Source: Bradyrhizobium sp. NAS96.2
Lineage (GTDB): Bacteria > Pseudomonadota > Alphaproteobacteria > Rhizobiales > Xanthobacteraceae
NCBI RefSeq assembly: GCF_001908235.1
Contig: NZ_LGHK01000047.1
Coordinates: 1-64,000, forward strand
DNA length: 64,000 nucleotides
Direction of reading: 5' to 3'
Shown here: positions 1 through 64,000 of the stretch, piece after piece
How the letters are laid out: every line of letters begins with the position of its first letter
How positions within the stretch are numbered: the stretch's first letter is position 1
Notes under the pieces: generated by a model
Told to the model about the DNA's origin: nothing
The model's input: only the letters and a program-made list of their open reading frames with translations
The model's database searches: none
Program-made: the position numbers and the translations under genes

Positions 1-1415
1 CGCGGCGGGGCCGGCAGCGCGGCGAGCGCGGCGATCGGATCGGCGGCCTCGGTCATATGATCGAGCACGCGCTGCGCCGAGGCCGGCCCGACGCCGGGCA
101 ACAGATGCAGGATGCGAAAGCCGGCAACCCGGTCGCGCGGATTGGCGGTGAAACGCAGCAGCGCCAGCATGTCCTTGACGTGCGCGGCATCGAGGAATTT
201 GAGGCCGCCGAACTTCACGAACGGGATGTTGCGGCGGGTCAGCTCGACCTCCAGCGGTCCGCTGTGCGAGGAGGTGCGGAACAGCACCGCTTGGTGCTTC
301 AACAGCGCACCTTCCTCTCGGTTGGCCAGCACCTGCTCGACGATGTAGCGCGCCTGATCGGCCTCGTCGCGGATCGTGACCAGCTGCGGCTTGCGGGTCG
401 AGGTCCGGTCGGTCCACAGGTTCTTGGTGAAGCGCTCCTTGGCGAGCGAGATCACGCCATTGGCGGCCGACAGGATCGGCTGGGTCGAGCGATAGTTGCG
501 ATCGAGGGTGACGATCTCGGCGGCCGGGCTGAACTGCGCCGGGAAGTCCAGGATGTTGCGCACCGTCGCGGCGCGGAACGAGTAGATCGACTGGGCGTCG
601 TCGCCGACCACGGTGAGCCCGCGTCCTGCCGGCTTGAGCGCGAGCAGGATGGAAGATTGCAGGCGGTTGGTGTCCTGATATTCGTCGACCATCACATGGT
701 CGAAGCGGCCGCCGATCTCCTCGGCCAGCGCCGGGTCGGCCACCATCTGTGCCCAGTAGAGCAGCAGATCGTCGTAATCGAGCACGTTCTGCCGCTGCTT
801 GGCTTCGACATAAGCCGCAAACAATTGCTTCAGTTCGCCGGCCCAGCCGGAGCACCACGGGAAGAATTGGCCGAGCACGGCTTCGATCGGCATCTCGGCA
901 TTCACGCAACGCGAATAGATCGCAAGGCAGGTGCCTTTGGTCGGGAACCGGCTTTCGGTACGGGAGAAACCGAGGTCATGGCGGACCAGGTTGATCAGAT
1001 CGGCGGAGTCCTCACGGTCATGGATCGTGAAGGCCGGGTCGAGGGCGATGCGCTCGGCGAATTCGCGGAGCAGCCGCGCGCCGATGCCGTGGAACGTGCC
1101 GGCCCACTTCAGCGCATCGGTCATGATCGAGGCGCGGTCGCCGAGCACGCGCCGTGCGATGCGCTCGACGCGGCCGGCCATCTCGGCGGCGGCGCGCCGC
1201 GAAAAGGTCATCAACAGGATGCGGCGCGGATCGGCGCCCGCGACGATCAGATGCGCGACGCGATGGGCGAGCGTGTTGGTCTTGCCCGAGCCTGCGCCCG
1301 CGATCACCAGCAGCGGCGCGCCCACAATGCAATCCTTGCCGACGCCGTGCTCGACGGCGCGGCGCTGCTCGGAATTGAGCGCATCGAGATAGGCTGTGTT
1401 GGCAAGATCAGGCAC
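1..1415 (-). CDS. UvrD/Rep-family ATP-dependent DNA helicase (3' part off window)
   Basis: Superfamily 1 helicase, read on the minus strand from a GTG at 1415 and running off the left edge, so about 471 N-terminal residues are visible. The Walker A motif GAGSGKT lies at residues 40-46, with an upstream Q-motif Gln at 17. Walker B is DEYQDTN at about residue 244, and motif III reads VVGDDAQSIYSFR. A later segment resembling the 2B domain (HLLPGVGPASAQRVLDH) is typical of UvrD/PcrA enzymes that unwind DNA in repair and replication restart. GTG is chosen because the conserved N-terminus (MPDLANTAYLDALNSEQ) starts there. The family is clear; whether this is UvrD proper or a paralogue is not. Confidence 0.9.
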   Translation of the reverse strand, partial: MPDLANTAYLDALNSEQRRAVEHGVGKDCIVGAPLLVIAGAGSGKTNTLAHRVAHLIVAGADPRRILLMTFSRRAAAEMAGRVERIARRVLGDRASIMTDALKWAGTFHGIGARLLREFAERIALDPAFTIHDREDSADLINLVRHDLGFSRTESRFPTKGTCLAIYSRCVNAEMPIEAVLGQFFPWCSGWAGELKQLFAAYVEAKQRQNVLDYDDLLLYWAQMVADPALAEEIGGRFDHVMVDEYQDTNRLQSSILLALKPAGRGLTVVGDDAQSIYSFRAATVRNILDFPAQFSPAAEIVTLDRNYRSTQPILSAANGVISLAKERFTKNLWTDRTSTRKPQLVTIRDEADQARYIVEQVLANREEGALLKHQAVLFRTSSHSGPLEVELTRRNIPFVKFGGLKFLDAAHVKDMLALLRFTANPRDRVAGFRILHLLPGVGPASAQRVLDHMTEAADPIAALAALPAPP

Positions 1416-1527
1416 GAATCACCCCCACGAAACGCTAACAGACAATGCGATTCAGTGGGGCAGGCGGACCTGCGCGGGCGCAGAGAAATTAGATTGACAT
1501 TAACGCGGCGCGGAGCACAACCCCGCC

Positions 1528-1785
1528 ATGGGTGACGTTTCCAAATCCGATACGCCGCTGAAGGCGATATTCCAGGTGCGGCTGAACGGCGAGACGGTGA
1601 CGCTCGCGACCGTCGGCCAGGCCTACCGCTTCATCAGCAATCTCAGCGCCGTCGAATGGATGGAGTTCCGCTCTCTGCATGACGAGGCGCTGGTTGCGCT
1701 GGAGCGCGCCGCGGGGAACGCCATGCTGACCGTGCAAGCGACCAACGCTTTGCGGACGTTGTTCGTCCGCGCAAAATTGCTTTGA
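1528..1785 (+). CDS. DUF982-like small protein
   Basis: An 85-residue protein of the short DUF982 type that is common in rhizobia: a basic/hydrophobic start (FQVRL), a central VGQAYRFISNL segment, and a C-terminal helix TNALRTLFVRAKLL. The family has no assigned function. It is divergent from the helicase gene and convergent with a second DUF982-like gene (1947-2201). No signal peptide or membrane segment is seen. The last codons contain a short dyad (GCGGACG...CGTCCGC), and a strong hairpin follows the stop. Family assignment is by recognition of pattern and length only. Confidence 0.6.
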   Translation: MGDVSKSDTPLKAIFQVRLNGETVTLATVGQAYRFISNLSAVEWMEFRSLHDEALVALERAAGNAMLTVQATNALRTLFVRAKLL

Positions 1786-1793
1786 AAAGAAAT

Positions 1794-1821
1794 GGGCCGC
1801 CTTGGCCCTCCGAGGCGGCCC
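1794..1821 (+). terminator. Hairpin after the DUF982 gene
   Basis: A perfect 8-bp stem GGGCCGCC/GGCGGCCC with a 12-nt loop begins 9 nt after the stop codon. There is no T-tract, so it is either a Rho-assisted terminator or an RNA-stabilising hairpin. Confidence 0.45.
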
Positions 1822-1946
1822 GAGAGTGCGGCCGAAGTGCATCGCGCGCCCGGCCGTCGCGTGTACCGCCGTTACCTTGTTTGCGGCCATAACGAAGACG
1901 GCCCTACGCAACCACCGCCGATTCGGCTGTAGCTGCTGCGCCACAA

Positions 1947-2201
1947 TCACGGGCCGACGTCGTCGACGAGGCGGTCGTACACAAGGGCCGAGCGCATGTT
2001 GATCGTTGCGATCCTCAGATAGCTGGGTTCGCGCATCGCGTTGTTGAACATCAGGATCGCCGTCTTCCAATAGCTGCGCTCGCGCTGATCGGCGTTCAGC
2101 GCTGACAGATAGTCCGCGGCATCGCCAACCGTTGCGAGTATTCGCCCGTCTTTCAGTGTGATCGGGAACGCGAGCGGCGACCGCTTCTCCAACTCCAGCA
2201 C
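1947..2201 (-). CDS. DUF982-like small protein
   Basis: An 84-residue protein. The GTG at 2201 is chosen because GGGGGAG lies 6 nt upstream; a TTG five codons earlier would place that ribosome binding site inside the coding region. It shares the layout of the convergent neighbour at 1528-1785: FPITLKDGRILATVGDAADYL, then a charged helix, then a C-terminal ATINMRSALVYDRL helix. This fits the function-unknown DUF982 family. The two genes may be diverged paralogues. No catalytic motif is seen. Confidence 0.55.
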   Translation of the reverse strand: MLELEKRSPLAFPITLKDGRILATVGDAADYLSALNADQRERSYWKTAILMFNNAMREPSYLRIATINMRSALVYDRLVDDVGP

Positions 2202-2311
2202 GAAAGGCTCCCCCAAAGGTCATGCAGCGGCAAAGCAGCCATAACAGAACAGACCTAGCTGCGCCGCTATATCAAAGCCTTAAGGGAGTTGTCCGGCTCG
2301 GCCACCTGGGG

Positions 2312-2512
2312 TCAGAAGGAGTCCGCCAGCGCAATCTCCGCCCGGAGGGCATCGATGCGCCGTTCGGCTTCCTCTGACGTCAGGTCGCGCGCGTATTGGT
2401 TCGGCTGGTAGGCCTCCTCGGCCAGGCTCCTCAACCGCAGCGCCTGGGCGCGCGACATCAGCCCGCCGAGCCGGTCCGCAACCCCGCCAAATTTCACCGC
2501 TGCCATGCTCAT
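2312..2512 (-). CDS. DUF3072-like small protein
   Basis: A 66-residue protein whose C-terminal half (LRSLAEEAYQPNQY, then LTSEEAERRIDALR) matches the short DUF3072 pattern found in many actinobacteria and rhizobia. Function is unknown. The start is supported by GAGGTGG just upstream of the ATG. It is divergently oriented to the gene at 2574. Confidence 0.55.
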   Translation of the reverse strand: MSMAAVKFGGVADRLGGLMSRAQALRLRSLAEEAYQPNQYARDLTSEEAERRIDALRAEIALADSF

Positions 2513-2573
2513 CGTCCACCTCGCTTGCCGGATCGTGACTTGACAATATGTTCTATTTTTGTTCTAACAAGCC

Positions 2574-2894
2574 ATGGACAACAAGATCAATGAAATTCGT
2601 CGCAGGATCAGCACTTTGCGGGCTGAGATGACCTTGATCGAGGCGTCGATCCGGGACCAGGTGAACCGCGACCTGGATTGCAGCGAAGCGTCATATCGGC
2701 TGATGGCGATGCGCGCCGAAGTCACTGAGCTGATCGGCCGATGGAAAGCCGCTGGTGGCGGCGAGCGCCTCCCGACCGTTCGCGAGCGGCTCGGCCGAAG
2801 CTATGCGGATCGCCCGATTGCAACGGCCAAGGCAGACAAGGCCAAGGCGGACAAGGCCAAGCCCAAACCGGGCCACAGTAACGCCAGGGCGTAA
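2574..2894 (+). CDS. Hypothetical protein with Lys/Ala-rich tail
   Basis: A 106-residue protein I do not recognise. Residues 1-60 look like a helical or coiled-coil segment (INEIRRRISTLRAEMTLIEA). The C-terminus carries the short repeat AKADKAKADKAK. There is no signal peptide. No clear Shine-Dalgarno sequence precedes the ATG; the start is kept because the helical N-terminus begins there. The next gene begins 37 nt later on the same strand. Confidence 0.45.
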   Translation: MDNKINEIRRRISTLRAEMTLIEASIRDQVNRDLDCSEASYRLMAMRAEVTELIGRWKAAGGGERLPTVRERLGRSYADRPIATAKADKAKADKAKPKPGHSNARA

Positions 2895-2931
2895 TCCGGC
2901 TGCTCGGCTGAACCAGGGCCGACGCACCGCC

Positions 2932-3243
2932 ATGAGCCTAAATCGGGTTTCCGGGCCGGAACCTGAGCCGCAGGATCGGCATTTTCTTGTGGTGAGAGCC
3001 AACACCATAGCATCGCCCAGCGCCATGATCGCCGATCCGACCGCGCCACCGCGGGCATCGATGAATGACGATCGCAGCCCGCTGCTGACGCTGATCTCCT
3101 GCATCAGCTGCGTCAGAACGATGCGGCTCGAGAGTAGCTCTCCGGGCAGCGAGGGCAGGGACATTCTTCAGTACCGCTGCGAGCAATGCAGCCGCATCGA
3201 ACGGGTGCAATTGGTGCGGCGAACGTGGCCGGCGGATCGCTAG
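2932..3243 (+). CDS. Hypothetical small protein with a CxxC zinc-ribbon-like C-terminus
   Basis: A 103-residue protein starting at ATG 2932; a longer frame upstream overlaps the preceding gene and looks non-coding. The C-terminal half has two paired cysteines, CISC and CEQC, separated by about 30 residues, followed by RIERVQLVRR. This is the spacing of a small zinc ribbon of the kind seen in many rhizobial hypothetical proteins. Metal binding is inferred from the Cys pairs only. Confidence 0.45.
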   Translation: MSLNRVSGPEPEPQDRHFLVVRANTIASPSAMIADPTAPPRASMNDDRSPLLTLISCISCVRTMRLESSSPGSEGRDILQYRCEQCSRIERVQLVRRTWPADR

Positions 3244-3273
3244 CAGCGTTTCGCGAAAAGTTTCATTCGTCAT

Positions 3274-3290
3274 TGGAACTTTTGGTTCCA
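3274..3290. promoter_or_regulatory. Perfect inverted repeat upstream of the hybrid kinase gene
   Basis: TGGAAC-N5-GTTCCA lies 143 nt before the start of the large kinase gene, inside the 189-bp intergenic region. It contains GGAAC, the -35 core of EcfG-type stress promoters, but no matching GTT at the right spacing was seen. It is therefore listed as a possible operator, not a promoter. Confidence 0.25.
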
Positions 3291-3432
3291 TTCACCATTA
3301 AGCCACTCGGTTTGCGTCACAAATCGTGGTTTTGGCGTTTTCCCGCTTGAATAGCTCCAAGGCAGTCATTCTTATGGTCACACTGGCTTTTCCGAGTCCC
3401 TGGATTCGTAGCCAGCGCGTAGGGGAAATTCC

Positions 3433-6400
3433 ATGACCGATCTCGGTTCGCCGCCTCGTCCCCGTACTGATACACGCCGCGCCCAATCATCGAATGGAAG
3501 TCTCGATTCCTCGCACGATCTGCTGCAGTCGCTGCAGGCGATGCGCGGCGGTGACTTCTCGGTGCGGATGCGTGGCGACTATCTCGGTATCGATGGCAAG
3601 ATCGCGGACGCCTTCAACGAAATCGCGGCCGCCAACGAGCGCATGGCGCAGCAACTGGCGCGCGTCGGGCAGGTCGTCGGCCGCGAGGGACAGACCCGTC
3701 AGCGCGTCAATTTCGGCCTCGCCAGTGGCGCGTGGGCCGACATGGAAAGTTCGGTCAACACGCTGATCGACGATCTGCTGTGGCCGACCCGCGAGGTTAC
3801 CCGCGCGGTCGCCGCGGTGGCGCAGGGCGACCTGCTGCAGACCGTGCAGCTCGACGTCGAGGGCAGGCCGCTGCGCGGTGAATTCCTGCAGTCGGCGAAC
3901 ATCGTCAACACGATGATCAAGCAGCTCTCGGTGTTCACCTCGGAAGTCACGCGCGTGGCCCGCGAAGTCGGCACCGAGGGCAAGCTCGGTGGCCAGGCCC
4001 AGGTGCCCGAAGTGACTGGCGTCTGGAAGGACCTGACCGAGAGCGTCAACTCGATGGCCAACAACCTGACCGGCCAGGTCCGCAACATCGCCGAGGTGAC
4101 GATCGCGGTCGCCAACGGCGACTTGTCGAAGAAGATCACGGTCGACGTCCGCGGCGAGATCCTGCAGCTGAAGGAGGCCATCAACACGATGGTCGATCAG
4201 CTGCGTTCATTCGCGTCGGAAGTGACGCGCGTGGCGCGCGAGGTCGGTACCGACGGCAAGCTCGGCGGTCAGGCGATCGTGCCGGGCGTTGCCGGCACCT
4301 GGAAGGACCTCACCGACTCCGTGAACGCGATGTGCGGCAACCTGACCGCGCAGGTCCGCAACATCGCCAACGTGACCACGGCCGTGGCGCGCGGCGACCT
4401 GTCGCGCAAGATCACGGTCGACGTCAGCGGCGAAATCCTCGAGCTGAAGGACACCATCAACACGATGGTCGACCAGCTCAACTCGTTTGCCTCGGAAGTG
4501 ACGCGCGTGGCGCGCGAGGTCGGCACCGAGGGCAAGCTCGGCGGCCAGGCCCAGGTGCCCGGCGTCGCCGGCACCTGGAAGGACCTGACCGACAACGTCA
4601 ACTTCATGGCCTCGAACCTGACCGCGCAGGTCCGTAACATCGCCGAGGTCGCGAGCGCGATTGCCGGCGGCGACCTGTCGAAGAAGATCACGGTGAACGT
4701 GTCGGGCGAGATCCTTCAGCTGAAGGAAACGCTCAATACGATGGTCGACCAGCTCAACGCCTTCGCCTCGGAAGTGACGCGCGTGGCGCGCGAGGTCGGC
4801 ACCGAAGGCAAGCTCGGCGGCCAGGCCGAAGTGCCCGGCGTCGCCGGCACCTGGAAGGATTTGACCGACAACGTCAACTTCATGGCGTCGAACCTGACCG
4901 CGCAGGTCCGCAACATCGCCGAGGTGGCGAGCGCGATCGCCGGCGGCGACCTGTCGAAGAAGATCACGGTGGACGTGCGCGGCGAGATCCTGCTGCTCAA
5001 AGACACCTTGAACACGATGGTCGAGCAGCTGCGTTCGTTCGCCGCCGAAGTGACGCGTGTGGCGCGCGAGGTAGGTACCGAAGGGCGGCTGGGCGGACAG
5101 GCCGTGGTGCCCGGCGTCGGCGGCACCTGGAAGGACCTCACCGACAACGTCAACCTCCTGGCCGCGAACCTGACCACCCAGGTCCGCAACATCGCCGAAG
5201 TGACCACGGCCGTCGCGCGCGGCGACCTGTCGCGCAAGATCACGGTCGACGTGAAGGGCGAAATCCTCGAGCTGAAGAACACCATCAACACGATGGTCGA
5301 CCAGCTCAACGCCTTCGCCGGCGAGGTGACGCGCGTCGCGCGCGAGGTCGGCACCGAGGGCAAGCTCGGCGGCCAGGCCGAGGTGCGCGGCGTCGCCGGC
5401 ACCTGGAAGGACCTCACCGATACCGTCAACGTCATGGCGGCGAACCTGACCGAGCAGGTCCGCGGCATCGTCAAGGTGGTGACCGCGGTCGCCAACGGCG
5501 ACCTGAAGCAAAATCTCACGGTGAAGTCGAAGGGCGAGGTGGCCGCGCTCGCCGACACCATCAACAACATGACGGAAACGCTCGCGACCTTCGCCGAACA
5601 GGTCACCAGCGTGGCGCGCGAAGTCGGCGTCGAGGGACGGCTCGGCGGTCAGGCCAACGTGCCCGGCACAGCAGGCACCTGGAAGGACCTCACCGGCAAC
5701 GTCAACCTGCTCGCGGCCAACCTGACCTCGCAGGTGCGCGCGATCGCGGAAGTGGCGACCGCCGTGACCAAGGGCGACCTGACGCGCTCGATCCAGGTCG
5801 ACGTGCGCGGCGAGGTCGCCGAGCTCAAGGACAACATCAACACGATGATCGGCAACCTCCGTCTCACGACGGAGCGCAACACCGAGCAGGACTGGCTGAA
5901 GACCAATCTGGCGCGCTTCACCAACATGTTGCAGGGCCAGCGCGATCTCGCGACCGTCGGCCGCCTGCTGCTGACCGAGCTTGCGCCGCTGATCAACGCG
6001 CATATGGGTGTGATCTACCAGGTCGATAATCCCGAGAATGCGCAGCTGCGGCTTTTGTCGGCCTATGCCAGCGACAGCAGCAATCCGCATCCACAGATCG
6101 TGCAGTTCGGCGAGGGACTGATCGGCCAGTGCGCGCTCGACAAGCGCCAGCGCCTCGTCTCGGACATTCCCGGCGATGCGGTGCCGATCAATTCGGCGCT
6201 GATGCGGATCATGCCGAAGAACCTCGTCGTGTTCCCGGTGCAGTTCGAGAATCAGGTCAAGGCGGTGATCGAGCTGTCCTCGATCTCCTCGTTCACGACC
6301 TCCCAGATCACCTTCCTCGAACAGCTCACCGACAGCATCGGCATCGTGCTCAACAGCATCGAGGCGACGATGCAGACCGAGGCGCTGCTGAAACAGTCGC

Positions 6401-8616
6401 AGCAGCTCGCCGGCGAGTTGCAGACCCAGCAGAAGGAATTGCAGCAGACCAACGACCAGCTCGAGCAGAAGGCCCAGCAGCTCGCCGAACGCAACGTCGA
6501 CGTCGAGCGCAAGAACCAGGAAATCGAGCAGGCGCGGCGCGCGCTGGAAGAGAAGGCGACCGAGCTGTCGCTGACCTCGAAGTACAAGTCCGAATTCCTC
6601 GCCAACATGTCGCACGAGTTGCGGACGCCGCTGAACTCGATCCTGATCCTGGGCCAGCAGCTCACCGAGAATCCGGACGGCAATCTGACCGGCAAGCAGG
6701 TCGAGTTCGCCCGCACCATTCACGGCGCCGGTACCGACCTGTTGAACCTGATCAGCGACATCCTCGATCTGTCCAAGATCGAATCCGGCACGGTGACGGT
6801 CGACGCCGAGGAAATTCTCACCTCGAGCCTGCTCGAGACGGTTGGACGGCCGTTCCGGCATGAGGCGGAGAACCGGCACCTTTCCTTCAGCATCGATGTC
6901 GACACCAACCTTGCGCGCAGCATGGTCACCGACTCCAAGCGGCTGCAGCAGGTGCTGAAGAACCTGCTCTCGAATGCGTTCAAGTTCACCGCGGACGGCG
7001 GCGTCAGCCTGACCGTGTCGGCCGCGCTCGGCGGCTGGAGCGCCGAGCATCCGATCCTGAACGCTGCACCCGCCGTCGTTGCGTTCGAAGTCTCGGATAC
7101 CGGCATCGGCATTCCCCAGGACAAGCAGAAGCTGATATTCGAGGCGTTCCAGCAGGCCGATGCCGGCACCAGCCGCAAATACGGCGGCACTGGTCTTGGC
7201 CTTGCCATCAGCCGTGAGCTGGCGAGCCTGCTCGGCGGCGAGATCCATCTGCGCAGCGCGCCCGGCAAGGGCTCGACTTTCATCCTCTATCTGCCGCTGA
7301 AATATGCCGGACCGTCGGTGGCGTTGCGCCCGCAGGCGCCGCTGCCGATGCCGCACACGCCGGTGCCGTCGTTGCAGGCGACAGGCGCGCAGGAGCGCGT
7401 GATCGAGCAACTGCCGGATGACCGGCACGAGCTCGAGCCCGGCGACACCATCCTGCTGATCGTCGAGGACGACCCGCATTACGCCCGGGTGCTGATCGAC
7501 CTCGCGCGCGACAAGGGCTTCAAGGTGCTGGTCGCAAGCCGCGGCGCCGAGGCGCTCGATCTCGCCAAGCAGTTCCAGCCGAGCGCGGTCTCGCTCGACG
7601 TCTTCCTGCCCGACATGCTGGGCTGGACCGTGCTGAGCCAGCTCAAGCACAATCCGCTGACCCGACACATTCCGGTCCAGATCATTACGCTGGACGAAGA
7701 CCGGCAACATGCACTCGCGCGCGGCGCCTTCTCTTTCGTCAACAAGCCGACCACGACCGAAGGCGTCAGCGCGGCGCTGTCGCAGATCAAGGAATATGCG
7801 AGACCGCGCCGCAAACGCCTGCTGATCGTCGAGGACAATGCGGCGGAGCAGCTCAGCATCACCGAGTTGCTCGGACACGAGGATATCGAGATCGTGACCA
7901 GCGGCACTGGAGCGGGGGCGCTCTCCACGCTCCGCGAAAATCCATGCGACTGCGTCGTGCTCGATCTGCGCCTGCCCGATATGAGCGGTTTCGAGGTGCT
8001 GGATCAGATCCGCAAGGACGAAACGCTCTCCAATATTCCCGTTGTGGTGTTTACGGGCCGGGAACTCTCGGCCGAGGAGGACGCGGAACTGCACACGATG
8101 GCGCGCAGCATCGTCGTCAAGGGTGTGGAGTCGCCGGAGCGTCTGCTCGACGAAACGTCACTGTTCCTGCACCGTGTGATCACGGAATTGCCCGTCGAAA
8201 AACAGAGGATGCTGGAGAAGCTCAATAGTTCCGATGAGGATCTTATTGGCAAGACCGCGCTGCTGGTCGACGACGACGCCCGCAACATCTTCGCGCTGTC
8301 GAGCGTGCTTGAGCGGCGAGGTATGAAGGTGTTGACTGCGACAACCGGTCACGAGGCGATCTCGCTGGTCGAATCCAATCCGAAGATCGCGATTGTGCTG
8401 ATGGACATCATGATGCCGCAGATGGACGGTTACCAGACCATCGGCGCCATCCGGCAAAATCCCGCCTTTGCGCGGCTGCCGATCATCGCGCTGACTGCGA
8501 AGGCGATGAAAGGTGACCGCGAGAAATGCCTGGAAGCAGGCGCATCCGACTATCTGGCGAAACCCGTGAACACAGAGCAACTGCTGCTGGCGATCCGCAT
8601 GTGGTTGCATCGCTGA
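3433..8616 (+). CDS. Soluble poly-HAMP hybrid histidine kinase with GAF and three receiver domains
   Basis: A 1727-residue signalling protein with no transmembrane segment. In order: an N-terminal HAMP-like region (about 25-165), seven near-identical 92-residue HAMP units (171-814), GAF (about 830-980), a Gln/Glu-rich coiled coil (about 985-1050), HisKA with phospho-acceptor His1061 in SHELRTP, and HATPase (N box near 1172, DTGIGIP near 1223, GTGLGLAI near 1252). Three receivers follow, with phosphorylatable Asp at 1389, 1511 and 1658. The layout recalls fungal group III (Nik1/Os-1) osmosensing kinases and related bacterial proteins. Upstream GGGGAA supports the start. The following gene encodes a receiver-HWE kinase and is probably co-transcribed (13-nt gap), which suggests a phosphorelay. 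The stimulus is unknown. Confidence 0.93.
3943..5874 (+). repeat. Seven tandem 276-bp coding repeats (HAMP units)
   Basis: Seven in-frame copies of a 276-bp unit begin at 3943, 4219, 4495, 4771, 5047, 5323 and 5599. Each opens with a version of [18 protein letters not shown] and continues through [11 protein letters not shown] to GDLS(K/R)KITVDV and LNTMVDQL. Copies 3 and 4 are the most alike and copy 7 the most diverged. This is a protein-coding array inside the hybrid kinase and a likely site for copy-number change by recombination. Confidence 0.9.
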
Positions 8617-8629
8617 TCGGCGATCGAAC

Positions 8630-10132
8630 ATGATGGACCATGAAAAGGTAAACATCCTTCTGGTCGATGACCAGCCGGCAAAGCTGCTGGCCTATGAGGT
8701 CATCCTCAAGGAGCTCGGCGAAACACTCGTCGCGGCATCGTCCGGCCGCGAGGCGCTCGAGTTCCTGCTCAAGAACGAAGTCGCGGTCATTCTGGTCGAC
8801 GTCTGCATGCCCGAGCTCGACGGCTTCGAACTCGCGGCGATGATCCGCGAGCATCCGCGCTTCCAGAAGACCGCGATGATCTTCATCTCGGCGATCCAGG
8901 TCAGCGATATCGACCGGCTGCGCGGTTATGAGATGGGCGCGGTCGACTACGTCCCGGTGCCAGTCGTGCCGGAAGTGTTGCGCGCCAAGATCCGCGTGTT
9001 CGCCGAGCTCTACCGCAAGACACGGCAACTCGAACGCCTCAACGCCGAGCTCGAGGACCGCGTGCGTGCGCGCACCGCCGAGCTCGAGCAGTCGACCACG
9101 CGGCTGGTCGAAAGCGAGGCGCGCCGCAGCATGGCGATTGCCGCGGGCAAGATGGGCTCGTGGGACTGGGATTGGGTCAATGGCGACTGGATGTGGGACG
9201 AGGGGCAATACAAGATCTTCGGCGTCGATCCGAAATCCTTCGCGCTGACATCAGACAACATCCAGGGGCTGTTTCATCCCGATGATGTTGAAGAACTGAA
9301 GCAGACCTGGACCGGCTTCGGCAACGGCCGCACATCTTACGAAGCCGAATTCCGCGTCGTGCGGCCGGACGGCGAGATCCGCTGGTGCGTCGGCACGGCC
9401 GCGGCCACCAGCGACAGGAACGGCAGGGTGGTGAGGGTCAGTGGCGTCACCGTCGACATCACCGATCGCAAGAAGGCCGAGGAACGGCAGAGCCTGTTGA
9501 CCCGCGAGGTCGACCACCGCGCCAAGAACGCGCTCGCGCTGGCGCAGTCGATCGTGCGGCTGACGCGCGCGCAGAACGTCACCGCCTATGTGCGAGCGGT
9601 CGAGGGCCGCATCACGGCGCTGGCGCGCGTTCACACCGTGCTGTCGCTGTCGAGCTGGCAGGGCGCCGAGATCCGCCGGCTGGTGACCGAGGAGATCGCG
9701 CCTTATTCCGAGGCCGGGCAGATCCAGATCGAGGGTCCGGAGGTGCAGTTGCAGCCCGCGACCGCGCAGACCCTGGCGCTGGCGCTGCACGAGCTCGTCA
9801 CCAACTCCGCCAAATACGGCAGCCTGTCGGTGCTACCAGGCCGGCTCGCGATCACCTGGGAAGTGCAGGACGAGACGCTGATCCTGGCCTGGGTCGAGTC
9901 CGGCGGGCCTCCGGTGACCAAGCCGAAGCAGAAGGGGTTCGGCACCAGGAGCGTCATCGCCAGCATCGAGACCCAGCTCGGCGGCCGCGCCGACTTCGAT
10001 TGGCGTGCCGAGGGCCTGATCTGCCGACTTACGGTTCCGCTCAAGGCGCTGGTTGGCGAAGCGGCGGCCTATCGCGACCTGTCGGCGGCGGCCGAGCGCA
10101 GCAAGCCGATGGTCCGTTCCAGGGTGGTTTGA
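8630..10132 (+). CDS. Receiver-PAS-HWE hybrid sensor histidine kinase
   Basis: A 500-residue protein. The N-terminal receiver (about 8-125) has its phospho-acceptor Asp57 in VILVDVCMPELDG. A coiled-coil linker follows, then a PAS/PAC domain (about 165-285; VRPDGEIRW, VTVDITDRKKAEE). The kinase core is of the HWE type common in rhizobia: acceptor His296 in EVDHRAKNALA, then HELVTNSAKYGSL and a short ATP-binding region. No membrane segment is present. Start ATG 8630 or 8633. It lies 13 nt behind the poly-HAMP kinase, so the receiver may accept phosphate from that protein. The output target is not visible in the window. Confidence 0.9.
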   Translation: MMDHEKVNILLVDDQPAKLLAYEVILKELGETLVAASSGREALEFLLKNEVAVILVDVCMPELDGFELAAMIREHPRFQKTAMIFISAIQVSDIDRLRGYEMGAVDYVPVPVVPEVLRAKIRVFAELYRKTRQLERLNAELEDRVRARTAELEQSTTRLVESEARRSMAIAAGKMGSWDWDWVNGDWMWDEGQYKIFGVDPKSFALTSDNIQGLFHPDDVEELKQTWTGFGNGRTSYEAEFRVVRPDGEIRWCVGTAAATSDRNGRVVRVSGVTVDITDRKKAEERQSLLTREVDHRAKNALALAQSIVRLTRAQNVTAYVRAVEGRITALARVHTVLSLSSWQGAEIRRLVTEEIAPYSEAGQIQIEGPEVQLQPATAQTLALALHELVTNSAKYGSLSVLPGRLAITWEVQDETLILAWVESGGPPVTKPKQKGFGTRSVIASIETQLGGRADFDWRAEGLICRLTVPLKALVGEAAAYRDLSAAAERSKPMVRSRVV

Positions 10133-10277
10133 TCCCGCGCACATCGATCGTCAAGCCGGGCGATCTGACCGCGTCGCGTATCTCAACGACAACGAGGCAG
10201 ACGACATTGTGACCGCAGCCGGCGGTCGAACCGCGCTATGAACTCTGCAGCTGACAGGGACATCGCGCGAGGAGCAT

Positions 10278-11621
10278 ATGCCCAAGACAAATCTGGCCGG
10301 CGCAGGTCTGTCGGTCATCCTCCTCGCGGCGGTCGGCATCACAGGGGTGACGGCCGAGCCCGTGCTGAAAGGCACGGAGGCGTTCGGCGACTGGCAGCGC
10401 GACAGACCGGGCACGGTGCGTCTGATCACACCGCAAGACTTGCCCAAGCCGGGGGCAACGGCCTCCAGCAGCAATTCATCGCGCGTCGTGCAGCGACCTG
10501 CCTCCGCAGTGCCGCAGGTGCCGGCGGGGTTCAAGATCGAGCTGTTTGCCAGCGGGCTGAGCGGACCGCGGATCATCCGGACCGCGCCCAACGGCGACAT
10601 CTTCGTCGCGGAAACCGGCCCCGGCCGCATCCGTGTCCTGCGCAGCGCCGACGGTGCCACCAAGGCTGCGACCAATGAGGTCTACGCAACCGGACTGAAC
10701 CGGCCGTTCGGCATCGCGTTCTTCCCGAGCGGCGACAACCCGCAATGGCTCTATGTCGCCAACACGGACAGCGTCGTGCGCTTTGCCTACCGCAACGGCG
10801 ACCTCAAGGCGTCGGGAAAGCCCGAGACCATTGTCGCAAATCTTCCTCACGGCTACGGCCATTCGACGCGTGACATCGTATTCACGCCCGATGACAAGCG
10901 CATGCTGGTATCGGTCGGCTCGGCTGGCAACGCAGGCGAGGGGCTCGGCCAGCCTCCTGGTGGCATCGAGGTCTGGAGTCGCGACCACGCGCTTGGCGCT
11001 GCCTGGGGATCGGAAACCGATCGCGCCGCTGTCCTTGCCTTCGATCCCGACGGCAAGAACCAGAAACTGTTCGCCACAGGTATTCGTAATTGCGTCGGCC
11101 TCGCGATCCAGCCTGGCAGCGGCGCGCCATGGTGTTCGACCAATGAGCGCGATGGCCGCGGCGACAACCTCGTCCCCGACTATGTGACGCGGATCCGCGA
11201 TGGCGCGTTCTACGGCTGGCCTTGGTACTATATCGGCGCCAACGAAGACCCCGCGCATGCCGGTGCGCGGCCCGACCTGAAAGACAAGGTGACGATTCCC
11301 GACGTGCTGTTGCAGGCGCACTCGGCTTCGCTCGGCCTGACCTTCTACACCGGCAGCAGTTTTCCGCCCGAATATCGCGGCGACGGCTTTGCCGCCGAAC
11401 ACGGCTCGTGGAATCGGTCGAAGCGCACCGGCTACAAGGTCATTCGCATCAGATTGAAGGACGGCGTGCCGACCGGTGAGTACGAGGATTTCATCACCGG
11501 CTTTGTCATCGGCGACAATGAGGTGTGGGGCCGTCCAGTGGGAGTTACGGTCGCGCGCGACGGTGCACTGCTGGTCTCCGAGGACGGCAACGGCACGATC
11601 TGGCGCATCAGCCACGAGTAG
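10278..11621 (+). CDS. PQQ-type sorbosone/glucose dehydrogenase family protein, exported
   Basis: A 447-residue protein with an N-terminal signal peptide (about 1-26, ending GVTAEP). A beta-propeller of the glucose/sorbosone dehydrogenase family follows: GPRIIRTAPNGDIFVAE, NRPFGIAFFP, GHSTRDIVFTPD, ATGIRNCVGLAIQP and FYGWPWYYIG. These enzymes oxidise sugars or aldehydes in the periplasm with PQQ, passing electrons to a respiratory acceptor. No cytochrome domain or partner is adjacent. GAGGAG precedes the ATG. Substrate cannot be assigned from sequence. Confidence 0.85.
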   Translation: MPKTNLAGAGLSVILLAAVGITGVTAEPVLKGTEAFGDWQRDRPGTVRLITPQDLPKPGATASSSNSSRVVQRPASAVPQVPAGFKIELFASGLSGPRIIRTAPNGDIFVAETGPGRIRVLRSADGATKAATNEVYATGLNRPFGIAFFPSGDNPQWLYVANTDSVVRFAYRNGDLKASGKPETIVANLPHGYGHSTRDIVFTPDDKRMLVSVGSAGNAGEGLGQPPGGIEVWSRDHALGAAWGSETDRAAVLAFDPDGKNQKLFATGIRNCVGLAIQPGSGAPWCSTNERDGRGDNLVPDYVTRIRDGAFYGWPWYYIGANEDPAHAGARPDLKDKVTIPDVLLQAHSASLGLTFYTGSSFPPEYRGDGFAAEHGSWNRSKRTGYKVIRIRLKDGVPTGEYEDFITGFVIGDNEVWGRPVGVTVARDGALLVSEDGNGTIWRISHE

Positions 11622-11661
11622 CCGTTCGCTCTTCAGTGAGGCTGTTCAGGCCGGCAGGCCG

Positions 11662-11919
11662 TTACCCCAGTCCATCCTTGAGGCCGTATTCCTCATAGAT
11701 GGTCAGCGGGTCGGTATCCGGAAACAACCGGCACTTGGCCTGCGCAAGATGCAGCGTGACGGCGCCGGCCTCGCATCTCGCGGTCAGAATCTTCCGGACA
11801 TCCTCCATATGCGCGCGAGGCTGGTGCTTCGACGGCAACTGTTCGAGCGCAACCAGCGCCGTGGCCAGGGCCTCGGTGACCACCCACTCGTCATGTCCGG
11901 TTATTCCCTTTCGCGGCAT
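11662..11919 (-). CDS. Hypothetical protein
   Basis: An 85-residue protein, convergent with the dehydrogenase gene. The ATG at 11919 is preferred over a GTG two codons upstream because GGAGGG lies 7 nt before it. It looks soluble and helical (EWVVTEALATALVALEQL). It contains CRLFPDTDPLTIYEEYGL near the end. No family recognised; base composition and codon use match the neighbours, so it is probably real. Confidence 0.5.
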   Translation of the reverse strand: MPRKGITGHDEWVVTEALATALVALEQLPSKHQPRAHMEDVRKILTARCEAGAVTLHLAQAKCRLFPDTDPLTIYEEYGLKDGLG

Positions 11920-12070
11920 CGCCACACCCTCCGTAGCACCGGCTGCGACATTGTAGCGCGAGATGGGTGGGGGCTGTCATCAGCCAACATGGGGAGGGCA
12001 GCGCGGAACCGGTTGGAGCGGTCCTGCCACGATGCGCCGCAGGGAACCAGCGTGGCAGCGCGCGCCGGCA

Positions 12071-12934
12071 GTGATTAGAACGACGGTCACGCCCTTCACC
12101 ACCCAACCTGCCTGGATGTTCGACCCCTATCTCTCAGCCTGGAGCCTTGTCCCCGACGGCGACCCGATCGTGACGCACGCCGCACGGTTGCTGCCGGTGC
12201 GGCGGCACGGCGAACCGGCGATACTCAAATTGTCACACGAACCGGACGAACGTCTCGGCGGCATCGTCATGGCGTGGTGGGATGGGGACGGCGCGGCGCG
12301 CGTCCTGGCCCGTGACGGCGAGGCTCTCCTGCTCGAGCGGGCGATGGGTTCGGCTTCGCTGAGCGACATGGCGCGAACCGGCCGGGACGATGAAGCCTGC
12401 CGAATTCTCTGTGCAACCGCCGACCGGCTGCACGCCCGGAGAGCGAAACCGCGGCCGGACCTGACGCCGCTCGAGGACTGGTTTCGCGAGCTGTGGCCGG
12501 CGGCGAGGGCGCACGGCGGTATCCTGAATCGATCGGCCGACATCGCCGAAGCGCTGCTCCGCGATCAGCGCGAAATCGTGGTGCTGCATGGCGACCTGCA
12601 CCATGACAATGTGCTCGACTTCGGCGCGCGTGGCTGGCTTGCGATCGATCCCAAGCATCTTGTCGGCGAGCGCGGCTTCGACTTCGCCAACATCTTCACC
12701 AACCCCGATCTTGCCGATCCGACACGGCCGGTCGCAACCGAACCCGGCCGCTTTGCGCGGCGTCTCGACATCGTCGTGGAAACAGCGCGACTCGATCGCT
12801 GGCGCTTGCTGTCATGGATCATCGCCTGGACAGGCTTGTCGGCAGCGTGGTTCCTCGGCGATGCCGATCCACTCGCCGAGATCGACCTTGCAATCGCACG
12901 ACTTGCGGCCGGCGAGCTCGACCGGATGGCGTAA
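12071..12934 (+). CDS. APH(6)/hydroxyurea-type small-molecule phosphotransferase
   Basis: A protein of about 287 residues of the aminoglycoside 6-phosphotransferase/hydroxyurea kinase family, which phosphorylates streptomycin-like substrates with ATP. Diagnostic segments are the Brenner-like catalytic loop VLHGDLHHDNVLDF (catalytic Asp about 175), GWLAIDPKHLVGERGFD (metal-binding Asp about 193) and a C-terminal LSAAWFLGDADPLAEIDLAI. The length suits APH(6)-Id relatives. No strong ribosome binding site decides the start; GTG 12071 and ATG 12032 are both possible. As a chromosomal copy without mobile elements, it is an intrinsic homologue whose effect on resistance is unproven. Confidence 0.85.
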   Translation: MIRTTVTPFTTQPAWMFDPYLSAWSLVPDGDPIVTHAARLLPVRRHGEPAILKLSHEPDERLGGIVMAWWDGDGAARVLARDGEALLLERAMGSASLSDMARTGRDDEACRILCATADRLHARRAKPRPDLTPLEDWFRELWPAARAHGGILNRSADIAEALLRDQREIVVLHGDLHHDNVLDFGARGWLAIDPKHLVGERGFDFANIFTNPDLADPTRPVATEPGRFARRLDIVVETARLDRWRLLSWIIAWTGLSAAWFLGDADPLAEIDLAIARLAAGELDRMA

Positions 12935-12946
12935 GGCGCGTAGCGA

Positions 12947-13114
12947 CTACGCCGCCGCGACACTGGCCCCGGTCAGCGACACGCTCAGGATCCGCCACTT
13001 CGAAATATCGAAGAAGTAGGCGGCCTTGATACGCGCGGACGCGGGATCCGGCGCTTGAATCGCCGTGTGGAATTGCCGCATCCCATCGCTCAGCGAAATC
13101 CGGAATGTCTGCAT
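12947..13114 (-). CDS. Small hypothetical protein
   Basis: A 55-residue protein convergent with the APH(6)-like gene. The ATG at 13114 has TGGAGGT 7 nt upstream, which makes it a better start than the GTG five codons earlier. The sequence (QTFRISLSDGMRQFHTAI, then KAAYFFDISKWRILSVSL) suggests a compact beta-rich fold. No family recognised. Confidence 0.45.
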   Translation of the reverse strand: MQTFRISLSDGMRQFHTAIQAPDPASARIKAAYFFDISKWRILSVSLTGASVAAA

Positions 13115-13201
13115 TGGTCGAACCTCCACGCAGCCGATGCTGCGGCAAGGAGGGTTAAGATCCAGTTGCTGATGACGGTGTCCGCGCGGCGCACACGCGC
13201 C

Positions 13202-13672
13202 TCACGCGATCCCTTTCCCGGCTGAAGCCTGCGGCAGCCGCACCATCGTATCTTCTGCGCCGACGACGCGTCCGTCCTGCGCTCGCAGTTCGAGCCGCCG
13301 CACCGGCAACCCGTTCTTTCGGTCGACCAAGAGCACATGCGCCTCGTCGGGCTCGAAGAAGAAATCCTCACCCCACTGACGGAGCGCGACGAGGAGCGGG
13401 AACAGGCCGCGTCCCTTTTCTGTCAGCACATATTCCTGATAGGGGCTGCCGTCCGCCGCGGGTACGGTCTCCATGATTCCGTGCGCCAGCAGATTGCGGA
13501 GCCGGGCGGAGAGGATGTTCTTGGCGAGCCCGAGGCTCTTTTGAAATTCGCCGAACCGGCGCAGCCCGTCGAACGCATCGCGGACGATCAACAGCGACCA
13601 CCAGTCGCCGATTGCATCGAGCGGCCGGGCCACCCCGCACATCGAGTCCCTGTGGCTCACTCGCTTGGCCAT
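13202..13672 (-). CDS. HxlR-family winged-helix transcriptional regulator
   Basis: About 156 residues from MAKRVSHRDS. An HxlR winged-helix domain (residues about 8-100) shows the family signature: CGVARPLDAIGDWWSLLIV, then GLRRFGEFQKSLGLAKNIL, LSARLRNLLAHGI and YVLTEKGRGLFP. HxlR proteins bind short operators as dimers and often control a divergent gene. Here that gene is the dehalogenase-like hydrolase at 13807. Starts further upstream (13696, 13750) would run into the operator-like repeats at 13743-13792, so the shorter protein is favoured. The effector is unknown. Confidence 0.88.
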   Translation of the reverse strand: MAKRVSHRDSMCGVARPLDAIGDWWSLLIVRDAFDGLRRFGEFQKSLGLAKNILSARLRNLLAHGIMETVPAADGSPYQEYVLTEKGRGLFPLLVALRQWGEDFFFEPDEAHVLLVDRKNGLPVRRLELRAQDGRVVGAEDTMVRLPQASAGKGIA

Positions 13673-13742
13673 CGTGATCTGCCTGACGCTCTTCATCGTG
13701 GACGCGGCCCGAAAGACCGCCCGATCGAGGGCTCGATATATC

Positions 13743-13792
13743 GGTTGCAAAGTAAAACCTCAAGGGCTACACGATGGTTTCAAATTAAAACT
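13743..13792. promoter_or_regulatory. Putative HxlR operator: two dyads in direct repeat
   Basis: Two 17-bp elements, GGTTGCAAAGTAAAACC (13743-13759) and GGTTTCAAATTAAAACT (13776-13792), are direct repeats 33 bp apart, about three helical turns. Each is also a partial dyad of the form GGTT-N9-AACC. They fill the divergent HxlR/hydrolase intergenic region just before the hydrolase start at 13807. Repression by the adjacent HxlR protein is inferred. Confidence 0.55.
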
Positions 13793-13806
13793 ATTCGAGG
13801 CCAGCC

Positions 13807-14727
13807 ATGATTCAACCCGATGCGACGTTCGACGGCACCTTTCCTTTCGCGCCGCATTTCAGCGCGGCTCCAGGTTTCCGGATGCATTATGTCGACGAAG
13901 GCCCGCGGGACGGCGAGGTGGTGCTTTGCCTCCATGGTGAACCGACCTGGAGCTATCTGTTCCGGCATCTGGTGCCAGTCCTGAACGCAACGCGGCGCGT
14001 GGTCATTCCGGATCACATGGGCTTTGGCAAGAGCGCGACGCCGGCGCAGCGCAGCTATTGGCTGCAAGACCATGTCGACAATCTCGAAGCCCTGGTCCTC
14101 GCGCTCGACCTCACCAACATCACCCTCGTGATGCATGATTTCGGCGGTCCCGTCGGCATGGGGCTCGCGGTACGCCATCCGGATCGGATCCGCCGCGTCA
14201 TCTCGGCCAACGGGCCGACACCGTTCGGGCAGAGCGACCTGCTCACGCGCGTCACCACGAACGCGCAGGTCTCGCCCTGGTTTCAGTGGATCGCATCCGC
14301 TGAGGCGAACGGTGAGCTCGAGCCGGTGCTCGGCCAGCTCGGCTTCAATATCCTGAGCACGCTCAAGCTCAACGGCTTCGAGAACAACGCAGTCATCACC
14401 GACGCCTGGCTCGCCGCCTACGGCTCACCTTTCGCGCGTCCGGCCGACTGCCTCGGTGCGATCGGATGGGCGAGGGGCTTTGCGACCGGGGCGCACAAAT
14501 TCGAGGCGCCGACTCCTGCCGCCGATCGCGCGATCCGCAGCAAGCCAGCGCTGGCGATCTGGGGCGAAGCGGACCGCACGCTGCACGCAGACCATTTCCT
14601 GCCACTGTTTTCCGCGATCTTCCCGGCGGCGCCGGTCAGGCGCCTTACCGGCGTCGGGCATTACTGCTTCGAGGATGCGCCGCAGGAAATCGCCGACATG
14701 ATCGCGGAGTTCATCGCGCAGACCTGA
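13807..14727 (+). CDS. Haloalkane-dehalogenase-like alpha/beta hydrolase
   Basis: A 306-residue alpha/beta hydrolase. LHGEPTWSYLFRHL (oxyanion motif, His43) is characteristic of haloalkane dehalogenases. The nucleophile is Asp111 in MHDFGGP, the catalytic acid is probably Asp256 in WGEADRT, and the base is His285 in GVGHYCFED. The Trp that normally follows the nucleophile and helps bind halide is Phe here, so activity could be dehalogenation or hydrolysis of another ester-like bond. No signal peptide. It is divergent from HxlR with likely operators between. Confidence 0.82.
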   Translation: MIQPDATFDGTFPFAPHFSAAPGFRMHYVDEGPRDGEVVLCLHGEPTWSYLFRHLVPVLNATRRVVIPDHMGFGKSATPAQRSYWLQDHVDNLEALVLALDLTNITLVMHDFGGPVGMGLAVRHPDRIRRVISANGPTPFGQSDLLTRVTTNAQVSPWFQWIASAEANGELEPVLGQLGFNILSTLKLNGFENNAVITDAWLAAYGSPFARPADCLGAIGWARGFATGAHKFEAPTPAADRAIRSKPALAIWGEADRTLHADHFLPLFSAIFPAAPVRRLTGVGHYCFEDAPQEIADMIAEFIAQT

Positions 14728-14852
14728 CGGCACGCCCGGCAAAGAGCGTGGGTCTGATCAGGCGGTAGAAATCCGGGACATTGATCGGATCATGCCTGCT
14801 CGCGACAACGAGCAGAACGATCGCATCGCCAGCGCAAACGGCGCGCACTGGT

Positions 14853-15140
14853 TCAGCTTGCGCCGGCGAGGATGACGAGGTTGTTGATGACGGGCGTTGA
14901 GCAGAACGCCACGACAAGGGCGATCCTGGAAAGGTTTTCGCTACGCCAAAGCAGGGCGATGACGAGATAGGTCAAGCCCAGTTTGGGGATCAGCCACCAG
15001 ACACCGAACCAGGCCTGGGCCATCTGCATGAACGGGTTCGCCTCGCCGAATCCGAGCTCCAAGATCCTGTTGGTGGTGGCGAGGTCGGCACATCCAAGAA
15101 GCAGTACGGAGAGCAGCAGCAACGCCTTGACCCAATTCAT
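14853..15140 (-). CDS. Small membrane protein, DUF5658-like
   Basis: A 95-residue protein with three likely membrane helices: residues 4-20, about 45-65 and about 70-90. The first loop carries CADLATTNRILELGFGEANP, the polar signature of the DUF5658 family. The ATG at 15140 has GAGAGG just upstream and is preferred over a start 13 codons earlier. Convergent with the dehalogenase-like gene. Function unknown. Confidence 0.6.
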   Translation of the reverse strand: MNWVKALLLLSVLLLGCADLATTNRILELGFGEANPFMQMAQAWFGVWWLIPKLGLTYLVIALLWRSENLSRIALVVAFCSTPVINNLVILAGAS

Positions 15141-15477
15141 TTCAACCTCTCGGTGCCGGGCGCCGGACGGGCAATGCACCTATCATTCAAGCTGATTCCT
15201 TAATTGTTGGTTCGGGAAGAGGTTGCAACCAGGCCGCTTTGCGGAGGCGCCATGCATGGCCGAAGGGGTGTCCTGTCAACCCCACTGAATCAATTCGACT
15301 TTCCGCGGCACTGCGTCAAACGGCTGCGGTTTAGGCCACGGCCAGCGACGCGTTCGAGGTTGGTCCGCCGCGTGGCTCGTGCACGCCACACCTTTCGGTT
15401 TGATTCTGTTTTCGCGCCCGATTCCATTAGCGCGCCGCCCGTTTTGGCAAACTCGTCCCAAAGTTTGCTAACGGCAG
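15141..15477. other. Intergenic region with one dyad
   Basis: No gene is supported in these 337 bases. Near the right end a perfect dyad GCAAACT-N8-AGTTTGC (15447-15468) sits 9 nt from the stop of the AraC remnant. It may be a leftover operator or hairpin. Confidence 0.4.
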
Positions 15478-15885
15478 TCAATTGGGGCGCCATTCGCTCG
15501 GTGCTACACCCGACCAGCGCTGAAACGCGTGGGTAAAGCCGCTGGGATCGGCGTATCCGAGTGCAAGGGCGATGTCGGTAATATCCATCCTCGTCCCCGC
15601 CAGCAGCTGCCGGGCGACTGCGAAGCGTGCTTCGTTGACCAATTCACGGAAACTCTTGCCCTCTGCCTGCAAGCGGCGGTTCAGGGTTCGAGGCTGCATC
15701 GACATTTCATTGGCCACCGCTTCAAGGGAGATGTCGGGAAAGACGACGCGAGCGTGGAGCATGCGGGTAACCGTGTGTGTCACGCTTGGTTGTTCGACCG
15801 CCCAATAGGTTGCGACGGACTTCTCCATTATCCGGCGCAAGTCAGGATCGGCACCGCGGACGGGTGTCCTGCTTGCAAACCAAGA
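15478..15885 (-). pseudogene. AraC-family regulator, C-terminal remnant
   Basis: Only the DNA-binding C-terminus remains. The frame is open from codon 15885 (just inside a stop at 15886-15888) to 15478, about 135 residues. It has two helix-turn-helix motifs: LEAVANEMSMQPRTLNRRL and ITDIALALGYADPSGFTHAF. The preceding PVRGADPDLRRIMEKSV linker is typical of OruR/ArgR-like AraC proteins, which are usually 330-340 residues. The N-terminal ligand domain is absent and no candidate for it is seen further upstream. A TTG at 15840 could allow expression of a 120-residue DNA-binding fragment, but decay is more likely. Confidence 0.75.
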
Positions 15886-16360
15886 TCAACCCGGCAGTGC
15901 TGGTGCTGGGCGGGGCTGTGATCGGCGTTCTTTCGCTTTAGTGATGAGAGGAGCGGGGGCCAGTACGCCGGTCGTTGGAGTGTCCAAAGTCAAATTGCGG
16001 CTGCGAAATCAGCACCAGTTTGGGAGCAGCATTATGAGCATCACTCGCTGCGATCTTCTATCTGCCGGCCTAGGAAGCGCGCTCTCCGCGCCTGTACTCT
16101 CATCCGGCCGCAACGTCGGCTACCCTCGAACAGCTCCACGCTCCCGAACCATTTTGGGGGACCGGAAGGCCACTGACCGCACCGAACACTTTGGTTGGGA
16201 AAGCCGTATGCGCCTTGGCTGTTTGAACATTTCCGCAGCCGTCTGCCAGCAAGATTGGCCCGGACTACCTCCAATATGACATATCGAGTTGGGGAGCGGA
16301 ACTGTAGTGTAGTCGTCCATTGGCTTGTTGTTGTCGATGACCAGGAGCGAGGACGAGACG
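15886..16360. other. Decayed intergenic region
   Basis: These 475 bases hold no convincing intact gene. A frame beginning at 16034 starts MSITRCDLLSAGLGSALSAP, which resembles a twin-arginine signal peptide with the RR pair spoiled (RC). It then loses coding character, so it may be the 5' stub of a deleted exported enzyme. Together with the AraC remnant this marks a deletion or rearrangement scar before the opgC cluster. Confidence 0.4.
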
Positions 16361-17629
16361 ATGCCTCGTATTGATCAAGCCGGATTTGCATCGATTGCCG
16401 ATGGAGTCGCCGGAGCTTCCTCAACGGGCAAGGTGGACCCGGTCGCGAAAGGCATCTTTTCAGCGTCGGCAGTCTCGATGCCGCTGTTTGTCGTCGCGAG
16501 CGGCCAGCGGGAATTGCGGCTCGACCTCTTTCGTGGGCTGGCCCTTTGGATGATCTATATCGACCACGTTTCGCCCGACTATTTGACCTGGTTCACGATC
16601 CGAAATTACGGCTTTAGCGACGCCGCGGAACTCTTCATTTTCATTTCCGGCTTTACCGCTGCGCTGGTCTACGGCAGGGCAACCTTCGAGTCTGGGTTCG
16701 TGATCGGGACCGCGCGCGTGCTGCGGCGGGTCTGGCAGATCTACACCGCGCATCTGTTGCTCTTCCTGGTCCTTATGGCGGAGATCGCTTACGTCGTGGC
16801 AGTTTCAAACAAGCCATCGTTTTACATTCATGAGATGGAAGTCGCGGATTTCTTCAGGGATCCAGGAGCTGTGATGATCCAGACACTGCTCCTGCGATTT
16901 CGTCCGCTGAACATGGATGTTCTGCCGCTCTATATCGTGTTGATGGCCTTCCTGCCGCTCGTCTTCCTGCTTGCACGAGTGCACCGCGATCTTCCGCTGG
17001 CAGCGTCGATCCTGTTCTACATCCTCACCATTCGGTACGACCTTCACTTGTCGACCTATCGAGACGGCTTCTGGTCATTCAATCCTTGCGCTTGGCAGTT
17101 GCTCTTCGTCTTCGGTGCCTGGTGCGCGCTCGGTGGCGGATGGCGATTGATCGCGGTTCTGAATTCTTCGCTGACTTTATGGCTGGCTGTCGCCTATCTC
17201 TGCGCGGCGCTCTTTGTCACCTTCACCTGGTATTTCCCTCAGCTGGAGGGCTTCATCCCAGCGTGGTTGTCGCGCGTGATCTACCCGATCAATAAGACCG
17301 ATTTCGATATCCTGAGGTTTGCGCATTTCCTGGCGCTGACGGTCGTTGTTCTGCGCTTCGTGCCGAGCGACTGGGCGGGATTGAAGTCGCCCTTCGCCCG
17401 GCCATTAATCCTGTGCGGGCAATATTCCCTTCAGACTTTTGCACTCGGGGTCGCCCTGTCATTTGCTGGCTACGCGCTTCTGATGGAGCTTGATGCCGGC
17501 GCCGCGCTGCATTTCATCGTGGGCGTCGCTGGCCTCCTGGTCATGTACTGCGTTGCGCGGACGTTCACATGGTACAAGTGGGCGACGGCGGAGCGCGAGA
17601 GCGCTCCAATGCTGTCAAGACCACTGTGA
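16361..17629 (+). CDS. OpgC-family membrane protein (first copy)
   Basis: A 422-residue inner-membrane acyltransferase-fold protein with about ten membrane helices. The family motif RLDLFRGLALWMIYIDHV is at about residues 54-71, followed by NYGFSDAAELFIFISGF and later NPCAWQLLFVFGAWC and VIYPINKTDFDILRFAHFLA. OpgC proteins add succinyl groups to periplasmic glucans in other alphaproteobacteria. ATG 16361 is chosen for GAGG 8 nt upstream. It leads a five-gene same-strand cluster and is a paralogue of the OpgC at 18241. The acceptor glycan is unknown. Confidence 0.85.
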   Translation: MPRIDQAGFASIADGVAGASSTGKVDPVAKGIFSASAVSMPLFVVASGQRELRLDLFRGLALWMIYIDHVSPDYLTWFTIRNYGFSDAAELFIFISGFTAALVYGRATFESGFVIGTARVLRRVWQIYTAHLLLFLVLMAEIAYVVAVSNKPSFYIHEMEVADFFRDPGAVMIQTLLLRFRPLNMDVLPLYIVLMAFLPLVFLLARVHRDLPLAASILFYILTIRYDLHLSTYRDGFWSFNPCAWQLLFVFGAWCALGGGWRLIAVLNSSLTLWLAVAYLCAALFVTFTWYFPQLEGFIPAWLSRVIYPINKTDFDILRFAHFLALTVVVLRFVPSDWAGLKSPFARPLILCGQYSLQTFALGVALSFAGYALLMELDAGAALHFIVGVAGLLVMYCVARTFTWYKWATAERESAPMLSRPL

Positions 17630-17658
17630 CGGTACCAAGTCGTTAAAGGGAGGGAAAA

Positions 17659-18171
17659 GTGAAAGTCAGCAGACATCTCGTCGCGCTCCTGCTTTTTACC
17701 GGTGCACTCCAAAGCCTGCCTCTGCAAGCGCAGGAAGTGAAGGCAGGTGATCTTGTTATTTCACAAGCGTGGAGCCGCGCGGCGCCGCGCGGTGCGGAAT
17801 TGGCGAGTAGTTATGTCACGATCGAAAACAAGGGAACGGCGCCGGACCGCTTGATCGGAGGGGCGACCGATATCGCCGAAAAGCTTCAGATCCAGCAAAG
17901 TAGCATGGTCGGGGGCGGACTGACCTTAAACCCTGTTGCCGGAGGAGTGACGATCTCTCCCGGTGACAAGGTGGTGTTGGCGCCTCACGGGATTCATCTC
18001 ACCCTGTCGAACCTCAAGGCGAAGATGAAGAAAGGAACTGCTGTGCCGATGACGCTCGAGTTCGAGAAAGCGGGCAAGATTACTGTTTCGTTTGACGTGC
18101 TTGGCGCCGCCTCAACAGGACCAGTCGCGCCCAAAGCTTCAGCGGCAGATGGGAGCAGGATGAAGAAATGA
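17659..18171 (+). CDS. PCu(A)C-like periplasmic protein with degenerate copper site
   Basis: A 170-residue exported protein (signal peptide about 1-24, ending LQAQ) of the copper chaperone PCu(A)C fold, which delivers Cu(I) to cytochrome oxidase. Fold markers include QAWSRAAPRGAELASSYVTI, ISPGDKVVLAPHGIHLTL and VPMTLEFEKAGKI. The usual His/Met ligands are mostly lost: the first His is Gln77, the second Met is Leu, and the final HxM is His103-Leu-Thr105. Only Met83 and His103 remain. GTG start with AGGGAGGG upstream. It sits 29 nt after one opgC and 69 nt before another, so a role in envelope glycan modification is plausible. Confidence 0.75.
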   Translation: MKVSRHLVALLLFTGALQSLPLQAQEVKAGDLVISQAWSRAAPRGAELASSYVTIENKGTAPDRLIGGATDIAEKLQIQQSSMVGGGLTLNPVAGGVTISPGDKVVLAPHGIHLTLSNLKAKMKKGTAVPMTLEFEKAGKITVSFDVLGAASTGPVAPKASAADGSRMKK

Positions 18172-18240
18172 GGTTTCGGCGAGCAGGTTACCGCCGTTGT
18201 CACAGTGCAACGTACCACGAGTAATAATGGATGGAGCATG

Positions 18241-19428
18241 ATGACCCACAAGGATGACGAATATCTCATGCGTCCCGTCGAGCGTGACCTCCGGCTCGAT
18301 CTGTTGCGCGGCTTGGGTCTGTGGATGATCTTCCTCGATCATGTTCCGAACAACATCGTCTCCTGGTTGACGCTTCGCAACTTCGGCTTCAGCGACGCCG
18401 CCGAGTTCTTCGTGTTCATTTCCGGCTACCTTGCCGGCTTCATCTACGGTCCTTTCATTGCCGGCGGCCAGTTCCTCGCGGCCACAAAGCGGCTCTGGAA
18501 GCGGGCTGTGCAAATGTACGTCGCTCACATTATGCTCTTCCTGATTTTTACGGCGCAGATCGCGCGCGCCGCGAGAAAATTTGACAATCCGATGTACGAG
18601 AATGAGTTCAATGTCTTCAATTTCCTCCAGCATCCCGACATACTGATCGGGCAGGCCCTCACGCTGCGATACAAGCCGGTCGATCTCGACGTGCTGCCGC
18701 TCTACATTTCGTTGATTGCCGCTTCACCGCTGGTCCTGTGGTGCATGGTACGCCGCCCGAACCTAACCTTGCTTTGCTCGGCGGTCCTGTACGTTCTGGC
18801 GCGCTGGTTCGACTGGAATCTCCCGTCTTATCCGCCGGGCACAACGTGGTACTTCAACCCGTTCGCCTGGCAATTGCTGTTTTTTCTGGCCGCATGGTGC
18901 AGCGTCGGGGGCGCCGCCAAATACTGGAACCTGATTCAATCCCGCGCGGTATTCGCCCTATCAGTTGCGTGGATTGGCTTTGCTTTCCTGATCGTGATGA
19001 CCTGGCACAGCGAATTCCTGGCGTCACTGATTCCGAAATGGATGATCAAGGTGATCTATCCGATCGACAAGACCGATCTCGACATGCTGCGCTTTACGCA
19101 CTTTCTCGCTGTGGCGGTCGTAGTGTCGCGTTATGTTCCGCACAACTGGCGGCAGCTCACCGCAAAATGGACTTATCCGCTCAAGCTGTGTGGCCGGCAT
19201 TCGCTGCCGCTCTTCTGCGTCGGCGTGTTCCTGTCGTTTGGAGCGCATTGGATCCTGGTGCAGTACGACTCGGGCGTCTTGGCGCAGATTGGCGTCAGCC
19301 TCGCCGGCTTCCTGATCATGATGGCGATCGCATGGGCTTTGGATCAGAGCCAGAAGGTCCCCGACTTGTTTGTCGAGGTAGCCGATCTTGATACGTCAAA
19401 GGCAGCGACCGGTTCGGGCACGGCGTGA
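18241..19428 (+). CDS. OpgC-family membrane protein (second copy)
   Basis: A 395-residue paralogue of the first OpgC, with the same landmarks: RLDLLRGLGLWMIFLDHVPN, NFGFSDAAEFFVFISGY, NPFAWQLLFFLAAWCSVGG and VIYPIDKTDLDMLRFTHFLA, and about ten membrane helices. It lacks the 50-residue N-terminal extension of the first copy. ATG 18241 has GGAG 4 nt upstream; an ATG directly before it and a GTG at 18205 are alternatives. Two copies flanking one exported protein suggest a specialised acylation unit for a periplasmic glycan. Confidence 0.85.
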   Translation: MTHKDDEYLMRPVERDLRLDLLRGLGLWMIFLDHVPNNIVSWLTLRNFGFSDAAEFFVFISGYLAGFIYGPFIAGGQFLAATKRLWKRAVQMYVAHIMLFLIFTAQIARAARKFDNPMYENEFNVFNFLQHPDILIGQALTLRYKPVDLDVLPLYISLIAASPLVLWCMVRRPNLTLLCSAVLYVLARWFDWNLPSYPPGTTWYFNPFAWQLLFFLAAWCSVGGAAKYWNLIQSRAVFALSVAWIGFAFLIVMTWHSEFLASLIPKWMIKVIYPIDKTDLDMLRFTHFLAVAVVVSRYVPHNWRQLTAKWTYPLKLCGRHSLPLFCVGVFLSFGAHWILVQYDSGVLAQIGVSLAGFLIMMAIAWALDQSQKVPDLFVEVADLDTSKAATGSGTA

Positions 19429-19498
19429 CTGCGCCGACGCCCGGAAGCCGCGATTTGATCACCATCGTCCATTCGGACGTCGTCGGAGGAGTCGGTCT

Positions 19499-19981
19499 AT
19501 GTCCAAACGCTTATTGGTCATCTGTAGCATACTCCTATGTTCGACATGCGTCGCACGGGCACAAGCGCCATCCACCGAGGCTATGACCGCAGCTCGAAGC
19601 CTGGTTACTACTTTAGGGGTACCCGACCAGTACAAGGCGCTGCTGCCTGTCATTCTGCTGGGCCTCAAGCCGGGGCTGACGCAGGAAAGGCCGGAAATGG
19701 AGCGAGCGTTCGATGCGCTGCTGCCGAAGATGACGGAGACCTATGCTCCGTATTACAGCGCGATGATCGACGCTGTCGCCACCGTTTACGCGAACAATTT
19801 TACAGTCGACGAATTGCACGAGATCGAGGCGTTCTATAGCCGACCAGCCGGAAGGAAATTTCTGGAAAAGTCACAAGCAATTGCCCAGCAAAGCACGCAG
19901 GTTGGCCAGGAAGCCGGACGCAAGGCGAGCGAGGCTCTACGCGCGCGCCTGACCGAGCTCCTGCGCCAGACAGCGCACTAG
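19499..19981 (+). CDS. DUF2059 exported protein
   Basis: A 160-residue protein with a cleavable signal peptide (MSKRLLVICSILLCSTCVAR, cut near ARA|QA). The DUF2059 helical domain is marked by YAPYYSAMIDAVATVYANNF, TVDELHEIEAFYSRPAGRKF and a terminal KASEALRARLTELL. GGAGG lies 9 nt before the ATG. This small periplasmic family is widespread in proteobacteria without a defined role. It is 70 nt after opgC copy 2 and 15 nt before the glycosyltransferase. Confidence 0.75.
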   Translation: MSKRLLVICSILLCSTCVARAQAPSTEAMTAARSLVTTLGVPDQYKALLPVILLGLKPGLTQERPEMERAFDALLPKMTETYAPYYSAMIDAVATVYANNFTVDELHEIEAFYSRPAGRKFLEKSQAIAQQSTQVGQEAGRKASEALRARLTELLRQTAH

Positions 19982-19996
19982 GTGTGATAGCGAGGA

Positions 19997-21730
19997 ATGA
20001 TCAGGACCAAAGCGCGGCGCACAGAACGCTTTTCCGGCATCGCGGAGGGCAATTTGCCCCGGAACAGGGCGATACGATCGATCGCGCGATTCGACATCTA
20101 TGACATCGCGACCGGTGCGCTTCTCGCAACCCTCGTCCTCGCGGTGTGGCTCACCTTCAGGGATTACGCGATCTCCAACGATGAGGGCGTGCAGCACCAC
20201 TATGGCGAATTGATTATCAGCTATTATCAGAGTGCATTCAAGGTTCGCGACGTATTCGCGTTCGAGAACCTTTATCTCTATGGTGGGCTGTTCGACATCA
20301 TTGCCGTGGCGCTCGCGCATGTCGTCCCTGTGGACGCTTACGAGCTGCGCCACATCCTGTGCGCGATGATCGGGATTGGCGGGATTTGCGCCAGTGCAGT
20401 GACCGCGCGATTGATTGCAGGACCGTGCGCAGGTCTGATCGCCGCGGTCGCGCTTGCGCTTTGCGGTGACTGGTACGGCGCCATGTTCAACCACACCAAG
20501 GACATTCCCTTCGCGTCCGCCATGATGGGAGCGACGCTGTTTCTCGTCCGGATCGCTCGCCGATTGCCGTCGCCGCGCGCCGTCGACGTGGCAGGGTTTG
20601 GCCTTTTAGCCGGAGCGGCGCTTGGCGTGCGAAGCCTCGGTTTGCTGCTGATCCTCTATCTCGTTTTTGCCGTCGCTATTTGCCTGCCCTGGCGCGAGCG
20701 CGGCGTGCGCCTCTCCTTTGCCGCCACTTCCGCGTTGAAGGCGTTACCGGCCGTGGTGCTCGCCTGTCTCATCATGATCCTGGCCTGGCCGTGGGCCGCG
20801 CTGTCGCCGCTCAACCCGATCCGCGGTCTAATTGCTTTCTCGGAGTTTCACTACGACATCCGCACGATGTTTGCGGGACGCGTTTACGAGATGGCCGATG
20901 TGCCGCGGCTCTATATTCCGGTCTATCTCCTCATCCGCGTGCCGCTCATTACGCTCGTCGGCGCGGCGCTGGCGATGATCTCATTGCTTTGGCAACAGCG
21001 CGATGAGAGCCGGGGAGGACACCACAGCGATCTGGCCTTGGTGTCGTTGAGCGTCCTTTTTCCGCTGGCCTGCCAAGTGCTGCTTCGTGGACCCGGCTTT
21101 ACCGGCATGCGTCATTTCTTGTTCGTGCTTCCGCCGCTTGCGACGCTGGCCGGCGTTGGTTTCAGCAGGGGCCTTGACGCGCTTTCGACGCGTCGGCGCC
21201 GATTGGCATCGGCTGCGCTCGCGTTAGTCTCTGCATGCTTCCTGTGGGAAGGCGTGACGCTGGTGAGGCTTCATCCCTACGAGAACCTCTCCTACAATGC
21301 GCTGGTCGGCGGCCTTCCGGGCGCATTCCGTCGGTACGAGCTCGATTACTGGTTCAACAGCATGCCGGAGGCGATCCGTACGCTTGAGGCGTTCGTCCGT
21401 GACCAGACCCACATGGAGTCGATCCATCCGCCCAAGATTTATTCCGTCGCCGTATGCGGGGAGCGTTTGCCTTTTGACCGGGCTGTCACTCTTCCACAAT
21501 TGCGCTGGGACTTCAGGTCCGAGTGGGACGAGTCGGAATTCTTTATCGCGCCGACACAGATGAACTGCGACCGCGATCTTGACGGCGATGTTATCGGCAC
21601 GGTGGAGAGGTTCGGTGTTCCCATAGCTTATGTGAAGGACCGGCGGGCCATTGCAAAGCGGCCAGTGGAGACGGTCGCGTCGCCACCTTTGGCTCAGGAG
21701 GCCACCGCCCGGACGAGGAGTATTCCGTAA
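19997..21730 (+). CDS. GT-C/GT39-like membrane glycosyltransferase
   Basis: A 577-residue integral membrane protein with about ten helices and a soluble C-terminal domain (about 430-577). The first periplasmic loop carries FRDYAISNDEGVQHHYGE, whose DE pair is the acidic catalytic signature of polyprenyl-phosphate-sugar-dependent GT-C enzymes (ArnT/PMT relatives). Later landmarks are FNHTKDIPFASAMM, GVRSLGLLLI and GFTGMRHFLFVLPPL. It probably moves a sugar from a lipid-phosphate donor to an envelope acceptor. The stop codon is embedded in a long hairpin. Donor and acceptor are not deducible. Confidence 0.75.
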   Translation: MIRTKARRTERFSGIAEGNLPRNRAIRSIARFDIYDIATGALLATLVLAVWLTFRDYAISNDEGVQHHYGELIISYYQSAFKVRDVFAFENLYLYGGLFDIIAVALAHVVPVDAYELRHILCAMIGIGGICASAVTARLIAGPCAGLIAAVALALCGDWYGAMFNHTKDIPFASAMMGATLFLVRIARRLPSPRAVDVAGFGLLAGAALGVRSLGLLLILYLVFAVAICLPWRERGVRLSFAATSALKALPAVVLACLIMILAWPWAALSPLNPIRGLIAFSEFHYDIRTMFAGRVYEMADVPRLYIPVYLLIRVPLITLVGAALAMISLLWQQRDESRGGHHSDLALVSLSVLFPLACQVLLRGPGFTGMRHFLFVLPPLATLAGVGFSRGLDALSTRRRRLASAALALVSACFLWEGVTLVRLHPYENLSYNALVGGLPGAFRRYELDYWFNSMPEAIRTLEAFVRDQTHMESIHPPKIYSVAVCGERLPFDRAVTLPQLRWDFRSEWDESEFFIAPTQMNCDRDLDGDVIGTVERFGVPIAYVKDRRAIAKRPVETVASPPLAQEATARTRSIP

Positions 21731-21760
21731 GGTTGATTAACCTGGATCAACCTCACGGAA
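21723..21760 (+). terminator. Long hairpin overlapping the glycosyltransferase stop codon
   Basis: 15-nt arms beginning TTCCGT and ending TTGAT, with one mismatch and an 8-nt loop. The TAA stop (21728-21730) lies in the left arm. There is no T-run, so it may block 3' exonucleases or terminate with Rho rather than act alone. Confidence 0.5.
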
Positions 21761-22017
21761 GACAGGTTGCATGCCATTGGTCTTTGTACCGGCAATTTCA
21801 GGGAGGTGAACAAGCATGATGCACATGGAGCGCTTGGCTCCATCAGTGAGCCACGTTCGATCAGAATCATGGTCCGGCTATCCGCTATCATTCATTTCCC
21901 GCTCTTGGCGAAATCACTGGGGCGAAAGTGCCAGTTCGCTTGTATTTCGAACCACGGACCAAGCGTTTCAGTAAGGCCATTTGGCAAGGTCGCGACGGCA
22001 CCGAGGATCGACGCGCG

Positions 22018-23304
22018 ATGATGATTGGAGATTATGCCCACAGGATCTGGCGCTACGCTGCAGTTGCCGCGACAGCAGCGATATTTTTCGGCGCGAGCTG
22101 GTTCATTGTAGCAACGCTACCGCCGCGTGAGTTGGTGATGGCGACTGGCGCTGAAGGCGGGGCCAACTACGAACTGGGGATCCGCTATCGCGATATCCTG
22201 GCGAAAGATGGTGTCAAGCTGCAGCTGCAGCCGACTGCCGGCAGCCTGGCCAATCTGAGATATCTGCTCGATCCGACGTCGCAGGTCAGCGTTGGATTCA
22301 TACAGGGGGGCACTACCACCAGGAAGGAAGCCCCGAAGCTGGAGTCGCTCGGCACCGTTTTTTACGAACCGTTATGGCTTTTTCGCCGGGCCGGAATTGG
22401 CGAAGGCGTACAGGGATTGCGGGGCCGACGGCTTTCGATAGGTGCCGAGGGAAGCGGTGGGCGTGCCTTGGCGCAGCGAGTCGTCGAAAGGACCAGGCTT
22501 GACAGTATTGTCGGCGAATTGTCGGGATTTCCCCCGCAGGCTGCGGCTGAAAAGCTGATCGCCGGCGACATCGACGCGGCGTTTATTGTGACAGCCTGGG
22601 AGTCTCCCGTCGTCCAGTCTCTTCTCCATGCCACGGGCATCGAGCTTTCAAGCGCTCAGCGCGCGGACGCTTTCGTCGCGATCTATCCTTACTTACATAA
22701 ATTGATATTGCCCGCCGGTGTCATCGATCTCTTGACGAACCGACCGCCGAACGATGTTTTTCTATTGGCGCCGAAAGCCAGCCTTGCCGTGCGCGCCGAC
22801 CTGCATCCTGCCTTGCAGTATCTGCTGCTCAATGCAGCAGTCGAGATTCATTCGCCGCCGGGGATTTTCCAGAAGGCGGGAGAGTTTCCTGCCGCCGAAG
22901 CAATCGACCTTCCGCTTAGTCAGGAAGCGCAGCGCTTTTACAAGACCGGACGGCCATTCTTGCAAGGCTATCTTCCATTCTGGGCCGCGACGCTGGTCGA
23001 GAAGCTCCTGGTCGTGTTTGTGCCATTGGTCGCGTTGCTCTTTCCCGCATTCAAGTTGCTGCCGCAGTCGTACGACTGGATGATGCAGCTCCGGATCAGG
23101 CGACTCTATGACGAGATCAGGTTGATCGAGAGCGAGATGGAGGCTCAAGGAGTGAAGATTGATCTCGGCGCGCTGAACACCAAACTTGATCTGATTGATC
23201 AACGCGCGAACCATCTGCAATTGCCAAATGTTTATGCGAGCAGTTTATATACGCTGCGAGGTCACATTGATCTCGTGCGCACGCGTCTGGCCGCGATGAC
23301 TTGA
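22018..23304 (+). CDS. TAXI-family TRAP solute-binding protein, membrane-anchored
   Basis: About 428 residues. An N-terminal membrane anchor (about 14-34) precedes a TAXI/NMT1-like binding domain: VMATGAEGGANYELGIRYRD, SVGFIQGGTT, LSIGAEGSGGRALAQRV and GDIDAAFIVTAWESPVV. A second hydrophobic segment (about 330-355) leads to a helical cytoplasmic-looking tail. No TRAP permease lies beside it, so it is an orphan whose role may be sensing rather than uptake. The start is uncertain: ATG 22018 or 22021, with only a weak GAGG upstream; GTG 21928 would add 30 atypical residues. Confidence 0.75.
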   Translation: MMIGDYAHRIWRYAAVAATAAIFFGASWFIVATLPPRELVMATGAEGGANYELGIRYRDILAKDGVKLQLQPTAGSLANLRYLLDPTSQVSVGFIQGGTTTRKEAPKLESLGTVFYEPLWLFRRAGIGEGVQGLRGRRLSIGAEGSGGRALAQRVVERTRLDSIVGELSGFPPQAAAEKLIAGDIDAAFIVTAWESPVVQSLLHATGIELSSAQRADAFVAIYPYLHKLILPAGVIDLLTNRPPNDVFLLAPKASLAVRADLHPALQYLLLNAAVEIHSPPGIFQKAGEFPAAEAIDLPLSQEAQRFYKTGRPFLQGYLPFWAATLVEKLLVVFVPLVALLFPAFKLLPQSYDWMMQLRIRRLYDEIRLIESEMEAQGVKIDLGALNTKLDLIDQRANHLQLPNVYASSLYTLRGHIDLVRTRLAAMT

Positions 23305-23633
23305 TGCTGCTCCTTGCGAGAGGGAACGCCGTAAACTGTCAAGTCAGCTCCGGTCGAGCCGATCTGAGCGGGCTACTCTTGTTTGGTTCAACGGGGTAAT
23401 CGTGGATTTCAACCGTAGCTTTGCAAGGAGTGACCCTAGAACATAGCAAATCAGCATAGTTCGGAAGATGGACGCTCCTCCGATCAAAACCATCCTCCGA
23501 ACCTACGGTCCCAAGCTACGGTTTGCGCTTTGATTATGAGGAACGACGGCGAACCAAGGAATGCGGTCGGCCGACGAAAGCGCTGATTTTGCTTGGGATT
23601 CCGAACAGTGGATAACAACGGAGAACACTATAC
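23305..23633. other. Intergenic region with a hairpin
   Basis: No gene is supported. A dyad TTCGGAAGATGG (23460-23471) / CCATCCTCCGAA (23490-23501) has 12-nt arms with one mismatch and an 18-nt loop. The sequence is AT-richer than the core genes on either side. I looked for a direct repeat of the tRNA 3' end and saw none. Confidence 0.4.
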
Positions 23634-23723
23634 TGGCGGAAGGGGTGGGATTCGAACCCACGGTACCCTTGCGGGCACGCCGGTTTTCAAGACCGGTGCC
23701 TTAAACCACTCGGCCACCCTTCC
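23634..23723 (-). tRNA. tRNA-Ser (anticodon UGA)
   Basis: A 90-nt class II tRNA on the minus strand with encoded CCA. Acceptor GGAAGGG pairs with CCCTTCC, followed by discriminator G. The anticodon loop CTTGAAA between CCGGT and ACCGG arms gives anticodon TGA. There is a long variable arm (GCGTGCCCGCAAGGGTACC), and the T loop GGTTCGAATCC is intact. Confidence 0.96.
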
Positions 23724-23952
23724 GTCTGAGCAGGTCAGGCCCATAGCGTAGGCCGCGGCCGAACGCAACGCGAACCTGCCTGTGCAACCGGGCGCCAATT
23801 GGTCATTTGCCGGTATGCACATTGAAAAAGGCCTGATTTGATCGAAAAGGCCGGCCTTGGCTTTGCCGGCGTCAACGAGCCGCGCCGCGGATCATGCGCA
23901 GTTGAATGCAACGCGGTTGACCGCCGAGGCCGGCGTTGGCCATCATGAACCC

Positions 23953-24384
23953 ATGAAGCGCGTCCTGTTCCTTTGCACCGGCAACTACTATCGCAGTCGA
24001 TACGCAGAAGAGCTGTTCAATCATCTGGCACGAGCCGCAAACGTCCCATGGCGCGCATCGTCCCGAGGTGCAGCCGAACGGGGCTCGCCCGACAATGTCG
24101 GAGCCATGTCGGTGTTTGCGGATGATCGTCTGCGCGCCAACGGCATCGTTCCCGAAGGCGCAGCGCGCTATCCGCAGCCCTGCGCGTTGGCTGACTTCGA
24201 CGGCGCGGACCTCGTGATCGCGCTCAAGGAGGCCGAGCATCGTCCGCTCATCGAGCGGCGGTTCCCTGAGGTCGCCGACAGGGTGACCTATTGGCACGTG
24301 CACGATATCGACGTTGCCCATCCCGCGGTCGCGCTGCCAATGATCGACGATCTCGTGCGCGGGCTGGTTTGGTCACTCAGGTAG
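23953..24384 (+). CDS. Low-molecular-weight protein tyrosine phosphatase-like
   Basis: A 143-residue phosphatase. The N-terminus MKRVLFLCTGNYYRSRYAEE holds the C-X4-CR(S/T)-like P-loop variant CTGNYYRS, with catalytic Cys9. The usual C-terminal acid loop DP is not obvious; HDIDVAHP may replace it, so the substrate could be arsenate-like or non-protein. The upstream in-frame extension from 23857 looks non-coding. It overlaps the convergent Nudix gene by 8 bp. Confidence 0.8.
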   Translation: MKRVLFLCTGNYYRSRYAEELFNHLARAANVPWRASSRGAAERGSPDNVGAMSVFADDRLRANGIVPEGAARYPQPCALADFDGADLVIALKEAEHRPLIERRFPEVADRVTYWHVHDIDVAHPAVALPMIDDLVRGLVWSLR

Positions 24385-24811
24385 CCGGTTCGCTCTTCAG
24401 GAAGATCGCCAGCGCATACTGCGCCGGGCGTGCGAGCCTGCCGCGGAGACGTTCGAGGTCCTCGACCGCGACGATCTCGAGGCGGCCTTCGGTGACCCTC
24501 AGCTGGTCGATCGGCACATCGTGGGCGAGGAATACCTCGCCGCGGAGGGTGCCGCCCGGTGTCGAAGGATCCGGTCCGGAATAACTCCCGATCAGTTCAA
24601 AACGCTCGGGCGGCACGTAATGGCCGATCTCCTCGTGGATTTCGCGAACGACGCATTCCAGGAAAGTCTCGCTGCCCTCCCGCCGCCCGCCAAACAGGCT
24701 GATCTTGCCGGGATCGGAAACGTGCGGAAGGTCGTCGCGCAGTTGCATGAGCAACCGGCCGTCCGTGCTGACGAGGAGTGCAGACGTTCCCTCTCTTACC
24801 GCGCCGATCAT
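24377..24811 (-). CDS. Nudix hydrolase
   Basis: A 144-residue Nudix pyrophosphohydrolase. The Nudix box GX5EX7REUXEEXGU is complete: it begins GRREGSE and ends REIHEEIGH (about residues 41-63). It would bind Mg2+ and cleave a nucleoside diphosphate linked to another group. ATG 24811 has GAGAGG 8 nt upstream; an earlier in-frame ATG at 24919 gives a low-quality extension. The substrate is unknown. Confidence 0.88.
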   Translation of the reverse strand: MIGAVREGTSALLVSTDGRLLMQLRDDLPHVSDPGKISLFGGRREGSETFLECVVREIHEEIGHYVPPERFELIGSYSGPDPSTPGGTLRGEVFLAHDVPIDQLRVTEGRLEIVAVEDLERLRGRLARPAQYALAIFLKSEPAT

Positions 24812-25017
24812 TCGCCAATCCTCTCGATGGGAAGGTGGAGGGTGCGTCAGGACTGGGGCTGGGAGAAGACGGCGCAACTGGCGTGCAGGTCGCCGCGTGT
24901 TTGCCTGGCCAAGTATCATCAGGCTTGGCGCTGATGCCGACGTCGGATCGGCGAGGGATGAGGTGAAGGTGGTCGGCCCGTCGCATGCGCGCAGATGGCG
25001 CCCAACGCATCACATCT

Positions 25018-25116
25018 TCAGCCAAAAGCGAAGGCCAGCAGGCTCGAGCACAGCAGCACCAGGCTTGCCGCGGTGAGCGTTAGAAATCCGTCGGAGACCA
25101 AATCGTGATTACGCAT
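25018..25116 (-). CDS. Tiny single-span membrane peptide (32 aa)
   Basis: Encodes a short charged head (MRNHDLVSDG) and one hydrophobic helix (LTAASLVLLCSSLLAFAFG). AGGTG precedes the ATG by 5 nt. It shares strand and design with the 29-residue peptide at 25218. Real expression is inferred from the ribosome binding site and clean membrane helix. Confidence 0.45.
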   Translation of the reverse strand: MRNHDLVSDGFLTLTAASLVLLCSSLLAFAFG

Positions 25117-25217
25117 GACACACCTGCCTTCAACCGATGCTCATCCGAATTGATTAAAGCTTTCCGAACATTCTCTCCTGGAAAGAGGTGACGCGTCTTT
25201 CCGCCTTCAACGGACTG

Positions 25218-25307
25218 TCAGGCCCGGTACCGATAGCCTTCCACGGCGTGCGCCAAGAAGATCGCCGCACTCACCAGGCCCATCACCGCTGTAACCGTCT
25301 CGATCAT
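25218..25307 (-). CDS. Tiny single-span membrane peptide (29 aa)
   Basis: Starts MIETVTAVMGLVSAAIFLAH and ends AVEGYRYRA, giving one membrane helix with a short basic tail. AAGGAAG lies 6 nt before the ATG at 25307. Such peptides are common in Bradyrhizobium genomes and usually lack annotation. It lies about 100 nt upstream of the 32-residue peptide on the same strand. Confidence 0.5.
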   Translation of the reverse strand: MIETVTAVMGLVSAAIFLAHAVEGYRYRA

Positions 25308-25658
25308 CGCAAACTTCCTTTGCGCCCCACGCGGAAGAGAAAACGATTGCAGCCTTGCACAGTCAAAAAGATTCAATTGTTTGAATTCAAGATGCCGCCC
25401 CACTGATGATTTGCTGCAACAGTGTGTCTGATAGCGGGACAGGCGAGGGCGTTTTGGGTGGCCGAGGCTCCGTAGAACAACTGAGGAGGCGCAACAGGCG
25501 GTTTACCAAAGTGCCATACGGTTAAGGCTCTCCCCATTTCCGCCGTGTTCCGGTTGCGATATCGTCAAGCTCTGGTGTGGAGGTGGGCCGCACCGTGAAG
25601 AAAATGATCCCGACGCCGCAAAGTGGGCGCGGGTCCGGCAGAATGGTACTTGGGGCAG
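25308..25658. other. Intergenic region before rlpA
   Basis: These 351 bases separate the tiny membrane peptide (minus strand) and rlpA (plus strand), so they must hold both promoters. No gene, strong repeat or clear sigma-70 box pair could be supported. Confidence 0.4.
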
Positions 25659-26591
25659 ATGGGGACTAGACGGCCAGATTCGATGATCCGGACGGCGCGC
25701 GGCGCCGTTGCGGTGGCGACGTGCCTCGTCCTCGCCAATTGCGCCTCCTCCAACAAGTTCGCCAGCCGGGTCGATCCCAAATACGGCGTGTCGTCGAGCC
25801 CGCGTGTCGTCGCGCTCGGCGACCCCGTGCCCAAGGGCGGCGGCACCTACCGTATCGGCAAGCCCTATGTCGTCGCCGGCCGCACCTATGTGCCGGAGGA
25901 GAACGAGAACTACCGCGCCGAGGGTATGGCGTCCTGGTACGGCGATGATTTCCATGGCCGCCTGACCGCCAATGGCGAGGTGTTCGACATGGGCTCGCTG
26001 ACGGCCGCCCATCCAACCCTGCCGATGCCGAGCTACGCGCGGGTCACCAATCTGAGCAACGGCAAATCGCTCGTCGTCCGCGTCAATGACCGCGGTCCGT
26101 ACCACGGCAATCGCCTCATAGACGTGTCGAACAAAGCGGCCGAACTGCTTGAATTCAAAGGCAATGGCGTCGCCCGCGTCCGCGTCGAATATGTCGGCCG
26201 GGCGCCGCTCGAAGGCTCCGACGACCGCCAGCTGATGGCGACCCTGCGTACCGGCACGCCGGCGCCGTCACCGTCGATGGTCCGCGTCGCCTCCGCGCGA
26301 CCATTCGTACCCGAGATGTCGTCCTCATCCGGCCGTCTGCGCGGCGATGTTCCGCTGCCTGAGGGCCGGCCCTACAGCCTCGGCAACACCCAGGCCGACT
26401 ATGCCTCGGTCAGCGCGACCTCCGAAATGTCGGCCTCGAGCCGGTCACGGGGCCGCGCCTTGAACAATCCGCGCGAAGTCTCCTACGAGAGCGATCCGCG
26501 CTATGCCGCGACCCCGAGCCCGGCCGCCGCCTATGTGCCGATCGACGCGCGCGGACCGGCCGAAGTGCTGAGCGGACGCGGGCTCTACTAA
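25659..26591 (+). CDS. rlpA: RlpA-family septal lipoprotein / lytic transglycosylase
   Basis: About 310 residues. A lipoprotein signal (VATCLVLANCASS, lipobox Cys) is followed by the double-psi beta-barrel RlpA domain: EGMASWYGDDFHGRLTANGE, SLTAAHPTLPMPSYARVTNL and VVRVNDRGPYHGNRLIDVS, with the catalytic Asp in RVNDRGP. A proline/serine-rich C-terminal region follows and no SPOR domain is seen. RlpA cleaves naked glycan strands at the division septum. ATG 25659 or 25683 is possible. The D,D-carboxypeptidase gene lies nearby on the same strand, as in other Rhizobiales. Confidence 0.9.
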   Translation: MGTRRPDSMIRTARGAVAVATCLVLANCASSNKFASRVDPKYGVSSSPRVVALGDPVPKGGGTYRIGKPYVVAGRTYVPEENENYRAEGMASWYGDDFHGRLTANGEVFDMGSLTAAHPTLPMPSYARVTNLSNGKSLVVRVNDRGPYHGNRLIDVSNKAAELLEFKGNGVARVRVEYVGRAPLEGSDDRQLMATLRTGTPAPSPSMVRVASARPFVPEMSSSSGRLRGDVPLPEGRPYSLGNTQADYASVSATSEMSASSRSRGRALNNPREVSYESDPRYAATPSPAAAYVPIDARGPAEVLSGRGLY

Positions 26592-26624
26592 GTCAAATCG
26601 TTGCGAATCAGTCCCTTGGCCTGA

Positions 26625-27560
26625 TCATTTCAGAAACGCGATCAGCGCCGCATTGACCTCATCGGGGCGTTCCTGCTGGATCCAGTGGCCGGCGCCCTCG
26701 ATGATCAGCTTCTGCTTGAGGTTCGGCAGCACGCGCTCCATGTCCGCAACCCGCTTGGCGCCGATCAGCCCGGTAATCACCGAATCGTTCGAGCCGGCGA
26801 TGAACAGCGAGGGCTGATGGATCTGGGCGTCCTGCCAGGGCGCGGTGAGCTCCCAGTTGCGGTCGAGATTGCGGTACCAGTTCAGGCCGCCGCGGAAGCC
26901 GGACTGCCGGTAGCCCTCGGCGAATTCGGCGATGTCGGCCTCGGTGATCCAGGCCGGCAGCGGCGTTCCGGTTGGCAGCTTGCCGAGGAACCCCTTGGCT
27001 TCGTCGACGAACATCGAGCTCGGATCGGAGACGCCGCGCCCGAGCACCAGTCGCATGGTGTGGGCAATGTCGCGCTCGAATTCGGCTTCCGCGACGCCGG
27101 GCGGCTGGAAATATTGCCAATAGAAATTGGTGATGCCGCTCTCGCGCAGGGTTTCCAGCGGACGTCCGCGGCCGCGAAACGGCGGCGGCACGCTGAGGCC
27201 GGCGACCTTCGTGAAGACATCGGGACGGAACAGGGCCGCGTGCCAGGCCACCGGCGCTCCCCAATCGTGACCGACGATGACTGCCTTCTTTTCGCCGAGC
27301 GCCGCCACCAGCGCGACCATGTCGCCGACGGTATCGAAGATCGTGTAGGCGCCGACGTCGGCCGGTGCGGCGGTCCGGCCGAAGCCCCGCATGTCGGGGG
27401 CGGCGACGCGGAAGCCTGCCGCAGCCAGCGCTGCGATCTGGTGTCGCCATGAGTAGGACAGTTCCGGCCAGCCATGGCAGAGCACGACCAGCGGGCCTTG
27501 CCCGGCCTCGCGCACGAACATGTCGATGCCGTTGGCGGAAATGGTGCGGGAGGATGACAT
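26625..27560 (-). CDS. Epoxide-hydrolase-like alpha/beta hydrolase
   Basis: A 311-residue alpha/beta hydrolase of the epoxide hydrolase group. The oxyanion motif is HGWPELSYSWRHQ (His29), the nucleophile is Asp99 in GHDWGAPVAW, and the C-terminal His lies in GAGHWIQQERPDE. Asp in SNDSVI is a candidate catalytic acid. FYWQYFQ in the cap supplies ring-opening tyrosine candidates. The start MSSSRTISANG follows GGCGGA. It sits on the minus strand between rlpA and the carboxypeptidase gene, interrupting an otherwise co-oriented block. Confidence 0.85.
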   Translation of the reverse strand: MSSSRTISANGIDMFVREAGQGPLVVLCHGWPELSYSWRHQIAALAAAGFRVAAPDMRGFGRTAAPADVGAYTIFDTVGDMVALVAALGEKKAVIVGHDWGAPVAWHAALFRPDVFTKVAGLSVPPPFRGRGRPLETLRESGITNFYWQYFQPPGVAEAEFERDIAHTMRLVLGRGVSDPSSMFVDEAKGFLGKLPTGTPLPAWITEADIAEFAEGYRQSGFRGGLNWYRNLDRNWELTAPWQDAQIHQPSLFIAGSNDSVITGLIGAKRVADMERVLPNLKQKLIIEGAGHWIQQERPDEVNAALIAFLK

Positions 27561-27735
27561 TCGCGTTTCCGCCTTGTTTGCCGGTTCTGTTGTCGTTAGC
27601 TGGTTCCAAGGATTACTGACAAGGATACGGGCGTTCGGCCCAGCCGGCAATCCAGCCGGCCGTGTACAAGCGGCGAAACCTCAGTTGTTTGCGATACTTC
27701 CAGCTGTTAGAACGCAGTCATTCAGGACATCGCCG

Positions 27736-28995
27736 ATGGCAGCCCCAACCGCAGTTCCCCGCACGTTGCTAGCTCGCGCCGGGCGTTGCTGGCGTGGTCT
27801 GGTCGCAGCCGCGGTCGCGCTGGCGATCGGCTGCGGCGGGGTGGTCTATGCCGCCAACAACAGCGTGCAGGGCGCCAAGAAGGAAGACGCCGGCTTCGAC
27901 GGCGATGCGCCGACCGCGATCCTCGTCGAGGCCTCCTCGGGCAGCGTGCTGTTCGAGAAGAACGCCGACGAGCTGCGCGCGCCCTCCAGCATGATGAAGC
28001 TGATGACCGCCGAGGTGGTGTTCGACGCCATCAAGAAGGGCGACATCAAGCTGACCGACGAGTACCGGATCAGCGAGAACGCCTGGCGGCGGGGCGGGGC
28101 GCCGTCCGGCACCTCGACGATGTTCGCGGCGATCAACAGCAAGGTCTCGGTCGACGACCTCCTGCACGGCGCGATCATCCCGAGCGGCAACGACGCTTGC
28201 ATCGCGCTGGCCGAGGGCATCGCCGGCAACGAGCATACGTTCGCAACCGACTTCATGACCAAGCGCGCCCGCGAGCTCGGCATGACGAAGTCGACCTTCG
28301 GCAATTCCAACGGGCTGCCGGACCCGACCAACAAGATGACGGTGCGGGAACTCGCGGTGCTGGCCCGCCATATCATCCTGACCTACCCGGACAGGTACAA
28401 GCTGTTCGGCGAGAAGGAATTCACCTGGAACAAGATCCGCCAGCAGAACCGCAATCCGCTGCTGAACGCCTTGCCTGGCGCCGACGGGTTGAAGACCGGC
28501 TACACCAAGGAGGGCGGCTACGGCATGGTCGGCTCGGCCGTCCAGAACGACACGCGGCTGATCGTCGTCATCAACGGGCTGGAAGATTCCGAGGACCGCG
28601 CGACCGAAGCCAAGAAGATGCTGGAATGGGGGTTCCGCAGCTTCGAGACCCGGGTCCTGATCGCGGCTAACCAGCCGGTCGGCTACGCCCGGGTGTTCGG
28701 CGGCGAGACCCGTTCGGTCAAGCTGGTCAGCCCCGATCCGATCAAGGTGATGGTGTCGAAGAACGGCAACGACAAGCTGCTCGCGCGCGTCATCTACAGC
28801 GGCCCGGTCAAGGCGCCGATCACCGCCGGCCAGAAGATCGGCGTGGTGCGGGTCTGGCGCGGCGCGAACGTCGCGATGGAAACTCCTGTCTACGCGGCGG
28901 ATGCCGTCGGCACGGGATCGACGATGCGCCGTGCGCTCGACGGCGCCCAGGAGCTCGTCATCGGAATGTTCCGCGCAGGGGTCGAGAAGCTCTGA
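27736..28995 (+). CDS. Serine-type D-alanyl-D-alanine carboxypeptidase (PBP5/6-like)
   Basis: A 419-residue low-molecular-mass penicillin-binding protein that trims pentapeptide stems of peptidoglycan. There is a signal peptide (about 1-40, ending VVYAANN). The active-site motifs are SxxK at Ser85-Lys88 (SMMK), SGN at about 150 and KTG at 253 (DGLKTGYT). The C-terminal PBP5-type beta domain and an amphipathic anchor helix (LVIGMFRAGVEKL) complete the fold. It ends one nucleotide before tmk, suggesting an operon. Confidence 0.93.
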   Translation: MAAPTAVPRTLLARAGRCWRGLVAAAVALAIGCGGVVYAANNSVQGAKKEDAGFDGDAPTAILVEASSGSVLFEKNADELRAPSSMMKLMTAEVVFDAIKKGDIKLTDEYRISENAWRRGGAPSGTSTMFAAINSKVSVDDLLHGAIIPSGNDACIALAEGIAGNEHTFATDFMTKRARELGMTKSTFGNSNGLPDPTNKMTVRELAVLARHIILTYPDRYKLFGEKEFTWNKIRQQNRNPLLNALPGADGLKTGYTKEGGYGMVGSAVQNDTRLIVVINGLEDSEDRATEAKKMLEWGFRSFETRVLIAANQPVGYARVFGGETRSVKLVSPDPIKVMVSKNGNDKLLARVIYSGPVKAPITAGQKIGVVRVWRGANVAMETPVYAADAVGTGSTMRRALDGAQELVIGMFRAGVEKL

Positions 28996-28996
28996 C

Positions 28997-29683
28997 ATGG
29001 CGGAAGTAGCAGTCCAACGGCCGAGCTTGCGCGGTCGCTTCATCACCTTTGAAGGCGGCGAGGGGTCGGGGAAATCGACCCAGATCCGCAAGCTCGCCGA
29101 ACGGCTCGATGCCGCCAAGCTGCGTGCGATCGTGACCCGCGAGCCCGGCGGCTCGCCGGGCGCCGAGATCATCCGTCACCTCGTGCTGTCGGGAATGGGC
29201 AAGCTGCTCGGGCCGGAGGCCGAGACGCTGCTGTTTGCCGCCGCGCGCGACGACCACGTCCGCACCGTGATCCTGCCGGCGCTCAACCAGGGCATCTGGG
29301 TGCTGTGCGACCGCTTCTTCGATTCCACGCGCGCCTATCAGGGCCAACTCGGGCAGGTGTCGCCCGAACTCGTCAATGCCATGCAGCGCGTGACCATCGG
29401 CGATCTCAAGCCCGATCTGACCTTCATCCTCGATGTGCCGGTCGAGGTCGGACTGCAACGCGCCGCCGCGCGCCGCGGCAACGCCACGGCTGATCGCTTC
29501 GAGGCCGAGGGCATCAAGTTCCACCAGGATTTGCGTGACGCCTACCGCCGGATCGCGGCTGAAGACCCGGAGCGCTGCGTCCTGATCGACGCCACACCTG
29601 ATCCGGACACGGTGACGGCGAAGATATGGGCCGCGCTGCGCGAGCATCTGCGCGCAACGCTCACGGCGGACAATCCCGCATGA
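28997..29683 (+). CDS. tmk: Thymidylate kinase
   Basis: A 228-residue dTMP kinase forming dTDP. P-loop GGEGSGKS is at residues 20-27, with TREPGGSPGAE (DR/EPGG substrate motif), DRFFDSTRAYQG and LDVPVEVGLQRAAAR. The lid region contains RRGNATADRFE. The start follows the carboxypeptidase stop by 1 nt, and the stop overlaps the holB start (ATGA), indicating translational coupling. This is the usual alphaproteobacterial tmk-holB arrangement. Confidence 0.96.
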   Translation: MAEVAVQRPSLRGRFITFEGGEGSGKSTQIRKLAERLDAAKLRAIVTREPGGSPGAEIIRHLVLSGMGKLLGPEAETLLFAAARDDHVRTVILPALNQGIWVLCDRFFDSTRAYQGQLGQVSPELVNAMQRVTIGDLKPDLTFILDVPVEVGLQRAAARRGNATADRFEAEGIKFHQDLRDAYRRIAAEDPERCVLIDATPDPDTVTAKIWAALREHLRATLTADNPA

Positions 29684-30721
29684 GCGCGCGCAAGGTCGAA
29701 CAGGAGAGCACGGCTCGCCATCCGCGCGAAACGCCCGATCTGTTCGGGCATCGCGAGGCGGAGACCGCCTTGCTCGATGCCTATCGCAGTGGGCGGATTC
29801 CGCATGCCTGGCTGATCGGCGGCGCTCAGGGGATCGGCAAGGCGACGCTGGCTTACCGCATGGCGCGCTTCGTGCTGGCCTTCCGCAATCCGAAGTCGTC
29901 CCAGGTCCAGCACGCGCCGACGCTGCGGGTCGATCCGTCCGATCCGGTAGCGCGACAAGTCACGGCGGGCGCCCATGGCGGCCTGCTGGTGCTGGAGCGC
30001 GGCCTCAACGACCGGGGCGTGATGCGCACCGTGATCACGGTCGACGAGACGCGCGAGACGATCTCGTTTTTCGGCTCGACGGCTGCGGTCGACGGCTGGC
30101 GCGTCTGCATCGTCGACACCGTCGACGAGCTCAATCCCAATGCCGCGAACGCGCTCCTGAAAATCCTCGAGGAGCCGCCGCAGCAGTCGCTGTTCCTGCT
30201 GGTCAGCCACGCGCCGTCGCGGGTGCTGCCGACCATCTTGTCCCGCTGCCGCAAATTGCTGCTGCGGCCGCTGGAGACGGGTGATGTGCTGCGTGCAGCC
30301 GCGGCCGCAACCGACATCGCAGCGGACGATCCTGCGCTGACTGAAGCCGCGGCGGCATCAGAGGGCAGCGTCGGGCGGGCGCTGTCGCTGCTCGGCGGCG
30401 ACGCGCTCAAGCTGCAGCAGCGCACGGCCGCGCTGCTCGCGACGTCTTCCGAGCGTCGATCCGCGTGAGCTGCACGCGCTGGGCGATGCGCTCGGCACCA
30501 GCGACCGCGTCGCGCTCGCCGCTTTCATCGACGGCATCGACCGTTGGATGAGCGAGCGCATGCGCACCGGCGATGCCAATGCCAATCTGCCGCGCCTTGC
30601 ACGGCTGGCGGAGGTATGGGAAAAGATCGTCCGCGCCGCGCGCGATACCGAAGCCTACAATCTGGAGCGCAAGCCGCTGGTTTTCTCGGTGTTTTCGATG
30701 CTCGCGGACGCGACCCGGTAG
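29680..30721 (+). CDS. holB: DNA polymerase III delta' subunit, frame disrupted
   Basis: Clamp-loader delta' subunit. The first frame (29680-30468) covers the AAA+ core: IPHAWLIGGAQGIGKATLAY, VDTVDELNPNAANALLKILE, and sensor region PSRVLPTILSRCRKLLLRPL. It stops after 262 residues at TSSERRSA. The conserved C-terminal domain continues in the +1 frame from about 30446 (LPSVDPRELHALGDALG) to the stop at 30719-30721 (ending FSVFSMLADATR). One extra base near 30442-30448 accounts for this. Joined, the protein has the normal length of about 346 residues. delta' is essential, so a sequence error is likely; an authentic frameshift or split product cannot be excluded. Confidence 0.85.
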
Positions 30722-30807
30722 ACGCCAAGTCTCAAAACACATCTGTCTGACCACACATCTATCTGACAACACTCCCGACAATCTCGTTTCGATCTGCAAA
30801 GGATTCC

Positions 30808-32790
30808 GTGGTGGCGACCGCTAAGAAGAAATCGTCGAAGAAGGCTAAGAAGACGAAGAAGGCATCGCCCGCCCGCGCGACGAGGAAGGCCGCGGCGAAA
30901 TCGCGCGCGGCCAAGAAGGGTGGGCGCGTCGCCAAGAAGGCGAAGAAGGCCGCCAAGACGGGAGCTAGGGGCGCCAGGAAATCGGCGACCAAGAAGGTCG
31001 CGAAAAAGACCGTCAAGAAGGCTACGAAGAAGACGGCCAAGAAAACAGCTAAGACTCCTGCAAAAGCCGCCAAGGCTGCGCCTACTAAGGCAGCCGCATC
31101 TGCTGTTGTGCCAGCCGCAAAGAAGCCCGCAGCTCCGAAGCCTCCGGCCGTCGAGAAGGCTCCGAAAGCAGCAGCGGTTCGCGTGCCGAAGCAACCCAAG
31201 CCGGCAGCGGCGGCTCCTGCGGCCGCAGCCGCCCCGATGCGCGCCGCGGACCGCGGCAACATCTATTACATCACGACCGCGATCGCTTATCCGAACGGCC
31301 AGCCGCATATCGGCCACGCCTATGAGGCGATCGCGACCGACGCGCTGGCGCGCTTCCAGCGGCTCGACGGCAAGGACGTGTTCTTCCTGACCGGCACCGA
31401 CGAGCACGGCCAGAAGATGATCCAGACCGCGCAGGGCGAGGGGATGACGCCGTACGATCTCGCCACCCGCAACGCCGCGCGGTTCAAGGAGATGGACGAG
31501 CGGCTCAACGTCTCCTTCGACCGCTTCATCCGCACCTCGGAGCCTGCTCACCACAAGTCGGTGCAGGAAATCTGGCGCCGCATGCAGGACAATGGCGACA
31601 TCTATATCGACACCTATGCCGGTTGGTACTCGGTGCGCGACGAGGCCTATTACGCCGAGGATGAGACCGTTGTTGGCGAGGACAATGTCCGCCGCGGTCC
31701 GCAGGGCACGCCGGTCGAGTGGGTCGAGGAGAAGAGCTATTTCTTCAAGCTCTCGGCCTACCAGGACAAGCTCTTGCACCTCTATAAGAGCCAGCCCGAT
31801 TTCATCGGCCCGGATTCGCGCCGCAACGAGGTGATGAGCTTCGTGCGCGGCGGGCTGAAGGATCTCTCGATCTCGCGCACCACGTTCGACTGGGGCGTCA
31901 AGGTCCCCAATGATCCCGAGCACGTGATGTATGTCTGGGTCGACGCATTGACCAACTACATCACAGGTGTCGGCTATCCCGACGAGAGCGACAAGCACTG
32001 GCGCTACTGGCCGGCGGACGTGCACATCATCGGCAAGGACATCATCCGCTTCCACGCAGTGTACTGGCCGGCCTTCCTGATGTCGGCCGGCATCCCCTTG
32101 CAGAAGCGCGTCTATGCGCACGGCTTCCTGTTCAACAGGGGCGAGAAGATGTCGAAGTCGGTCGGCAATGTGGTCGATCCCTTCAATCTCGCCAACCAGT
32201 ACGGCGTCGACCAGGTGCGCTACTTCTTCCTGCGCGAGGTGCCGTTCGGCCAGGACGGCAACTACAACCACGAGGCCATCGTCGCGCGCATCAACGCCGA
32301 CCTCGCCAATGATTTCGGCAATCTGGCGCAGCGCTCGCTGTCGATGATCGCCAAGCAACTCGGCGGCGTGCTGCCGGAGCCCGGCGAGTTCAGCGACAAC
32401 GACAAGGCGATCCTGGCGCAGGCCGACGCCATGCTGGAGACGTCGCGGACCGCGATGGCGGCGCAGCAAATCCATCAATGGCTCAACACGGTCTGGGCCG
32501 TGGTCGCCGAGGCCAACCGCTACTTTGCCGGCGAGGCGCCGTGGGCGCTGGCCAAGACCGATCCGGCGCGCCAGAAGACGGTGCTCTATGTCACCGCCGA
32601 AGTCGTGCGGCAGATCGCGATCATGGCGCAGGCCGTGATGCCCGAGTCCTGCGGCAAGATGCTCGACAGCCTCGGCATATCAGCGGATGCGCGCAACTTC
32701 ACGGCGATCGCGGAGCGGATCAGGCCGGGCACGACGCTGCCGGCGCCTGTCGGCGTGTTCCCGCGCTACGTGGAACCGAAGACCGAGTGA
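30808..32790 (+). CDS. metG: Methionyl-tRNA synthetase with histone-H1-like N-terminal extension
   Basis: A 660-residue class I aminoacyl-tRNA synthetase that charges tRNA-Met. The catalytic core begins near residue 144 ([20 protein letters not shown]). It has the HIGH motif as HIGH in [10 protein letters not shown] (about 166), TGTDEHGQK, and KMSKS at 447-451. The anticodon-binding helices end with the usual C-terminus. Residues 1-143 are a Lys/Ala/Pro-rich tract ([15 protein letters not shown] repeats) like bacterial histone-H1 or AlgP tails. The tract is in frame from GTG 30808, which has AAAGGA 4 nt upstream. Starting at Met144 instead would leave over 500 bp without a gene. Downstream tatD is coupled. 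Confidence 0.93.
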
Positions 32791-32804
32791 GCGGTTCGAA
32801 ATTC

Positions 32805-33596
32805 ATGCTTGTCGACAGCCACTGCCATCTGGATTTTCCTGATTTCGCCGATGATCTCGACGGGATCGTCGGGCGCGCCGAAGCGGCCGGGGTCGCCCGC
32901 GTGGTGACGATCTCGACCCGCGTGAAGCGGCTCGGCGGCCTGCTTGCGATCACGGAGCGTTTTCCGGACGTCTACTGTTCGGTCGGCACCCATCCGCATC
33001 ATGCCGATGAAGAGGACGGCATCCCGGCCAGCGAGCTGATCGAACTGACCAAGCATCCGAAGGTCGTGGCGCTCGGCGAGGCGGGGCTGGATTATTTCTA
33101 TGAGCACGGTTCGCGCGAGGCGCAGGAGCGTGGCTTTCGTGCGCATATCGCGGCTGCCCGCGAAACCGGCCTGCCGCTCGTCATCCACACCAGGGAGGCT
33201 GACGAGGATTGCGGCCGCATCCTGGAGGACGAGGTCGCGAAGGGGCCGTTCAAAGCCGTTCTGCACTGCTACACCGGCGGGCGCGAGCTCGCGATGAAGG
33301 CGATCTCGCTTGGGCTGTCGATCTCCTTCACGGGCATCCTGACCTTCAAGAAATCCGACGCCTTGCGCGCGCTGGCCGCCGAGCTGCCGGCCGACCGCAT
33401 CATGGTCGAAACCGACGCGCCGTATCTTGCGCCCGGCAAATTCCGCGGCAAGCGCAACGAGCCGTCCTATGTCGTCGAGGTCGCCAAGGTGCTTGCCGAA
33501 ACCCGCGGCGTCTCCCTGGAGGAGATCTCGCGGCAGACCACCGAAAACTTCTTCCGGCTGTTCTCCAAGGTGCCGGCGCCGAAGGTTGCTGCATGA
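32805..33596 (+). CDS. tatD: TatD-family metal-dependent hydrolase/DNase
   Basis: A 263-residue TIM-barrel hydrolase. The metal ligands are visible in VDSHCHLDFPDF, VGTHPHHADE, ALGEAGLDYFY, LVIHTREADED, LHCYTG and VETDAPYLAP. The usual length is about 260. TatD proteins act on DNA or peptides. ATG 32805 is used; GTG 32787 overlapping the metG stop is an alternative that adds six residues and would couple translation. The stop overlaps the next gene (ATGA). Confidence 0.93.
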   Translation: MLVDSHCHLDFPDFADDLDGIVGRAEAAGVARVVTISTRVKRLGGLLAITERFPDVYCSVGTHPHHADEEDGIPASELIELTKHPKVVALGEAGLDYFYEHGSREAQERGFRAHIAAARETGLPLVIHTREADEDCGRILEDEVAKGPFKAVLHCYTGGRELAMKAISLGLSISFTGILTFKKSDALRALAAELPADRIMVETDAPYLAPGKFRGKRNEPSYVVEVAKVLAETRGVSLEEISRQTTENFFRLFSKVPAPKVAA

Positions 33597-34399
33597 CGCT
33601 GACACTGACCATCCTGGGCTGCGGCTCTTCCGCCGGCGTGCCGCGCCCGGCGCTCGGCTGGGGCGCCTGCGATCCGAGCAATCCAAAAAACCGCCGCCGC
33701 CGCTGCTCGATCATGGCCGAGCGCACCATGGAGCACGGCACCACGCGGGTCGTGATCGATACCGCGCCCGACCTGCGAGAGCAGTTGATCGATGCCAATG
33801 TCGAGCATATCGACGCGGTGTTCCTGACCCATGAGCACGCCGACCAGACCCACGGCATCGACGATCTGCGCTCGGTCGTGCTGCACCAGCGCCGCCGCAT
33901 CCCGGTCTACTTCAACCAGTCGACCGCCAAGGATATCATGGCGCGGTTCTCCTACTGCTTCATCTCGCCGGAGGGCAGCGACTATCCGCCGATCCTGACC
34001 CGCCATTCGATCGAGGCCGGCGAGAGCCACGCGGTGCAGGGGAAGGGCGGTCCGCTGAAGCTGGAGGCCTTCCTGGTGCAGCATGGCCAAATTCCCGCGC
34101 TCGGCTATCGCATCGGCGATGCCGCCTACACACCCGATCTGCACGACATCCCCGCGGAGAGCTGGCCGGCGCTGCAAGGCCTCGATCTCTGGATCGTCGA
34201 TGGCCTGCGCTATGCGCCGCATCCCAGCCATTTCAGCGTCGCTGATGCGCTGTCATGGATCGAGCGCTTCAAGCCGAAGCGCGCCGTGATCACCAACATG
34301 CATTCCGACCTCGACTACGAGGTGCTGCGGCAGAGCCTGCCGGCCGGCGTGATCCCGGCCTATGACGGCATGCAGCTGACGCTCGACCGGGCGGGCTAA
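33593..34399 (+). CDS. PhnP-like metallo-beta-lactamase-fold phosphodiesterase
   Basis: A 268-residue MBL-fold protein of the group related to phosphoribosyl cyclic phosphodiesterase PhnP. It begins with LTILGCGSSAGVPRPALGWG. The metal motif reads THEHADQTHGIDDLR, where the last His of HxHxDH is Gln. Further markers are DLWIVDGLRYAPHPSHFSV and AVITNMHSDLDYEVL. No other phn genes are near, so phosphonate metabolism is not implied. It overlaps tatD by 4 nt and ends 4 nt from the convergent acyl-CoA ligase gene. Confidence 0.85.
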   Translation: MTLTLTILGCGSSAGVPRPALGWGACDPSNPKNRRRRCSIMAERTMEHGTTRVVIDTAPDLREQLIDANVEHIDAVFLTHEHADQTHGIDDLRSVVLHQRRRIPVYFNQSTAKDIMARFSYCFISPEGSDYPPILTRHSIEAGESHAVQGKGGPLKLEAFLVQHGQIPALGYRIGDAAYTPDLHDIPAESWPALQGLDLWIVDGLRYAPHPSHFSVADALSWIERFKPKRAVITNMHSDLDYEVLRQSLPAGVIPAYDGMQLTLDRAG

Positions 34400-34403
34400 A
34401 AGC

Positions 34404-36053
34404 CTACGCGGAAATCGCCTTGGCCGATCCGACCGCATTGCGCAGCAGGAATTTCTGGATCTTGCCCGTAGATGTCTTCGGGATCACGCCGAACACCACT
34501 GACTTCGGCGTCTTGAAACCCGACATGTGCTCGCGGCAATAGGCGATGATCTCGGCCTCGGTTGCCTTGGCGCCATCCTTGAGCTCGATGAAGGCACAGG
34601 GCACCTCGCCCCATTTCGGATCGGGTTTTGCGACGACCGCCGCAAACAGCACGGCCGGGTGCTTGTAGAGGATATCCTCGACCTCGACCGAGGAGACGTT
34701 CTCGCCGCCCGAGATGATGATGTCCTTGGAGCGGTCCTTGATGATGACGTAGCCGTGCTCGTCGAGCACGCCGAGATCGCCGGTGTGAAACCAGCCGCCG
34801 GCAAACGCTTCCTGCGTCGCCTTCTCGTTCTTCAGATAGCCCTTCATCACGATGTTGCCGCGGAACATGACCTCGCCGATGGTCTCGCCATCGCGCGGCA
34901 CCTCGCGCATGGTCTCGGGGTCGAGCACCGTGACGCCTTCCTGCAATGGATACGACACGCCCTGACGCCGCTTCAGCTGCGCGCGCGCATCGGCCGACAG
35001 ATCGTCCCAGCCGGGCTGCTCGGCGCAGACGGAGGCGGGGCCGTAGACCTCGGTCAGCCCATAGACGTGGGTCAGCTTGACGCCGATGCGTTCGGCGCCT
35101 TCGAGCACCGCAACCGGCGGCGCTGCGCCTGCGATCAGGCCGACGACGGGCTTGGCCTTGCCACCCTTCGGCGCATCGGGGGCGTTGATCAGCGTGTTGT
35201 AGACGATCGGCGCGCCGCACATGTGGGTGACGCCGTGCTTGGGGATCAGCTCGAAGATCTTGGCGGGATCGACCTTGCGCAGGCAGACATTGACGCCGGC
35301 GGTCGCCGCGATCGTCCACGGGAAGCACCAGCCATTGCAGTGGAACATCGGCAGCGTCCAGAGATAGACTGGATGCTGGCCGAGATTCCCGGCGAGGATG
35401 TTGCTGACCGCGTTCAGATACGCGCCGCGATGATGCGTCACGACGCCCTTCGGATTGCCCGTCGTGCCCGACGTATAGCTCAGCGCGATCGCGTCCCATT
35501 CGTCGGCCGGCGGCCGTTCCGCGAAAGCGGCATCGCCTTGCGCTACCGCGGCCTCATACTCGATCTCGCCGATGCGCTTGCCGCCGCTGAACGCGGCATC
35601 ATCGACGTCGATCACGAACGGCTTTGCGCCCTTCATCAAGGTCAGGGCTTCCGCGATCACACCGGAGAATTCGGGGTCGACCAGGATGATCCTGGCGCCG
35701 CCATGGTCGAGCTGGAACGCGATCGACGCCGCATCGAGGCGGATGTTCAGCGCGTTCAGCACAGCGCCGGTCATCGGCGCCGCAAAATGCAGCTCGTTCA
35801 TCGCCGGGATGTTCGGCAGCATCGCCGCAACCGTGTCGCCATGGCCGATGCCACGGCCCGCGAGATAGGACGCGAAGCGCTTGCAGCGCTCGTAAGTCTC
35901 TCTCCAGGTGAAGCTGCGCGCCTCATAGACGGCGCTGATGTGGTCGGGATAGACCGCGGCCGAGCGCGCCAGGAAACTCAGCGGCGTCAGCGGCACGTAG
36001 TTCGCGGGCGTCTTGTCGAGCCCGATCGAGTACTGGTTTTGAGCTGCACTCAT
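34404..36053 (-). CDS. Acyl-CoA synthetase (AMP-forming, DmdB/medium-chain type)
   Basis: A 549-residue ANL-family ligase that activates a carboxylic acid through an acyl-AMP to its CoA ester. The phosphate-binding loop is SYTSGTTGNPKGVV. Further motifs are YGLTEVYGPA, WFHTGDLGVLDEHGYV and KDRSKDIIISGGENVSSVEV. The catalytic Lys lies in PKTSTGKIQKF. MSAAQNQYSIG is the chosen start. It follows the TRAP transporter genes on the same strand, suggesting the ligase activates the imported acid. The exact chain type is not deducible. Confidence 0.88.
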   Translation of the reverse strand: MSAAQNQYSIGLDKTPANYVPLTPLSFLARSAAVYPDHISAVYEARSFTWRETYERCKRFASYLAGRGIGHGDTVAAMLPNIPAMNELHFAAPMTGAVLNALNIRLDAASIAFQLDHGGARIILVDPEFSGVIAEALTLMKGAKPFVIDVDDAAFSGGKRIGEIEYEAAVAQGDAAFAERPPADEWDAIALSYTSGTTGNPKGVVTHHRGAYLNAVSNILAGNLGQHPVYLWTLPMFHCNGWCFPWTIAATAGVNVCLRKVDPAKIFELIPKHGVTHMCGAPIVYNTLINAPDAPKGGKAKPVVGLIAGAAPPVAVLEGAERIGVKLTHVYGLTEVYGPASVCAEQPGWDDLSADARAQLKRRQGVSYPLQEGVTVLDPETMREVPRDGETIGEVMFRGNIVMKGYLKNEKATQEAFAGGWFHTGDLGVLDEHGYVIIKDRSKDIIISGGENVSSVEVEDILYKHPAVLFAAVVAKPDPKWGEVPCAFIELKDGAKATEAEIIAYCREHMSGFKTPKSVVFGVIPKTSTGKIQKFLLRNAVGSAKAISA

Positions 36054-36078
36054 GGCTCTGTCCCATCCGCAAGGTGCT

Positions 36079-37965
36079 TTAAAGGAAACCGATCGATATC
36101 CAGGGGAAGATGGCAACGATGATCAGGCCGATCAACAGCGCCAGCATGTAGCCCCAGATCGGCCGGATACCCTCGGCCGGATCGACGCGCCCGATGGCGC
36201 AGGCGGCATAATAGCCGACGCCGAACGGCGGCGCGAACAGTCCGATGCCCATCGCCAGGATGATGATCATGGCATAGTGCACCTCGTGGACGCCGACCTG
36301 GTGGGCAATCGGAAACAGCAGCGGCCCGAACAGCACGATCGCCGGAATACCCTCGAGCACGCTGCCGAGGATCACGAAGGCCAGAATCGAGACCGCGATG
36401 AAGGTCGCCGAACCGCCGGGCAGCCCGGTCATCGCGGCCGCCAACGCCCGTGAGAAACCGGACTGGGTCAGGCCCCAGGCCATGCCGGTCGCGGTGCCGA
36501 TGATGAACAGGATCGCGCCCGACAGGCACGCCGTGTCGATCAGCATCGGCACCAGCCGGCGCCAGTTGAACTTGCGGTAGATCAGGAGGCCGATGACGAA
36601 GGCGTAGACGATGCCGATGGTCGAAACTTCGGTGGCGGTGGCGATGCCTTCGACCACGGCATAGCGGATCACGAAGGGCAGGGCCAATGCGGGCAGGGCG
36701 AACACGAGAGCCTTGCCGATCTCGCTGCCGGTTGCGCGCTGCACGTGGCTGCGGTCCTCGCCGCGGTAGCGCCACCACACCAGCCCCGACAGTGTGATCG
36801 CGAGCACGACGCCCGGCAGCAGGCCGCCGGTGAACAACGCCGAGATCGAGACGCCGGTGACCGAGCCGATCGTGATCAGGACCAGGCTCGGCGGAATGGT
36901 TTCGGTCTGGGCGCCGGTGGCGGCGAGCAGGGCGACCAGATCGCCCGGCTTGGCGCCGCGCTGCTTCATTTCCGGGAACAGCACGGGCGCGACGGCAGCC
37001 ATGTCGGCGGCCTTCGACCCGGAAATGCCTGACACCAGGTACATGGCGCCGACCAGCACGTAATGCAGGCCGCCGCGAACGTGCCCGAGCAGGCTCGCGA
37101 GGAACGCGACCATCGCGCGCGCCATGCCGGTCATCTCGATCAGCAGGCCGAGGAAGACGAACAACGGCACCGACAGCAGAATCAGATGGCTCATGCCCTC
37201 GTCCATCCGGCCGACCAGCACCATCAGCGGCGTGCGCGTGGTCAGCGCCAGATAGCCGAAGATCGCCATGCCGAAGGCAAAGCCGATCGGAACGCCGGCG
37301 AACACGCAGAAGCCGACCACGCCGACGAAGAAGATGATCAGATTGAGGTTGCCGAGCGGCCGCAGCAGCGGCTGCGCGAGCCAGAACAGACCGATCAACG
37401 CGACCACGGTCAGCGCCGCCAGCAGGAAGGTCTTGATGTCACCGACCCGCGCCAGCCGCAGCAGCGCGAACAGCGCCATCAGGCAGGTGCCGACCGGCAA
37501 TGCGGCCGCGCGCCAGGTGTTGGAGATCTGCAGCGCCGGCGTCGTAATGAAGCTTTCCTCGTAGGCGTATTCATAGGCCGGCCGCACGATCAGGATCAGG
37601 AACGCCAGCGCGGCGCAGGTCGCGACCACGTCGAGATAGGCCCACAGCCTCGGCCCGGCGCTCGCGACCAGCGCCGTCATCCGCATGTGCTCGCCGCGGC
37701 GGAATGCGACTGCCGACCCCAGCATGGCGAGCCACAGGAACAGGATCGACGCCAGCTCGTCGGACCAGATCAGCGGCGCATGCAGCACGTAGCGCGACAC
37801 CACGCCGGCGAACAGGATCACGACCTCGGCGACGACAAGGATCGCCGCCGGGATCTCGACCAGCCATCCGAGCGTCGCCTCGATGGAACCGAGAACAGAG
37901 CGGCGGCGAGGGGGCTGTGATGCCGCCTCGCCGGCCACGGCCGGCGTCATCTCGACATGAGCCAT
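36079..37965 (-). CDS. TRAP transporter fused small/large permease (DctQM)
   Basis: A 628-residue inner-membrane protein. Residues about 25-185 form the four-helix DctQ part (WSDELASILFLWLAMLGSAV, FRRGEHMRMTALV). Residues about 200-628 form the DctM elevator domain with about twelve helices (SVPLFVFLGLLIEMTGMA, SGISGSKAADMAAVAPVL, ATGAQTETIPPSLVLITIGS). It couples Na+ gradients to uptake of the acid delivered by the binding protein encoded just upstream. GGGAG lies 8 nt before the ATG. Fused DctQM forms are well known. It sits between dctP and the ligase gene. Confidence 0.92.
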   Translation of the reverse strand: MAHVEMTPAVAGEAASQPPRRRSVLGSIEATLGWLVEIPAAILVVAEVVILFAGVVSRYVLHAPLIWSDELASILFLWLAMLGSAVAFRRGEHMRMTALVASAGPRLWAYLDVVATCAALAFLILIVRPAYEYAYEESFITTPALQISNTWRAAALPVGTCLMALFALLRLARVGDIKTFLLAALTVVALIGLFWLAQPLLRPLGNLNLIIFFVGVVGFCVFAGVPIGFAFGMAIFGYLALTTRTPLMVLVGRMDEGMSHLILLSVPLFVFLGLLIEMTGMARAMVAFLASLLGHVRGGLHYVLVGAMYLVSGISGSKAADMAAVAPVLFPEMKQRGAKPGDLVALLAATGAQTETIPPSLVLITIGSVTGVSISALFTGGLLPGVVLAITLSGLVWWRYRGEDRSHVQRATGSEIGKALVFALPALALPFVIRYAVVEGIATATEVSTIGIVYAFVIGLLIYRKFNWRRLVPMLIDTACLSGAILFIIGTATGMAWGLTQSGFSRALAAAMTGLPGGSATFIAVSILAFVILGSVLEGIPAIVLFGPLLFPIAHQVGVHEVHYAMIIILAMGIGLFAPPFGVGYYAACAIGRVDPAEGIRPIWGYMLALLIGLIIVAIFPWISIGFL

Positions 37966-38002
37966 AGCAAATCTCCCGCTGGCGAGCCTCCCGCTTGATC
38001 GA

Positions 38003-39022
38003 TCAGGACAGTTTGCCGACGGACTTCTCGAGCAGATCCCAGGCCTTCTCGCCGTACTTGCCCTTCCACTCGGCGTAGAAGCCGGCGGTCCGGAGCTTGT
38101 CGCGGAACGGCCCGACCTCGGGCTGGTTGAACAACAGGCCCTTGCCGGTCAGTTCCTGCTTCACGGTGGCGTTCAGCTTCTCGGTGTCCTCGCGCTCCTT
38201 GACGGCCGCCGCGTTGACGTTCTTGGCGACGATGGCCTTGATATCATCAGGCAGCGCCGCCCAGGCCCGGCGGTTCATCAGGAACCAGAAGCCGTCCCAC
38301 ATGTGGTTGGTCAGCGAGCAGTACTTCTGCACCTCGTAGAGCTTCGCGGCAGAGATCAGCGCCAGCGGGTTTTCCTGGCCCTCGACGATCTTGGTCTGCA
38401 GCGCCGAATAGACCTCGCTGAAATTGATCGAGGCGGGCGATGCATTGAACGCCTTGAACATCGAGGTCCACAGCGGCGACACCGGCACGCGGATCTTGAA
38501 GCCCTTGAGATCGTCGGGACCGTTGATCGGCTTGGTCGAGGACGTGGTCTGGCGGAAGCCGTTGTCCCAGATCTTGTCCATGACCTCGAGGCCGGCCTTG
38601 TTGATCTCGCCGCGCACATAGGCGCCGAGCTCGCCATCCATGGCCTTCCAGACCGTGGGATAGTCAGGGAACGCGAAACCGATGCCGTTGATCGAGGCCG
38701 CCGGCACCAGGGTCGCCAGGATCAGGCCGGACAACGTGAAGAACTCGACACCGCCGGAGCGCACCTGGCTCAGCATGTCCGTATCGGAACCGAGCTGGCT
38801 GTTCGGGAACACCTGCAGATCAAACCGGCCGTTGGTCTCGGTCTTGATCGCCGCGGCCATCTCCCGGGCGCGCGCCACGAACGGGTGCGACTCCGGCAGG
38901 TTGTTGGCGAACTTGTAGGAGAACTCGGCCGACTGGGCGCGCGCGACATACGGCGCGCCAATTCCGCCCAGAACGGCGGAAGCGGCGGAGACCTTCAGCA
39001 GCGTGCGTCGTGAAAAGCTCAT
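38003..39022 (-). CDS. TRAP transporter solute-binding protein (DctP family)
   Basis: A 339-residue periplasmic binding protein. The twin-arginine-like signal SRRTLLKVSAASAV is followed by cleavage near ARA|QS. DctP features include FPNSQLGSDTDMLSQVRSGG, the ligand-binding Arg segment LKGFKIRVPVSPLWTSM, and EVYSALQTKIVEGQENPL. GAGGGAG precedes ATG 39022. It is first in the transport operon. The substrate is probably a carboxylate, given the co-encoded acyl-CoA ligase, but cannot be named. Confidence 0.92.
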   Translation of the reverse strand: MSFSRRTLLKVSAASAVLGGIGAPYVARAQSAEFSYKFANNLPESHPFVARAREMAAAIKTETNGRFDLQVFPNSQLGSDTDMLSQVRSGGVEFFTLSGLILATLVPAASINGIGFAFPDYPTVWKAMDGELGAYVRGEINKAGLEVMDKIWDNGFRQTTSSTKPINGPDDLKGFKIRVPVSPLWTSMFKAFNASPASINFSEVYSALQTKIVEGQENPLALISAAKLYEVQKYCSLTNHMWDGFWFLMNRRAWAALPDDIKAIVAKNVNAAAVKEREDTEKLNATVKQELTGKGLLFNQPEVGPFRDKLRTAGFYAEWKGKYGEKAWDLLEKSVGKLS

Positions 39023-39397
39023 TGGTGTTGCTCCCTCGAGAGGCTTGTTGTTGTTCTGAGATGCCATCCTATACGGACCTGATGCCGCGGGGTCACCAGC
39101 GATCTCTGCACAGCTGGGGCTTATTGCAGCGTCCGTACGCCGCGGCAATATCGGCTTTCTAACGAGACGCGTGCGCGTCGATCGCGGTGCGATCCAGATG
39201 GGCTGGACCGACGGTCGGGATCGGTCAGGACAGACGCCTGGCTGCGGTCCGGTGCGAAGATTTCCAACTAAATATCTGATCTAATTGTAGATATAAATAT
39301 TCCATAATATACCTTATGCGAATTACAGATATGGGCCGGTGGTGCCTGGGGTGATGCAACGCGGGACGCCCTCCGCGACCCGACGGCCGCATGCCGC
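39023..39397. other. AT-rich intergenic region at the NRPS operon boundary
   Basis: These 375 bases lie between the ACAD gene (end of the NRPS operon) and dctP. About 39265-39330 is strikingly AT-rich for this genome. It must hold the dctP promoter and may mark an insertion boundary of the NRPS genes. No gene is supported. Confidence 0.5.
39272..39294. promoter_or_regulatory. Palindrome ATATCT-N11-AGATAT
   Basis: 6-bp arms separated by 11 bases give a T-N11-A core, the form of a LysR-type regulator box. A nested dyad ATCTA-N4-TAGAT (39279-39292) lies inside. It sits about 250 bp upstream of dctP. No LysR gene is in the window, so the binding protein is unknown. Confidence 0.3.
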
Positions 39398-40588
39398 TCA
39401 CGACATCGAGGCGACCACCTCCAGCATCACCTCCGTTGCGCCGCCGGCAATGGGAAGGACGCGCGCGTCACGCGCGATGCGCTCGATCGGGCTCTCACGC
39501 ATGACGCCCATGGCGCCGTGGAACTGGACGCAGGCATACGCGACCTCGTTGACGAGTTCGGCGCAGATGGCTTTCAACATCGAGATCTCGCGGATGCAAT
39601 CGTCGTCCGCCGCCATGCGCCACGCGGTGGCATAGAGAAACTCGCGGTTTGCCTCGACCTTCGCGGCGAGCATCGCGAGGCGTTGACGGATCGCCTGCAA
39701 GTCCCACAGGACGCCCCCGAATGCGCGGCGAGCTTTCACGTGGGCAAGGGTCATATCGATCGCCGCTTGGGCCATCCCGATCGCCATGGCGGCGAGGACG
39801 AGGCGCTCGTTCTGGAAGTTGCGCATGATTGAGTAGAAGCCCTGCCCCTCGGCGCCCAGCACGTTTTCGGCGGGGACCCGGCAACCGTCGAAGACGAGTT
39901 CCGCGGTGTCGGAGGAGCGCCAGCCCTGCTTGTCCAGTACGCGACCGACGCTGAAGCCCGGCGTGCCTTTCTCGACGAGGAACATCGTGATCCCGTTGCT
40001 TCCTGCCGAGGGATTGGTCTTGGCTGCGACGCAGTAGAGATCCGCGTGGACGCCGTTCGTGATGTAGAGCTTGGTGCCGTCGAGGATGTAGGAGTCGCCC
40101 TCCCGGAGCGCGCGCGTGCGGATGGCCTTCACGTCCGAGCCGGCGTCCGGTTCCGTGATGGCAACCGCGGTGATCACCTCGCCGCGGATGATGCCCGGCA
40201 TCCAGCGGGCCCGCTGGGCTCTGGTCCCGTCATGAAAGACATACACGGACGCCATCTCGGCCTGGACCAGCATCGCATCGGCGACTCCGCCATAGGTCGA
40301 GCGCCCAAGCTCCTCGGCGAAAACTGTCGACGCGACCGCGTCCATCTCGGCGCCGCCATACCCGCCCGGGTAACGGATACCGAAGAAACCGAGCTCGCCC
40401 ATGCGGCGCAGGACCGGACGGGGAATGAACCCCTGCTCTTCCCAGCCATCCGCGCAGGGCTTGATCTCCTCCTCGACGAACCGGCGGACCTGATCCCGCA
40501 GCAGCTCATACTCCGCCGCCGTCCAGGGCAACCCCGGTCCTCGCGCCGGTCCCAAAGCTTTGTCCATCATGTTCGTGCGCTCTGCCAT
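39398..40588 (-). CDS. Acyl-CoA-dehydrogenase-family flavoprotein of the NRPS operon
   Basis: A 396-residue FAD enzyme. Family motifs are AVAITEPDAGSDVKAIRT, QGWRSSDTAELVFDGCRVP and CVQFHGAMGVMRESPIERIA. The MCAD-type catalytic Glu (YEGT) is replaced (PIAGGAT), while Glu261 in FQNERLVLAA matches the isovaleryl-CoA dehydrogenase position, which is also used by aminoacyl-carrier-protein dehydrogenases such as prolyl-PCP oxidases. Located 47 nt after the NRPS gene, it probably oxidises the PCP-bound aminoacyl group. An ordinary acyl-CoA substrate remains possible. Start MAERTNMMDK at 40588. Confidence 0.85.
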   Translation of the reverse strand: MAERTNMMDKALGPARGPGLPWTAAEYELLRDQVRRFVEEEIKPCADGWEEQGFIPRPVLRRMGELGFFGIRYPGGYGGAEMDAVASTVFAEELGRSTYGGVADAMLVQAEMASVYVFHDGTRAQRARWMPGIIRGEVITAVAITEPDAGSDVKAIRTRALREGDSYILDGTKLYITNGVHADLYCVAAKTNPSAGSNGITMFLVEKGTPGFSVGRVLDKQGWRSSDTAELVFDGCRVPAENVLGAEGQGFYSIMRNFQNERLVLAAMAIGMAQAAIDMTLAHVKARRAFGGVLWDLQAIRQRLAMLAAKVEANREFLYATAWRMAADDDCIREISMLKAICAELVNEVAYACVQFHGAMGVMRESPIERIARDARVLPIAGGATEVMLEVVASMS

Positions 40589-40635
40589 CAGTCCAACGCA
40601 AATGTTTCCGTCCGGATCGGGAGCGTTCCGCCACG

Positions 40636-42603
40636 CTACAGTTCGATTTCCTCTCTCGGTCCCTCCGATGCGGAAGCGGCTTCGGAATGGGCCACCCAGC
40701 GCATCCCGTCGATCACTTCCGCCAGTTCGGACAGTGTCGGGCGCTCGAACAGGTTGCGAATCTGCACGTCGACGCCGAAGACCTTTCGCATCCGCGCGAC
40801 CGCCCGCACCACCAGCAGCGACTCGCCGCCCAGCTCGAAGAAGTTGTCGCGACGGCCGATCGACTTGACCTTCAGCAGATCGCACCACAACGCCGCCAGC
40901 GTCTTTTCGGTCTCCGTCGCGGGAGCGGTGAATTCCTGCGCTGACCGGATGTTTTCCGCCGTCGGCTCGGGCAGCGAGGTGCGGTCGACCTTGCCGTTGG
41001 AGGTGAGCGGCATCCGCTCAAGGCGAACATAGTGCGTCGGAATCATCGACTCCAACAGCTCTTCGGCCAGGTGGGCGCGCAGGTCCGCCACGGTCAGAGC
41101 GTCTGGCGAGACGTAGTAGGCCGCAAGTCGAGCCATGCCGCCTCCGGCCGCGGACGGTTCGATGACGACGACCGCACATTCCTGCACCTGCGGGTGCTTG
41201 AGAAGCCGCGCTTCGATCTCGCCGAGCTCGACACGCGCACCACCGACCTTCACCTGATGATCTGCACGGCCGAGAAATTCCAGGCGTCCTTCCGGACTCC
41301 AGCGGGCAAGATCGCCCGTCTTGTATAGCCGCAGCTTCGTGAACCCGTCTCGGGGATCGATCGCCGTGCGGAAACGGTCGTCGGTCAGGTCAGGCCGATT
41401 GAAATAGCCCCTCGCGAGGCCGTCGCCGGCAATGAACATCTCACCGATGATGCCGGGACCGGTCGGCTGATATGCTTCGCTGAGGACGTAGATTCCGGCA
41501 TTGGCGGCCGGAACGCCGATCGGGACCGAGCCCGCTTGATCCCGGTCGATGTCGAAACGGTGAATCATGCAGCCTACCGTGGCTTCGGTTGGTCCGTATT
41601 CGTTGTAGATCTCGACCGGATGCGGGATGGCTTTCGTGATGTCGCGGGCCAGCTCGGTCTTGAAGTCCTCACCGCCCACGATGAATTTCCGCAGGCGTGT
41701 GGTTTCAAGATTGCGGTCGCGAATCATCGCCAGATGCGCCGGCGTCAGCTTCATGATGTCGACGGCATTGTCGTCGATGACCTTGAGCACGACCATACTC
41801 TGCACGCCGGGATCACCGAGATAGACCACGATGCGGCCGCCGGTGATGAGGGGCGTAAAGAGCGTCGTGACGGTCAGGTCGAAAGCGAGAGAGGAGAACA
41901 GAGGCCAGGCCAGACGTTCGCCGGAACTGTAGACCTGGGCGGCCCACCAGATGTAATTCACCAGGCTCCGGTGCGCGATCTCGACGCCCTTGGGTGTGCC
42001 GGTCGAGCCGGAGGTGAAGATGATATAGGCGGTGCCGTCCGGCGTGGCAGCGGACGGCCGGGCAGAGTCGGGTTGACGCGCAATCGAAGCGAAATCGGCG
42101 TCGAGCACGACAATCTCGGCAAGATCGGGGGAAATGGCGGCTTCCAGGCGCGCCTGCGTGATCGCGACTGGCGACCGCCCGTCGGTTCCGTCGGAAATAT
42201 CCGTCAGGATCGTTGCGATGCGCCCCTTCGGCGTTGCCGCGTCCACCGGCACATAGGCTGCGCCGGATTTCAGGACACCCAGGATCGCGACGACGACCTC
42301 AATGGAGTGCTCCATGAACACGACGGCAATCCGACCCGGCCCCACGCCGATCGCGCTCAAATGCGCGGCCATCTGATTGGAGCGTCCGTCGAGCTGCCGG
42401 TACGTCAGCATGACATCGCCGAAGCGGATCGCTTCAGCGTCCGGGCTACGCGTCACCCGGTCACGAAACAGATCGATGATCGTCCGGTCCGACGGGTAGC
42501 TCGCCGCCGTGGCGTTGTACGCGACAACCAGCGTTTGATGATCGGCACTGTTCAGAAGGGGAAGCGCTACGCCCTCCTCCACAATGGGCAGGACTTCATT
42601 CAT
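40636..42603 (-). CDS. Single-module NRPS: adenylation-PCP, predicted asparagine-activating
   Basis: A 655-residue protein without a condensation domain. The adenylation domain (about 40-545) has IIFTSGSTGTPKGVE at 194-208, YGPTEA near 337, KTGDLARW and catalytic Lys538 in NGKVD. The carrier domain (about 565-640) has LGGESLL with phosphopantetheine Ser595. The ten specificity residues read D242 L243 T246 K285 I308 G310 E335 V343 G344 K538 (DLTKIGEVGK), one change from the published Asn code DLTKLGEVGK. The C-terminus ends in acidic EEIEL, like docking tails. ATG 42603 has GGAG 8 nt upstream. Encoded with a thioesterase, PPTase and dehydrogenase. Confidence 0.9.
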   Translation of the reverse strand: MNEVLPIVEEGVALPLLNSADHQTLVVAYNATAASYPSDRTIIDLFRDRVTRSPDAEAIRFGDVMLTYRQLDGRSNQMAAHLSAIGVGPGRIAVVFMEHSIEVVVAILGVLKSGAAYVPVDAATPKGRIATILTDISDGTDGRSPVAITQARLEAAISPDLAEIVVLDADFASIARQPDSARPSAATPDGTAYIIFTSGSTGTPKGVEIAHRSLVNYIWWAAQVYSSGERLAWPLFSSLAFDLTVTTLFTPLITGGRIVVYLGDPGVQSMVVLKVIDDNAVDIMKLTPAHLAMIRDRNLETTRLRKFIVGGEDFKTELARDITKAIPHPVEIYNEYGPTEATVGCMIHRFDIDRDQAGSVPIGVPAANAGIYVLSEAYQPTGPGIIGEMFIAGDGLARGYFNRPDLTDDRFRTAIDPRDGFTKLRLYKTGDLARWSPEGRLEFLGRADHQVKVGGARVELGEIEARLLKHPQVQECAVVVIEPSAAGGGMARLAAYYVSPDALTVADLRAHLAEELLESMIPTHYVRLERMPLTSNGKVDRTSLPEPTAENIRSAQEFTAPATETEKTLAALWCDLLKVKSIGRRDNFFELGGESLLVVRAVARMRKVFGVDVQIRNLFERPTLSELAEVIDGMRWVAHSEAASASEGPREEIEL

Positions 42604-42655
42604 GAACCACGCTCCATCAAGCAATCAATAATCAAATCGCGTCAGTGAAATTGCG

Positions 42656-43654
42656 TCAGTCGCTCGGCTCCTGGATTGCCTGGCGATAAAGCGCTGCGAT
42701 CGCGGACACGTCAGGTTCTTCCAGCATGGAGTCCGCGTGACAGCCCTCGGGCCCGAAAAAAAATTCGGCATGAGGCGCCGCACGAAGCCATCTGCGCGGC
42801 CCCGCACCCGATCGCAGCCAGGCCTTGTTCGGAAGGAATATGCATACCCGCCCCGAATACGGAGCGGGAACGTATTGCCGAAAGGCGGTGATCGCCGTGG
42901 ATTTGAGCCGGGCTCTGCTTGCCAGCACCAGGTCCGTCGCGATCGGCTCCTTGCCCTTCCGAACGAAGGTCACGAGACCGCGGAGACGACTGCTGAAATA
43001 TTGCAGACGAGCGCCGAACGTCGGCCGCTTCGCCATTTCGCGCTGAATTGCTTCGCGTCTGCTCCTGGCGGTGAAATAAAGCAGACGCGGTAGTTCCTGA
43101 TGGGTGGTCGGGTGAAGAGGGCCAAAGAGCGCGATGCATGGCACCTCCGCTCCGCGGCGTCCCAGGATTTTCGCGAGTTCGAAAGCAGTTGGAGCGCCGG
43201 AGCAATATCCGGCGATGATGTACGGACCCTTGGGCTGATACTCGACGATCTGGCGGGCGAAATACTCGGCGATATCTTCGACGCGGTCCATCGGCTCGCT
43301 CTGCCCATCGTAGCCGGTCGGTTGCAGTGCGTAGAATGGCTGATCGCCGCCTAGATGCTTCGACAGGTCCGAGAATGTGAACGGCGCCCCGACATGCCCG
43401 GGGACGGCGTAAATCGGCGTACGTGTTCCGCCAGACTGCAGGGGAATGATTGCAGGCTGTCGCGTGGCCGCCGTGGCCATATTCAGAAACGCGATGATCT
43501 CGCTTTTCCGGTCCTGCAACTGGTCGCGAAGCTCTGATGTGAGTGCGCCAGCCGGCGCGTTGCACCGCAGCCGGTCGCCCTCCACCCAGAGCCTGATGTC
43601 CCTGACCGCGAGGGCTGCGAGGAGCTCGGAAAACTGTATCAACTGCGCTGACAT
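42656..43654 (-). CDS. Docking domain-thioesterase protein with Cys nucleophile
   Basis: A 332-residue protein. Residues about 8-57 (LLAALAVRDIRLWVEGDRLR, then SELRDQLQDRKSEIIAFL) look like a TubC-type N-terminal docking domain. A type I-like thioesterase follows (about 65-330). The nucleophile elbow is AGYCSGAPTAFELA, with Cys151 in place of Ser. The catalytic Asp expected after the next strand is Gly (IALFGPLHP). His306 in GCHADSMLEEPDV is retained. It is transcribed before the NRPS and probably releases or rearranges its PCP-bound product. Cys-type TEs are known in beta-lactone (obafluorin) and monobactam (sulfazecin) assembly; a similar outcome here is only a suggestion. Confidence 0.85.
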   Translation of the reverse strand: MSAQLIQFSELLAALAVRDIRLWVEGDRLRCNAPAGALTSELRDQLQDRKSEIIAFLNMATAATRQPAIIPLQSGGTRTPIYAVPGHVGAPFTFSDLSKHLGGDQPFYALQPTGYDGQSEPMDRVEDIAEYFARQIVEYQPKGPYIIAGYCSGAPTAFELAKILGRRGAEVPCIALFGPLHPTTHQELPRLLYFTARSRREAIQREMAKRPTFGARLQYFSSRLRGLVTFVRKGKEPIATDLVLASRARLKSTAITAFRQYVPAPYSGRVCIFLPNKAWLRSGAGPRRWLRAAPHAEFFFGPEGCHADSMLEEPDVSAIAALYRQAIQEPSD

Positions 43655-43756
43655 GGGGCTAGCCCGTGCTCTCGTCTGCGACCGCCATGTGCGGGAGCGA
43701 AGTGCGGCGCGAATGAGCCCCCGTGCAGTCTAATGGACTTCGATGAGCCTGCTCGT

Positions 43757-44551
43757 TCAATGCGTAGTGACATCGCGCGAATGCCCGTTCGGGATGACCA
43801 CCACGCTCCCGATATACCCACTTCGAGGTATGAACCTTCGGACGACCCAATCCCTTTCATTCCAGGACAATGACTGTCCCAAGCCGCACCCCAAGGCCTT
43901 GGAGATAGCTTCCAACTGCGTCCAGCGCCGGAAGAAGCCTTCCAGGCGGTCTTCCGCGTCAAGGGCGGCGTAGGATCCGCCCTCGGAGGCGGAAAAGCAG
44001 AGCGCTGCAATTTCGTCCGCTTCGGGCACAGGGAGGACCGCCTCGATGTCCACGCCGACCTCTTGCCGCGTCGAGAGGGCGACGACCGCCACGTCGCCGG
44101 ATCGGGAGAAGCTGAAGCGCAGATCGCGCGCGGGCATGCGGTGCGACAAATAGGGTTTGCCAAGCGGTCCGTATTCCAGTTCGACGTCGGACGGCGAAAT
44201 TCCCAGTTTGGAAGCGAGAACCCGGCGCAACTGGCCGCGTCCAACAACAAAGCGGCGGCGGTCCCGCTCCAGCCTCACCCGCTCGGCGCGCCGGCGTTCC
44301 TCTTCGTTCAGGCCGACATCCATGACGCCAATGATGTCCGGTTCCGCATCGAGCGAGAATGCCAGGACCTCTAAGCCGTCATTCTCGAGAACTGGCACGA
44401 TCCTCCCGGATCTCAGCTCGACGGTTTCATCGAAGGAGCTCAGACTGCGCGACGCTGTTCCTCGGCCCGCACCCAATGCGCCGTCGCGATCGTCTCTGCC
44501 CGCGACGGAAGCTTGGCAAAAATCGGGCTCGGGGCGGCAGTCAGACGTCAT
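43757..44551 (-). CDS. Sfp-type 4'-phosphopantetheinyl transferase
   Basis: A 264-residue PPTase that would prime the carrier domain of the NRPS downstream. The markers are ELEYGPLGKPYL, LRFSFSRSGDVAVVALS, the Mg-binding VGVDIEAV and FFRRWTQLEAISKALGCGL, in which the usual Lys before the Glu is Leu. The N-terminal 45 residues are atypical and may indicate a later start. It is the first gene of the operon and is 102 nt from the thioesterase gene. It is probably cluster-dedicated rather than the fatty-acid AcpS. Confidence 0.88.
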   Translation of the reverse strand: MTSDCRPEPDFCQASVAGRDDRDGALGAGRGTASRSLSSFDETVELRSGRIVPVLENDGLEVLAFSLDAEPDIIGVMDVGLNEEERRRAERVRLERDRRRFVVGRGQLRRVLASKLGISPSDVELEYGPLGKPYLSHRMPARDLRFSFSRSGDVAVVALSTRQEVGVDIEAVLPVPEADEIAALCFSASEGGSYAALDAEDRLEGFFRRWTQLEAISKALGCGLGQSLSWNERDWVVRRFIPRSGYIGSVVVIPNGHSRDVTTH

Positions 44552-44883
44552 ACGTGCATTCCGATCGCGAGAGCGCGCTCACGCGCAAGCCAATGGCTTC
44601 CGACGAACAGCCGCGCCGTTCGTGCAGATTTCGTCGATTAAGCGATCGGGGAGACACGAAAGCAAGGAGCGGCGGGTGGCTATTTGGATGTATGGATGGG
44701 CTACCCCTCACGGCCATATGGCATTCGGCAACTCGGCCAATCTCGCTCCGCCCTTGGCATGTTGCCGGCGCTTGATCGCGTCGGCCGCTCGCAAATAGTC
44801 CATGTGGCGGTCGAACGTGACCATCCTTTTGGACGGCACCGGCGGCGATGTCGGACTGGCGCAACAATCGTACGACAGTGCCG
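44552..44883. other. Intergenic region upstream of the NRPS operon
   Basis: These 332 bases separate the enoyl-CoA hydratase stop from the PPTase start, both on the minus strand. The NRPS-operon promoter must be here. No gene, clear terminator or operator dyad could be supported. Confidence 0.4.
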
Positions 44884-45690
44884 TCAACGCCCCTTGAAGC
44901 GTGGCTTGCGCCGTCCGAGGAAGGCCGCGACGCCTTCCTTGTGATCGTCGGTCAGGCTCGCCAGCGCGAACTGGTCGAGGTCCATGTGGCTGGCGAGATC
45001 GTCGAGCGCATGCGCCAGCCGGTTAACCGTCAGCTTGGTCATCGCGACCGAGATCGGCGGCTGCGCGGCGACCTTGGCCGCGAGTGCCATCGCGGCCTCG
45101 TACGACTTGCCCGGATCAGCCACCTGCTCCACCAGGCCCCATTCATAGGCCTCGTCGGCCGAGATCCGGTCGTCGGCCAGGATCACTGCCTGTTTGGTCC
45201 GCGCCGGGCCCATCAGATGCAGCATGCGCGGCACGCTCTGCCAGCTCATGTTCATGCCGAGCGCGATCTCCGGCACCCGCATATGGGCATCGCGCGCCAT
45301 CACCCGAAAATCCAGCGCGACGGCGAGCGCAACGCCGCCGCCGACGCAGAAGCCCTCGATCGCCCCGATCGTGACCTGCTCCATCTCCTGCCAGGCGCGC
45401 GTCAGCCGTGGCCCGAGCTTCAGGTGACGGCGCAGCGCGCCGATGTCCATGGTGGCGCGCGAACGGCCCTCGGCGTCCTTGAGGTCGAAGCCGGCGCTGA
45501 ACGCCTTGGCGCCGCCGGTCAGCACCACCACCGAGGTGTCGCCATCGTCCTCGAAGCTGCGTGCCGCATCGGTCAGCTGCCGCAGCGCGTCCGGCGACAG
45601 CGCGTTGATCCCGTCGCCGCGGTCGAACCGCACCACGGCGATGCGCCCCTCCGGCCCGAGGCCTTTTTCGATCGTCACACAGTCAACCAC
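44884..45690 (-). CDS. Enoyl-CoA hydratase/isomerase family protein
   Basis: A 268-residue crotonase. The oxyanion-hole segments are GGAKAFSAGFDLKDAEG and GAIEGFCVGGGVALAVALDF. The usual catalytic Glu positions fall in RVPEIALGMNMSWQSVPRML. The C-terminus reads HKEGVAAFLGRRKPRFKGR. The GTG at 45690 is chosen for GGGAGG 5 nt upstream, removing 15 poor residues. It is divergent from the nitrile hydratase operon with a 74-bp gap, so the two promoters overlap. Whether it belongs to fatty-acid oxidation or to the nitrile/amide pathway is not clear. Confidence 0.9.
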   Translation of the reverse strand: MVDCVTIEKGLGPEGRIAVVRFDRGDGINALSPDALRQLTDAARSFEDDGDTSVVVLTGGAKAFSAGFDLKDAEGRSRATMDIGALRRHLKLGPRLTRAWQEMEQVTIGAIEGFCVGGGVALAVALDFRVMARDAHMRVPEIALGMNMSWQSVPRMLHLMGPARTKQAVILADDRISADEAYEWGLVEQVADPGKSYEAAMALAAKVAAQPPISVAMTKLTVNRLAHALDDLASHMDLDQFALASLTDDHKEGVAAFLGRRKPRFKGR

Positions 45691-45764
45691 GCATACCTCC
45701 CAGCTCGCATTGTTGTGTACGGCTTGCCTCGACATAGCACGGCGGTTTCGCCTATTCTCTGGGC

Positions 45765-46394
45765 ATGAGCGAACATGATCACCACCACCACGATCACGAC
45801 CATTCCGAATTGTCGGAGACCGAACTGCGCGTCCGCGCGCTGGAATCGATCCTGACCGAGAAGGGCTATGTCGAGGCTGCCGCGCTCGACGCCATCGTGC
45901 AGGCCTATGAGACCAAGATCGGCCCGCATAACGGCGCCAAGGTCGTCGCCAAGGCCTGGAGCGATCCCGCGTTCAAGCAGGCGCTACTCGAGGACGCCTC
46001 CAAGGCAGTCGGCACCCTCGGCCATGTCAGCCGGGTCGGCGACCATCTGGTCGCGATCGAGAACACGCCTGGCCGTCACAACATGGTCGTCTGCACGCTT
46101 TGCTCCTGTTACCCCTGGGAAATGCTCGGGCTGCCGCCGGTCTGGTACAAGGCCTCGCCGTACCGCTCGCGCGCGGTCAAGGATCCGCGCGGCGTGCTCG
46201 CCGATTTCGGCATCAGCCTGCCGAAGGAGACGGAAATCCGGGTCTGGGACTCCACGGCTGAGACGCGCTTCCTGGTGCTGCCGATGCGGCCCGCGGGTAC
46301 CGAGGGCTGGAGCGAGGAGCAACTCGCCGAGCTCGTGACGCGCGATTCCATGATCGGCACCGGATTTCCGAAGACGCCGGGAGCGCCGTCGTGA
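45765..46394 (+). CDS. nthA: Nitrile hydratase subunit alpha (cobalt type)
   Basis: A 209-residue metal-bearing subunit that hydrates nitriles to amides. The metal claw [10 protein letters not shown] has Cys110, Cys113 and Cys115; Thr in CTLCSC marks the cobalt type (iron enzymes have Ser there). [19 protein letters not shown] and [16 protein letters not shown] are family-typical. The N-terminus is unusually His-rich ([14 protein letters not shown]), possibly a cobalt-binding handle. The stop overlaps the beta start (GTGA). No amidase gene follows. Confidence 0.95.
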
Positions 46395-47050
46395 ACGGCG
46401 TCCACGACATGGGCGGCATGGACGGCTTCGGCAAGGTCGAGCCCGAGCCGAACGAGCCGATGTTCCATACGGAATGGGAGTCGCGGGTGCTCGCGATGGT
46501 CCGCGCGATGGGCGCGGCCGGCGCCTTCAACATCGACGCCTCGCGCTTCTATCGCGAGACCCTGCCCCCGCAGGTCTATCTGTCGAGCTCCTATTACAAA
46601 AAATGGTTCCTTGGGCTGGAAGCCCTGCTGCTCGACAAGGGCTATATCTCCAAGGACGACGTCGCCGCCGGACACGCCGTTGCGCCGGCGAAATCGCTCA
46701 AGCACGGCAAATTCTCGACCGCCGATATCGAGCGCATCATGGTGCGCGGCAAGTTCGGCCGCGCAGCGCCTGCGGCCGCGAAGTTCAAGGCCGGCGATCG
46801 GGTGCGGGCGAAGAACATTCACCCCGCCACGCACACCCGGCTGCCGCGTTACGTGCGTGGTCATGTCGGGGTGGTCGAGCGCGATCATGGCTGTCACGTT
46901 TTCCCCGATACCGCGGCGAACGACGCCGGCGAGCATCCGCAATGGCTGTACACCGTCGTGTTCGACGGACGCGAATTGTGGGGACCGGACTCCGATCCGA
47001 CCATCAAGGTTTCGATCGACGCGTTCGAGCCTTATCTGGAGGCCATCTGA
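46391..47050 (+). CDS. nthB: Nitrile hydratase subunit beta
   Basis: A 219-residue partner of the alpha subunit, forming the interface and substrate channel. The start [19 protein letters not shown] is highly characteristic. [20 protein letters not shown] and the SH3-like C-terminal barrel ([36 protein letters not shown]) follow. It uses GTG overlapping the alpha stop, and its own stop overlaps the activator start, indicating tight coupling of all three genes. Confidence 0.95.
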
Positions 47051-47427
47051 TGGATGCCGGCGCCGCCGCGCGCGCCACCAGCGCCGTCTCCAGCATTCCC
47101 CGCGATCAGGACGGCCCGGTGTTCCGCGCGCCGTGGGAGGCGCAGGCGTTCGCCATGGCACTGACGCTGCATGACCGCGGCGTGTTCACATGGCCCGAAT
47201 GGGCGGCCGCCCTTGCCGACCAGATCAAGCGCGCGCAGGCCGCCGGCGATCCCGACACCGGCGAGACCTATTACCAGCATTGGCTGGCGACGCTCGAGCA
47301 CCTCGTGGCCGCCAAGGGCGTCACCACAACGGAGACCCTGCACCGCTACCGCGACGCCTGGGACCACGCCGCCGACCGCACCCCGCACGGCCAACCGATC
47401 GTACTAACGGCGGCGGATTTCGAGTAG
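47050..47427 (+). CDS. Nitrile hydratase accessory/activator protein
   Basis: A 125-residue homologue of the small activators (P14K/NhlE-like) that help insert cobalt into the alpha subunit. It shares family segments with the beta-subunit N-terminus: PVFRAPWEAQAFAMALTLHD, FTWPEWAAALADQIKRA and YYQHWLATLEHLVAAKGV. It overlaps the beta stop by 1 nt. Encoded last in the three-gene operon. Confidence 0.9.
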   Translation: MDAGAAARATSAVSSIPRDQDGPVFRAPWEAQAFAMALTLHDRGVFTWPEWAAALADQIKRAQAAGDPDTGETYYQHWLATLEHLVAAKGVTTTETLHRYRDAWDHAADRTPHGQPIVLTAADFE

Positions 47428-47724
47428 CGGCTCCTCTTCCGTCGCGGATTGCAGAGTGCCGCATTCAGAGCCGTCGTCCTGCGAAAGCATATCGCTATCG
47501 GCCACATCCCGCAGCTTGGCTATTGCAGGGTGGCATGGTCAGTTGCGCGATTTCGGAATAATGGAAAAATACGACTGATTTGCCCGACGTGTCAAGCGGT
47601 CCGTGTCCAACGGCGACAGCCGACCGCTCCTTTGCATGGGGTTGTTTTCGATATTTTTTTCCAGAGCGCCCCTGCGACGCGGCATTGGATGCGATCGCTC
47701 CGAGAGCTTGCCCCGTCGGGCAAC
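47428..47724. other. Convergent intergenic region between the activator gene and queC
   Basis: These 297 bases hold the 3' ends of two convergent genes. TTGCCCGACGGGGCAA (a short dyad near 47710) and a T7 run near 47661 are seen, but no canonical terminator. No gene is supported. Confidence 0.4.
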
Positions 47725-48453
47725 TCAATGATTGTCGCCACCACCCTGCGCGACATATTCCCGCCAGCCCTTGGCGCGCAGGCTGCAGGCCGGGCATTCG
47801 CCGCAGCCATAGCCCCAATCGTGCTGCGCGCCGCGTTCGCCGAGATAGCAGGTGTGCGAGTGCTCGCGGATCAGATCGACCAGCCCTGCCCCGCCGAGAT
47901 CACGCGCGAGCCGCCAGGTCGCGGCCTTGTCGAGCCACATCAGCGGGGTGTGCAGCTCGAAATCCCGGGCCATGCCGAGGTTGAGCGCCGACTGCAGCGC
48001 CTTGATGGTCTCGTCGCGGCAATCCGGATATCCGGAATAGTCGGTCTCGCACATGCCGCCGATGATGTGGCGGATGCCGCGCCGGTAGGCCAGCGCCGCG
48101 GCGAAGGTGAGGAACACGAGGTTGCGGCCGGGCACGAAGGTATTCGGCAAGCCGTCCGCGCCCATTTCGATGGCGACGTCGCGGGTCAGCGCGGTGTCCG
48201 AGATCTCAGACAGTGTCGGGATCGCGAGCGTATGGCTGTCGCCGAGCTTCGCCGCCCAGTCCGGCCGGACTTGCCTGATCCCGGCCAGCAACCGATCGCG
48301 GCAATCGAGTTCGACGGCATGGCGCTGGCCGTAGGAAAAGCCGAGCATCTCGACGCGCGCAAAGCGCGACAAGGCCCACGCCAGGCAGGTGGTGGAATCT
48401 TGGCCGCCGGAAAACAGCACCAGCGCGGTGTCGGAAGTGTTCTGATCGGTCAT
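47725..48453 (-). CDS. queC: 7-cyano-7-deazaguanine synthase
   Basis: A 242-residue enzyme that converts carboxy-deazaguanine to preQ0 in queuosine synthesis, using ATP and ammonia. The PP-loop SGGQDS is at residues 15-20. [51 protein letters not shown] and the C-terminal zinc-binding cysteines ([20 protein letters not shown]) are all present. No other queuosine gene is adjacent. Divergent from mazG. Confidence 0.95.
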
Positions 48454-48582
48454 GGGACGCGATTTAGCATCTGACGGCGCCCGAGGCCAATCGGTGGACA
48501 GCGCCCTGATTCCGGCGCGTTCTTCTGGGATCGGCTGGGCCGATTTGGCATAACGCGTCTACCCTTCACAGTCCGGTGTCCC

Positions 48583-49437
48583 ATGACCCCTTCCCGCGAC
48601 ATTTCCCGCCTGATCGAGATTATGGCCGCGCTGCGCACGCCGGTGACCGGGTGCCCATGGGATCTCATTCAGAACTTCGAGACGATTGCGCCCTACACGA
48701 TCGAGGAGGCCTATGAGGTCGCGGACGCGATCACGCGCGGCGATCTCGACGATCTGCGCGAGGAACTCGGCGATCTCCTGCTGCAGGTGGTCTATCACGC
48801 GAGGATGGCCGAGGAGCAGAACGCGTTTGCGTTCGGCGATGTGGTCGAGGCGATCACAAGGAAGATGATCCGCCGTCATCCGCATGTCTTTGCCGACAAG
48901 GACGGCAACATCCAGCCCGCCGGCGTCAAGAGCGCCTGGGAGCGCATCAAGGCCGAGGAGAAGGCCGAGCGCGCGGCGCGCCGGCCGCCGGAGGACACCG
49001 CGCACAAATCCCTGCTCGCAAGCGTAAAGGCAGGCCTGCCTGCCCTGACCCGGGCGATGGAATTGCAGCGCAAGGCGTCCACCGTCGGCTTCGACTGGAA
49101 CGACCCGCGCGCGGTGCTCGCCAAGATCCGCGAGGAGGCAGACGAGATCGAGGCCGCGCTCGACCGCAACGACAAGCAAGAGATCGCCGAGGAAACCGGC
49201 GACTTGATGTTCGCGCTGGTCAACCTCGCCCGCCACGTTGACGCCGATCCGGAAACGGCGCTGCGCGCGACCAACGCCAAGTTCGAGCGGAGGTTCGCCT
49301 ATATCGAGAAGGCGCTGGCGGCGCGGGGGCGCTCGCTGGAGGGGGCATCGCTCGAGGAGATGGATGCGTTGTGGAACGAGGCGAAGACGGCAAATGAAGC
49401 CGTCGTCCCGGCGAAGGCCGGGACCCATACCGCGTGA
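48583..49437 (+). CDS. mazG: Nucleoside triphosphate pyrophosphohydrolase
   Basis: A 284-residue tandem MazG protein that hydrolyses NTPs to NMPs. The N-terminal domain has CPWDLIQNFETIAPYTIEEA and DLREELGDLLLQVVYHARMA. The second has KIREEADEIEAALDRND and EETGDLMFALVNLARH, with the EExxE...ExxD metal ligands. The last residues (VVPAKAGTHTA) are translated from a palindromic repeat element, so the normal C-terminus has been extended or replaced by repeat DNA. Close to the hflX/hfq block as in related genomes. Confidence 0.93.
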   Translation: MTPSRDISRLIEIMAALRTPVTGCPWDLIQNFETIAPYTIEEAYEVADAITRGDLDDLREELGDLLLQVVYHARMAEEQNAFAFGDVVEAITRKMIRRHPHVFADKDGNIQPAGVKSAWERIKAEEKAERAARRPPEDTAHKSLLASVKAGLPALTRAMELQRKASTVGFDWNDPRAVLAKIREEADEIEAALDRNDKQEIAEETGDLMFALVNLARHVDADPETALRATNAKFERRFAYIEKALAARGRSLEGASLEEMDALWNEAKTANEAVVPAKAGTHTA

Positions 49438-49560
49438 TCTATCGGTTGGTTGACGGTATCAGTCCCGCGGCATCGCCAAGGATTCACCTAGGCGAGCAGA
49501 ACTTCGAGCGTGCTCAACAATCAGGGCCGGTGGCTATGGGTCCCTGCTTTCGCAGGGACG
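49404..49560. repeat. Inverted pair of REP-like palindromes
   Basis: Two related 26-bp palindromes in opposite orientation: 49404-49429 (GTCCCGGC-loop-GCCGGGAC, then CCATA) and 49535-49560 (TATGG, then GTCCCTGC-loop-GCAGGGAC). They face each other about 105 bp apart. The left one lies inside the mazG 3' end. This is the form of the dispersed rhizobial repeats that read as VVPAKAGTH when translated. Confidence 0.75.
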
Positions 49561-49609
49561 ACATTGAGTGTGTGGATGCGGATCGCGTCAAACACGCGTC
49601 CCCCTCATC

Positions 49610-50974
49610 TTACAACAGCGTCCCGCGCAATATAACCGCGGCAACGCCGAAATAGATCACGAGGCCGGTCACGTCGACCAGCGTCGCGACGAAGGGCGCG
49701 GAGGCGCTGGCCGGATCGAAGCCGATGCGCTTGAGGATGAACGGCAGCATCGAGCCGCATAGCGAGCCGAAGGTGACGATGCCGATCAGCGCGGCGCCGA
49801 CGGTCGCGGCGACCAGCACCCAATGCGGGCCGTAGTCGAACAGGCCCATCGTCTGCCAGAGCGTGATCCTGACAATACCGATCAGGCCGAGGATGGAGCC
49901 GAGCACGATGCCGGTCGGCAGCTCGCGCACGGCGACCCGCCACCAGTCGCGCAGCCGCACCTCGTGCAGCGCCAGCGAGCGGATCAGCAGCGAGGTGGCC
50001 TGCGAACCGGAGTTGCCGCCGGAGCTCATGATCAGCGGGATGAAGAGCGTCAGCACGATCGCCTTCTCAAGCTCGCTCTGGTACGACTGCATCGCGGTCG
50101 CGGTCAGCATTTCCGACAGGAACAGCGCGCACAGCCAGCCGGCGCGCTTCTTGATCATCTCGCCGAAACCGATCCGCAGGTATGGCTCGTCGATTGCCTC
50201 CATGCCACCGAACTTCTGGGCGTCCTCGGTCGATTCCTCGACGATGGCGTCGATGACGTCGTCCACCGTGACGATGCCGAGGATGTGGCCGGGGCCGTCG
50301 ACGACCGCGACCGCAAGCAGATCGTAGCGCGAGATCAGCCGCGCCGCCTCCATGCGGTCGGCCTCGGGGGCGATCATCAGCGGCTTTCGCGCCGGCGCCG
50401 CGGTCAGGACGTTGGCGTGCGGATCGGCCGAGATCAGGCGGCGCAGCGGCACGGCCTGGATCAGGGTCTTCTTGACCGGATCGATCACGAAGATCGAGTA
50501 CACGGTCTCGCGGGTGCGCTCGACCATCCGGATGTGATGCAAGACCTCGGCGATGGTCCAGTTCGAGGGCACGCTGACGAATTCGGTCGTCATGATGCTG
50601 CCAGCGCTGCGCTCGGGATAGGCCAGCAGCCCCGAGATGACGCTGCGGGTCTCCGGATTGAGCCCGTTCAGCAGCGTGGTGCGCAGCGGCTCGACCAGTT
50701 CCTTGAAGATGTCGGCGGCGCGGTCGTCGGAGACGCCTGAGAGCAGCGACACCGCGGTGTCCTGCGGCAGCTCGGCCAGTATCTCGCAGGTGTTGTCGAG
50801 CCCGGGCAGGTCGAGCACCTCGATCGCCTTTTCGGCGGGCAGCGATCGCAGCAGCGCGGCGGCATCTGCCGGCTCCCGGGCGTTGAGGGCATCGACGATC
50901 TCGGGTGCCCGCACATGGGCGAGGTCCCCGTTCGGGCTGAGCGCTTCTTTGGTCATGGTTTCGGAGTCTTGCAT
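49610..50974 (-). CDS. mgtE: Magnesium transporter MgtE
   Basis: A 454-residue homodimeric Mg2+ channel. An N-terminal superhelical domain (about 20-130) comes first. Two CBS domains (about 140-265; AGSIMTTEFVSVPSNWTIAE, ILGIVTVDDVIDAIVEEST) sense cytosolic Mg2+, followed by five membrane helices (about 285-454) with IPLIMSSGGNSGSQATSLLI, the pore signature. The ATG at 50974 has GAGGGC upstream. Normal length. No Mg-responsive leader element was recognised. Confidence 0.94.
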   Translation of the reverse strand: MQDSETMTKEALSPNGDLAHVRAPEIVDALNAREPADAAALLRSLPAEKAIEVLDLPGLDNTCEILAELPQDTAVSLLSGVSDDRAADIFKELVEPLRTTLLNGLNPETRSVISGLLAYPERSAGSIMTTEFVSVPSNWTIAEVLHHIRMVERTRETVYSIFVIDPVKKTLIQAVPLRRLISADPHANVLTAAPARKPLMIAPEADRMEAARLISRYDLLAVAVVDGPGHILGIVTVDDVIDAIVEESTEDAQKFGGMEAIDEPYLRIGFGEMIKKRAGWLCALFLSEMLTATAMQSYQSELEKAIVLTLFIPLIMSSGGNSGSQATSLLIRSLALHEVRLRDWWRVAVRELPTGIVLGSILGLIGIVRITLWQTMGLFDYGPHWVLVAATVGAALIGIVTFGSLCGSMLPFILKRIGFDPASASAPFVATLVDVTGLVIYFGVAAVILRGTLL

Positions 50975-51030
50975 CGATCGCCCTCGCCTTTGCGTTCTGC
51001 AGCGCAATGAACCAAGGCGGCGGAGATTTC

Positions 51031-51057
51031 AAACAGAAAGTGCGGCGCCACGCCGCA
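51031..51057 (-). terminator. Intrinsic terminator after hflX
   Basis: On the minus strand TGCGGCG-TGG-CGCCGCA (7-bp stem, 3-nt loop) is followed by CTTTCTGTTT. It lies about 70 nt beyond the hflX stop and would end the hfq-hflX transcript. Confidence 0.6.
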
Positions 51058-51128
51058 GGCGTGCCGGAGTGAGGCCGCGTCACGACGCCGTCATATTTTG
51101 GCGGAATGCGGCGCGCGGCGCCGGAGGC

Positions 51129-52520
51129 TTACGCCCCGTGCGGCACGGCGGCGAACCGGCTCACCACGATGTCGCGCTTGGTCTCGTCGACCCGCACCGT
51201 CATGTCGAAGCGCTCGCCATGCAGCTCCTTGTTCAGGACCTCGGCGTTGCGGTGCAGCCAGCTGATGCCGGCGCCGTCGGATGCGTCGATCGAAAGCTGC
51301 AGCGTCGAGCGCTTGGCCGCCAAGCGAACCTCGATCGCCGACAGCAGTGCGTCGATCCCCTCACCGGTCACGGCCGAAACCAGGAAGCATGGCCGCTCCG
51401 GCGGGCGGCGCGCGGCGATGTTGCGCAGATTGTCCCGCTCCTCGGGATCGAAGCGGTCGATCTTGTTCCAGACCTCGATGATGCGCTGGCCGCCGTCGGC
51501 GTCGGGATCGATCCCGAGCTGGCGCAATACGCCCTCGACGTCGCGCTCCTGCGCCTCGGCATCCTCATGCGAGATGTCGCGGACATGCAGGATGATGTCG
51601 GCTTCCAGCACCTCCTCCAGCGTGGCGCGGAACGCGGCCACCAGCTGGGTCGGCAAATTGGAGATGAAACCGACCGTGTCAGACAGCATCGCCTTGCCGC
51701 CATGCGGCAGGTTGAGCGCGCGGAGCGTCGGGTCGAGCGTCGCAAACAGCATGTCGGCGGCCTGCACGTCGGCCCGCGTCAAGCGGTTGAACAGGGTCGA
51801 CTTGCCGGCATTGGTGTAGCCGACCAGCGCCACCACACGGTACGGCACCCGCTGGCGGCCGGCACGATGCAGCCGCCGCGTCGCCTGCACCTTCTTCAAT
51901 TCGCCTTCGAGCTTGGTGATGCGCTCGGAGATCAGGCGGCGGTCGGCCTCGATCTGGGTTTCGCCGGGGCCGCCCATGAAGCCGAAGCCGCCGCGCTGAC
52001 GCTCGAGATGGGTCCAGGACCGCACCAGGCGGCTGCGCTGGTAGTTGAGATGGGCGAGCTCGACCTGCAGCGCGCCTTCCTTGGTCTTGGCGCGGCGGCC
52101 GAAGATTTCCAGGATCAGACCGGTGCGGTCGAGCACCTTGGTGCTCCAGGCCTTCTCGAGGTTGCGCTGCTGGATCGGCGACAGCGCGCAATCCATCACC
52201 ACGAGCTCGACATGGTTGCTGGCGACGAGGCCGTTGATCTCCTCGACCTTGCCCTTGCCGAGATAGGTCGCGGGCCGGATCTGGCTGATCGGCGCGATGA
52301 CGGATTCCACCACGGTGAGATCGATCGCTCCGGCAAGGCCGGCGGCCTCCTCGATCTGCGCTTCGTAGTCGCGGACAGAGGACGTTTGCGCGTCGCCGTC
52401 GCCACGGCGCGCGCGCAGGTACGGGCCGATGACGATCACGCGCCCGCTGCTGCCGTTCCCCGCCGACCCGGGCCTAGACTTGGTCCGGTCGGCGCCCCCT
52501 TCACGATTGAAGGGTTCCAA
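51129..52520 (-). CDS. hflX: GTPase HflX
   Basis: A 463-residue ribosome-associated GTPase that splits stalled or heat-damaged 70S ribosomes. The N-terminal HflX domain has ATYLGKGKVEEINGLV and GFGFMGGPGETQIEADRRLI. The G domain has GYTNAGKS at 234-241 (G1), LFATLDPTLRAL (G2 region), DTVGF (G3) and NKID (G4). It begins 11 nt after hfq on the same strand, the classic hfq-hflX pair. Confidence 0.96.
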   Translation of the reverse strand: MEPFNREGGADRTKSRPGSAGNGSSGRVIVIGPYLRARRGDGDAQTSSVRDYEAQIEEAAGLAGAIDLTVVESVIAPISQIRPATYLGKGKVEEINGLVASNHVELVVMDCALSPIQQRNLEKAWSTKVLDRTGLILEIFGRRAKTKEGALQVELAHLNYQRSRLVRSWTHLERQRGGFGFMGGPGETQIEADRRLISERITKLEGELKKVQATRRLHRAGRQRVPYRVVALVGYTNAGKSTLFNRLTRADVQAADMLFATLDPTLRALNLPHGGKAMLSDTVGFISNLPTQLVAAFRATLEEVLEADIILHVRDISHEDAEAQERDVEGVLRQLGIDPDADGGQRIIEVWNKIDRFDPEERDNLRNIAARRPPERPCFLVSAVTGEGIDALLSAIEVRLAAKRSTLQLSIDASDGAGISWLHRNAEVLNKELHGERFDMTVRVDETKRDIVVSRFAAVPHGA

Positions 52521-52531
52521 TCAGTTCACTC

Positions 52532-52780
52532 TCAAGCCGGTGCGTCCTCACCACCTTCGAACAGCTGAATCGGGGCTCCGGGCATGATGGTCGAGATCGC
52601 ATGCTTGTAGACAAGCTGCGAGTGACCGTCGCGCCGCAGCAGCAAACAGAAATTGTCGAACCATGTGACAATGCCCTGCAGCTTTACTCCGTTAACCAGA
52701 AATATCGTCAGTGGCGTCTTGGTTTTACGAACGTGATTAAGGAAGGTGTCTTGTAGATTTTGTGCGCGGTCTGCCGCCAT
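52532..52780 (-). CDS. hfq: RNA chaperone Hfq
   Basis: An 82-residue hexameric Sm-like protein that pairs small RNAs with mRNAs. Sm1 reads [20 protein letters not shown], and Sm2 includes [33 protein letters not shown] is the conserved N-terminal helix. The length is typical for rhizobia. It is followed directly by hflX. In rhizobia Hfq is needed for NifA expression and stress responses, which fits its position beside the ntr genes. Confidence 0.97.
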
Positions 52781-53164
52781 TGTTTTTGTCCCGCAAGCTT
52801 GTGCTTCTTTTTATTGAACCGGTTGCGGCTCTCTGACGGAGCCTCCTCCGGCTGCCCACCTGCCCTGAGATCCCCCTCTGGCAGGCGTAGCGGTAGGATT
52901 AGAGGCCACGCGCGGTTTTTAGGCAAGCCGGTTCGCGGTGCAGTCGGTAGGAACACGGTGGCAATTCTAAGAAAGGGCACGGAAAGAGACGAATATTCTC
53001 GTGGAGAGTGGATAAATCCCGGGTTGTACCGGCCCCACCCTCGCCTCGCTCGCCGGCCCACCCGGCCCTGACCCTGGTCCGGCCACCCCGGCGGTTGATC
53101 GCCGAGGCTTCGCCAAGTTGCCTGCACTCCCCGTCGCCTGCGGTCGCCGGCCCGGAGCGCGGGG
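52781..53164. other. Intergenic region between ntrX and hfq
   Basis: These 384 bases hold the hfq promoter and the end of the ntr transcript. The region contains GC-rich dyads near 53085-53165 but no convincing T-tailed terminator. No gene is supported. Confidence 0.4.
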
Positions 53165-54534
53165 TCAACCGACCCCGAGCGCCTTCAGCTTGCGATGCAG
53201 CGCCGAGCGCTCCATGCCGACGAACTCCGCGGTACGCGAGATATTGCCGGAGAAGCGGCTGATCTGGGCGATCAGATAGTCGCGCTCGAACACCTCGCGT
53301 GCCTCGCGCAGCGGCAGACCCATGATGTGCTCGCCATTGTTGGAGGTCGGCATCGCCGGCACCATGGAGCCGACGTCCTGCGGCAGCATGTCGGCGGTGA
53401 TGATCGCCTCCGGGCCGCCGCCGGCCAGGATCATCACGCGCTCCACGTTGTTGCGGAGCTGACGGACGTTGCCCGGCCAGACATGGGACTGCAGCACGGC
53501 CATCGCGTCCTGTCCGATCTGACGCTTCGGCAGGCCGGTGGCCGCCGAGATCTGGTCCATGAAATAGTCGATCAGCTCGGGGATGTCCTCGCGGCGCTCC
53601 GACAGCGGCGGCACCCGGATCGGCACCACCGAGAGGCGGTGATAGAGGTCCTCGCGGAAACGGCCGCCGGCGATCTCCTCCTCGAGATTGCGTGCGGTCG
53701 AGGAGATGATGCGGACGTCGACATGCACCTTGCTGGTGCCGCCCTGGCGCTGGAAGGTCTGATCGACCAGCACGCGCAGGATCTTGTTCTGGGTCTCGCG
53801 CGGCATGTCCGCGATCTCGTCGATGAACAGCGTGCCGCCATGCGCTTCCTCGAGCGCGCCGGCCTTGCGCTGCTGTTCGCCGTTCGATCCCTCGATGCCG
53901 AACAGCTCGATCTCCATGCGCTCCGGCGTGATCGCGGCCGCATTGATCACCACGAACGGCCCTTCGGCGCGACCCGACGCATGGTGCAGCGTGCGCGCGG
54001 CGAGCTCCTTGCCTGCACCGGAGGGACCTACGATCAGGATACGGCTGTTGGCCTTGGCGGCGCGGTCGATGGTCTGGCGCAGCTGGTTCATGCAGGCCGA
54101 GCGGCCGGTCAGCACGCTCGCGGCGGGCGCCAGTTGCTTGAGCTCCTTCACCTCACGCTTCAGCCGCGAGGTCTCGAGCGCGCGGGTCGCGACCAGGATC
54201 AGCCGGTCCGACTTGAACGGCTTCTCGATGAAGTCGTAGGCGCCGCGCTTGATCGCGGCGACCGCGGTCTCGATGTTGCCGTGGCCGGAGATCATCACGA
54301 CCGGCAGATCGGCATTGTCCTTCTTGATCTGCTCGAGCAGTTGCAGGCCGTCGAGCTTGGAGCCCTGCAGCCAGATGTCGAGGAAGATCAGGTTCGGGCG
54401 GCGGTTCGCGATTTCGGCCAGCGCCGAATCGCTGTCGCGCGCGGTGCGCGTGGAGAAGCCTCATCGTCCAGGATACCCGCGACGAGGTCACGAATGTCAG
54501 CTTCGTCGTCGACAATCAGAATGTCACTTGCCAT
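53165..54534 (-). CDS. ntrX: Nitrogen regulation response regulator NtrX, frame disrupted
   Basis: Partner regulator of NtrY. Translation from ATG 54534 gives MASDILIVDDEADIRDLVAG and then leaves frame near 54459-54461, where one base appears missing. Restoring it rejoins a receiver with Asp in LIFLDIW and a full protein of about 456 residues. The AAA+ region (IVGPSGAGKELAARTLHHAS) lacks the GAFTGA loop needed to activate sigma-54, as in other alphaproteobacterial NtrX, and the C-terminus has a Fis-type helix-turn-helix (NISRTAEFVGMERSALHRKL). The break may be a sequence error. It starts 17 nt after the ntrY stop. Confidence 0.9.
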
Positions 54535-54551
54535 GGGTTACACCTGCCTTG

Positions 54552-56999
54552 TCAGTCGCCCGTCGCGGCTTTGATTTTTGGCTCTTGGCTTCTTGGCTCT
54601 TGCGCATTTGGCTCTTGGCTATTTGCTTCTTGGATTTTTGGTTCATTGTTGGTCGCCTGTGCCGGGCCGTTGGTCGGCTCTTCCGGCGGATTTTTTTCAC
54701 TGTCGGGGTCGTTTGCTTCCGGCTTCACGTCCGGCTTTTGGTCCTTGCTCTCGGGCTTGTTCTCCGGCTTGGCCGCCTGGCCGGTGACGGAAAAGCGCAG
54801 CCGCATCCAGGCACCGCGCTGACCCTCGCGGAAATCGGACGCGTCCTTGAGCTCGATGCGGCCGCCATGGTCCTCCAGAACGCGGCCGACGATCGCAAGT
54901 CCAAGTCCGGTGCCCTTCGCCCGCGTCGTGACATAGGGCTCGAGCAGCCGCGCGCGCGCGACCTTGGGCAGGCCGATGCCGTTGTCGACGACATCGATCA
55001 GGATGTCGTCGTTCTCGCGCTGCGCCACGACGTCGATGCGGCCCTTGCCGAGTTCCTCGGGCGGCACCTGCTCGATCGCCTCGGTCGCGTTCTTGATGAT
55101 GTTGGTCAGCGCCTGCGAGATCAGCCGGCGGTCGAACTGCGCGGGCAGCGGCGACTGCTTGATGTCGGCCTCGATGGCGAGATCGGGATGCGCGACCTTC
55201 ATCAGGAACACCGCCTGGCGCACCACGTCGGCAACGTCCTCGCCTTCCATCACGGGCTTCGGCATCCGCGCAAAGCGCGAGAATTCGTCGACCATGCGCC
55301 TGATGTCGTCGACCTGGCGCACGATGGTGTCGGTGCACTGCTCGAAGATCGACTTGTCCTTCTCTTCGGTAATGGTCTTGCCGAACTTGCGGCGGATGCG
55401 CTCGGCCGAAAGCTGGATCGGGGTCAGCGGGTTCTTGATCTCGTGCGCGATGCGGCGGGCGACGTCGCCCCAGGCCGAGGTGCGCTGCGCGGAGACCAAT
55501 TCGGTGATGTCGTCGAGCGTGATGATGTAGCTGTCGCGGGACTGGCTGGTCTGCTCGGCCGAGACGCGAACCGACAGATTGCGCTCATGGCCGTCGCGCA
55601 GGATCGTGACCTGCCCCTGCACCAGGCGCTGCGTGCCCTCGCGCGCGGTCTTCATCATCTCGTCGAGCTCGGGCAGCACGTCCGAGAGCGGATGGCCTAA
55701 TGTCTCCGACTCGGCGTGCCCGATCAGCTTCTCCGCCGAGCGATTGAGGATGCCGACGCTGCCGGAGGCATCGACGCCGATGATGCCGGCAGAGGCCGAC
55801 GACAGCACAGCTTCGATGAAGCGGCGGCGGCTGTCGATTGTCTCGCTGGCATCGACCAGCTCGTTGCGCTGGGTCCGCAGCTCCTGCGTCATCTTGTTGA
55901 AGATTTCGCCGAGCAGCGCGAGGTCGCTGGCCGATTTATGGACCGGCACCTGGACGTTGAGGTTGCCGGTCGAGACCTCGCTCGCCGCGCCCATCAGCTG
56001 GCGGATCGGCGACACCAGCCCGTTGGCGAAGTTCAGCCCGATCAGCACCGAGGCCATCAGGATGGTCAGCGCGATCACCGCGAACATCAGCGCGAACGCG
56101 ACCTGGATGCCGAGCCTTCGGGTCTCGAGCTGAGCGTATTCGGCGGCGCTGGTCTGGGTCTGCTTGAGCTGGGCGACCACAGCCGGATCGAGCAGCCGCG
56201 CGACGTACAGGAACATGTCGTCATAGGCCCGCAGCCGGACCACGGAGGCGACGTAGTTTTCCGGGAAGACCGAGATCTTCGGCTCGGTCTCGTTGATGTC
56301 CTTCAGGATGTCCGGCGGCGGCGCCTCGTAATTCAGGCGAACCCCGGTTTCGGCGCTGGCGACGATCTTGCCGTCCTTGTCCATCAGCACCGCGACCGGC
56401 AAATTGCGCGACTCGGCGCCGGCCGTCATCAGCTGCAGGAACGTCATGCGGTCCTGGTCGTAGAGCGGTCGCGCATGGGCGAGGTCATTGGCCATCGCCA
56501 GCGTGTCGCCGTTGATGAGCTGGGCGTGCTCCTGCATGTAGGCGCTGGCGATCGTCAGCGAGTTCTGGATCACCTGCTTGGTGGGGCCCGAGAACAGCCG
56601 GTCGAGGCCGCGCTCGATGGTGACATTGGCGACGATCGACACCAGCACGGCGGGCAGCACCGCGATCACCGAGAACAGGCCGACGATCTGGACGTGCAGC
56701 CGTGCCGCCGCCCGGCCCCGCCGCCTCGCCTGCACCATCTGCCAGACTTCCCGGACGATGATCCCGACCAGGAGCAGGATCGTGCCGGCGTTGATCATCA
56801 GGAAGGAGCGGACCACCTCGGAGGTCGGCTCGATCGGGGTCAGGCCGGTTAGAACCACGAAGGTCAGGAAGGCGGACAGCAGCGCGATGGCCACGGCGAA
56901 CGGCGCCAGCCAGCGCCGCAGCGGAAAGCCCCGCGCCTCTGCATGGGGCTCGGCCGGTGGCGCGTGTAACGTTGAGGCGGTTGTCTCTGCGCTGGTCAT
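54552..56999 (-). CDS. ntrY: Nitrogen regulation sensor kinase NtrY
   Basis: An 815-residue membrane sensor kinase. Helices lie at about 30-55, 65-85, 100-125 and 295-320, with a periplasmic sensor region between the third and fourth. HAMP follows at about 320-375, PAS at about 390-490, and HisKA with His519 in [12 protein letters not shown]. The ATPase has NIIKNATEAIEQ, VDNGIGLP and GTGLGLAI. It phosphorylates NtrX and links redox or nitrogen status to gene expression. The last 60 residues are a Pro/Glu/Asn-rich tail with SQEPNAQEPRSQEPK repeats, absent from the catalytic fold. Confidence 0.95.
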   Translation of the reverse strand: MTSAETTASTLHAPPAEPHAEARGFPLRRWLAPFAVAIALLSAFLTFVVLTGLTPIEPTSEVVRSFLMINAGTILLLVGIIVREVWQMVQARRRGRAAARLHVQIVGLFSVIAVLPAVLVSIVANVTIERGLDRLFSGPTKQVIQNSLTIASAYMQEHAQLINGDTLAMANDLAHARPLYDQDRMTFLQLMTAGAESRNLPVAVLMDKDGKIVASAETGVRLNYEAPPPDILKDINETEPKISVFPENYVASVVRLRAYDDMFLYVARLLDPAVVAQLKQTQTSAAEYAQLETRRLGIQVAFALMFAVIALTILMASVLIGLNFANGLVSPIRQLMGAASEVSTGNLNVQVPVHKSASDLALLGEIFNKMTQELRTQRNELVDASETIDSRRRFIEAVLSSASAGIIGVDASGSVGILNRSAEKLIGHAESETLGHPLSDVLPELDEMMKTAREGTQRLVQGQVTILRDGHERNLSVRVSAEQTSQSRDSYIITLDDITELVSAQRTSAWGDVARRIAHEIKNPLTPIQLSAERIRRKFGKTITEEKDKSIFEQCTDTIVRQVDDIRRMVDEFSRFARMPKPVMEGEDVADVVRQAVFLMKVAHPDLAIEADIKQSPLPAQFDRRLISQALTNIIKNATEAIEQVPPEELGKGRIDVVAQRENDDILIDVVDNGIGLPKVARARLLEPYVTTRAKGTGLGLAIVGRVLEDHGGRIELKDASDFREGQRGAWMRLRFSVTGQAAKPENKPESKDQKPDVKPEANDPDSEKNPPEEPTNGPAQATNNEPKIQEANSQEPNAQEPRSQEPKIKAATGD

Positions 57000-57267
57000 A
57001 CCGGCAATTGAGCTGAGTGCGATCGCCCGCGGGAATTGCGAACTGATGCAATCATATCACAATGTTGCCGAATTGCGACATTTCCGCGGCGCAAACCACA
57101 ATGCGGCGCCGTGTCCTCAAAACCATTTGTGACTACTCAATAACGGTGACCGCGCCGTCCGGATTCGCTGGAGCTTCGCGTCTGATCAAGTCAGAACCGA
57201 AGCTCGAGCCCCTTTGTTCCGGCGCGCTTTCTTCACACGACCCGGCGCCCGCTTTGCGCGAAACGCC

Positions 57268-58710
57268 CTATCCGCCGCTCCGGTAGACCTGGATATCGAG
57301 GTCGCGGATCTTCTTGCGCAGCGTATTTCGGTTCAATCCGAGCAGGTCGGCGGCCCGGATCTGGTTGCCGCGGGTCGCCGCCAGCGCGGCGGTCAACAGC
57401 GGGATCTCGATCTCCTTGAGGATCCGGTGGTAGAGGCCCGGCGGCGGCACGCCGTTCGGGAAGCCGGAGAAGTGCGAGGACAAATAGGCTTCGACCGCGC
57501 CGCCGAGATTGTCGACGCCGACGGTCGCGGTGCTGCCCGACGTGACCGCGGGCGGCGCCAGTTCGCCATCGATCACCGAGGACGTGATGACGTCCTGCGG
57601 ATAGAGCGCGGCGAGCCTCCGGGCGAGGTTTTCCAGCTCGCGGACGTTGCCCGGCCAGCGGTGCTGCTTGAGCCGCTCCAGCGCCTGGGCGTCGAGCTTC
57701 TTCGGCGGCAGGCCGTCCTTCTCGGCGAGCGAGAAGAAGTGCCGGATCAGATCGGGCAGATCCTCGATGCGCTCGCGCAGCGGCGGCAACCGCAGCGGCA
57801 CCACGTTGAGGCGGAAGAACAGATCCTCGCGGAACAGGCCCTGCTGGATCAGGATGCGCAGGTCCTTGTTGGAGGCCGCGACGATGCGCACGTCGGTCTT
57901 GATCGGGGTGCGGCCGCCGACGGTGGTGTATTCGCCCTGCTGCAGCACGCGGAGCAGACGGGTCTGCGCCTCCATCGGCATGTCGCCGATTTCGTCGAGG
58001 AACAGCGTGCCGCCCTCGGCCTGCTCGAAGCGGCCGGAGGCGCGGGTGTTGGCGCCGGTGAACGCGCCGCGCTCGTGACCGAACAATTCGGATTCGATCA
58101 GGTCGCGCGGGATCGCCGCCATGTTGACCGCGACGAACGGGCCGTTGCGGCGCCGGCCGTAGTCGTGCAGCGCGCGGGCGACCAACTCCTTGCCGGTGCC
58201 TGACTCGCCCGAGATCATCACGGTGAGGTCGGTCTGCATCAGCCGGGCCAGCACACGGTAGATTTCCTGCATCGCCGGCGAGCGGCCGACCAGCGGGATC
58301 GAGTCGAACTCGCCGTCATCGGCCGGACTGGAGACCCGCTCCTTCGGCTCGGCCAGCGCGCGGCCGACGATGGTGATCAGCTCCTTCAGGTCGAACGGCT
58401 TCGGCAGATATTCGTAGGCGCCGCGCTCGGAGGCGCGGATCGCGGTCATGAAGGTGTTCTGCGCGCTCATCACGATGACCGGCAGGTTCGGCCGCATCTT
58501 CTTGATGCGCGGCAGCAGATCGAACGCGTTTTCGTCCGGCATCACCACGTCGGTGATGACGAGATCGCCCTCGCCCTGGCTGACCCAGCGCCATAGCGTG
58601 GCGGCGTTGCCGGTCAGGCGCACCTCGTAGCCGGCGCGGGAGAGCGCCTGGTTCAGGACGGTCCGGATGGCGGTGTCGTCGTCAGCGACAAGTATGCTAC
58701 CTGCAGGCAT
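57268..58710 (-). CDS. ntrC: Nitrogen regulation response regulator NtrC
   Basis: A 480-residue sigma-54 activator. The receiver has Asp54 in [10 protein letters not shown]. The AAA+ domain has [18 protein letters not shown], the sigma-54-contacting loop ERGAFTGAN and [20 protein letters not shown]. The Fis-like DNA-binding end is [20 protein letters not shown]. It is phosphorylated by NtrB under nitrogen limitation and turns on glnA- and nif-related promoters. It starts 9 nt after the ntrB stop. Confidence 0.97.
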
Positions 58711-58719
58711 TGGTGTTCC

Positions 58720-59895
58720 TCATCGTGCATCCTGAGAGGCAGGCGAGGACGTACCCGGAACGTCATCGCGGTTGCTATGGTCGAGTTGCTTGGCGGCGCT
58801 GTACATCGGCATCAGCACCCGGAACGTGGTCTTGCGCGGCTGCGACTCGCATTCGATGATGCCGCCGTGATCGCCGACAATCTTGGCGACCAGCGCGAGG
58901 CCGAGCCCGCTGCCGGTCTGCTTGGTGGTGACGAAGGGATCGAACAGGTTCGGCAGCAGGTCTTCCGGCACGCCTGAGCCATTGTCCTTGACGCAGAATT
59001 CCAGCGGCAGCGAGACCCGGGATTTCTTGCCGGGCACCGACAGCCGCACGCCCGGCCGGAACGCCGTGGTGAGGTGGATCTCCGCATCGGTGCCGAGATC
59101 GGCGACCGCTTCGGCCGCGTTCTTCACGAGGTTGAGGAAGACCTGGATCAGCTGGTCCTGGTTGGCAAGCACCGGCGGCAGCGACGGATCGTAGTCCTCG
59201 ATGAAGCGGACGTTGCGGGCAAAGCCGGACTGCGCCAGCCGCTTCACGTGGTCGAGCACGGAATGGATGTTGACCGGACCGCGCGCCACCGGACGGTCGT
59301 CGCCGAACACCTCCATGCGGTCGACCAGCGTCACGATGCGGTCCGCCTCGTCGCAGATCAGCCGCGTCAGCAGGCGGTCTTCGGAGGACGCCTGCTGCTC
59401 GAGGAGCTGCGCGGCGCCGCGGATGCCCGACAACGGGTTCTTGATCTCATGGGCGAGCATCGCGGCCAGCGCGATCACCGAGCGCGCCGCGCTGCGATGG
59501 GTGAGCTGGCGGTCCATCTTGTCGGCGATGGTGCGCTCCTGCAGCATCACCACGATGTGGCCGGGCCGCTCGGTCAGCGGCGCGACGTGCAGGTCGACCT
59601 GGCGATCGCCGCCGATCCGCGGCGTGCCGAGATCGACCTTGTACTCGTTGACCGGCGAGCCGCTTGCGCGCACCTGCTCGATCAGCGCCAGCAGCGGGCT
59701 GCCAAACGGCACCAATTCCTTCAGCGACTGCCGGCGCAGGAACTGGGTCGAGATCTCGAAGAAGGATTCGGCGGCGATGTTGGCATCGACGATCCGCCCG
59801 TCGGGTGCGACCAGCAGCACCGGGTTGGGCAGCGCATTGAGGATGGCCTCACCGTCGGTCGGCACGGGCCGGCGGAATTCCATGGCTGACGTCAT
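58720..59895 (-). CDS. ntrB: Nitrogen regulation sensor kinase NtrB
   Basis: A 391-residue cytosolic kinase/phosphatase controlled by PII proteins. PAS (about 15-120; [20 protein letters not shown]) precedes HisKA with His149 in [14 protein letters not shown]. The ATPase has [23 protein letters not shown] and GSGLGLALV. Its start overlaps the dusB stop (ATGA), so both are translated together. The usual dusB(nifR3)-ntrB-ntrC order of Rhizobiales is kept. Confidence 0.97.
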
Positions 59896-61007
59896 GCGGC
59901 AGCACTCCAGGCAAAATCATCGTAGGCGTCCTCGAGCGCGCGATGCACGCTGGACGGCTCCTCCGAGGTGAGGATCGCCTGCCGCCAAGACTTCAAGGTT
60001 GCCGCAGGCGCGCAACTATAGGCCGCAGCGGTCTCCAGCGCCCAGCCGAGATGCTTGCGCGCATGCTTGAGCCCGATCCGCAGCCCATAGTGGCTGCAGA
60101 CTTCGTCATAGAGCGCGCGGACATGCTTGAGCTGCTCGGCGAGCGACGGCGCCGTCTCCGCGATTCCAGTCTCGAGGCGGCGGCCGATCTGGCCGGGGAG
60201 CCAGGGCTGGCCCTGCGCGCCGCGGCCGATCATGACGGCGTCGGCGCCTGACATCTCCAGTGCATCGACCGCCTTGTCGAACGAGGTGATGTCGCCGTTG
60301 ACCACGACCGGGATCGTGACGGCGTCCTTGACCGCGCGCACCGCGTTCCAGTTCGCCTCGCCCTTGTAGAACTGGCAGCGGGTGCGGCCATGCACCGTGA
60401 CCATCTGCACGCCCGCCGCCTCGGCGCGGCGCGCCAGTTCGGGCGAATTGAGCGAGCGATCGTCCCAGCCGAGCCGCATCTTCAGCGTCACCGGCACTTT
60501 GACCGCCGATAGCGTCGCCTCGATCAGCGTCACCGCGTGGTCGAGGTCGCGCATCAGGGCCGAGCCGGATTGGCCGCCGGTGACGTGCCGTGCCGGGCAG
60601 CCCATGTTGATATCGATGATGTCGGCGCCGGCGCCCTCGGCAATCCGCGCGCCCTCCGCCATCCAGCGGGTCTCGCAGCCGGCAAGCTGGACTACATGCG
60701 GCCCGATCCCGGCTGCCTCACAACGCAGCTTCGACATCGGCTTGCCATTCACCAGATCATCGCTGGCCGTCATCTCGGAGACCACCAAGCCGGCGCCCAA
60801 AGTGGCAGCGAGTCGCCGGAAGGGCGCGTCGGTGATGCCGGACATGGGCGCGAGGAGAACCCGGTTGGCGACAGCAATATCGCCTATCTTCAATGGGTTA
60901 CGAGGAGTACTTTGCACGCCGGTCACAGCCGTCTCGTCGTTTTGCAGCCACGCCATTGCAGCTGACATCTCTATTCTGCGCACAATTCTTGTGCAGTCAA
61001 GGCTCAT
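59892..61007 (-). CDS. dusB: tRNA-dihydrouridine synthase DusB (NifR3)
   Basis: A 371-residue FMN enzyme reducing uridines in the tRNA D-loop. The TIM barrel has [38 protein letters not shown], the catalytic Cys in [42 protein letters not shown] and [15 protein letters not shown] 61007 gives the longest product; 60968 is an alternative, and no ribosome binding site decides between them. First gene of the dusB-ntrB-ntrC operon and divergent from ispDF. Confidence 0.94.
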
Positions 61008-61180
61008 GCCTACGGTTTAGACATTTCTATCACCGACGCAAGTGCACTGCAACAAAATCTGCTTTTCCCACAGTCAGCGGCAAACGCTCTGTTTTTGCGC
61101 AGCGGTCATGCTAAGGGCTGTGCGCGGCGGGCGATCCCCGCCATCCCCCTCATCCCCGATTCGTCTGTCACTGGTTCAAA

Positions 61181-62377
61181 ATGCCGAAGCCTGAGCGTAC
61201 CGCAGCCATCCTTGTCGCAGCCGGCCGTGGACTGCGCGCCGGCGCAGGCGGTCCGAAGCAATACCGGACGATCGGCGGGCAGACGGTGATCTACCGCGCC
61301 ATGGAGGCGTTCTCCGGACACCCCGACGTGTTTGCGGTGCAGCCGGTGGTCAACCCTGACGACGCCGCGCTGTTCGATGAAGCGGTTGCAGGCCTGCGCC
61401 ATCAACCGCCAACGCCCGGCGGCGCAACCCGGCAGGCCTCGGTCCATGCCGGGCTCGAGGCGCTCGCCGGCGAGAAGCCGGACATCGTCCTGATCCACGA
61501 TGCCGCGCGCCCCTTCGTCACCGCAGCCGTGATCTCGCGCGCAATCGCCGCGGCTGGCCGGACCGGTGCAGCGATCCCGGTGATTCCCGTCACCGACACG
61601 ATCAAGCTCACCGGCGATACCGGCGACGTCGAGGCGACGCCGGAGCGCGCGCGCCTGCGGATCGCGCAGACGCCACAGGCGTTTCGTTTCGACGTAATAT
61701 TGGAGGCGCATCGTCGCGCTGCGCGCGAGGGCCGCAGCGATTTCACCGATGATGCCGCGCTTGCTGAATGGGCGGGATTGACCGTTGCGACGTTTGAAGG
61801 CGATGCTGCCAACATGAAACTCACCACACCGGAAGACTTCGTGCGCGAGGAAGCGCGGCTCGCAAGCCAGCTCGGCGATATCAGGACCGGCACCGGCTAT
61901 GACGTGCATGCCTTTGGTGACGGCGACCATGTCATGATCTGCGGCGTGCGCGTGCCGCACACCAAAGGATTCTTGGCCCATTCCGACGGCGATGTCGGGC
62001 TGCATGCGCTGGTCGACGCCATTCTCGGCGCGCTCGCCGACGGCGACATCGGCTCGCACTTCCCGCCGAGCGATGCCAAGTGGAAGGGCGCCTCCTCCGA
62101 CCAGTTCCTGAAATATGCCGTCGAGCGCGTCACCGCGCGCGGCGGACGGATCGCCAATCTCGAGGTGACGATGATCTGCGAGCGGCCGAAGATCGGTCCG
62201 CTGCGCGATACCATGCGGGCGAAGATCGCAGATATCTCCGGCGTCCACATCTCGCGCGTCGCGGTCAAGGCGACCACCAGCGAGCGGCTCGGCTTCACCG
62301 GCCGCGAGGAAGGCATCGCAGCAACCGCGAGCGCGACGATCCGTCTTCCCTGGGACGACAAGAGCTGGAGTGCCTGA
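61181..62377 (+). CDS. ispDF: Bifunctional IspD/IspF isoprenoid enzyme
   Basis: A 398-residue fusion for two steps of the MEP pathway. The IspD half (1 to about 235) has [37 protein letters not shown] and [18 protein letters not shown]. The IspF half (about 236-398) has [48 protein letters not shown] and [19 protein letters not shown]. It makes CDP-ME from MEP, and ME-cPP after the IspE step. The fusion is typical of alphaproteobacteria. Confidence 0.97.
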
Positions 62378-62378
62378 C

Positions 62379-62978
62379 ATGGGCGGCAGCGACGCTCGTG
62401 CCCTCTCCCGCTCGCTGCTCGACCTGTGCCGGATGCGCAAGCTGACCATCGCGACCGCCGAATCCTGCACCGGCGGCCTGGTCGCGGGTGCGCTCACCGA
62501 CATCCCCGGCTCTTCCGACGTCATCGATCGCGGCTTCGTCACCTATTCGAACGAGGCCAAACGGGTGATGCTCGGCGTCAAGGCGGCGACGCTTGAGACG
62601 TTCGGCGCGGTCAGCAAGGAGACCGCGACCGCGATGGCGATCGGCGCGCTGGAAAAGGCCGGCGTCGACCTTGCAGTCTCGATCACCGGCATCGCGGGCC
62701 CTGGCGGCGCGACGCCGGGCAAGCCGGTCGGCCTCGTGCATTTCGCCGTCGCCGCGCGCGATGGCCGCATCCTTCACCGTGAGCAGCGTTTCGGCGCGAT
62801 CGGCCGCAGCACAGTGCGGCAACGCTCCGTGGTCGAGGCGCTGCGCATGTTGATGGAGCTCGCGCGCCCGCCGCAGGCCGCCAAGCCGCGCCGCGAGACT
62901 GCCAGCCGGTTGCGGACGAGGGTAGCCCGTTCGCCGCGGAGCCACGCCGCGAAACGTCGGCGGCCGCCGCGCGGTTAG
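62379..62978 (+). CDS. CinA-family nicotinamide-nucleotide amidohydrolase (PncC-like)
   Basis: A 199-residue stand-alone CinA C-terminal domain that deamidates NMN in pyridine-nucleotide recycling. Its motifs are TIATAESCTGGLVAGALTDI (catalytic Ser in ESCTGG), GFVTYSNEAKRVMLGV, VSKETATAMA and VSITGIAGPGGATPGKPVGL. ATG 62379 has GGAG 8 nt upstream, right at the ispDF stop. The last 30 residues are an extra Arg-rich tail (RRETASRLRTRVARSPRS, AAKRRRPPRG) beyond the domain, possibly for nucleic-acid contact. Confidence 0.9.
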   Translation: MGGSDARALSRSLLDLCRMRKLTIATAESCTGGLVAGALTDIPGSSDVIDRGFVTYSNEAKRVMLGVKAATLETFGAVSKETATAMAIGALEKAGVDLAVSITGIAGPGGATPGKPVGLVHFAVAARDGRILHREQRFGAIGRSTVRQRSVVEALRMLMELARPPQAAKPRRETASRLRTRVARSPRSHAAKRRRPPRG

Positions 62979-63150
62979 GCCTGTCCAAGTCTGTTCGCAC
63001 GAGCGACGACCCCGCGATAACTTCGAGTCAACTGCGACCCAGTGCCGCCCACCTTAGGTGGAGCGTTGACGTCGCCTCGCCGTTTTCTCTTGATCCAACT
63101 CTGCTGTTTCAACTGTTCTTCGAACAGCAAAATCCCACAACAAGGAGAAA

Positions 63151-63555
63151 ATGATGAAGTTGGGAACTTTGGTCGTGGCCGCAATCACCGCTGGCGCCAT
63201 GACGCTGTCGACTGTTGTCCCCTCGTTCGCCGCGCCGCTCGCGCCCGCCGCCCGTTTGCAGGACCAGCCTACCTCCGTCGAGCACGTGCAGTATCGCCAC
63301 TGGCACGGCGGCCCGCGTTACGGCTATCGCGGTGGGTACGGCTACCGTGGCGGATATTACCACCATCACCACGGTGGCGGAAACGGCGCTGCGGTCATCG
63401 GCGGGCTTGCGGCCGGCGCGATCATCGGCGGCGCGATTGCGGCGAGCCAGGCGAAGGCCAACAACGACGCCTATTGCTCGCAGCGTTTCCGCTCCTACGA
63501 CCCGGCTTCCGGCACCTACATCGCGTCCGGCGGCGTGCGGCGTTCCTGCCCGTGA
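63151..63555 (+). CDS. BA14K-family exported protein
   Basis: A 134-residue secreted or surface protein. The signal peptide is about 1-27 (cut near SFA|AP). A Gly/Tyr/His-rich low-complexity stretch (RYGYRGGYGYRGGYYHHHH) and a glycine-rich membrane-like helix (AAVIGGLAAGAIIGGAIAAS) follow. The BA14K motif ends the protein (YCSQRFRSYDPASGTYIASG, then RRSCP). The family includes a Brucella immunoreactive lectin-like protein. AAGGAG is 3 nt before ATG 63151 and 6 nt before a second ATG. Confidence 0.88.
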   Translation: MMKLGTLVVAAITAGAMTLSTVVPSFAAPLAPAARLQDQPTSVEHVQYRHWHGGPRYGYRGGYGYRGGYYHHHHGGGNGAAVIGGLAAGAIIGGAIAASQAKANNDAYCSQRFRSYDPASGTYIASGGVRRSCP

Positions 63556-63565
63556 TTTAGCATCT

Positions 63566-63600
63566 GGGCATCGCGCTCAGATCGCTGCGATGCCCTTTCT
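63566..63600 (+). terminator. Intrinsic terminator after the BA14K gene
   Basis: GGGCATCGC and GCGATGCCC form a perfect 9-bp stem with a 12-nt loop, followed by TTTCT. It begins 10 nt after the stop codon. Confidence 0.8.
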
Positions 63601-63618
63601 CCCTCCACGTCATTGCCA

Positions 63619-63771
63619 CGTCATTGCGAGGAGCTCGCGACAAAATTGCAAAGCAATTTTGCGCTGAAGCGACGAAGCAATCCATGCCACCGCCGGCGTG
63701 GTGAGATGGATTGCTTCGCGGAGCCTGTCATCCGGCGGCGCTCCGCGCCGACCGGGTGGCTCGCAATGACG
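63619..63771. repeat. Rhizobial intergenic palindromic repeat (about 153 bp)
   Basis: The outer ends CGTCATTGCGAGgAGC and GGCTCGCAATGACG are inverted copies. Inside, AGCAATCCAT and ATGGATTGCT form a second dyad, and AAAATTGCAAAGCAATTTT at 63642-63660 a third. The nested-palindrome form and the CATTGCGAG ends match the dispersed repeat I know from Bradyrhizobium-type genomes. It sits between convergent genes. Confidence 0.75.
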
Positions 63772-63778
63772 GATGGAG

Positions 63779-64000
63779 TTACGAAATGGCCGGCTTGCCG
63801 TAGACTTGGTCCGCGCGCTTCTCGAACGCGTGGGCAAACCGCCCAAAGGCGGCGTCGAACATCGAGCCCATCAGAATCGCCAGCATTCGGCTCTTGAATT
63901 CGTAATTCAGGAAGAAGCCGACATCGCATTCGGTCTCCGACTTCGGCTCGAAGCTCCAGCGGTTCTCCAGATTGCTGAACGGGCCGCGGAGATATTCGAC
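63779..64000 (-). CDS. RatA/COQ10-type START-like protein (5' part off window)
   Basis: The C-terminal 73 residues are visible, running off the right edge on the minus strand. LRGPFSNLENRWSFEPKS, CDVGFFLNYEFKSRMLAILM and FGRFAHAFEKRADQVYG match the COQ10/RatA family of the polyketide-cyclase fold, linked to ubiquinone binding or annotated as RatA ribosome-association toxin. Its place beyond cinA/ispDF agrees with Rhizobiales gene order. A toxin role is not supported by sequence alone. Confidence 0.85.
   Translation of the reverse strand, partial: VEYLRGPFSNLENRWSFEPKSETECDVGFFLNYEFKSRMLAILMGSMFDAAFGRFAHAFEKRADQVYGKPAIS

What the first reader, a model, noticed from the sequence alone, without database searches (positions are those of the whole stretch)
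39398..44551. Compact NRPS operon: PPTase, docking-thioesterase, A-PCP and dehydrogenase
Four co-oriented genes contain every step for loading one amino acid on a carrier, oxidising it and releasing it, but no condensation domain. I know of no described rhizobial product from this exact set. It resembles the logic of aminoacyl-PCP dehydrogenation pathways (prolyl to pyrrolyl), with a different predicted amino acid. An AT-rich region borders it. The product could be a small dehydro- or cyclised amino-acid metabolite.
Basis: partly seen in the sequence, partly recalled or inferred. Interest (0 to 1): 0.85.

Follow-up and report, generated by a model that had tools for sequence, protein, structure and literature searches.

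The report
Asparagine-loading mini-NRPS cassette in rhizobia
A compact, relocating four-gene cassette in Bradyrhizobium and relatives appears to fasten one asparagine to a carrier protein, oxidise it there and hand it to a docked cysteine enzyme, a rearranged relative of the module that builds part of the antibiotics albicidin and cystobactamid, with no known product.

Summary
The four genes are real, at the stated coordinates: PPTase, TubC_N-thioesterase, A-PCP, acyl-CoA-dehydrogenase. They travel as a unit: 26 of 28 distinct close loci (six alphaproteobacterial genera) keep order and orientation; the other two are a contig end and a cis A-PCP-TE fusion. All four genes are under purifying selection. 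The A-domain code (DLTKIGEVGK; DLTKVGEVGK in a 40-43% identical second branch) is asparagine-like. Seven of 28 loci carry a ~330-residue PP-loop domain inside the A domain, fitting the published AMDH domain of CysH and AlbIV; linker scars suggest the others, the window included, lost it. The thioesterase nucleophile is cysteine in every copy, but its His/Asp partners are not conserved. A special asparagine synthase occurs in 19 of 223 Bradyrhizobium genomes, all carriers. Relatives often lie near surface-polysaccharide genes; the window copy does not. The cassette occupies a variable chromosomal site; the AT-rich border and the nitrile hydratase are host DNA. Best reading: Asn-S-PCP, desaturated on the carrier, passed to a docked Cys-TE; product unknown. 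A new variant of a known kind.

The parts
43757..44551 (-). Sfp/HetI-type 4'-phosphopantetheinyl transferase, first gene; would arm the PCP
   Evidence: Pfam PF01648 9.3e-14, PF22624 3.1e-10; best NCBIfam model HetI 118.6 bits, below its cut-off of 370; dN/dS 0.22-0.35
42656..43654 (-). TubC_N docking domain (residues 10-57) plus thioesterase fold with Cys nucleophile (GYCSG)
   Evidence: Pfam; Cys in 26 of 26 distinct close and 5 of 5 distant copies and in the cis TE of L073; at the catalytic-His position the window has His, 20 of 26 close copies and 5 of 5 distant ones do not; position-I Asp in none of 31; AF2 pLDDT 78.8, best fold hits NRPS/PKS TEs
40636..42624 (-). A-PCP didomain, asparagine-like specificity code DLTKIGEVGK, C-terminal tail GPREEIEL (putative docking motif)
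   Evidence: Pfam; TIGR01733 409.9 bits vs cut-off 317.4; code; tail
39398..40588 (-). acyl-CoA-dehydrogenase-family flavoprotein, proposed Asn-S-PCP dehydrogenase
   Evidence: Pfam, NCBIfam, PDB relatives, the ERL Glu kept in 35 of 35 rows, dN/dS 0.02-0.21
39335..44880 (.). extent of the cassette: the stretch absent between the same host genes (enoyl-CoA hydratase and TRAP DctP) in five related genomes
   Evidence: blastn breakpoints of the window against five of eight fetched sites

Best explanation
The operon is a stand-alone asparagine-tailoring module. Inferred steps: (1) the PPTase arms the PCP; (2) the A domain adenylates L-asparagine and loads it on the PCP; (3) the ACAD desaturates the C-alpha/C-beta bond of carrier-bound Asn in trans, giving a dehydro-asparaginyl thioester; (4) the A-PCP C-terminal tail (REEIEL) docks the TubC_N domain of the Cys-thioesterase, which takes the aminoacyl group onto its cysteine and either closes the side-chain amide onto the thioester (an aminomaleimide/aminosuccinimide-type ring, the five-membered counterpart of the glutamine to indigoidine logic) or hands it to another acceptor, as CmaE/SyrC/CysB do. 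In relatives an AMDH-like domain in the A domain would also act on the Asn amide, and a dedicated asparagine synthase would supply Asn; the window genome shows neither. Shown from sequence: domain identities, gene order, code, Cys, tail, conservation, purifying selection, AsnB co-occurrence. Inferred: every chemical step, the docking and the product.
For: Domains. Code DLTKIGEVGK in 30 of 30 close rows (28 distinct) and DLTKVGEVGK in 6 of 6 distant rows; the Asn reference DLTKLGEVGK is recalled, and no held paper contains its first eight letters. Asparagine synthase directly downstream on the same strand in L045, L049 and L073; the L049 protein passes the AsnB equivalog cut-off, 860 vs 499 bits; this AsnB is in 19 of 223 Bradyrhizobium genomes, all 19 carriers, and in the carriers G108 and G122. 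[quoted passage not shown] Cys nucleophile in 26 of 26 close and 5 of 5 distant TEs and in the TE fused in cis to the A-PCP of L073. In L078 and L079 a TubC_N domain carries a methyltransferase. Docking by a short C-terminal strand with two salt bridges is described for related docking domains (PMC6195595 passages). Purifying selection.
Against: The ACAD matches no PCP-dehydrogenase model at cut-off, and its best model by score is acryloyl-CoA reductase, so a substrate other than Asn-S-PCP is not excluded. The TE's His is replaced in 20 of 26 close and 5 of 5 distant copies and position-I Asp in all 31, so catalysis is unproven; conversely the window copy has a His there, so hydrolysis is not excluded. 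The own genome gave no match to the AMDH-like domain and only partial 39% matches to the cluster-type AsnB. L078 has no TE recognised beyond TubC_N, L082 no ACAD in the stretch fetched. No product, no expression data. The code is read from hand-placed positions.
Confidence: 0.55

Rival explanations
1. Polysaccharide-decoration module: the (dehydro)asparaginyl group is not released but passed from the Cys-TE, perhaps with the linked FemAB/GNAT-like protein, onto exopolysaccharide or its precursor.
For: 17 of the 27 close loci other than the window hold at least one of an OPX-type export gene (5), the GNAT gene (7) or a GalE of at least 50% identity (10) in the stretch fetched (families); the distant-branch loci lie among genes that read by eye as surface-polysaccharide genes; in G099 the AsnB-GNAT pair lies beside regulators, GalE and an export-like gene 6.3 Mb from the operon.
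Against: No control was run for how often such genes lie near random loci; GalE and GNAT alone are weak markers; the window copy and its closest relatives lie among unrelated genes; no acceptor or sugar-linked step is shown.
Confidence: 0.2
2. Feeder module: the Cys-TE is an aminoacyltransferase of the CmaE/SyrC/CysB kind that shuttles modified Asn to the carrier of a separate assembly line.
For: Cys nucleophile with unconserved His/Asp; CysB does this for Asn from CysH, LgnA for Thr; the own genome has another A-PCP-condensation protein on contig C362.
Against: No second carrier among the ten window proteins scanned; nothing links C362 to this cassette.
Confidence: 0.15
3. The TE simply hydrolyses the oxidised product, and the cassette makes a free dehydro- or keto-asparagine derivative.
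For: Simplest use of the four domains; the window clade has a His near the canonical place (GCHADSML).
Against: That His is absent in 20 of 26 close and 5 of 5 distant copies and position-I Asp in all 31.
Confidence: 0.13

Closest known systems
CysH (cystobactamid) and AlbIV (albicidin) stand-alone Asn NRPS modules with an inserted AMDH domain (PMC7966384, passages)
   Same: Stand-alone A-T module; Asn code here, Asn loading there; SGGKD domain of similar size inserted in the A domain of 7 of 28 close loci; tailoring of Asn on the carrier in trans; an associated aminoacyl shuttle (CysB)
   Different: Window copy lacks AMDH; ACAD instead of an oxygenase (CysJ); no multi-module NRPS seen beside it; TubC_N-docked TE; own PPTase. 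Direct sequence comparison with CysH/AlbIV was not run
Prolyl-PCP dehydrogenase sets (RedW, PigA, 4irn prolyl-ACP dehydrogenase)
   Same: A + PCP + ACAD logic; Glu in the isovaleryl-CoA-dehydrogenase position (position recalled)
   Different: Asn not Pro code; model scores far under cut-off
CmaE / SyrC / CysB aminoacyltransferases and LgnA
   Same: Take an aminoacyl group from a stand-alone A-T module; Cys nucleophile for CmaE and SyrC is recalled
   Different: Here with a TubC_N domain; transfer not shown; LgnA keeps a Ser-Asp-His triad
Indigoidine synthetase (recalled: A-Ox-T-TE, glutamine)
   Same: Single amide amino acid loaded, desaturated, cyclised
   Different: Asn, ACAD in trans, docked Cys-TE; dimerisation unknown
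ObiF and SulM Cys-TE domains (PMC6668435, PMC11298585, passages)
   Same: GxCxG-type nucleophile; there linked to strained-ring release
   Different: They have full Cys-His-Asp triads; here His is kept in 6 of 26 close copies and position-I Asp in none

Membership tests
Stand-alone Asn NRPS module (CysH/AlbIV type) | A-T module not fused to a condensation domain | tested here: met
   Pfam: AMP-binding, AMP-binding_C, PP-binding only
Stand-alone Asn NRPS module (CysH/AlbIV type) | Asn-type specificity code | tested here: met
   30 of 30 close and 6 of 6 distant rows one residue from the recalled Asn code
Stand-alone Asn NRPS module (CysH/AlbIV type) | AMDH domain inserted in the A domain | tested here: not met
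   Absent in the window, no match in the own genome; an AMDH-like domain in 7 of 28 distinct close loci
Stand-alone Asn NRPS module (CysH/AlbIV type) | Sequence relationship of the relatives' insert to CysH/AlbIV AMDH | not tested
   Sequences not held; agreement only in place, size, SGGKD motif and Asn code
Prolyl/aminoacyl-PCP dehydrogenase (RedW/PigA) | Score above the curated equivalog cut-off | tested here: not met
   238.1 of 650 (RedW), 197.6 of 500 (PigA)
Prolyl/aminoacyl-PCP dehydrogenase (RedW/PigA) | Oxidation of a carrier-bound aminoacyl thioester | not testable with these tools
   needs enzymology
TubC_N docking system | TubC_N domain at the N-terminus of one partner | tested here: met
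   Pfam 4.8e-21
TubC_N docking system | Short C-terminal motif on the other partner that binds it | tested here: inconclusive
   Conserved tail in 35 of 35 free A-PCP C-termini (34 REExxx, L049 LEEIEL); binding itself not tested
Canonical NRPS thioesterase | Ser/Cys-His-Asp triad | tested here: not met
   Cys 31 of 31; His 6 of 26 close (window included) and 0 of 5 distant; position-I Asp 0 of 31; a possible Asp after the next strand only in 5 of 5 distant
CmaE/SyrC aminoacyltransferase | Transfer between carrier proteins | not testable with these tools
   no second carrier in the cassette

The most novel reading that the evidence does not exclude
Rhizobia use a relocating one-amino-acid NRPS cassette (A-PCP, ACAD, docked Cys-TE, in most carriers with a dedicated asparagine synthase and in many with a FemAB/GNAT-like partner) to make a dehydro-asparaginyl or aminomaleimide group that is attached to exopolysaccharide: carrier-protein chemistry serving surface-sugar decoration rather than peptide assembly.
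Probability: 0.17. Interest if true: 0.8.

Novelty: new variant of a known kind. Interest (0 to 1): 0.58.

Why it matters
[quoted passage not shown] Here the Asn module is reduced to a four-gene, self-contained cassette that can be expressed whole, and that exists with and without an AMDH-like domain in close relatives, a natural experiment on what the domain adds. A docked Cys-TE with an invariant Cys but a variable His is a testable odd enzyme, and the Asn-synthase and exopolysaccharide links suggest a possible surface or signalling role in plant-associated bacteria.

Tried and rejected
Nitrile hydratase as a partner (a nitrile from Asn would fit it): rejected, because it is near-universal in the genus (110 of 117 genomes) and flanks the cassette only in the window clade. 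AT-rich border as part of the cassette: rejected. Plasmid relatives: 65 records match, only two cover at least 80% of the A-AMDH-PCP query; there the AMDH-like domain (53-55% identity) is inside a larger NRPS beside a separate A/methyltransferase/ACAD/PCP set (domains of the Roseovarius one), a different architecture. The AF2 model of the insert failed (pLDDT 43.7) and was not used. Sampling for the insert gave 3 of 385 genomes in the class and 0 of 398 in the phylum at E 1e-40, a sparse sample. Loci L057-L064 (39% or less to the A-PCP) showed none of the window's other three cassette genes except a 38% PPTase in L064; L065 (24%) was looked at only; all were dropped. Rows left out of the tree: L052 and L048 (partial or frameshifted), L060 and L077 (duplicates of L076 and L043).

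Literature searches. For PMC7966384 I saw outline, abstract and found passages; for PMC8748450, PMC11298585, PMC6668435 and PMC6195595, found passages; for all others, search listings only. Recalled, from no call: the GrsA position numbering and Asn reference code, the A8 label, the IVD Glu position, indigoidine chemistry, the Cys of CmaE and SyrC, the usual place of a TE's His.

Full report
Observation. Pfam supports each. None of the four has a condensation domain.

Distribution. In the genus search the A-PCP has 19 close hits (82% identity or more, some of them partial) among 265 genomes, and named relatives lie in Bradyrhizobium, Mesorhizobium, Nitrobacter, Tardiphaga, Rhodopseudomonas and Microvirga. 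After removing two duplicates (identical proteins) I hold 28 distinct close loci, the window included. In 26 of 28 the four genes keep order and orientation. L052 starts at a contig edge and shows only A-PCP and ACAD; L073 has a different TE fused to the A-PCP. In L048 the A-PCP is frameshifted. Sampling of the family and the order with the TE gave 3 of 198 and 2 of 397 genomes, both counts including the window's own genome and a 31% match inside a 2190-residue frame in G252: patchy. dN/dS against 12 orthologs is 0.22-0.35 (PPTase), 0.16-0.28 (TE), 0.10-0.22 (A-PCP) and 0.02-0.21 (ACAD).

A second branch. Six further Bradyrhizobium genomes (G136, G075, G103, G122, G108, G017) have a 40-43% identical stand-alone A-PCP. 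In the stretches fetched, five of six hold an ACAD, five of six a TubC-TE and four of six the AsnB, in other gene orders; genome-wide all six have that AsnB. L082 showed no ACAD, and L078 a TubC_N-methyltransferase but no TE. I looked only at these six stand-alone hits.

Substrate. The ten code positions read DLTKIGEVGK in 30 of 30 close rows (28 distinct) and DLTKVGEVGK in 6 of 6 distant rows (positions placed by motif, numbering recalled). The recalled Asn code is DLTKLGEVGK. An asparagine synthase follows the ACAD on the same strand in L045, L049 and L073. Searching 223 Bradyrhizobium genomes for it at E 1e-150 or better gave 19, all 19 among the 25 carriers. Assuming all 25 carriers were in the sample, the hypergeometric value is 1e-22, an overstatement because genomes are related. 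With, 21 of 25 carriers have it; G000, G062, G074 and G215 do not, three of these four being the window genome and its nearest kin. Among the 15 genomes with AsnB and A-PCP on one contig the distance is 1.5-13.4 kb in 14 and 6.3 Mb in G099.

The lost domain. In 7 of 28 close loci (L050, L051, L053, L054, L056, L060, L074) about 330 residues are inserted in the A domain after its A8 region. NCBIfam calls the insert an N-acetyl-sugar-amidotransferase relative (142.7 bits, below the 203.2 cut-off); it has a Cys-rich start and SGGKDSS. PMC7966384 (passages) describes a 38 kDa SGGKD domain inserted in CysH, similar to one in AlbIV, that dehydrates carrier-bound Asn to beta-cyanoalanine or isomerises it, with homologs all inserted into Asn-specific A domains. 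I therefore call the insert AMDH-like; sequences of CysH/AlbIV were not held. Some non-inserted copies keep linker residues resembling both ends of the insert (clearest in L073 and L043, also L038 and L047). The tree needs three changes of state, with inserted Microvirga rows at the base of the close branch; several forks are open, so loss is favoured, not proven. The own genome gave 0 matches to the insert.

The thioesterase. Close rows have G[YF]CSG, distant rows GHCAG, the cis TE of L073 GKCNG. At the position where a TE has its catalytic His, 6 of 26 distinct close copies have His (the five of the window clade and L060); the other 20 have Asn, Asp, Tyr or Arg and the five distant ones Asn. 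Position-I Asp is Gly or Ala in all 31. The distant copies have an Asp after the next strand and a His a few residues before the loop, which could serve instead. The cis TE of L073 keeps VDPP and GEHSD. The best PDB profile alignments cover mainly the N-terminal half; the top one is AB3403, which also has Cys. The AF2 model is moderate (pLDDT 78.8, pTM 0.67), with NRPS and PKS TEs as nearest folds. Cys TEs are described as less common and tied to strained-ring release in ObiF and SulM.

Docking. Of 35 free A-PCP C-termini, 34 end in REE plus three residues (REE[IVL]E[LFI] close, REEFxL distant) and L049 in LEEIEL, like the five-residue C-terminal strand that binds such docking domains in PMC6195595 (passages). 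Binding itself is inferred.

The dehydrogenase. It is a general ACAD by score (best model AcrC, 307 of 640 bits; RedW 238 of 650); the best PDB chain is 2pg0 (272 bits), prolyl-ACP dehydrogenase 4irn lower (193 bits). The Glu of the ERL motif is kept in 35 of 35 rows; that this is the isovaleryl-CoA-dehydrogenase base position is recalled.

Site. Of eight fetched sites in relatives without the cassette there, five (G174, G238, G239, G087, G259) show homology to the window that breaks at about 39334 and 44880, with other genes between enoyl-CoA hydratase and DctP; in the other three (G036, G098, G071) only the enoyl-CoA-hydratase side was covered. Nitrile hydratase is in 110 of 117 genomes. In G099 a neighbourhood like that of other carriers (two LuxR-type regulators, GalE, GNAT, AsnB, an export-like gene) stands without the operon, 6.3 Mb away. 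So the unit is about 5.5 kb and seems to relocate.

Surface-polysaccharide link. 17 of the 27 close loci other than the window hold an OPX (5), GNAT (7) or GalE (10) relative in the stretch fetched; the distant loci lie among genes that read as polysaccharide genes (by eye). No background rate was measured.

Verdict. A conserved, selected, relocating asparagine-tailoring cassette. Asn loading is well supported by sequence; docking and oxidation of carrier-bound Asn are likely; product and acceptor are open.

Noticed in passing
L122 and L123 (Roseovarius and Pseudohalocynthiibacter plasmids): An NRPS with an AMDH-like domain next to a separate A/methyltransferase/ACAD/PCP set and a polysaccharide export gene; no product known to me.
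   Followed up: partly
L078:7608-8948 and L079:7455-8786: TubC_N docking domain fused to a HemK/PrmC-like methyltransferase, directly after the distant-branch A-PCP.
   Followed up: partly
L073:8079-11000 (G008): A-PCP fused in cis to a different Cys-thioesterase that keeps VDPP and GEHSD; no TubC_N.
   Followed up: partly
L005:1366-4686 (own genome, contig C362): Another A-PCP-condensation protein in the window's genome; possible but unlinked receiving line.
   Followed up: partly
L038:3558-6173; relatives in L051, L074, L075: An 870-900 residue acyl-AMP-ligase/PCP/thioesterase protein upstream of the GNAT gene in four loci; possible second carrier.
   Followed up: no
L140:8264-11439: GNAT and AsnB genes paired beside regulators and GalE in G099 where the operon itself is absent; the pair recurs in L141-L144.
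   Followed up: partly
L048:10001-11988: A-PCP of Bradyrhizobium tropiciagri is split by a frameshift around query residues 158-171; sequencing error or decay not decided.
   Followed up: no
window 45765-47050: Nitrile hydratase alpha and beta genes; alpha found in 110 of 117 genus genomes.
   Followed up: yes
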